NCBI GenBank assembly: GCA_023265365.1
Contig: JAHFTY010000018.1
Location: 1-32,783, forward strand
Direction: 5' to 3'
DNA from: Acidobacteriota bacterium
Lineage (GTDB): Bacteria > Acidobacteriota > Terriglobia > 20CM-2-55-15
DNA: 32,783 nucleotides
Both the position numbers and the translations under genes were made by a program. The notes under the pieces were generated by a model that had not been told where the DNA came from, did no database searches, and saw only the letters and a list, made by a program, of their open reading frames with translations. Positions 1-32,783 of this stretch are shown here, piece after piece; the first letter of the stretch is position 1; the number at the start of each line of letters is the position of its first letter.

Positions 1-54
1 GAGGACTTTTTCGAAAGGAATCTGAAGAACGGTCCACCCATGTCGAGCCAATAA
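1..54 (+). CDS. C-terminal tail of a CDS truncated by the window edge (…EDFFERNLKNGPPMSSQ*)
   Basis: Frame 1 is open from base 1 to TAA at 52-54; no family assignable from 17 aa. Confidence 0.4.
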   Translation, partial: EDFFERNLKNGPPMSSQ

Positions 55-76
55 TAGCGAAGAAATTAAAAAGTCT

Positions 77-1327
77 TCATCCGGCCTGAAACTTCCGCAC
101 CGCAGCGGCTTGAACATTCTTCAACGGAGTTCCCGTTTGACGGGCGATCCGGACGCAATCTTCATATTCGGGAGTGAACGTAACGATTTTTCCATCGAGC
201 CTCGACACTTTCACTCCAATTGCGCCGTATTCGGTCTGAACCGAAACAATTTCGCGGTCGAGGATTCTGCGTCTCACCGAATACTGCCGCACCCCAATCG
301 TTGTCGTCTCTTCGAACAGGATGCGCGCGAGCGATTCCCCACGATCCGCCGGAGAAAGAACCTGAACCATGTGGCCCGGTCTTCCCTTCTTCATCTGAAT
401 CGGAACGGTAATGACGTCGAGTGCTCCGGATTCGAGCAGCCGCTCGGTGACATATCCGAAATTCTGGGGCGACATGTCGTCGATGTTTGCCTCTATAACC
501 GTCACGGCGTCAACCGCCGAAACCTCGGAAACGGCCGCCGGCTGACCGGAGAGCTCTTCTCCGACAAACAGGCGGACACAATTCGGAAACTCCTGAAACT
601 GTTTCGTGCCCGCGCCGTATCCGATCTTCTCAATCGCGAAGCCGTTCAGGACCGTGAACTTCTCGACGACAGCCGCGAGAATCGCGGCGCCTGTCGGCGT
701 CACGAGTTCGATGTTTGCGTACTTGGAGTAAATGGTGGCGGCTTTCAGCAGATCCGCAGTTGCAGGAGCGGGGACCGGATAAACGCCATGCTGGCAATGA
801 ATGAAGCCGGCGCCCACATTGATTGGACCGCACAAGAAGCGTTCGATGCCCAGCGCGTCGAAGCCGATTGCGGCGCCGATGGTATCCACGATGGAGTCGA
901 TCGCGCCGACCTCGTGGAATTCCACCTCCTCGGGCGCAATGTGATGAACGCATCCTTCCGAAATCGCCAGTTTCGTGAAGATGTTCGACGCGATTCGTTT
1001 CGTATTCGCATTAAGAGAACTATCGCGGATCATCGCAAGGATATCCGCCGCCTTTCGATGGAAGTGGCTGTGTCCGTGATCGAGTCCATCGTGCGAGTGT
1101 TCGTGATCGTGGTGATGATGATCCCGGCTTCCTTCCATGATCACATCGAACTTCATCGCGCTCAGGTTCGCCCGGACGACTCGGGAAGCCTTCAGCTTAT
1201 AACCTTCAACCGGCAACTTCCCCAGTTCGGCCTGGAGGTACTCCAAGTCCAGCCCCAGGTCGAGCAATGCGCCGATCGTCATGTCACCGGCGATGCCTGA
1301 GAAGCAATCGAAGTAGAGCGTTCGCAT
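77..1327 (-). CDS. larC: LarC-like nickel insertion protein (DUF111 family)
   Basis: MRTLYFDCFSGIAGDM N-terminus, His-rich DHHHHDHEHSHDGLDHGHSH loop, EEVEFHEVGAIDSIVDTIGA, ELVTPTGAAIL; typical of LarC. The ORF track start at 1333 is 2 codons further upstream. Confidence 0.93.
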   Translation of the reverse strand: MRTLYFDCFSGIAGDMTIGALLDLGLDLEYLQAELGKLPVEGYKLKASRVVRANLSAMKFDVIMEGSRDHHHHDHEHSHDGLDHGHSHFHRKAADILAMIRDSSLNANTKRIASNIFTKLAISEGCVHHIAPEEVEFHEVGAIDSIVDTIGAAIGFDALGIERFLCGPINVGAGFIHCQHGVYPVPAPATADLLKAATIYSKYANIELVTPTGAAILAAVVEKFTVLNGFAIEKIGYGAGTKQFQEFPNCVRLFVGEELSGQPAAVSEVSAVDAVTVIEANIDDMSPQNFGYVTERLLESGALDVITVPIQMKKGRPGHMVQVLSPADRGESLARILFEETTTIGVRQYSVRRRILDREIVSVQTEYGAIGVKVSRLDGKIVTFTPEYEDCVRIARQTGTPLKNVQAAAVRKFQAG

Positions 1328-1457
1328 AAACAACCGATACTAGTGGAGGGTAGCGGCCTAATCAATAGCGGCCGGTCTTCAATTGTCGCGATCGATTCAA
1401 ACGGAGCGCCGGGAAGGCAAAAACTGCGCCTGTTTTGCCGTGATAACATGACCGTTC

Positions 1458-3413
1458 ATGTTGCTCGACATTCACGTTCGTATCAAAGATGCGCTCCGCG
1501 CGGCGATCGTCTCGCAATGGAATATCGATCCGCCTGACGTCGTACTGAACCAGACGCCCAAAATCGCAATGGGCGAGCTTGCCACTCCCGTGTGTTTCGA
1601 ACTCGCGAAGCGGCTGAAGAAAGCGCCTCGAGCCGCCGCCGCGGAATTGATTGCCGCGGCCGGTCCGATCGAGGGGGTCCGGAAACTCGAGCTTGCGGGC
1701 GCCGGGTACATCAATCTGTTTCTGGATCGCGCCAATGTGTTGCGTGGAAGTTCGATGGAAATGGACGCCGGGAAGTTCCGGGGTTTCGGCGACAACCCGG
1801 GCAAGGTGATCGTCGAGCACACGAATATCAATCCCAACAAGGCGGCGCACATCGGACACCTTCGGAACGCCGCGATCGGCGACACGTTTGTCCGCGTGAT
1901 GAAGAGCACGGGCCGGCCGGTCGAGATTCAGAACTACATCGACAACACCGGTGTCCAGGTTGCCGATGTCATCGTCGGTTTCAAGTACATCGAGAAGAAG
2001 TCGCTTGACGAGGTCAAGGCGTTGATCGCGGATCCGGACGTCCGGTTCGACTATTATTGCTGGGACCTCTACGCGAAATCGGCGGCGTTCTACGAAGCCG
2101 AAGATCCGAAAAAGACGCTTCGCGGCCAGACGTTGAAGGAGATCGAAGAGGGCGGCAACGAGACCGCGCAGATGGGTGAAGCGGTGGCCATGACCATCGT
2201 GAAGTGTCACCTCGCGACGATGGCGCGGATCAACGTTCGCTATGACCTTTTGCCGCGCGAAAGCGACATCCTCCACCTGAAGTTCTGGGATCGCGCCTTC
2301 GAAGAACTCAAGGCGAAGAATGCGATCTTTTTCGAAAACGAAGGCAAGAACAAGGGCTGCTGGGTGATGACCCTCGATGCGGAAGGCTATGACGACGACA
2401 AGATCATCGTTCGTTCGAACGGCACCGTCACCTACGTCGGCAAGGACATCGCGTACCAGCTCTGGAAACTTGGACTGCTCCACAAGGATTTCCTTTACGA
2501 CCTGTTCGATTCCGATCGCCATGTCTGGGTCACCTCCTCCGCCAACGGACGCCCCATTCATCCGGCTTTCGGACACGGCGCTTCCGTGTACAACGTCATC
2601 GACGTGCGCCAGTCCTACCTCCAGACCGTGGTGCGGCAGGGAGTGCTGGCTCTCGGCTACGAGGAGGAAGCGAAGAACTCCGTTCACTTCGCATACGAAA
2701 TGGTGGCGCTGAGTCCGGCCTGCGCTCAGGAACTCGGCATCGAACTTTCGGAGGAGGATCGGAAGCGGTCGCATGTCGAGGTGTCCGGACGAAAGGGCCA
2801 GGGCGTCAAAGCAGACGACCTGCTCGACACGCTGGAAAACGACGCCCGCAGGGAGGTCGAAAAGCGCAATCCGGAGCTGACGCCCGCCGAGGTCGCCGAA
2901 ATCTCGCACCAGATCGCCGCCGGAGCGCTGCGCTATTTCCTGTTGAAGTTCACCAGAAACGCGATCATCGCCTTCGATTTCAAGGAGGCTCTGAATTTCG
3001 TCGGCGAAACCGGCCCGTATCTCCAGTACGCCGCCGTGCGCGGCTGCAACATCATCAACAAGCTGATCGCCGCGCAGCCCGACTACGACCTGAACCGCAT
3101 CAAGCGTTTCGAAAACGATCCGAAACTTCAGACCATGCTGGCGGAATCGGACGACATCTGGGAACTGGTGTACATCGCGTCGCGACTGGACGAGATCATC
3201 GCGCAGGTGATCCAGACGATGGAACCGGCCACGCTCGCCAAGCACGCCTTTACCCTCGCGCAGGCGTTCAGCGTGTTCTACGGAAAGTATCGAATCATCG
3301 ACGAGAACGACGAGGACAAGCAGGTGTTCTACCTGACAGTCGCGGACTTCGCGCGGCGATCGCTGATGTTGTCGCTGGAACTGATGGGCATCGAAGTGCC
3401 CCGGAGGATGTGA
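1458..3413 (+). CDS. argS: Arginyl-tRNA synthetase
   Basis: VIVEHTNINPNKAAHIGHLRNAAIGDTFVRV class I HIGH motif, QNYIDNTGVQVADV, GRKGQGVKADDLLD (KMSK-equivalent region) and C-terminal DALR-like domain. Confidence 0.96.
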   Translation: MLLDIHVRIKDALRAAIVSQWNIDPPDVVLNQTPKIAMGELATPVCFELAKRLKKAPRAAAAELIAAAGPIEGVRKLELAGAGYINLFLDRANVLRGSSMEMDAGKFRGFGDNPGKVIVEHTNINPNKAAHIGHLRNAAIGDTFVRVMKSTGRPVEIQNYIDNTGVQVADVIVGFKYIEKKSLDEVKALIADPDVRFDYYCWDLYAKSAAFYEAEDPKKTLRGQTLKEIEEGGNETAQMGEAVAMTIVKCHLATMARINVRYDLLPRESDILHLKFWDRAFEELKAKNAIFFENEGKNKGCWVMTLDAEGYDDDKIIVRSNGTVTYVGKDIAYQLWKLGLLHKDFLYDLFDSDRHVWVTSSANGRPIHPAFGHGASVYNVIDVRQSYLQTVVRQGVLALGYEEEAKNSVHFAYEMVALSPACAQELGIELSEEDRKRSHVEVSGRKGQGVKADDLLDTLENDARREVEKRNPELTPAEVAEISHQIAAGALRYFLLKFTRNAIIAFDFKEALNFVGETGPYLQYAAVRGCNIINKLIAAQPDYDLNRIKRFENDPKLQTMLAESDDIWELVYIASRLDEIIAQVIQTMEPATLAKHAFTLAQAFSVFYGKYRIIDENDEDKQVFYLTVADFARRSLMLSLELMGIEVPRRM

Positions 3414-4369
3414 TGAAGCCCCCCGTTTTCACGGATATTCTCGACGCGAAGCGCGTCATCGACCGATACCTGCAGCCCACTCCGATGCACCACTACCCTC
3501 GACTGTCCGCGGAACTCGGATTCGACGTCTTCATCAAACACGAAAACCATCAGCCCGTCGGCGCATTCAAGATTCGAGGCGGCATCAATCTCATTTCGAG
3601 GCTGAGCGCCGAAGAGAAGCAAGCCGGAGTGATCGCGGCCTCGACGGGAAATCACGGGCAGTCGGTGGCGTACGCGTCACGCCTGTTCGGCGTGAAAGCG
3701 ATCATCGGTGTGCCGGAAGGCGCCAATCCCGACAAGGTCGCGGCCATGCGTTCGCTGGGCGCGACAGTCGAGTTCCGCGGAAGGGACTTCGACGAGGCGC
3801 GGCTATGGGTCGAAGAGCAGGCGCGGGCTCGCGGATATCGCTACATCCATTCCGCCAATGAGCCCCTGCTCATCGCGGGCGTCGGCACCATCGGTCTCGA
3901 AATGATCTACGCGCGCCCCGACCTGGATGTCCTGATCGTTCCCATCGGCGGCGGAAGCGGGGCCGCCGGAAGCTCGATCGCCGCGAAAACCTTGAACCCG
4001 AACATCCGCATGGTCGGCGTTCAATCCGAGCGCGCGCCTGTGGTTCACGATTCCTGGCGGCAACAGAAAGTGCTTTCATCCCACGTATGCGACACGTTTG
4101 CGGAAGGCATGGCGACCCGCCAGGCTTTCGAGCTGACGCTTGGCATTCTTATCCGGAATCTCGACGACTTCGTCCTGGTGAGCGACGACGAATTGTTCAG
4201 CTCCATCCGATTGATGCTCGATCACACTCACAACATCGCCGAAGGGGCCGGCGCCGCCGCTCTGGCAGCGGCTGTGAAGATCAGGGGTGAACTGGCCGGC
4301 AAGAAAGTCGGGCTTGATCTCAGCGGCGGAAATATCACGGCCGAGACCTTGAAACGTATCCTGAGCTAG
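3413..4369 (+). CDS. Threonine/serine dehydratase (PLP-dependent, fold type II)
   Basis: KHENHQPVGAFKIRGG (PLP lysine motif), ASTGNHGQSVAYA, PIGGGSGAAGSS. The ATG at 3413 overlaps the argS stop (TGATG); GTG at 3410 is an alternative. Confidence 0.92.
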   Translation: MKPPVFTDILDAKRVIDRYLQPTPMHHYPRLSAELGFDVFIKHENHQPVGAFKIRGGINLISRLSAEEKQAGVIAASTGNHGQSVAYASRLFGVKAIIGVPEGANPDKVAAMRSLGATVEFRGRDFDEARLWVEEQARARGYRYIHSANEPLLIAGVGTIGLEMIYARPDLDVLIVPIGGGSGAAGSSIAAKTLNPNIRMVGVQSERAPVVHDSWRQQKVLSSHVCDTFAEGMATRQAFELTLGILIRNLDDFVLVSDDELFSSIRLMLDHTHNIAEGAGAAALAAAVKIRGELAGKKVGLDLSGGNITAETLKRILS

Positions 4370-4405
4370 AAAACAGGGGAATGGCTGGGCCGGCCGGGAT
4401 TCTGT

Positions 4406-5563
4406 CTACACGACATTCTTTTCCACTTCGTGCAGGCCCTTCGCGAATCGCGCAATCGACAGAGGCGAAATGTCGATGGTGTGCGCTTTTCCATCGAGAA
4501 TCTCTTCCGCAATCAACTGGCCCACGCCGGGAGCGTGCTGGAATCCATGGCCGCTGAATCCGTTCGCCAGAACGAAGCCGGGCAGTTCGGGAACACGCCC
4601 GAGAATCGGATGCGCATCCGGCGACGTCTCGTAGCTTCCCGCCCATGAATTCTTGATGGCGGTTTCCGCGATCGGAGGAAAGCGTTCGACGGCGATCTCC
4701 ATCACCTTGTCGAAAAACTTCCAGTCCACGCTCAAATCGAACGTCGGACCCTCCTCGCGATTGCCCATTCCGAACAAAACGCCGCCGCTCTCCCGGTGAA
4801 AGTAAAAACCGGTGCTGAAATCGATGACGAGCGTCCATCGCGACGGTGCCTTGTCGAAGGGCTTCGTGGTCCAGATGAAGCGGCGGAGCGGAACGACCGG
4901 AACGTCAATGCCGGCCATTTTGCCAAGGACTCCGGCAAAGGGGCCGGCCGCGTTCACGACCGTATTGGTCTTGATGTCGTGGTTCTTCGTGCGGACTCCC
5001 TCGATTTTTCCGTTGGCGACGTCGATGGCCACGACTTCCTCTCCGGTGTAGATCGGCACACCCATCCGCACCACGTTCTTCCGGTATCCCTCCGTGACGC
5101 CCGCCGGATCCGAAATGCCGTCTTTGCCGCAATACGTGGCTGCGATCACATCGTCCAAATGGATTTCCGTGTTGGGCAAAACGCGCACGATTTCTTCGGG
5201 TTTGAGGAACTCGACGGGAATATCGAATCGCCGCTGGATTTCCGCGTTCTTTCTGAACACCTCGACATCGGCGGGATCCTTCAGCAGAAACAGGTAGCCA
5301 TCCTGATGGAAGTCGATCGGCTGATCCATTTCTTCGGCGAACGACTCCAGCATTTTGACGCTGAGCAACGACAGCTTGATGTTCACTTCCGTCGAAAACT
5401 GATGACGAAAACCGCCGGCGCACCGGCCGGTCGACCCGGTGCCGCACATGTCTTCCTTCTCGAGCACAACGATGTCGGTCATGCCTCGCCTGGCAAGGTG
5501 ATAAGCAACGCTCAAACCGACGATTCCGCCTCCGACGATGACGACTTCCGCACTGTTTTTCAT
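4406..5563 (-). CDS. FAD-dependent oxidoreductase, DAO / sarcosine oxidase beta-like family
   Basis: N-terminal VVIVGGGIVGLSVAYHLARRG Rossmann motif, TGSTGRCAGGFRHQFS, C-terminal GFVLANGFSGHGFQHAPGVGQLIAEEI. Confidence 0.92.
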   Translation of the reverse strand: MKNSAEVVIVGGGIVGLSVAYHLARRGMTDIVVLEKEDMCGTGSTGRCAGGFRHQFSTEVNIKLSLLSVKMLESFAEEMDQPIDFHQDGYLFLLKDPADVEVFRKNAEIQRRFDIPVEFLKPEEIVRVLPNTEIHLDDVIAATYCGKDGISDPAGVTEGYRKNVVRMGVPIYTGEEVVAIDVANGKIEGVRTKNHDIKTNTVVNAAGPFAGVLGKMAGIDVPVVPLRRFIWTTKPFDKAPSRWTLVIDFSTGFYFHRESGGVLFGMGNREEGPTFDLSVDWKFFDKVMEIAVERFPPIAETAIKNSWAGSYETSPDAHPILGRVPELPGFVLANGFSGHGFQHAPGVGQLIAEEILDGKAHTIDISPLSIARFAKGLHEVEKNVV

Positions 5564-5631
5564 AATGAAGAACCAGACCCCTTATGATGAAGGTAACCAG
5601 CGTTTGTAGCGCGCGGTTCGCGGTAATGTCA

Positions 5632-5827
5632 ATGGATAACCCTTGCCAACCGAGGTTCATCGCAGACGTTATGGTCGGCCGTCTCGCGCGCTGGCTGCGG
5701 ATCCTGGGCCTGGACGTCCTCTACTCATGACGAGTTCGCCGAGTGCCTGGAATGCCGCAGAGTTTACTGGCGCGGCACCCACACCACGGAGATCGCCGCA
5801 AAGATCAGGCCGTGGACTCATCAATAA
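5632..5827 (+). pseudogene. Mut7-C-type RNase relic with internal deletion and frameshift
   Basis: Frame from ATG 5632: MDNPCQPRFIADVMVGRLARWLRILGLDVLYS* (Mut7-C N-terminal signature). In a shifted frame from about 5726: HDEFAECLECRRVYWRGTHTTEIAAKIRPWTHQ* (Mut7-C C-terminal zinc-ribbon signature, stop 5825-5827). The central domain is missing. Confidence 0.75.
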
Positions 5828-5863
5828 CGACCGCTCCAGATCCTGTCCTCGATCGAACGTTGC

Positions 5864-6949
5864 ATGTATGCTTCGTTCATGGCTGACGGTCTCTTTTCTC
5901 CAATTCAGATTCGAAGCGTCCCCTTCAGAAACCGGATTGCGGTTTCGCCCATGTGCGAGTACTCCTGCGAAGACGGATTCGCAAACGACTGGCACTTCGT
6001 TCACCTGGGGAGCCGCGCCGTCGGCGGTGCGGCGCTAGTGATTGCGGAGGCGACGGCGGTTGAGCCGCGCGGAAGGATCTCTCCGGCGGATTTGGGACTT
6101 TGGAAGGACGAACAGACCCCGCCACTTCGCCGGATTGCCGCCTTCATCAAGTCTCAGGGCGCGGTTCCCGGAATCCAAATCGCGCATGCCGGCCGGAAAG
6201 CGAGCACCCATGTTCCCTGGCAGGGCGGCAAACCCCTCACGGAAGCGGAAGGCGCGTGGGAAGCGGTCGCCCCCAGCGCCCTGGCCTTGATTCCCGGATA
6301 TCCGGCGCCGCACGCACTGGTGAAAGACGAAATCCGTTCGATCGTCGATTCTTTTGCCGCGACCACAAGCCGCGCCGTGGCCGCCGGTTTCGAAGTCCTG
6401 GAGATTCATGCGGCCCACGGATATCTCATCAACGAGTTCATGTCTCCGCTGGCGAACGTACGCACGGACGAATACGGCGGCTCATTCGACAATCGAACCC
6501 GATTCGCCCGCGAAGTCATTCAGGCGGTCCGGCGGGAGTGGCCCGACCATCTTCCCCTGTTTGTCCGGATTTCTTCGACGGACTGGGTGGACGGCGGCTG
6601 GACTGCTGACGACTCCGTCAGATTCGCTCAAGCCGCGAAGTCATGGGGAGTCGATCTGATCGATTGCTCTTCCGGAGGGATCAGTCCGGCGCAGCAGATT
6701 CCGCTTGTTCCGGGATATCAGGTTCAGTTTGCCGAACGCCTTCGACGCGAAGCGGGAATCCCGACGGGCGCGGTGGGTTTGATCATTCACCCGAAACAGG
6801 CGGACGACATCATCAGGAACGATCAGGCCGATCTCGTTCTCCTCGCCCGCGAGTTTCTTCGAGATCCGTACTGGCCCATCCATGCGGCACAGACGCTGGG
6901 CGTTGATATCGCCATCCCCAGGCAATACACCCGCGCCTATCCTCGCTAG
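5864..6949 (+). CDS. NADH:flavin oxidoreductase / Old Yellow Enzyme, YqjM/NamA-like
   Basis: LFSPIQIRSVPFRNRIAVSPMCEYS, QIAHAGRKAS, EIHAAHGYLINEFMSPLANVRTDEYGGSFDNRTRF. Alternative start ATG 5879. Confidence 0.95.
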   Translation: MYASFMADGLFSPIQIRSVPFRNRIAVSPMCEYSCEDGFANDWHFVHLGSRAVGGAALVIAEATAVEPRGRISPADLGLWKDEQTPPLRRIAAFIKSQGAVPGIQIAHAGRKASTHVPWQGGKPLTEAEGAWEAVAPSALALIPGYPAPHALVKDEIRSIVDSFAATTSRAVAAGFEVLEIHAAHGYLINEFMSPLANVRTDEYGGSFDNRTRFAREVIQAVRREWPDHLPLFVRISSTDWVDGGWTADDSVRFAQAAKSWGVDLIDCSSGGISPAQQIPLVPGYQVQFAERLRREAGIPTGAVGLIIHPKQADDIIRNDQADLVLLAREFLRDPYWPIHAAQTLGVDIAIPRQYTRAYPR

Positions 6950-6973
6950 AGAATCCACCCGCGGTTGTTTTTC

Positions 6974-8335
6974 TTACGGGCCGGTTCGAGTGCTGAAACG
7001 CTCGACCATCCGGTAGAGGGTTCGTCGATCGATCTGAAGCACTTCGGCGGCACGGCTCATATTTCCATTCAGGCGTTGAAGGACGTGCAGGATGTACTGC
7101 CGCTCGATTTCTTCCAACGGGAAAAGCTCCTGAGGAAAGATCGTCCCGCTTTTGGGCAGGCGGCGGAACTCGTCGGTGAAGTCGGAAGGGGTGAGCATTC
7201 CCGACGTGTTCAGCGTGACGGCACGCTCGATGACGTTTTCCAGTTCGCGGACATTGCCGGGCCAGCGATAGCTGGAAAGCATCTCCAGCACGTCGGCGTG
7301 AACGGCGATGGTCTTTGCCATTTTGCGGCTGTGTTTTTTCAGGAAGTGATTGAACAGCAGCGGCAGGTCCGCCATCCGATCGCGAAGAGACGGCACGTTG
7401 ATGCTGACGACGTTCAGGCGGTAGTAGAGGTCCTCGCGGAACTTCCCTTCCTTCACCAGGTCCTGCAACGGCCGATTTGTGGCCGCAATAACGCGAATGT
7501 CGACCGGCACTTTTTCCATGCTGCCGACGCGCTGAATCTCGCGTTCCTCGAGAACTCTCAAAAGCCGCGTCTGCATGTTCGCGCTGGTTTCGCCGATCTC
7601 GTCGAGGAAGACAGTACCGTGATTCGCCATTTCAAAGAGACCGTGTTTCAGGTACGCGGCGCCCGTAAACGCGCCCCGGACATGGCCGAACAATTCGGAT
7701 TCGAGGAGTGTCTCGGTCACGGCGCCGCAATTTACGGCCACGAAAGGCAGTTTGGAGCGTTCACTGTTGGCATGAATGGCCCGGGCGACCAGTTCCTTGC
7801 CGCTGCCGCTTTCACCCTGGATGAGCACGGTGGTGGCGCTGCGCGCCACGCGGGCGATCAGTTTGTAGACTTCGACCATGGGCGGGCTCATGCCGATCAT
7901 TTCAACGTCGCGGTCATGTTCGTCGAGCAGCGTCTGGCGGAGTTCGACGTTTTCGCGCATCAGTCGCGATTGCTCGACGGCCCGCCTTACGGTGAGGCGG
8001 AGGTCGTCGATTTCGTAAGGTTTGCTGAGGTAATCGTAGGCGCCTTCATAGATGGATCGGATGGCGGTGTCGATACTCGCGAACGCGGTCATGACGATGA
8101 CGGGCAGAGCCGGCCATTCCGATTTCACAGCGCGCATGAGTTCCATCCCATCCATCCGTTCCATCCGAATGTCGGTGATCAAAAGGTCGAAGGATTTCTG
8201 TCTCATTTTCTCCAGCGCTTCGGCGGCGGAAGAAGCGCCGGCGACCGAGTATTTCTCGCGCCGGAGCACCTGGAGCAAGGCACGCAGGGAACTCTGGTCG
8301 TCATCGACGACGATGATGGATGGCTCTGTCATCAC
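6974..8335 (-). CDS. Sigma-54-dependent response regulator (NtrC/AtoC family: REC-AAA+-FIS)
   Basis: REC domain (VVDDDQSSLRAL, LLITDIRMERMDG, KPYEIDDL), Walker A GESGSGKE, sigma-54 contact loop GAFTGA, C-terminal HTH (MSRAAEVLQIDRRTLYRMVERF). Confidence 0.96.
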   Translation of the reverse strand: MMTEPSIIVVDDDQSSLRALLQVLRREKYSVAGASSAAEALEKMRQKSFDLLITDIRMERMDGMELMRAVKSEWPALPVIVMTAFASIDTAIRSIYEGAYDYLSKPYEIDDLRLTVRRAVEQSRLMRENVELRQTLLDEHDRDVEMIGMSPPMVEVYKLIARVARSATTVLIQGESGSGKELVARAIHANSERSKLPFVAVNCGAVTETLLESELFGHVRGAFTGAAYLKHGLFEMANHGTVFLDEIGETSANMQTRLLRVLEEREIQRVGSMEKVPVDIRVIAATNRPLQDLVKEGKFREDLYYRLNVVSINVPSLRDRMADLPLLFNHFLKKHSRKMAKTIAVHADVLEMLSSYRWPGNVRELENVIERAVTLNTSGMLTPSDFTDEFRRLPKSGTIFPQELFPLEEIERQYILHVLQRLNGNMSRAAEVLQIDRRTLYRMVERFSTRTGP

Positions 8336-9870
8336 GCTTTCTCCACCTCCGCCAGGCCGGGCCGTTCACGCCACATCGTCATCGCGCTGTCGGCCGGCAG
8401 CGTGATTTCAGCCACGGTTCCGCCTGTGGCGGCGGTGGTGATCTGAATCGTACCCCGATGACCCGTCAGGATTTCTTTGACGATTCCCAAACCCAGCCCC
8501 GTTCCGTCGCCCAGGGCCTTGGTCGTGACAAACCGGTCGAACATGTGTTCGACAATGGATGGAGCAATGCCGGGTCCCGTATCCGCGATACGGATGAGGA
8601 CTCGATCCGAAGAGGGATCGAAGGCCGATTGAATTTCCAGCGTGCCTCCCTTCGGCATCGCGTCGGACGAATTGTTGATCAGATTCAAGAACGCCTCCTG
8701 CAAGTACAACGGATACGCTCGAACTTTTGGAATCCTTCCGTAATCCGCCCTGACCTCGACCCTTTGCGATTTCAGCTTCGGCTGCACGAGCCGGATAACG
8801 CCCTGAAGCGTCTCGTTCACATCCGTCGGCACGAAGTCCGCCGGCCCCCGCCGCGCCGACCTCAGCAGGTCATTGACGATCTGAATCATCGACTGAATCT
8901 GCTCGCGTATGAGGACCAGCGTCTCCCGCTGTTCATCGGTAAGACGGGAATCCTCCAGCAGCAACTGCACGTGAACGGAAAGCGAACTCATGGGCGAGCC
9001 GATCTCGTGTGCAAACGTGGCGGCCATCTGACCGACCGTCGCCAGCCGCTCAGCCTGCAACAATTGCCGCTGCATCGCCACGACCTGGCGCGTGATTTCT
9101 TCGAGTTCCAGATTCCGCTGGTTGAGATTCTCAGTGGCGGCGGCCACTTTCCCCTGAAGCTCGTCATTGAAGGACCGGACCTGGGTGAGCAGCCCGTTCA
9201 GCGTGCGGGCAATGACGCCGATTTCATCTTCACGAGTGTCGACGATCGCAGCAAGATTGCCTTCCTTCGAGCGCCGAATCCTCTCGATCAATTCCGCGAA
9301 TCTCCTGGAGACGGTTCGTTGATACATCAGGTTCATCAACGCAACCACAATCACAATCAGGACAAACCCAAAAATGGGGTCGCGTGCACGATTCAGAGCT
9401 TCGTACCGGTCCAGGTTTTCAAATGAAGAAAGCGCGACGATGGCGTAAGGCGTACCCTCAATCGGCAGAACCGTGATCAGGTCACGCTCACCGTTCAGGT
9501 CACGCCGCGTCGTTCCAAGCGCCGGCGGAATCGACTGAATCAGTAGATCCGGCGTGAGATCGCTGCTGGCCACGACTCGAATCTCATTTGCCTTCTTTTC
9601 GACGATGTCCAGGCGGTCCAGCGTCCGGTCGGCCTCGACGAACTCAGTCAACCTCCGGCCGATCAAAGCGGCATCGACTTCCGCAGACCGGAATCCCAAC
9701 GCCCGGTCCACGGCGACCACCAGCGTCTCAGCGCGATCGCGAAGGTTTTCTTCGAGAAGCCGGAGGTTGAGTCCGGTTCGGATCTCAAAAGTAACAGCGA
9801 CGGAGATCACGAGGATGAGCGCCGTCCATGCCAGAAGCTGAGTCTGAAGCCGTTTTGCGAGGAACCGCAT
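8332..9870 (-). CDS. Membrane sensor histidine kinase (TM-sensor-TM-HAMP-HisKA-HATPase)
   Basis: TM LLAWTALILVISVAVTF, second TM, HAMP-like segment, H-box FAHEIGSPMSSLSVHV, N-box NLINNSSDAM, G boxes DTGPGIA and GTGLGLGIV. Start chosen at MRFLAKRL (9870); the ORF is open to 10068. Stop overlaps the RR start (ATGA). Confidence 0.93.
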   Translation of the reverse strand: MRFLAKRLQTQLLAWTALILVISVAVTFEIRTGLNLRLLEENLRDRAETLVVAVDRALGFRSAEVDAALIGRRLTEFVEADRTLDRLDIVEKKANEIRVVASSDLTPDLLIQSIPPALGTTRRDLNGERDLITVLPIEGTPYAIVALSSFENLDRYEALNRARDPIFGFVLIVIVVALMNLMYQRTVSRRFAELIERIRRSKEGNLAAIVDTREDEIGVIARTLNGLLTQVRSFNDELQGKVAAATENLNQRNLELEEITRQVVAMQRQLLQAERLATVGQMAATFAHEIGSPMSSLSVHVQLLLEDSRLTDEQRETLVLIREQIQSMIQIVNDLLRSARRGPADFVPTDVNETLQGVIRLVQPKLKSQRVEVRADYGRIPKVRAYPLYLQEAFLNLINNSSDAMPKGGTLEIQSAFDPSSDRVLIRIADTGPGIAPSIVEHMFDRFVTTKALGDGTGLGLGIVKEILTGHRGTIQITTAATGGTVAEITLPADSAMTMWRERPGLAEVEKA

Positions 9871-10102
9871 GACCAAGGTTAACTCGCGCACCCCGCGAAT
9901 GAAAATCTGACGGTGTGGGATTCCCGCCCAGGAGAAGAGGAACAGGCCCCACACCGTCCCAATCCAAGGATTGGTAGTCGGAGAATGAGTGGACCAACAG
10001 AGACCTAGGGCTAAATCTGAAGGTCGCTTTCTTTGTGCAGCCGGACCACCAAACCGATGCCACGCCATATCAAGGGTTTATCCGCAGTGGTCTTTGGTTT
10101 TG

Positions 10103-10182
10103 GGGCAGTTCTGCCTGGACCCGCAAACAATAACGCCACATCGCCTCGGCATTTTCCGCTCCTCGACGAGGCAGAACTGTCC
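10103..10182. repeat. Palindrome-bounded element (GGGCAGTTCTGCC … GGCAGAACTGTCC) containing part of the double-hairpin repeat family
   Basis: 13-nt terminal inverted repeats with one mismatch. The interior ATCGCCTCGGCATTTTCCGCTCCTCGACGAGG resembles the interior of the repeats at 10.33 and 14.02 kb. Confidence 0.55.
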
Positions 10183-10253
10183 AATTGCGGTTTCGGTTCT
10201 GTCGGAAATGTACGATGGTCTTGGAACCGTGGAATCACAGGACCGGGACTTTT

Positions 10254-10306
10254 CCCCGCCTTGGTCAAGGCTGGTCAAGGCGGGGTGCCGCGAAGCGGCG
10301 GGGCGG
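10254..10306 (-). repeat. Diverged inverted copy of the double-hairpin repeat
   Basis: Stem CCCCGCCTTG (10254-10263) / CAAGGCGGGG (10276-10285); adjacent stem GCCGC-GAA-GCGGC (10287-10299), then GGGGCGG. Same architecture as the consensus repeat in reverse orientation. Confidence 0.7.
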
Positions 10307-10325
10307 TTCGTTCATCAAAATCGAT

Positions 10326-10488
10326 TTTTTGAACAGCACCACCCCGGCGCTTCGCGCCACCCTCCTCGTCGAGGAGGGGAAAAACGCATCGCCTCGATCT
10401 CGCTTCATTGGGACAGCAGTGCTTCGACGAGGATGAGGAATGTTTTCGAGTGATTGACTTTCATGACAGGCGAGAGGTAAAACCGTCC
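10326..10488 (+). repeat. Double-hairpin repeat with ~110-nt tail
   Basis: TTTTTTGAACAGCACCACCCCGGCGCTTCGCGCCACCCTCCTCGTCGAGGAGGGGAAAA, then ATCGCCTCGATCTCGCTTCATTGGGACAGCAGTGCTTCGACGAGGA…GGTAAAAC. Matches the reverse complement of 18740-18893. The right boundary is approximate. Confidence 0.75.
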
Positions 10489-10510
10489 AATCTCAATCGG
10501 GTGAAAAACG

Positions 10511-10975
10511 ATGAGCACTCCGACGAAAGACGACGGCCTGCTGGCGGCCCATCGAAGAATGATGGAAGCCTTGAAACGATCGGACGCCGCGGAAATCGTG
10601 GCGCTATTCGCAGAGGACCCCGTGTTGATGCCTCCCAATGACACCGCCATCTACGGCAAGGAGGAATTAGCGGAGTGGTACAGGGAATACTTCGACCATT
10701 TCCGCATCACGGGTCTGGCGGACATGGATCGGCACGTCACCCTCGTCGAGAACTACGCGATCGAGAGATGGGGCTACCAGGTTGGCATTCAGCCCGTTCA
10801 CGGCGGTGAGCGTATTGTCGATGAAGGCCGGTTTCTGATGGTGTGGCATCACGACGATGACGTCTGGAAGATCTCTCAGGCGATCTGGAACAGCTCCCGG
10901 CCGATCGGTTCGGGAACCAGCCGGTTCATGGCGCTTTTGAAAGAGCGCCTGAACGCACGGGCAAGGCCGGAATAA
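10511..10975 (+). CDS. DUF4440 / SnoaL-like (NTF2-fold) protein
   Basis: AAHRRMMEALKRSDAAEIVALFAEDPVLMPPN…GKEELAEWYREYF…DEGRFLMVWHHDDDVWKISQAIWN, typical of NTF2-like DUF4440 proteins. Confidence 0.8.
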   Translation: MSTPTKDDGLLAAHRRMMEALKRSDAAEIVALFAEDPVLMPPNDTAIYGKEELAEWYREYFDHFRITGLADMDRHVTLVENYAIERWGYQVGIQPVHGGERIVDEGRFLMVWHHDDDVWKISQAIWNSSRPIGSGTSRFMALLKERLNARARPE

Positions 10976-12844
10976 CTACGGTGACGTGATCCTCGCGAGA
11001 AACCTTTTGTAGAGCTCTTTGTCTGAGACCAGCGTGGCGCGCTTCGCCTGCTTCAACGCTTCTTCACGGTTCCCTGCTTCCATCTCGATCAAGGCCAGGC
11101 CGATGTAGGCGTCTGCCTCGGCCGGGTTCATCTTGATCGCACGGCGGTACGCCTCACGAGCCTGACTCTTGTTGCCGAGCGTCGCCTCAAGCCCGCCGAG
11201 CCGCACCTGGACGTTGGGATGATCGCCTTCGAGTTCCAGACTCTTCCGGAATTCGGCAACGGCGAGATCGAACGATCGCTTCTTCGCTTCGGAGAACGTC
11301 AGCGGCGGAAACAACGGCGACGTGAGCGATGCTGCCGCCTGAACTCGAACCGAACGATACGGATCGTCCAGGAGTTCGGCCAGAGCCCGGGCAGAGAGAA
11401 GGGTCTGGACGCCGGCGAGCGATCGTGCGGCCTCGAGCCGGACCATGGGTTCCTTGTCTTTGGCCAGGGCAATGAGCATGCGCGTGGAGACATCGCCCGG
11501 AAATCTCCCGAGGAATCCGGCCGCCGTCGCGCGGATCTCCGGGTTTTCGGAAGGATCGTTCGCAAGGCGGACCAGCGGATTCACAGCGCGCGCATCGCCT
11601 TTTCGTGCAAGCGCAAATGCGGTTGCGCGAAGGCGGGGGCGAGGGGTCCGGCCGGGATACCAGCGTTCGACGTTTTCCAGGGCCCACTCGGGAGTCTTGC
11701 CGGTATGGCATTCGTTGCACGCGTTCGGCACACCGTATCGAACGGTGTTTTCCGGCTCGGGAATGCTCATGGTGTGGTCGCGCATCGTCGACTTGACGCC
11801 TTGCGCGGCGTGGGGCATGTGGCAGCCCACACAACTCGCCCCGGTGGACGCGGCCGGATGATTCGTGTGTTTTTCCGCCTTTTCGGTGGCGTGGCAGCGG
11901 ATGCAGTACTGATCCGCGTTCTTCATCAACGCGTCGTTGCCGTCTGTCCGGTTCCAATGCGGATCGTGGCAGCTCGTGCACGCCGCTTTACCGGACTGGA
12001 AACACCCGCTCAGGTAGAAAGCCATGGCCTCATTGCTGAATCGTCGAGGCCGGCCGTCGACCCACCATGAGGAATCGATGGCTGTCAAGGCGCTGTCTTC
12101 AAGATGCATTAACGCCGGAGAGTAGTAGTCGAAATAGCGCTGCCTGGTGTTGAACCCTGTCGCGAGAACCGTCTTCTGCCAGTGACACTGTCCGCACATC
12201 GCCAGTTTCTCGAACGGCGTGACGGGCTTCGCGGGCGGATACTTTGCCGCCTCGCCGTTGGATGCGGCTTCCGCGTGGGAGGACATGGGACCGTGGCATC
12301 GCTCGCACGTCGCGCTCGATTCAACCCAGGACGTCCGGTATTCGCGCGTCTCCGGATCGAACCCCTTCACGTCCTGTACCTGCTGCGTCACATGGCAGTA
12401 AACGCAGGTCTGATTCCACTGTTGCACGAATTGTGCGGGAGCGCCCGGGACGATGTCCTTCGAATCGAACCACTCGCCGCGCTTGATGTCCCAAGTGGTG
12501 CGAAGAACGTGGATTTCTCCATTGGCGCGCGTCGTCAGATAATGCTGAATCCGCCGATTGCCCAGCGTGTAGTCGACGCGGTTTCGAACGCCGTTCTCTT
12601 CGATATAGAGGATTCCTTCCTGCCATTCCTTGCTCGCGGCCAGACCTCCTGCAAGATCCGTCCTCGACACAACGGATTTTCGATTGGCCCTCTGAATCAT
12701 CCTTCCGTGAATGGAATCCGACCACCTCGAATAAATATCGGAATGACACGCCTGACAAGCGACCGACCCGGCAACCGGGCCGCCGGCTTGAGAAAACGGC
12801 TGGGCCTGCAACGCGAGGATGAAAAAGAAGGCCAAAAACGGCAT
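10976..12844 (-). CDS. Secreted multiheme cytochrome c (eight CXXCH) with HEAT-like and TPR-like C-terminus
   Basis: Signal peptide; CQACH, CVYCH, CERCH, CGQCH, CTSCH, CIRCH, CVGCH, CNECH. C-terminal alpha-helical repeats (RATAAGFLGRF…VRLEAARSLAG; AREAYRRAIKMNPAEADAYIGLALIEMEAGNREEALKQAKRA). Confidence 0.92.
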   Translation of the reverse strand: MPFLAFFFILALQAQPFSQAGGPVAGSVACQACHSDIYSRWSDSIHGRMIQRANRKSVVSRTDLAGGLAASKEWQEGILYIEENGVRNRVDYTLGNRRIQHYLTTRANGEIHVLRTTWDIKRGEWFDSKDIVPGAPAQFVQQWNQTCVYCHVTQQVQDVKGFDPETREYRTSWVESSATCERCHGPMSSHAEAASNGEAAKYPPAKPVTPFEKLAMCGQCHWQKTVLATGFNTRQRYFDYYSPALMHLEDSALTAIDSSWWVDGRPRRFSNEAMAFYLSGCFQSGKAACTSCHDPHWNRTDGNDALMKNADQYCIRCHATEKAEKHTNHPAASTGASCVGCHMPHAAQGVKSTMRDHTMSIPEPENTVRYGVPNACNECHTGKTPEWALENVERWYPGRTPRPRLRATAFALARKGDARAVNPLVRLANDPSENPEIRATAAGFLGRFPGDVSTRMLIALAKDKEPMVRLEAARSLAGVQTLLSARALAELLDDPYRSVRVQAAASLTSPLFPPLTFSEAKKRSFDLAVAEFRKSLELEGDHPNVQVRLGGLEATLGNKSQAREAYRRAIKMNPAEADAYIGLALIEMEAGNREEALKQAKRATLVSDKELYKRFLARITSP

Positions 12845-12897
12845 AAATCGGCCGCATTATAGCCGATGCCGTGGAGAACCCGTACAATTACGGCGCA

Positions 12898-14610
12898 ATG
12901 AAGACGGTCGTGCTCGCATGGTTATTCTTCGTACTGACAGGCCTGTTCACGAGCCTGGTCGTGCCTCTCGGCGAAGGATTCGACGAACCGTGGCACCTGG
13001 GGCTGATCCAGCATCATGCCGCGACTGGCGTCGCCGCCCGGAGACTCGTCGACCCGGGAACTCCGGTCAATCTATCTGTCGAACTCGAACAATTCCTCCG
13101 GCTTCATCCGGTCGGATGGAAACTTCATGAGATATATCCGGAGCTGCAATCGCAGGAGGAGTACTGGCAACAACCGGAAACGGAACGGCGGAAAGCCGAC
13201 GATGCCATTCGAGCGTTGCAGTTCGATAAGGTCTCCTACAGGCAGGGGCAATCTGCGTTCTCCAAACAATACGAGGGCCATCAGGCTCCGCTTTATTACA
13301 CGTCGGCGTCGATCGCGTTTCTGGGCGCTTCCCTCGCACTTTCGCTGACGAACACTTTCCTGTTGATGCGGATCCTCTCCGTTTTAATGGCCTCCGCAGT
13401 GGTTCCACTGGCCTACGCCCTGGCGAAGCGCATTGCGTTGTCCGAAAGCTCAGCGGACGGCGTTGCCATACTGGTCTCCATGTTCCCGGGTATTTATCCC
13501 GGCATCGCACGTGTGTCCAACGACGCCCTGGCCGTTCCTCTCGCGGCGGCGATCTTCCTGGCGCTCGTACGCTTCATTCAGTCTCGATCGAAGCAGGATG
13601 CGAGGCTCTTGGCCTGGACCCTGGCCGCGGGCCTTCTCACCAAGGCGATTTTCATTCCCTTCTTCGTGGCGATCGCGATCGCACTGGCCTCCCTGAAGGA
13701 ATTTCGATCGTTGAAAACGGTTGGCGCGTGGTCCCTGGTTGGCTGGATCGCCTACGTTCCCAACGTGCTCCGGTCCGGATCGCTTACCGGTCTGCCCGAA
13801 ACGGTCGATGCAGGTACGAGCATCGGTTCGTCGCTGGCGGCCCTTTCCCACTTGAACTGGATCGACATGTTCCGGCTGACGGCGGTGTCGCACATCTGGA
13901 TCGGCAACTTCTCGCTGCTGCAATACCGGTCGTGGATTTACAAGACGGTGATCGTGTTTTTCATCGTGGGACTGTGCGGCTTTATCGCAGCTCTAAGAAG
14001 AGGGATGTATCCGACGGCCTCAAGACCACCCCGGCGCTTCGCGCCACCCCTCGTCGAGGAGGGGAAAATGAATCGCCTCGGCATTTTCCCCTCAATGAGC
14101 CGGGGTGGTCCCGCCAACTCTCTCGACTTCCTGAGCATCCAGGCGATCGTTCTTGTGTATGCAGTCTTCGGTGCGTCGCTGATCTACTACGCCACGCAGG
14201 TTTACCAACAGGCAGGCATTTCCGTCATCCAGGGTTGGTACCTGTCGCCGCTCGTTCCGGTCGAAGCCCTTGTCTTCGTTCTCGGCATCGAGTTCTTGTT
14301 TTCAAAGCGCAGTGCCCGCCGGGTCACCGCCGTCGTGGCTTTCTGTTTTCTCGCCATGATCCTTTACGGAACGGCTTTCATCGAGGCTCCTTACTACACC
14401 GGGCTGACGGATCACGGGCCGTCGGGGTCTCTCCGCGCCTATCATCCGCACTGGGAAGACGTTGGCCTCATGGGAGAACGTTTGACCCGGTTTCATCTAT
14501 GGATTCCAAAGGCGGCGCCTCCGGTTCTTGGCATGACTGTCCTTATCGCGGGTCTCTTCTTAATATGGTCATACGCATCGCAGCACTCGTTCTTGTCTTC
14601 CCGGCATTAG
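12898..14610 (+). CDS. Polytopic membrane protein, GT39/PMT or DUF2142-like glycosyltransferase
   Basis: GEGFDEPWHLGLIQHH near the N-terminus and multiple predicted TM segments. ORF track start 12871; ATG 12898 (MKTVVLAWLFF) looks more natural. Contains an in-frame palindromic repeat at 14024-14110. Confidence 0.75.
   Translation: MKTVVLAWLFFVLTGLFTSLVVPLGEGFDEPWHLGLIQHHAATGVAARRLVDPGTPVNLSVELEQFLRLHPVGWKLHEIYPELQSQEEYWQQPETERRKADDAIRALQFDKVSYRQGQSAFSKQYEGHQAPLYYTSASIAFLGASLALSLTNTFLLMRILSVLMASAVVPLAYALAKRIALSESSADGVAILVSMFPGIYPGIARVSNDALAVPLAAAIFLALVRFIQSRSKQDARLLAWTLAAGLLTKAIFIPFFVAIAIALASLKEFRSLKTVGAWSLVGWIAYVPNVLRSGSLTGLPETVDAGTSIGSSLAALSHLNWIDMFRLTAVSHIWIGNFSLLQYRSWIYKTVIVFFIVGLCGFIAALRRGMYPTASRPPRRFAPPLVEEGKMNRLGIFPSMSRGGPANSLDFLSIQAIVLVYAVFGASLIYYATQVYQQAGISVIQGWYLSPLVPVEALVFVLGIEFLFSKRSARRVTAVVAFCFLAMILYGTAFIEAPYYTGLTDHGPSGSLRAYHPHWEDVGLMGERLTRFHLWIPKAAPPVLGMTVLIAGLFLIWSYASQHSFLSSRH
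14024..14110 (+). repeat. Double-hairpin repeat inserted in frame within a CDS
   Basis: GACCACCCCGGCGCTTCGCGCCACCCCTCGTCGAGGAGGGGAAAATGAATCGCCTCGGCATTTTCCCCTCAATGAGCCGGGGTGGTC. Outer inverted repeat GACCACCCCGG/CCGGGGTGGTC, inner GAGGGGAAAATG/CATTTTCCCCTC; length 87 nt. Confidence 0.85.
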
Positions 14611-15140
14611 CTCTTGCGCAAACCCACGTGGTCGGCTACGGCGGCGCCATGTGGCGGCTGCAGGCCAGCCGGCTGGACTTCACATCATTCCGAAGCGGCC
14701 CCATCTCGACCGTATCGCCGGTATTGGGAGCGGGCGCGGCAACTTCCCTGTGGAAGATCCGCGTGGATGGCGCTTTCCTGTGGTCTCCGACGGGCGAGAA
14801 GGAGGTATTCCTGGGCCCGAACCGCAGCGTCGAACAGAAGACGCAAGGGACGGCCCTGACCGCCGACGCCGGAGGAGGCTGGCCGCTTTTGAAGGTTTGG
14901 GGATTCCAGACGATCGTCCGCGGTGGCTACGGATGGGCACGAGTCCGTGTGCCGACGCAAATCCAGATTGAGGAGAGCCGTCATTTCTGGAACTACGGAG
15001 TCGCTGCCACGAAAAACATTTCGTCGCGGTATCTGCTGCGGATCGACGTCCGAAACATCCACTTCCGGCGCGAAGAAGTCCCTCAAACGCTGGGACGGTC
15101 CAATATCGCGACTCTGGCCGGTGTCGGATTTCGTTGGTAG
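14565..15140 (+). CDS. Small outer-membrane beta-barrel protein
   Basis: MVIRIAALVLVFPALALAQ signal peptide, alternating amphipathic strands, terminal aromatic (…AGVGFRW). Overlaps the preceding CDS by 46 nt in another frame. Confidence 0.65.
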   Translation: MVIRIAALVLVFPALALAQTHVVGYGGAMWRLQASRLDFTSFRSGPISTVSPVLGAGAATSLWKIRVDGAFLWSPTGEKEVFLGPNRSVEQKTQGTALTADAGGGWPLLKVWGFQTIVRGGYGWARVRVPTQIQIEESRHFWNYGVAATKNISSRYLLRIDVRNIHFRREEVPQTLGRSNIATLAGVGFRW

Positions 15141-15277
15141 AAGCCGATGGACAGTGGCATGCTCATACTCCGCTCTGGATTCCGGTTTTCAATAACTTAG
15201 GAACGGGCCACGACGCATTCTACAAAATTGTGAATAAAAAGTTTCGAAAAGCAGATCGAGGCTACTGGAGATCAACG

Positions 15278-18200
15278 ATGACATCAAAAGCATTCAGAAG
15301 TCTTCTGGGTATGATGGTTCTTTGTGCAGTGGTGATCACGCCTGCATATAGTCAGCTTTCCTCCGGCACCGTACTCGGTTCCGTTGCCGACGCCAGCGGA
15401 GCGGTGATTCCGGGCGTTTCGCTGACGGCAACCAATTCCGCAATCGGGTTGACGCGTACCGTCATCACGAATGAGAGCGGCAACTACCGCATCGACCAAT
15501 TGCCCCTTGGAACCTACAACGTCACGGTGGAGCTGACTGGTTTCAAGAAGGAAGTCCGGAACAACATCAAAGTCGACATCGACGCACGCGTTCGTCTGGA
15601 CTTCGTTCTGAACCCCGGTGACGTGTCCGAGGTTATCGAAGTGACGTCGGCCGCTCCCCTGGTGCAGACGGACGATTCGTCGGTCGGCCAGGTTGTGGAT
15701 GAACGGAAAATCATCACGATGCCGCTGAATGGCCGCGACTTTTCGCAGTTGGCGTATATCGTGCCCGGCGCTTTCGCTCCGCGTCCGGGAAGTTCGCTCG
15801 GCGATCGCGGCGGATTCTCCGTCGCCGGACTGAGCGAGAACACGAACCAGTTCCTGCTCGACGGCGTGAACAACAACGGAACCGGTACGATGGAAATCGC
15901 GGCCCGCATCAATGTGGATGCAGTCGGCGAGTTCAAGGTGCAGACCAGCACTTACGCTGCCCAGTATGGACGTTATGCCGGCGCGCAGGTCGACGTGGTG
16001 ACGAAGTCGGGGACCAACAAGCTTCATGGAACGACGTTCGCCTTCACGCGCAACGACAACCTCGATGCCCGGAACGTCTTCGATCCGTGGCCGGTCAAGC
16101 ACCTGCCTGAATTCAAGCGTCACCAGTACGGCGCGACCGTCGGCGGGCCGATCGTGAAGGATAAGATCTTCTTCTTTGCCGGATATCAGGGCCAGCGGCA
16201 GACCAAATTCCAGACGACCGCTCCGACAGTGCCGATGCCGGAATTCTGGTCGGGCGATCTTTCGCGCTACACCGCGCCGATCAGCGATCCCGTTCTTCGC
16301 GCTCAGGGTTTGCCTTGCTCCGCGACCGATGCGCGCGGATGCTTCCCCGGAAACCGCATTCCCGCGAACCGACTGAGTCCCATTGCCCTGAAGTTCCGCC
16401 AGTTCTGGCCGGATCCGACCAAAGGGTTCGGACCGAGCAATTCCACGGCGCTGCTGCCGATTCCGGATAATTTCCATCAGCCGAACGGCCGAATCGACTA
16501 CCGCATCAACGACAAGCACCAGTTCCATGGTTCGTACAATTTCTACAACAACAACCTCATGGAATGGGCCATTGCGGGACGGCCGGAAGTACCGGGCTTC
16601 ATGACTCGCGGAAGAATCAAGTCTCAGAGTCTCTCGTTGAACGAGGTATGGACCGTCTCCCAGCAGATGATCAACGAGTTCCGCGCGGGTTTTGGGCGCG
16701 TGCGGCGCGTCCGGTTCCAGGAGAATCCGAACACCAATTTCAACGCGCAATTCGGCATTCCGGGAACTGCGGCGGATATCGACCCGATCGCCTGGGGAGT
16801 CCCGAGAGTGTCGATCACCGGGTTTGCGACGATCGGTGACGCCACCAACATGCCCCAGCCGCGAACGGACCAGACGTTCAACTTCAGCGACAACATCTCC
16901 ATTTTCCGCGGCAGCCACGCGTTCAAGTTTGGCGCCGACTACTACCTCCAGCAGATGAACCTGATCATGATCAACCATGGCCGCGGCACGTTCTCGTTCA
17001 CCGGCGGATCGGCCGCGGACGTCACGGCGGGCCGCGCATCCGGAAATGCGTTCGCGGATTTCCTGCTCGGCATCCCGGCCACGAGCGATCGGCAGGTACC
17101 CCTGGGGGCGATCAGCGATCATCCGCGCCGGACGTCGATCAACGCATTCTTCCAGGACGACTGGAAAGTCACCAAGAAACTGACCCTGAACATCGGTGTA
17201 CGTTATGAAGCCCTGGGCCGCATCCGCGAGAAGTACGACAAACTCGCCGCCTTCGATCCCACGGTCGCCGGGGGCAAGGGCGGACTGCGGGTCGTCGGCA
17301 ACAACCCGCGGTTCACCGAGACCATCGCGGCGTTCACGAAACTGTTCCCGAACGTGGCGATCGAACGCGGCGCCAAGGGACTCTACAAGAACGACTACAA
17401 CAACTTCGCGCCCCGCCTGGGATTTGCCTATGCGCCGTTTGGCGGGTCCAAGACCGTCATGCGCGGTGCGTACGGCATCTTCTACCAGATCGACGACCTT
17501 TGCTTCTGCGGCTACTACACCAACGCCCCGTTTGCCATCTCCCAACGCTTCACCATTGCCAACGGAATCACGCTCGCCGATCCGTGGCGGGCCACGGCCG
17601 GCGGCGCTTTGAACATGCCGGCGATCGATCCGAACGTGGCAACGCAGTACTACCAGCAATGGAGCTACGGCATTCAGCAGGAAATCCCCGGATCGATCGT
17701 GGTCGACCTCACCTACCAGGGTAAGCGCGGTCTGAAGCTGACACGCACTCGAGACATCAACCAGCCACTCGACCGGACGACGGGCGTCCGTCCCTTCCCG
17801 CTGTTCGGCCGGACTTCGTATGAAGAAAACTCCGCAAGCTCGATCTACCACGGCCTGAATACGCGCATCGAGAAGCGGAACTCGAGCGGAACGAGTTTCC
17901 TCTTATCGCACACCTACGGAAAACTGATCGACGACGGTTCCGGTTCTCCGCAGGACAGCTACAACCTGCGCGCCGAACGCGCTTTGTCGGGCGACGACGT
18001 CCGCCATCGCTTCAACCTCAGCTACATTCTGCCGCTTCCTTTCGGTCACGGCCGCAAGCTGGGAGCGAACACGACTGGGGCAGTGAATGAAGTGATCAGC
18101 GGATGGGAGTTTTCCGGAAACATCCGGGCCAACACCGGCAGTCCTTATTCGCCGTCCATTTCCGTCGATCAGAGTGGAACCGGGAATACCTGGGATCGCG

Positions 18201-18532
18201 CGAACCTCGTCGGAAACCCCGTCAAGGACAACCCCCTCTCTTCCGAGTGGTGGAACAAATCGGCGTTCGCCCTTCCGGCTGCGAAAACATTCGGAAATGC
18301 AGGCCGAAATATCCTCACCGGCCCGGGCGCGCAAAGCGTCGACCTGGCCGTCCTGAAGAAAGTGCAGTTCAAGGAGAGCCAGCAGGTGCAATTGAGATTC
18401 GAGTTCTTCAACCTGCTGAATCACCCGAACTACGCGATTCCGGTCAGCACGACCAACAGCGCATCTTTCGGCGCGATCTCCTCCGCGGGTTCCGCTCGCG
18501 AGATCCAGATCGGCCTGAAGTACTTGTTCTAA
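15278..18532 (+). CDS. TonB-dependent receptor with N-terminal carboxypeptidase-regulatory-like domain (Oar-like)
   Basis: Signal peptide MTSKAFRSLLGMMVLCAVVITPAYSQ; GTVLGSVADASGAVIPGVSLTATN…GNYRIDQLPLGTYNVTVELTGFK; plug-like NGRDFSQLAYIVPG; C-terminal REIQIGLKYLF. GGAG upstream of ATG 15278. Confidence 0.95.
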   Translation: MTSKAFRSLLGMMVLCAVVITPAYSQLSSGTVLGSVADASGAVIPGVSLTATNSAIGLTRTVITNESGNYRIDQLPLGTYNVTVELTGFKKEVRNNIKVDIDARVRLDFVLNPGDVSEVIEVTSAAPLVQTDDSSVGQVVDERKIITMPLNGRDFSQLAYIVPGAFAPRPGSSLGDRGGFSVAGLSENTNQFLLDGVNNNGTGTMEIAARINVDAVGEFKVQTSTYAAQYGRYAGAQVDVVTKSGTNKLHGTTFAFTRNDNLDARNVFDPWPVKHLPEFKRHQYGATVGGPIVKDKIFFFAGYQGQRQTKFQTTAPTVPMPEFWSGDLSRYTAPISDPVLRAQGLPCSATDARGCFPGNRIPANRLSPIALKFRQFWPDPTKGFGPSNSTALLPIPDNFHQPNGRIDYRINDKHQFHGSYNFYNNNLMEWAIAGRPEVPGFMTRGRIKSQSLSLNEVWTVSQQMINEFRAGFGRVRRVRFQENPNTNFNAQFGIPGTAADIDPIAWGVPRVSITGFATIGDATNMPQPRTDQTFNFSDNISIFRGSHAFKFGADYYLQQMNLIMINHGRGTFSFTGGSAADVTAGRASGNAFADFLLGIPATSDRQVPLGAISDHPRRTSINAFFQDDWKVTKKLTLNIGVRYEALGRIREKYDKLAAFDPTVAGGKGGLRVVGNNPRFTETIAAFTKLFPNVAIERGAKGLYKNDYNNFAPRLGFAYAPFGGSKTVMRGAYGIFYQIDDLCFCGYYTNAPFAISQRFTIANGITLADPWRATAGGALNMPAIDPNVATQYYQQWSYGIQQEIPGSIVVDLTYQGKRGLKLTRTRDINQPLDRTTGVRPFPLFGRTSYEENSASSIYHGLNTRIEKRNSSGTSFLLSHTYGKLIDDGSGSPQDSYNLRAERALSGDDVRHRFNLSYILPLPFGHGRKLGANTTGAVNEVISGWEFSGNIRANTGSPYSPSISVDQSGTGNTWDRANLVGNPVKDNPLSSEWWNKSAFALPAAKTFGNAGRNILTGPGAQSVDLAVLKKVQFKESQQVQLRFEFFNLLNHPNYAIPVSTTNSASFGAISSAGSAREIQIGLKYLF

Positions 18533-18538
18533 GAAAAC

Positions 18539-18569
18539 GATTCCCCTTCTCATCCCGAGGAGGGGAATC
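18539..18569. terminator. Terminator-like hairpin just downstream of the TonB receptor
   Basis: GATTCCCCTTCTC (18539-18551), loop ATCCC, GAGGAGGGGAATC (18557-18569): 13-bp stem with one non-Watson-Crick position, starting 6 nt after the stop; a T-rich run (GTTTTTCTT) lies further downstream. Confidence 0.5.
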
Positions 18570-18595
18570 CTACGGTTTCGTTTTTCTTGAACAGC

Positions 18596-18893
18596 ACCAC
18601 CCCGGCGCTTCGCGCCAACGATAATTCTGGGTCAGACACCTCGGCGCCCATTTTCGGTGGGGTCAGACCCTTGCTCCGAATTGTGAAAATTGGCGCCGAG
18701 GTATCTGACCCACTTCTGCCACGGGCTGCTAAACCACGTTTTACCCTCCTCGAGGCTTTGCACAAAAAGTCGCAGGACGAGAAACAACTCAGATGTCTCC
18801 TCGTTGAGGCACCGCTGTCCCAATGAAGCGAAATCGAGGAAAAGCGTTTTCCCCTCCTCGACGAGGAGGGGTGGCGCGAAGCGCCGGGGTGGT
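18596..18893. repeat. MITE-like composite of the double-hairpin family with 22-nt perfect terminal inverted repeats
   Basis: Left ACCACCCCGGCGCTTCGCGCCA (18596-18617), right TGGCGCGAAGCGCCGGGGTGGT (18872-18893); perfect 21-nt palindrome CCCCTCCTCGACGAGGAGGGG at 18851-18871. Confidence 0.8.
18629..18711. repeat. Long imperfect palindrome (REP/MITE-like) nested in the composite repeat
   Basis: GGGTCAGACACCTCGGCGCCCATTTTC (18629-18655) pairs with GAAAATTGGCGCCGAGGTATCTGACCC (18685-18711), 27-bp arms with two mismatches; the loop carries GGGTCAGACCC. Confidence 0.8.
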
Positions 18894-18919
18894 CAGCGTC
18901 GAACGAAATTCGACCTCAC

Positions 18920-20392
18920 CTAATAGAATTTGCTCGTTCGCGCCGCCCCCGTGTAATCCACATAAACCACTTTGACATCCGTGTAGAAATCGAGAACCGT
19001 CGGCCCCTGCTCCCGCTCGCCGACTCCCGACGATTTCACGCCTCCGAACGGAATCTGGGCCTCGCCGCCGACCGTGGGTGAATTGACGTGCACCATTCCG
19101 GTTTCGATCCGTTCGCAGAAATCGAAAATCTTTCCGGCATCGTTCGTGTATATCGATGACGTCAGTCCATACTCGGATGCGTTCGCATACCGGAGCGCTT
19201 CGTCGTAGTCCCCGGCTCGAATCACAGAAAGAACAGGCCCGAAAATCTCTTCGCGGGCGATGCGAAATTCCGGCTTCACGCCGTCGAAGATTGTCGGCTG
19301 AACGTAATATCCCCGCGGGACTCCAGGCGGCCGGCCGCCACCCGTCACAACCCGTGCGCCTTCTTTTTTTCCGGTCTCGACGTAATGTTCGACCGTCTTC
19401 ATTTGAGATTCGCTCACGAGCGGACCCATCTGAACTTCCGGGTCGAGGCCGTTTCCAACCTTCCACTTCGAAACGCGTTCGGTCATTTTCTGAACGACCT
19501 CATCCGCAATCGACGCCTGCAGAATGGCGCGGCTGGTCGCCGTGCACCGCTGTCCGGTCGATCCGAACGCGCCGGACACAATACCGTCCGCAGCAAGATC
19601 CAGATCCGCGTCTTCAAGGACGACAACAGGGTTCTTGCCTCCCATCTCACACTGCGCCTTGATTCCGCGGCTGGCGCAGGTTGTATAGATCGCTGTGCCG
19701 TTCTCGGACGAACCCGTGAAGGAGATGCCGCGAATGCGGCGGTCGTGCATGAGAAGGTCACCCACATCGGAACTTGAACCGACCAGAAGATTCAGCACGC
19801 CTGCCGGAATTCCGGCGCGTTCGAAGATCTCCACCAGTCTTGCCGCGGTCAGAGGCGTGGTGGACGACGGCTTGAACACCACCGTGTTCCCCGCAACAAG
19901 CGCGGGAGCGATCTTCCACGCCGGGATCGCGATCGGGAAATTCCACGGCGTGATCAGGGCAACCACGCCGAGGGGGTGGCGCATGGTGTACGCGAAGTTT
20001 CGCGGCAGTTCGGAGGGGATGGTCACACCGCCAACCCGGCGGGACTGGCCGGCCGTATAGTTGAGCACGTTGTAGGCTCGATAGACTTCTCCTTTTGCAT
20101 CCGTGAAGGTCTTTCCTTCTTCCTGAGTCAGCAGACGCGCCACGTCATCCATTTCGGCCTTGAGAATGTCGCCGGCCCGCTCCACGATTTCGCCGCGTTT
20201 CGGCGCAGGGGTTCGGGCCCAGCCTTCGAGCGCCTGTTCGGCCGCTTCGATGGCGTTCGCGGCGTGACGCGCGGAGGCAAGCCGGCCTTTGCCGAGAATT
20301 TCATCGAGGTTTGCCGGATTCCGGACTTCGACTTCTCTGCCCTCACGCAGAGTCAGCCATTCCCCGCGGATGTAATTACGCACTTCAAGCAT
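18920..20392 (-). CDS. NAD(P)-dependent aldehyde dehydrogenase
   Basis: LITPWNFPIAIPAWKIAPALVAGNTVVFKPSSTTP, EMGGKNPVVVLEDADLD, GQRCTATSRAI (catalytic Cys), EEIFGPVLSVI. Confidence 0.96.
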   Translation of the reverse strand: MLEVRNYIRGEWLTLREGREVEVRNPANLDEILGKGRLASARHAANAIEAAEQALEGWARTPAPKRGEIVERAGDILKAEMDDVARLLTQEEGKTFTDAKGEVYRAYNVLNYTAGQSRRVGGVTIPSELPRNFAYTMRHPLGVVALITPWNFPIAIPAWKIAPALVAGNTVVFKPSSTTPLTAARLVEIFERAGIPAGVLNLLVGSSSDVGDLLMHDRRIRGISFTGSSENGTAIYTTCASRGIKAQCEMGGKNPVVVLEDADLDLAADGIVSGAFGSTGQRCTATSRAILQASIADEVVQKMTERVSKWKVGNGLDPEVQMGPLVSESQMKTVEHYVETGKKEGARVVTGGGRPPGVPRGYYVQPTIFDGVKPEFRIAREEIFGPVLSVIRAGDYDEALRYANASEYGLTSSIYTNDAGKIFDFCERIETGMVHVNSPTVGGEAQIPFGGVKSSGVGEREQGPTVLDFYTDVKVVYVDYTGAARTSKFY

Positions 20393-21026
20393 GGATCAAC
20401 GCCTCCAACTCAGGAAAATTGTCGATCAGATAATCCGGCGGATGCTCTCTGAAACTCTTCGTCGAGTAGCCGTAGGTCACGCCGCAGGTCGTCACGCCGG
20501 CGTTGCGGCCGGTGAGAACGTCCACCGAAGAATCGCCGATCATCCATGTCTTTTCACGGTTGCCGTTTGTGTCGGACAGAATGCGATAGATGCCCACCGG
20601 ATCCGGCTTCTTGTGATCAAAGCTGTTGCCGCCATACACAGCCGCGAAATGACGATAAATCCCCAGGCCATCCAGCATCGCGCAACTGAAGTGCACAGGC
20701 TTGTTGGTGAGCACGGCGAGTTTACAGTCCCGCAAGCGGTCCAGCGTTTCCGGGACGCCGGGATAAAGATCGGACTCATCCAACATGTGCGCGCGATAGT
20801 ACGACAAAAACAACTGGAGGCCGTCCTGCACATTGGCTTCGGTATTCTTTTCGGCGAGCGCCCGGCGAATCAACATCAACGCGCCGTCTCCGATGAAGCG
20901 CGCGATCTCCTCTTCGGTCAAACAGGGCAGATCGTACCGGTACCGGACGTAATTGACGGACGCCGTCAAGTCCTTCTTGGAATCGACGAGCGTCCCGTCA
21001 AGATCGAATATGAGAACAGGCTTCAT
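20385..21026 (-). CDS. HAD-superfamily hydrolase, phosphoglycolate phosphatase-like
   Basis: LIFDLDGTLVDSKKDL, LAVLTNKP, KPDPVGIYRIL, WMIGDSSVDVLTGRNAG. Overlaps the start of the aldehyde dehydrogenase by 8 nt. Confidence 0.92.
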   Translation of the reverse strand: MKPVLIFDLDGTLVDSKKDLTASVNYVRYRYDLPCLTEEEIARFIGDGALMLIRRALAEKNTEANVQDGLQLFLSYYRAHMLDESDLYPGVPETLDRLRDCKLAVLTNKPVHFSCAMLDGLGIYRHFAAVYGGNSFDHKKPDPVGIYRILSDTNGNREKTWMIGDSSVDVLTGRNAGVTTCGVTYGYSTKSFREHPPDYLIDNFPELEALIHA

Positions 21027-21049
21027 GCAAAGCCAAAGATACTATCACC

Positions 21050-21104
21050 ACCACCCCGGCGCTTCGTTGCCACACAAAAAGTCGCAGGACGAGAAAACAA
21101 CTCA
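21050..21104. repeat. Chimeric/deleted copy of the composite repeat
   Basis: ACCACCCCGGCGCTTCG (21050-21066) joined via TTGC to CACAAAAAGTCGCAGGACGAGAAAACAACTCA (21073-21104), which matches 18761-18791 apart from one inserted A. Confidence 0.75.
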
Positions 21105-21872
21105 TACATGAAGTTTGCTGTCTTTCTGAAAGCGGATGAGGTCCTCTTCCACGAACTCCCGGACGACCGGATGATCGGAACCGTAGAGTTCCTTCATCGT
21201 GCCGTTGAAAACAAATTTGCCGTCGTGTAACAGCGCCACGTGATCCGCCACTTTTTCAGCACAGTTAGCGATATCGTGGGTCACCACCATCTGCGTCATG
21301 CCGAGTTGCGTCTGCATTTTGCGGATCAGCTTGTTGATGGTCTGCGACATCAGCGGATCGACCATGGTTGTCGGCTCGTCGTAAAGCATGCCCAGCGGTT
21401 CGGCCGCCAGTCCGCGGGCGATTGCGACGGCGCGCTTCATGCCGGTGCTGAGTTCGGCAGGCATCAGGTCTGAGAGGTCGGCAATTTCGACGAGGTCGAG
21501 TTTCTCGGCCACGCGTCTGTCGAGTTCTTCTTCGTCGAGTCCGAGGTCGATGAGCGGAAAGGCGACGTTTTCCCAAATGGACAGCGAGTCGAAGAGGGCG
21601 CCGGACTGGAAGACGAGTTGGAGTTTTTTTCTCACTTGAGTCAGTCCGGTTTCATTCATCGTCGTGATTTCCTGGCCGTCGATCAGAATTTGGCCGGAGT
21701 CCGGTCTCAACAGGCCGACCGCGTGGGTGAGCGTCACGGTTTTTCCGACGCCGCTCGGCCCGAGAATGGCGAAAGTTTCGCCTTTTTCGACACCGAAGGA
21801 AACGCCGTCGAGCACCTTGCGTCCATCGTCGAATGTCTTGTGGACGTCGATGAATTCGATGAAATACGACAT
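21102..21872 (-). CDS. ABC transporter ATP-binding protein, MlaF/Ttg2A-like
   Basis: Walker A GPSGVGKT, LSTGMKRAVAIARGLA signature, LYDEPTTMVDPLMSQTINKLI, THDIANCAEKVADHVALLHDGK. Confidence 0.92.
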   Translation of the reverse strand: MSYFIEFIDVHKTFDDGRKVLDGVSFGVEKGETFAILGPSGVGKTVTLTHAVGLLRPDSGQILIDGQEITTMNETGLTQVRKKLQLVFQSGALFDSLSIWENVAFPLIDLGLDEEELDRRVAEKLDLVEIADLSDLMPAELSTGMKRAVAIARGLAAEPLGMLYDEPTTMVDPLMSQTINKLIRKMQTQLGMTQMVVTHDIANCAEKVADHVALLHDGKFVFNGTMKELYGSDHPVVREFVEEDLIRFQKDSKLHV

Positions 21873-21877
21873 GGCCT

Positions 21878-21887
21878 ATTGTAGATT
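21878..21887. promoter_or_regulatory. Putative bidirectional promoter core with overlapping -10-like hexamers
   Basis: Within the 22-nt divergent gap (21873-21894): minus strand TACAAT (21883-21878) ends 5 nt before the ATG of the ATPase; plus strand TAGATT (21882-21887) ends 7 nt before ATG 21895. Confidence 0.35.
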
Positions 21888-21894
21888 CACGACC

Positions 21895-23379
21895 ATGAAA
21901 CTGCCACTCGCGATCCTCACACTGGTTCTCGTCGTCTCCATTCCCGCACCCGCCCAGGAACTGATCTGGGCCGGCGACGCGGAAGGGGGCGCGCCATACG
22001 TCATGCCGGATCCGCGCGATCCGTCAAAAACGATTGGTTTCGAGGTCGACATTGCAAACGCGCTCGCTGCGAAGATGGGGCGGAAGGCGCGTTTCGTTCA
22101 GAACCAGTGGGACGGCCTCGTGCCGGGTCTCGATCGTGGCGATTACGATGTGGTGATCAATGGACTGGAGATCACACCGGAACGCGCGGAGAAGATCCAC
22201 TTCTCGATTCCGTATTACTACTCCACGCTGACCCTCACCGAGCGCCTGGACGAAACCCGGATTACCAGACCGGAGGACCTTCGAGGCAAAACCGCAGGAA
22301 CGTTGAAGGCGTCCTTTGCGGAGCGTTACCTGCAGAATCTGGGGCAAGTCACGATCAGCAGTTATGACGGCCAGGCCAATCCATACATGGACATGTCGCT
22401 TGGACGTCTCGACGCCGTGGTCATGGACACGCCGATCGCCCTCTATTACGCCTATGGCCCACAATTCCGAAACATCGAGCTGAGTTCCGTCCGCATGATG
22501 TTCGGCGTCGGCATCCGCAAATCCGACGATGCCCTTCTGGCTGCCGTCAATGCAGCGATCGAGGCGATCCGGAATGACGGCACTCTCAAACGCATCTACC
22601 GGGAGTGGGGCATTTATAACGCGGCGACAGCGCAGGCCTTCGGCGATCTCGAACCCATTTCAAACGCCGATTCACCGCGTCTCAAGGAATACATCGACGC
22701 GGTTTCGAAGCAGCGGACCTTCCGCGAAAGAGTCCAACAGTACGTCTCATTCATTCCGTTTCTTCTTCGCGGCGCTCTCATCACTCTGGAGATCTCTGCC
22801 GCCGCCATGGCGCTTGCCATTACCCTCGGACTCCTGCTGGCGGTTATCCGCGTGTTTGGACCGCGACTGGCCGTCCTCGCCGTCATTGTGTTCATCGAAC
22901 TGGTCCGGGGAACTCCCCTGCTGATCCAGCTCTTCATCATTTTCTACGGACTGCCCACGATCGGAATCAAGCTCTCTCCACTTCACGCGGCCGTGATCGG
23001 CCTCGGACTGAACTACGCCGCTTACGAGGCCGAGAATTATCGCGCAGGTATCCAGTCCATACCGAAAGGACAGATGGACGCCGCCCTTTCGCTGGGTCTG
23101 ACCAGGGTGCAGACGATCCGCAGGATCGTGCTGCCTCAGGCGGTGCGGCTCGTGATTCCGCCGGTAACCAATGATTTCATCGCGCTGCTGAAAGACTCGT
23201 CGCTCGTGTCCGTCATCACGATGGTGGAATTGACGAAGGTTTACGGCCAGCTTGCGTCGACGTACTACGACTACATCGGCATCGGTCTGCTGACCGCGGC
23301 GATCTACTTCGTGCTTGGGTTGCCCATCGCGCGGCTCTCCCGTACGCTCGAGGCGCGCCTTGCATACATGAAGGTGTGA
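21895..23379 (+). CDS. Amino-acid ABC transporter, fused periplasmic solute-binding and permease protein
   Basis: Signal peptide MKLPLAILTLVLVVSIPAPAQ; SBP_bac_3 motifs (GFEVDIANALAAKMGRKARFVQNQWDGLVPGL); permease part (LVRGTPLLIQLFIIFYGLP, EAENYRAGIQSIPKGQMDAALSLGLT). Confidence 0.93.
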   Translation: MKLPLAILTLVLVVSIPAPAQELIWAGDAEGGAPYVMPDPRDPSKTIGFEVDIANALAAKMGRKARFVQNQWDGLVPGLDRGDYDVVINGLEITPERAEKIHFSIPYYYSTLTLTERLDETRITRPEDLRGKTAGTLKASFAERYLQNLGQVTISSYDGQANPYMDMSLGRLDAVVMDTPIALYYAYGPQFRNIELSSVRMMFGVGIRKSDDALLAAVNAAIEAIRNDGTLKRIYREWGIYNAATAQAFGDLEPISNADSPRLKEYIDAVSKQRTFRERVQQYVSFIPFLLRGALITLEISAAAMALAITLGLLLAVIRVFGPRLAVLAVIVFIELVRGTPLLIQLFIIFYGLPTIGIKLSPLHAAVIGLGLNYAAYEAENYRAGIQSIPKGQMDAALSLGLTRVQTIRRIVLPQAVRLVIPPVTNDFIALLKDSSLVSVITMVELTKVYGQLASTYYDYIGIGLLTAAIYFVLGLPIARLSRTLEARLAYMKV

Positions 23380-24942
23380 CTACTTCGTGATCAACTGGTA
23401 ATTGAAATAGGCGACGCGGTCGCGGCCGCCATTCTTGGCGATGTAGAGTGCCTGGTCGGCGACTCGAATAAGGTCTTCCTTGGCGAGGGCGTTCATCGGG
23501 TAGTTCGAGACTCCGATCGAGGCGGTGACCTTTCCAATCCCGGCGAACTGCACCATCGCGATTTTTTCGCGGATGCGGTCCGCCACATGGATGGCGCCGG
23601 CCAGAGGCGTTTCCGGCAGAATAACCGTGAACTCCTCCCCTCCATAGCGGGCCGCGAAATCGAATTCGCGGCAGCTCTGGCGTATCGTTTCGGCAATCGT
23701 CCGGATGACCATGTCGCCGCTGGGGTGGCCGAAGCGATCATTCACGATCTTCAGGTAGTCCAGATCGATCATCAGCAGCGACAGGGGATGATTGTGCCGC
23801 TGGGCTCGCCCGACTTCTGCGGAGAGGGTCGCTTGAAAGTACCGGTGGTTCGGCAATCCCGTCAGGAAATCGGTGCGGGCACGGTGTTCGACCTCCTCAA
23901 AAAGCTGCGCATTGCGAAGGGCGTTGGCAGCCGTGCTGGCCATCACTTCGAAGAAGCGGATCGTGCCCTCGGATGGAGGTCTTCCCGTGTTTTTCCCCGC
24001 GACATGGATCAGGCTGATGACGGCGTCCTGAGACACCATGGGCACGGCAACCACGCTATGCCCGTCGAGGTCCCTGAACACCATCTTCCGCCCGTCAAAG
24101 GCTTCCTTCAGCTCCGGTACACTGTCCAGAGCGATCTCTCCTTCTTTCTTTCCGGCTCCCGACGAGTTCACCATGACCTGGGCCGACCCGGTCTTCGGAT
24201 CCGTGACGATAATCGAACAGTCCGTCGCATTCAGAACCTCGCAAAGACGGCTGACAATAACGCCCAGAATATCCCGCGTCTTCAGCGACGACGACAGACC
24301 ACGCGTGATCTCAACCATGATCTCCGCGTTCCTCTTCTCCACCAGAACCGCGCGCGACAGCTTCGCATCGCGCGCAAGCTGCGTGGAGAGGAACACATAG
24401 AAGATCGATACGACGAAGAACAGCGACAGCGTCAGAAACTGTTCGATGCTCACGCTCAGAGCAAACCGGGCGATCCGGAATGCATTGAACACGCCGAACA
24501 ATACGCTCACCACAAGCAGCGAAAACAGGACAAGCCTCAAGTCCCGCCAAACGAGGGCAAGGACAAAAATGAGAACGAATCCGACGTACAGGTAGGTCTC
24601 CGGGCTTCGGAGCAGATAAAACGTCGCGCCGACAAACAACGCGTCGCAGGCGGCGATCGCCCGCTGACCGGCGGAGCCCTCAAACCAGCCTTCCGGCACC
24701 AAAGCCAACACGATGTTCGTCCCGGCGAACAGGAGGACGAATGTAAAAAGGATGGGAAAGTTCTCGCTCGAAAGGTGGCTAAAAAGTGTAAGGTACGAGG
24801 CGAGAATAATGACGAGCCAGCGCAACGACAAAAACGAGCGCCGGTGTTCCGATTCCGGAGAATATTTTCGGGTGGCGGCAAGCTGCGCGACGCCGTATCG
24901 TTCGATGTTCTCAGCCTCCATAATATGATTCTGGGGGTTCAC
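23380..24942 (-). CDS. Membrane-anchored GAF-GGDEF diguanylate cyclase
   Basis: Several TM segments, GAF-like region, DFLTGLPNHRYFQATL, catalytic AARYGGEEFTVILPET. Start GTG 24942 or ATG 24921. Confidence 0.93.
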   Translation of the reverse strand: MNPQNHIMEAENIERYGVAQLAATRKYSPESEHRRSFLSLRWLVIILASYLTLFSHLSSENFPILFTFVLLFAGTNIVLALVPEGWFEGSAGQRAIAACDALFVGATFYLLRSPETYLYVGFVLIFVLALVWRDLRLVLFSLLVVSVLFGVFNAFRIARFALSVSIEQFLTLSLFFVVSIFYVFLSTQLARDAKLSRAVLVEKRNAEIMVEITRGLSSSLKTRDILGVIVSRLCEVLNATDCSIIVTDPKTGSAQVMVNSSGAGKKEGEIALDSVPELKEAFDGRKMVFRDLDGHSVVAVPMVSQDAVISLIHVAGKNTGRPPSEGTIRFFEVMASTAANALRNAQLFEEVEHRARTDFLTGLPNHRYFQATLSAEVGRAQRHNHPLSLLMIDLDYLKIVNDRFGHPSGDMVIRTIAETIRQSCREFDFAARYGGEEFTVILPETPLAGAIHVADRIREKIAMVQFAGIGKVTASIGVSNYPMNALAKEDLIRVADQALYIAKNGGRDRVAYFNYQLITK

Positions 24943-24964
24943 GCGATTCTACAGGAGGCCCTGA

Positions 24965-25873
24965 TTGAAATTCATGAATTTTTCCCGGAATACGATACCG
25001 GGAGTTATTCGCATCGGCTGCGTTTTCGGCGAAGGTTGCTTCGACATCACCAAAGCCATCGGGGATGAGCTGCTGGAATTTCCCCGCCTGATTTTTACAA
25101 TCGAAGAAGTGCTCCAGGTGAAAGACGGCCTGGAGATCCTCGAAAGCCAACTCCGCGAACTGGAGCGTATCCCCAGCGGAATTCAAAGTTACCTGTTTCA
25201 ACCGGAGGACGTCCGGATTCAGCCGCCCATCCTCCGCCCATTGAAACTCATCGGCATCGGCCTCAATTACAAAGACCATGCGGCCGAGGTAAAACTACCG
25301 GAGCCGAAACAGCCTTTAATTTTCGGCATGTACTCGAATGCCATTGCCGCTCATGAACAACCCATCGTCATTCCACCGATGACACGGCAAGTCGATTACG
25401 AAGCCGAACTTGGAGTGGTCATCGGAAGAAAGGCCCGTCACGTCGCGGTGGAGGATGCCCTCCATTACGTCGCAGGTTATTCCTGCATCAACGACGTTTC
25501 CGCCCGCGACCTTCAATTCTCGGACGGGCAGTGGCTTCGCGCAAAATCATTCGACACCTTCGCGCCGATCGGCCCCTACCTGGTCACACGAAACGAACTC
25601 GGCAGCGCCGACGGCCTGTCGATCCAGATGCGGCTCAACGGCACGGCCATGCAAAAGTCGAATACCGGCAACATGATTTTCAAGGTTCCGGAACTGGTGT
25701 CCTACCTCTCCCAGATCATGACGCTGGAGGCCGGCGACATCATCGCCACCGGAACGCCCGGTGGCGTCGGTTTTGTGCGAAACCCCCAGGTCTTCATGCA
25801 GCCGGGCGACATCGCCGAAATCGAAATCGAAGGGATCGGCGTTCTCAGGAACCCTGTGGTTGCTGCTGATTGA
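24965..25873 (+). CDS. Fumarylacetoacetate hydrolase (FAH) family protein
   Basis: LIGIGLNYKDHAAEVK, EAELGVVIGRKAR, VAGYSCINDVSARDLQ, DIIATGTPGGVGF. TTG start supported by AGGAGG at 24953-24958. Confidence 0.95.
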   Translation: MKFMNFSRNTIPGVIRIGCVFGEGCFDITKAIGDELLEFPRLIFTIEEVLQVKDGLEILESQLRELERIPSGIQSYLFQPEDVRIQPPILRPLKLIGIGLNYKDHAAEVKLPEPKQPLIFGMYSNAIAAHEQPIVIPPMTRQVDYEAELGVVIGRKARHVAVEDALHYVAGYSCINDVSARDLQFSDGQWLRAKSFDTFAPIGPYLVTRNELGSADGLSIQMRLNGTAMQKSNTGNMIFKVPELVSYLSQIMTLEAGDIIATGTPGGVGFVRNPQVFMQPGDIAEIEIEGIGVLRNPVVAAD

Positions 25874-27098
25874 GAAGCGCTTCGATCGTCGACATCAGAT
25901 CGTTGATGTGAAAGGGTCTGCGGACAAACTCCACGCCGGCCTGCGCGAAAAAGCGCCGGGTCTGCGCATTCACCGCCTCCTCCGTCACGAAAACGAATCG
26001 CTGAAACGCCCCGGGCTTCAGCAAGCCCGCCATGTTCCGGTCGCAAACGATGACATCGTAACGACGCGACTTCACGAACTCCGCCGCATCGCGATGCGAC
26101 TCCGCCAAATCGACCGAAGCGCCATGACGGGTAAGGACGTCGAACACCAACTCCGTCATGTGGACATTCTCATCCACCACCAGAATCGATCGGCCCGCGA
26201 ACCTCTCCGTCTCGCCGGCATCCCCGATCGCCCGGCGCTCGGAGGGCACCGTCACGTACGGAAGGTCCATCGTGTACGTCGATCCCGAATCGTAGCTGCT
26301 CCAGCAAAACAGTTCGCCGCCGTATTCCTTGACGATCTCCGCGCAAAGTCCCATGCCGATCGGCCGGACTTTGCTTTCATCGCGGAGCAGCGGCTCAATG
26401 CTCGACGAGTAAATATCGCGCGTGGAAATCCCGCAGCCGTTATCGCAAACGCTTAACCGGACGTAGTCGCTCTCGACCCAGGTCTTGATGTGGATCGCAC
26501 CGCAACGCCGGCCGGCGAAAACGATGGCCTGCTCTGCATTGGTGATCAGACCCAGCAGAACCTTGGAAAGATCTTCCGGATCGCCTTTCACCCTGGGCAG
26601 CTTCGGGTCCAGATCCATACTCACCGCAATCTTCGCGGCCCTGGCAAACACGTCCCGGACGCGCGCCACCGAACGCACAAGCTCGTTCAGGTCGCACGGA
26701 ATTCGCTCGGTTTCCGGTTTGCATGCGCGTTGGGTCCGCAGTTCGAGCTGGGTGAGCTGGCGGCGAAGAGAAACTTCCCGCGAAACGTCCATTCCGCAAA
26801 CAATCCGGAACCCCTGATCGTTGAGCGGAAGAACTTCCAGATCGAACGTGCCGCGGCCCGGCACGATGACCTCGTGCAAGCGGGATCCCTTAAGGGTGGT
26901 CGATTCGGGAAACACGTCGTTGAAGTAGGAGTTCGCCACCACAATCCGGTCATTCTCATCGACGATGGCGACCGGGATCGGGAGTAACGCGAACAGTGAA
27001 GAAATGAGTTGAGCGGAGTCAACCGAGAGACTTGCGCCTTCCTTGGGCATCGAGTTGGTCCCTTCCTGGGAATTTTGACTTCGAAACACCGCGGCCAT
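25845..27098 (-). CDS. PAS - HATPase_c - receiver protein without recognisable HisKA phospho-acceptor
   Basis: PAS (LLPIPVAIVDENDRIVVANSYFNDVFP), N-box LITNAEQAI, G1 DNGCGIS, G2 GMGLCAEIVKEYGGE, REC (ILVVDENVHMTELV, DVIVCDRNMAG, FVTEE, VRRPFHINDL). No H-box between PAS and ATPase. Confidence 0.88.
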   Translation of the reverse strand: MAAVFRSQNSQEGTNSMPKEGASLSVDSAQLISSLFALLPIPVAIVDENDRIVVANSYFNDVFPESTTLKGSRLHEVIVPGRGTFDLEVLPLNDQGFRIVCGMDVSREVSLRRQLTQLELRTQRACKPETERIPCDLNELVRSVARVRDVFARAAKIAVSMDLDPKLPRVKGDPEDLSKVLLGLITNAEQAIVFAGRRCGAIHIKTWVESDYVRLSVCDNGCGISTRDIYSSSIEPLLRDESKVRPIGMGLCAEIVKEYGGELFCWSSYDSGSTYTMDLPYVTVPSERRAIGDAGETERFAGRSILVVDENVHMTELVFDVLTRHGASVDLAESHRDAAEFVKSRRYDVIVCDRNMAGLLKPGAFQRFVFVTEEAVNAQTRRFFAQAGVEFVRRPFHINDLMSTIEALLNQQQPQGS

Positions 27099-27146
27099 GA
27101 TTACCGCGGGTCATTCCATTTTCAAACAAATTCGATGTATTTTTTC

Positions 27147-27989
27147 TTACAACCTGCAAACCGCCTGGATCGGACAGCGTCTGCACTTCACCGGGTCCCG
27201 CTTCCTTGGGCAATCGCCCGCGATCCCCATGTGACACAGCGCGAAATCGTACCTCAATGGATCTTCAAAGTGAATCTTTTTCAAATTATTGGTGATTTGG
27301 ACGGCCATTGGCCAGCCGGGGCTTTTCAGGTCCGTCAGGCCGATATAGCTCGATATCCGCGCAATATGCGTGTCCAGCGGGATGACCAGGTCTTTCGGCG
27401 CCACTCTCTTCCACACGCCGCAATCGATGCCGTCCTCGGGCCGCACCATCCATCTCAGAAACAGATTCATCCGCTTGCACGCGCTTCCCTGCGAAGGCGC
27501 CGGGAAGAAGAACCGGACCGCAATCCTCTTCTGAAGTTCTCCCCGCGGATAGAACTGCTCGTGACCAAAACCCAACATGCGTGCACCAAACCCATCCAGT
27601 CGCTCCGCGGCATCAGGGGGTCCGGCAAGAAACGCGTTCTCCAGAGAGCCATGGTCTTCCAGCGTCCGGCGCAGTATCCAGAAAAGGACAGCCAGATCCC
27701 GGCTTGTGTTGAACCGGTGATAAAAACCTCGAAGGAGCTTCAGGTCGCGCTTCGGATCGAATGCCATCACGGCCTCTGCGGGCCGCGGCCCGAGATATTC
27801 CAGGGCCCGATCGACAGTTCGCAAAACGATCTTGACGTTTCCGTATGCGAATGCGGAAGCGATCAGGCCCGCCACTTCACGATCGCGTGGATCTTCGTAG
27901 CGGCGAACGAACTGAACGGGATCGTTGGCGAGGTGGCGTTCTCTTGGGAAGTTATCGAGGAATTGGTCGAGGTGATGCTTGAGAAACAT
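27147..27989 (-). CDS. TIGR02757 / DUF2400 family protein with C-terminal Cys cluster
   Basis: DPVQFVRRYEDPRDREVAGLIASAFAYGNVKIVL, FNTSRDLAVLFWILR, PLDTHIARISSYIGL, C-terminal CHMGIAGDCPRKRDPVKCRRCPIQAVC. The ORF-track start (GTG 28001) lies in an adjacent palindrome; ATG 27989 preferred. Confidence 0.9.
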   Translation of the reverse strand: MFLKHHLDQFLDNFPRERHLANDPVQFVRRYEDPRDREVAGLIASAFAYGNVKIVLRTVDRALEYLGPRPAEAVMAFDPKRDLKLLRGFYHRFNTSRDLAVLFWILRRTLEDHGSLENAFLAGPPDAAERLDGFGARMLGFGHEQFYPRGELQKRIAVRFFFPAPSQGSACKRMNLFLRWMVRPEDGIDCGVWKRVAPKDLVIPLDTHIARISSYIGLTDLKSPGWPMAVQITNNLKKIHFEDPLRYDFALCHMGIAGDCPRKRDPVKCRRCPIQAVCRL

Positions 27990-28032
27990 GGTGTCAGGCA
28001 CCTGTTTTACCAGTTATACGGTGCCCGACACC
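27990..28032. repeat. REP-like palindrome GGTGTCAGGCACC…GGTGCCCGACACC
   Basis: 13-nt arms (27990-28002, 28020-28032) with one mismatch and a 17-nt AT-rich loop; abuts the start codon of the DUF2400 gene. Confidence 0.8.
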
Positions 28033-28044
28033 AGAATTCCGAAA

Positions 28045-28818
28045 TCACATGGGAGGATACTTCATCGTACCGGTCTTGGCGCGTTGCGTGTCCGTGGTGG
28101 TGGTCCCTGAGGGCGCCTGCAACGGATCGGACGTGCGGTTGCGCCGATCGTTGTCGCGGATCAGCCGTTCGATGGCTTTCGCGTCTTTCGCGCTGAGAAC
28201 CGGATCGTCCTTGCGGATGACGTCGATGACGCGATTCCGGTTCAGCGGTTCATTGGCGGCCACTGGAATCACTGGAATCTGGTCCGGCCGAACCAAGGTA
28301 CGGTAACCGGGATTCAGGATCACTTCACGATCATGAATGGCGGCATTTTCAACGGCAACCTGGCCTTCGAAACACTCCACTTCAACAGTCTTTGCGGCGT
28401 CCACCGTGACTTCAAATATCGTGCCGCGAACGGCGATCAGCGCCGTCGGGGTCTGCACACTGTACGGGTTCGGTTTCCCACCGAGCCGTTGAATATAGAA
28501 GCGGACCTTGCCCAACATCATATTGACAAGGCTGCGCACGCCAGGCGTCCAGAATTCCTGAATTGTGACGGTCGAGTTCTCCGAAATGACCATATACGAC
28601 GAGTCCGGCAGCGTCAGGATAAGCTGGCTGCCCGGACCGGTTCGGATCTGATCGCCGACACGAACGGTTTGCGTGGAGAGCGGGATCGGTGCGAATGTCG
28701 AGGCCGTAACCGGCTTCCATTCGACTGAACCCATTGCCGACGATACCGTCAGTATTCCCTGCGCCATACACAGTGTGGGAACAAGAAGCAGTATCAAAAC
28801 CAGTGCTGATTTCCTCAT
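28045..28818 (-). CDS. Secreted FecR-domain protein
   Basis: Signal peptide MRKSALVLILLLVPTLCMAQ; VRVGDQIRTGPGSQLILTLPDSSYMVISENSTVTIQ, YSVQTPTALIAVRGTIFEVTVD. Confidence 0.9.
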   Translation of the reverse strand: MRKSALVLILLLVPTLCMAQGILTVSSAMGSVEWKPVTASTFAPIPLSTQTVRVGDQIRTGPGSQLILTLPDSSYMVISENSTVTIQEFWTPGVRSLVNMMLGKVRFYIQRLGGKPNPYSVQTPTALIAVRGTIFEVTVDAAKTVEVECFEGQVAVENAAIHDREVILNPGYRTLVRPDQIPVIPVAANEPLNRNRVIDVIRKDDPVLSAKDAKAIERLIRDNDRRNRTSDPLQAPSGTTTTDTQRAKTGTMKYPPM

Positions 28819-29405
28819 TGATCCCCTTTTGCCTTTCCGCTCGCAACCGTGTGAACTTTGGTCGGCCGCGGCGAATCGATTCGGCGAAAGTCCAAAGCTT
28901 CCTGGAACAAGCCGAAGCCGCTGCCGAGGTCGGGCATCGCCTGTACTCGCCGGGAGGTGCGCAATCGATCGAGAATCCTCGAATTACGTTCCTTCTCAGC
29001 CTTCTTCAGGAAACCTTCCAACGAATGAGCCATCTTGACCGGGCTCATTCCCGCTTTCTCGGCGTAGGCCCAAAAATCCCGCCGAGCATCCTCTATTTCT
29101 TCAAACCGCCGGCCCGTCGTCGCCCGGATATAAGCAAAGGCTGCGATTTCGCCCCACTTCACCGAGTGATCGGCGGCCCATTTAATGTCTTCGCTGCGCG
29201 TTCCGTATTCCTTTTGAATCAATTCCGTCAGAAGCATCGGCCCTTGAACATCGACGTCCGCTTCATGGTTCAATCGGGAAATCACGTGGCCCAGTTGTGC
29301 GTCGAATTCCTTCCGGGGATCGGCTGCCGACAGGGCGGCCGTGACGGAAAGAAACCCAACGAGAAGACCGAGAGAGATGCGTCGAATCCACATAACAACC
29401 TGCAA
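28815..29405 (-). CDS. Secreted protein of unknown function
   Basis: Hydrophobic signal (MWIRRISLGLLVGFLSVTAALSA), ATGA overlap with the FecR gene, same strand as the regulatory cluster. No family recognised. ATG 29393 is an alternative start. Confidence 0.75.
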   Translation of the reverse strand: MQVVMWIRRISLGLLVGFLSVTAALSAADPRKEFDAQLGHVISRLNHEADVDVQGPMLLTELIQKEYGTRSEDIKWAADHSVKWGEIAAFAYIRATTGRRFEEIEDARRDFWAYAEKAGMSPVKMAHSLEGFLKKAEKERNSRILDRLRTSRRVQAMPDLGSGFGLFQEALDFRRIDSPRPTKVHTVASGKAKGDQ

Positions 29406-29424
29406 ACGAGAAGCATCTTACAAT

Positions 29425-30789
29425 CTAGACGCTTGAAAAATCAATGCCTAAGCGCTTTGCCTTGTTGTACAGAGTGCGCCTTTCGATCCCCAGAATCTCG
29501 GCGGCTTTCTTCTTGTTGCCGCCGGTCTGCCGCAGGACGCGAATGATGTGCTGCTTTTCCATTTCATCCAAAGAGGCCGCCGCAGTCGATGGAGGTGCCG
29601 CAACTGTAACGGGTTCTTCGCCTTCCGGCTCGCCAAACTCCAGCTCGGACGCGCCGATCACTCCCGTATCGTTGAACGTGATGCACCGCTCCAGCAGGTT
29701 CTTCAATTCCCGGACGTTGCCCGGCCATGCGTAGCGCTTCATGGCCTCCATGGCGTCGGCAGCTAACCGCGTGGTTTTGCCATACTTTTCGTTGAATAAC
29801 TTCAGGTAATAGCTCGCCAGCAGCGGGATGTCCGTCGGCCGGTCCCGGAGGGCCGGAAGGGCGATCGTAAAAACGTTCAACCGGTGGAAGAGATCCTCGC
29901 GAAACTGGTTATTGCGGACCATCTCGCGGAGATCCCGGTTGGTGGCCGCCACCACGCGAATGTCCACCTGTGTCGTTTCGTTGGAACCGACTCTCCGAAT
30001 CTCATGCTCCTGAATAACCCGCAGCAGCTTGACCTGAAAACTGAGGGAGGTCTCGGAAACCTCATCCAGAAAAAGCGTCCCGCCGGTCGCGCTCTCCAAA
30101 AGGCCTTTTCGGGCGGTATTGGCTCCGGTGAAAGCGCCCTTCTCGTGCCCGAACAGTTCGGCTTCCAGCAGCGTCTCGGGGAGCGCCCCGCAGTTGATGA
30201 CCACGAACTCCGACGCCGACCGTTTGCTGTTGATGTGAATTTCCCGGGCGACCATTTCCTTTCCGGAGCCGCTTTCCCCCAGAATGAGCACCGGAGAATC
30301 GATGGCGGCCACCCGGGCCAGCTTTTTATAGACATCGACCATACGCGGGCTGGTGCCGATGATCTTGGTATTCGGCATCTCGTCGGCCAGTTCGGCGCCG
30401 ACGGAGGTAGAGTCCACGATCTGAAACTTCTCCTCGATCCGCTGAAGAATCTCCAGCATTTCGTCCACTGCAAAGGGCTTGCTGATGTAATCGAACGCGC
30501 CGTTGTGAACGGCGTTGACGGCGGTTTCCACCGATCCATGCGCGGTCATGATGACCACTTCCGCCTCGGGGTTGGTTTCCTTCATCCGGGCGAGGAGATT
30601 CAGGCCGGAGTCGTCACCGAGATAGATATCGCTGATCAGGATATCGAACTGTTCGGAGGCCATCAAGCGACGCGCCTCTTCTCCGCTGCTCGCGACCCGG
30701 TGCTGGTATTCCTCCATCTCGAGCATGGACTTCATCAGATTGCAGATCGATTTGTCGTCGTCGACGACCAGAATTCTTGGCTTATGCAT
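29425..30789 (-). CDS. Sigma-54-dependent response regulator (NtrC family)
   Basis: REC ILVVDDDKSICNLM, ILISDIYLGDDSG, KPFAVDEM; GESGSGKE; GAFTGANTARKG; FIS-type HTH KKKAAEILGIERRTLYNKAKRLGI. Confidence 0.97.
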   Translation of the reverse strand: MHKPRILVVDDDKSICNLMKSMLEMEEYQHRVASSGEEARRLMASEQFDILISDIYLGDDSGLNLLARMKETNPEAEVVIMTAHGSVETAVNAVHNGAFDYISKPFAVDEMLEILQRIEEKFQIVDSTSVGAELADEMPNTKIIGTSPRMVDVYKKLARVAAIDSPVLILGESGSGKEMVAREIHINSKRSASEFVVINCGALPETLLEAELFGHEKGAFTGANTARKGLLESATGGTLFLDEVSETSLSFQVKLLRVIQEHEIRRVGSNETTQVDIRVVAATNRDLREMVRNNQFREDLFHRLNVFTIALPALRDRPTDIPLLASYYLKLFNEKYGKTTRLAADAMEAMKRYAWPGNVRELKNLLERCITFNDTGVIGASELEFGEPEGEEPVTVAAPPSTAAASLDEMEKQHIIRVLRQTGGNKKKAAEILGIERRTLYNKAKRLGIDFSSV

Positions 30790-30793
30790 TACT

Positions 30794-32783
30794 TCAATTC
30801 GGGATCCACAACGTAAACCGGGAGCCCTTGCCTACCTCACTCTCGACAAAAACATCGCCGCCGTGTTTAACGGCGACTTCCTTGACGAAGGCCAGCCCGA
30901 GTCCGAACCCGCTCTGTTCCCGCGTTTCCTTGTTTGCCCGGCGATAGAACTTTTCGAAAACTTTGGCCGCTTCGTCGGCGGGGATTCCGCAGCCCTGATC
31001 GGCCACGTGAAAGCGAACCTTCCCGTCACCATTAGACACGGTAAGACGCACAGTGGTGCCCGAAGGACTATATTTAATTGCGTTCGTCACCAGATTGCTG
31101 AGCGCCTGATACAGCAGGAGCCTGTCGGCCCGAACCCGCGTGGGACGTGATTCTCCGGGTGTCTCGACCCGGATATGCTTCTGCTCGGCGACCGGCCCGA
31201 GAATCGCCATCATATCTTTCAGGACCGGCCCCATTTCGAATTCCGAGATGGAGAGCTTCTGCCGGCCGGACTCAATATAGGCCACGTCCAGGAACGACTG
31301 GATCAACCCGTTCAGCCGCCGGCTCTCGTCGATGATCGTGGCCAGAAAAGGTTTTCCTTTCTCGGCGACAAGGTCGTATTTGACCAGCATGTCGCTGTAT
31401 CCACGAATCGACGTCAACGGCGTCCGCAACTCGTGCGACACCAGGGAAACCATGTCGTTCTTGGCCTGGTTGAGTTCCTGCTGCGCCGTTGCATCATGAA
31501 GACTGATCACCACGCCGGACTCCCTGATCGGCGCGAACGTGACGTTGTAGAAACGCTTCCCGTCGCGAGACGGCACAAGCGTCATATTCGGAGGGTTTCC
31601 TTCGAAACTCGCGTTCAGCATCGATGAAAGGTATACCGGCGCAGGCGGCGGGCTCGCGCGGTATCCATCGAGCGCCGTGGCCGCCGGATTCTGATACACC
31701 ACGCGTCCTGCGGGGTCGGCAACGATGATCACATCTTCGATACTTCCGAGAATCGCATTATTAAAGGACAGGAACCGGACCAGGTCTTCATTGAAAAAAT
31801 CCACCGCTTTCAGCCGCCATCGCGCATTCTGAAACGGGGTGCTGAAAAGACGCTTGAGTTCTTCACCTCGGCTGCGCTCCCAATCCTGATCCTGATGCCG
31901 GAACGTTTCGTCCCAGATCGAAAGACGCGACAGCTTCTTGTCGAGATCGCTGTTGACCCGCATCATTTCGATCGCCTGCAGACCGATGACAGAAGCCACG
32001 ATCGCCAGCCACGACGGCCAGAACGGAAACCAGGTGTCGCCGTACTTCATCAAACTCCACGACAGGGCAAAGGTCGCAGGGAAAAACAAGCCGATCAGCG
32101 CAATGAACCGCATCCCTTCGAACCGGCGATGCAGATTGAGCCGTCTCACGGACAACGCAATCAGAAAGAGAAACGCGAACACGTATAACTGCGGCGCTTC
32201 CGAAACCGAACGGCCGGCGAAGAACGTGTCGACCGCGTTCGCATGGATCTCGACGCCGCTCATCTTCTCTTTGTCCTGGGTGGAGAAGGGCGTGAACCAC
32301 TGATCCTGTAATCCCTCGGCGGTCAGACCGATCAGCACAATCCGGTCTCTGAATTCTTCGGACGACACCTGGCCATCGAGGACATTCGCCGCAGACACCT
32401 GGGGAAAGCTCTGCCGCCCTCCAATGAACCGGATGTTCACCGGCTGGGGAAACTGCACCACGGCGCCGCCGTCCATCACCCGTTCGAAGGGTCCCTTGGC
32501 GGGCAGGCCCGCGGCATGCAGGGTCTCAATCGAAAAAGCGGAGATCGTCCGGTGGTTCGCATCCATCAGCGCGGACCACACGCGCCGCGTCATGTTATCG
32601 GTGTCGGGATCGGCCTGAACGTGCCCGAGACGGACGTGCGGCTGACGATACTTCGCATTCGGCATCAGCCACCCGTGCGGGCCCGAATCCGGAGAAAGCC
32701 GGGTGGCGAGCACAAGTTCGGGAGCGCGCGCGATGGCCGCCGCGAGCGCCTCGTCTTCGGAGACATTCGGGCTGGCATCGTCC
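30794..32783 (-). CDS. CHASE2-PAS-HisKA-HATPase sensor histidine kinase (N-terminus beyond window edge)
   Basis: CHASE2 features (FRDRIVLIGLTAEGLQDQWFTPFS…MSGVEIHANAVDTFFAG followed by TMs), PAS (IEDVIIVADPAGRVVYQNPAA), H-box SLVSHELRTPLTSIRGYSDM, DQGCGIPADEAAKVFEKFYR. Frame stays open to 32783 (DDASPNVSEDEALAAAIARAPELV…). Confidence 0.95.
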   Translation of the reverse strand, partial: DDASPNVSEDEALAAAIARAPELVLATRLSPDSGPHGWLMPNAKYRQPHVRLGHVQADPDTDNMTRRVWSALMDANHRTISAFSIETLHAAGLPAKGPFERVMDGGAVVQFPQPVNIRFIGGRQSFPQVSAANVLDGQVSSEEFRDRIVLIGLTAEGLQDQWFTPFSTQDKEKMSGVEIHANAVDTFFAGRSVSEAPQLYVFAFLFLIALSVRRLNLHRRFEGMRFIALIGLFFPATFALSWSLMKYGDTWFPFWPSWLAIVASVIGLQAIEMMRVNSDLDKKLSRLSIWDETFRHQDQDWERSRGEELKRLFSTPFQNARWRLKAVDFFNEDLVRFLSFNNAILGSIEDVIIVADPAGRVVYQNPAATALDGYRASPPPAPVYLSSMLNASFEGNPPNMTLVPSRDGKRFYNVTFAPIRESGVVISLHDATAQQELNQAKNDMVSLVSHELRTPLTSIRGYSDMLVKYDLVAEKGKPFLATIIDESRRLNGLIQSFLDVAYIESGRQKLSISEFEMGPVLKDMMAILGPVAEQKHIRVETPGESRPTRVRADRLLLYQALSNLVTNAIKYSPSGTTVRLTVSNGDGKVRFHVADQGCGIPADEAAKVFEKFYRRANKETREQSGFGLGLAFVKEVAVKHGGDVFVESEVGKGSRFTLWIPN

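Follow-up and report, generated by a model that had tools for sequence, protein, structure and literature searches.

The window analyzed in the present study, a stretch of 32,783 nucleotides from contig JAHFTY010000018.1 of an Acidobacteriota bacterium, contains the gene of a membrane protein that is interrupted by an 87-nt closed palindromic repeat with the sequence GACCACCCCGGCGCTTCGCGCCACCCCTCGTCGAGGAGGGGAAAATGAATCGCCTCGGCATTTTCCCCTCAATGAGCCGGGGTGGTC (Table 1). The sequence-only reading had claimed that a copy of an intergenic repeat is read through here; the element was found at exactly that position, and the open reading frame was free of stop codons across it. The repeat-encoded residues, RPPRRFAPPLVEEGKMNRLGIFPSMSRGGP, include two hybrid codons and carry a net positive charge. 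The two 12-bp outer arms, GACCACCCCGGC and GCCGGGGTGGTC, formed the sole 12/12 pairing at 87-nt spacing within the window. The folding of the element was compared with that of dinucleotide shuffles, which yielded a z-score of -5.9, with none of the 200 shuffles equally good. The Rfam search gave no match anywhere in the window.

Table 1. Positions of the interrupted gene, the parts of the repeat copy and the intergenic repeat units in the window.
Feature	Position	Strand	Remarks
Composite of a type B unit (minus strand) joined to a type A unit (plus strand)	10283-10382		Intergenic
Multi-pass membrane protein, 579 aa, PMT_2 / GT-C glycosyltransferase-like	12871-14610	+	Interrupted in frame; PF13231, E=1.3e-6
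Helix before the insert (residues 354-376)	13930-13998	+	AlphaFold2, mean pLDDT 52.6
In-frame repeat copy, 87 nt	14024-14110	+	29 codons net; entry after codon position 1
Left outer arm GACCACCCCGGC	14024-14035	+	
Stem 1 (GGCGCTTCGCGCC hairpin), part of the core	14033-14045	+	
Stem 2, CCCCTCGTCGAGGAGGGG	14047-14064	+	Commonest form 3 nt longer
Inner palindrome GGGGAAAATG...CATTTTCCCC	14061-14091	+	Junction of two head-to-head half units
Right outer arm GCCGGGGTGGTC	14099-14110	+	Complementary 12/12 to the left arm
Helix after the insert (residues 415-448)	14113-14214	+	AlphaFold2
Unit ending early after stem 1	18592-18617	+	Intergenic
Type A unit	18835-18896	-	Intergenic; 18856-18894 92% complementary to 14024-14062
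Fragment of a unit	21037-21071	+	Intergenic

The host protein had been labeled GT39/DUF2142-like. DUF2142 was not detected, and the protein is better named PMT_2-like: its score against PF13231 (PMT_2) was 29.1 bits at a cut-off of 26.1, and two of its homologues also matched this family. The ncbifam scan of the protein returned no matches. An AlphaFold2 model was built from three sequences, and a fold search with this weak model showed a resemblance to the GT-C enzymes STT3, ALG9 and PMT that was not significant (E >= 0.02). In the model, the insert was a coil between the two helices listed in Table 1, with all of residues 378-418 at a pLDDT below 50. The Arg pair preceding the insert, together with the positive-inside rule, suggests that the loop carrying the insert may be cytoplasmic. 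The insertion is presumably tolerated, as a putative Arg-rich loop. The coding hexamer signal was strong on either side of the insert (0.40 and 0.52) and was gone within it. Excision of the element in silico left an open frame of 550 aa that reads ...RRGMYPTAS-T-ANSLDF....

The sequence-only reading had also expected a clean gap at this loop in orthologues. An alignment was therefore run, and the segment was absent from all eight homologous genes. These came from six other genomes and could be aligned to the left and right of the segment, where they shared 27-37% identity in the alignable parts. At this distance, the empty site could not be fixed to a single base. The loop at the insert position was short and variable in length in the homologues: in the closest one, from a gp5 Acidobacteria MAG, the residues are LRRRKKWRLAP-VLAAYAAF, as against LRRGMYPTAS-[insert]-ANSLDFLSIQAIVLVYAVF in the window protein. 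A relative from a Candidatus Sulfopaludibacter MAG (L111) likewise carried no such segment. A homologous loop of similar sequence was looked for in repeat-free orthologues and was not found; among the genomes compared, the insert in the membrane-protein gene was seen in one genome only.

With <=3 mismatches allowed, 532 copies of the repeat core, CACCCCGGCGCTTCGCGCCACCC, were counted in the 4.72-Mb genome, split 265 to 267 between the two strands, and the reversed-pattern control gave 0 copies. Within the same family of bacteria, 87 copies were found in one other genome and 0-8 in each of the rest, and there were almost none outside the family. The contexts of the copies were taken from 1.5 Mb, about a third of the genome, with some contigs chosen for carrying copies. 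This sample held 206 copies, which occurred as single units and as inverted pairs: 26 neighbor pairs were oriented '-+', mostly 54-58 bp apart, and 27 were oriented '+-', 80-271 bp apart. Each unit has a conserved hairpin core with two hairpins in series. The elements closed by ACCACCCCGG...CCGGGGTGGT ranged from 52 to 186 nt, and the window copy was among the short ones. A sister repeat, type B (CGCCCCGCCGCTTCGCGGCACCCCGCCTTGGCCAAGGCGGGG; CGCCCCGCCGCTTCGCGGCACCCC), was often joined head to head with type A via GTTCGTTCAACAAAATCAATTTCTTGAACAGCACC, as at 10283-10326 of the window and at many other loci. Being short, palindromic, similar in sequence, present in many copies and located mostly outside coding regions, the repeats are REPs in the broad sense. 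It was also observed that a separate inverted repeat, TGGGTCAGACACCTCGGCGCC ... GGCGCCGAGGTATCTGACCCA, lies at 18629-18712 of the window between two oppositely oriented units, where repeats of different families thus appear to be nested.

The window copy was then set against the other members of this family. Its stem 2 has 20 letters compared with 23 in the commonest form, which agrees with the earlier statement that this stem is 3 nt short. The exact 20-letter stem was present in 6 of the 206 sampled copies; since this variant recurs, it is not a change that saved the frame, contrary to what had been proposed. The right half is about 20 nt shorter than in full-length 108-nt copies, such as L002 1501-1608. 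Over positions 2-47 (46 nt), the window copy was 100% identical to a copy on contig C224, and the insertion looks recent, judging from a left arm identical to that of other genomic copies such as this one.

To account for the spread of the repeat, a linked RAYT was looked for as the mobilizer and not found. A single PF01797 gene (Y1 transposase, RAYT-like; L087 1333-2330, C232:32019) was detected in the genome, and the palindromic repeat on either side of it is another one, GTTTGGGGACAGTCCCC / GGGGACTGTCCCCATT; the flank expected for a linked Y1 transposase gene is the repeat sequence ACCACCCCGGCGCTTCGCGCC. No copies of the repeat were found within ~1.5 kb of the 12 PF01797 matches of the family, so no Y1 gene stood near a copy in the genome or the family; the assembly is a draft, and such a gene may be unbinned. 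In the 12 nt preceding the core, GTAG and CGTC tags were each present in 2 of 206 copies, the downstream side being judged by profile only. No target-site duplication was visible by eye. Flanks that continue the palindrome in runs of >=4 were found at 6 of 32 copies, compared with ~3% in controls, which hints that insertion may favor palindromic targets. Examples of such flanks, like GATTAAC/GTTAATC, were seen at L046 282-461, L108 445-624, L126 4756-4928 and L156 9499-9617. At the window copy, only one flanking base continued the palindrome.

According to a simple hexamer caller, 87% of the sampled DNA was coding, and 11 of the 206 copies lay inside called ORFs. Clear internal in-frame insertions were found in three genes, encoding the membrane protein, a GT9 protein and an ImuB-like protein. 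The GT9 heptosyltransferase (PF01075) on contig C215 carries a 173-nt closed copy in frame (L126 4756-4928); its close relatives (~57-71% identity) lack this copy, matching roughly residues 1-51 and 110-293 with only some dozen residues separating the two parts. Three other candidates were discarded: the copy at C305/L109 4895 is in a long open frame and lies upstream of the likely amidase start, that at L094 15765 is in an open frame that has no Pfam match and reads like an antisense frame, and that in L022 is in an open frame that apparently overruns the neighboring gene by chance. The length of the closed elements was a multiple of three in 9 of 25, and their frames were open in 62% compared with 36% in shuffled sequence. 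With about a third of the lengths multiples of three and ~60% of the frames open, roughly 1 in 5 insertions into coding DNA would be readable by chance. Selection against unreadable insertions is enough to explain the observed pattern, and in-frame insertion is a recurrent, filtered process in this repeat family.

The gene of the ImuB-like polymerase on contig C171 holds a 180-nt element in frame (L108 445-624), positioned in a linker after DTHRPDAF. Relatives from the family (50-69% identity) aligned on both sides of this element and did not have that insert, and full-length relatives of the protein matched IMS PF00817. The linker was compared across 30 genomes, nine from the family and 21 from other families. 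Palindromes, mostly of differing sequence, were found in the linkers of 7 of the 9 family ImuB genes, 6 of them in frame and 1 in a broken gene (loci L108, L224-L228 and L243-L249). The linker in the window's own genome (G000) contains a repeat of the window family, and that in G003 contains another repeat, with at least 40 copies in G003. Those in G007 and G008 contain related palindromes, the one in G007 being from a high-copy family. An inverted repeat was present in G010 and in G009, where 33 of 34 bases were paired. The weakest inverted repeat (9 bp) was in G006, whose gene is broken at this point, either genuinely or through an error of the assembly. Short ImuB linkers free of such palindromes were found in both genomes of genus g2 and in most of the 21 genomes from outside the family. 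Common descent would explain the palindromes shared by G007 and G008, not the differing sequences in the other genomes.

Previous studies have reported several systems with which this repeat can be compared. Rickettsia palindromic elements (RPE) are palindromes of ~100-150 nt that lie in frame within unrelated protein genes (PMC10969869, PMC3733652). The sequence-only reading had cited them as the precedent, which is apt: here too, a palindromic repeat lies in frame inside genes, three in this case, and is absent from their orthologues. The present repeat, likened to RPE by description, differs in belonging to another phylum and in being overwhelmingly intergenic, with few in-frame cases. The REPs found in the coding regions of many bacteria are closer (PMC3733652). 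The GTAG/CGTC REPs described by Di Nocera in 2013 are high-copy short palindromes, often dimers and mostly intergenic; inside ORFs they add 20-30 (up to 82) residues, and their hosts include uvrA and dnaE2 (PMC3733652). The present family shares with them the high copy number, the mostly intergenic location, the occurrence of some copies in ORFs and a repair gene among the hosts; however, it lacks the tag and has two hairpins in series per unit. As in REPIN/RAYT systems, inverted pairs of half units form one long hairpin, copies number in the hundreds and abundance is genome-specific, but no Y1 transposase gene is linked to a copy in the genome or the family. Enterobacterial ERIC/RU elements are small, mobile, MITE-like palindromes able to supply coding sequence (PMC2759123), a capacity that the present repeat shares, whereas size and hosts differ and no target-site duplication was seen here. 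As for MITE features in general, the 12-bp terminal arms are present and no duplication was visible by eye.

Taken together, these observations make it very probable that a non-autonomous mobile palindromic repeat was inserted in frame in a gene for a GT-C-type membrane protein. The element would consist of two REP-like half units head to head, a REPIN-like build. A transposase acting in trans, of the single-strand (Y1) type or another, would account for its spread. One copy would have entered the open frame of the membrane-protein gene. Nearly all copies landing in coding DNA were presumably purged, and the window copy may have been kept as its length and frame happened to fit. It probably landed in a loop of variable length that connects two transmembrane helices and is exposed, a place at which a further 29 residues would do little harm. 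Since about one in five coding insertions would be readable by chance, survival calls for no adaptation of the element, and the insert most likely has no function of its own.

That the segment is a native loop resembling the repeat by chance is refuted by its match to a further copy in the genome, 100% identical across 46 nt, and by the 12/12 terminal arms, unique in the window; moreover, no homologue carries it. It is highly improbable that the repeat was misjoined into the gene by assembly or binning. The draft does consist of 362 contigs, many ending near repeats, but reads are typically longer than the 87-nt element, which sits within a 32.8-kb contig and has correct gene sequence to its left and right; the frame is kept, and other genes and other genomes show comparable in-frame cases. 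More weight has to be given to the possibility that the insertion abolished the function of the gene or severely impaired its product. In that case, the frame would still be open only owing to the recency of the event and to a length that happens to be divisible by three. The left arm still matches other copies perfectly, and the relatives compared are too distant to test selection after insertion. We nevertheless consider this unlikely: the homologues vary in loop length at the site, the frame continues intact downstream and has a strong coding signal there, and linkers of two other genes display the same in-frame pattern. Conversely, the insert could have been recruited as a positively charged loop, or as an mRNA hairpin that alters translation or activity, and been kept by selection. 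The recurrence of repeats in the ImuB linker of related genomes would fit such a role, as would the frequent REP tagging of DNA-repair genes elsewhere (PMC3733652). Recruitment is very improbable here, as the insert in the membrane-protein gene was found in one genome only and the repeat arm still agrees with the consensus of the genome, with no sign of adaptation at the protein level.

The best-known palindromes that encode protein in frame are those of Rickettsia and of a single survey from 2013. The kind itself is not new, being represented by RPE and by REPs within coding sequence; the novelty lies in the repeat family, in the context with verified empty sites for three genes and in the ImuB linker. 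The window adds a documented case from Acidobacteriota, with repeats that lack the usual tag and have no linked transposase, and is a real new example of selfish DNA becoming protein, a known route that is rarely documented. The contrast between ~530 copies in the genome and the few in genes implies strong filtering of such insertions.

A broader reading would be that, in this family of bacteria, palindromic repeats are time and again attracted to, or retained in, the interdomain linker of the ImuB-like SOS mutagenesis protein, nearly always in frame and with different repeat families in different genomes. On this view, the linker would be a natural site of insertion, through which the protein becomes longer and mutagenesis may be tuned, and the window copy would be a product of the same process. 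We regard this as rather doubtful. Di Nocera and colleagues observed that the proteins decorated by REPs are often DNA-repair proteins, dnaE2 among them, and that recB was hit by different REPs at nearly the same position in two species of Xanthomonas (PMC3733652), a situation that the ImuB linker parallels. Struck by different palindromes in related genomes, this linker offers a testable system for distinguishing neutral insertion from an altered mutagenic polymerase.
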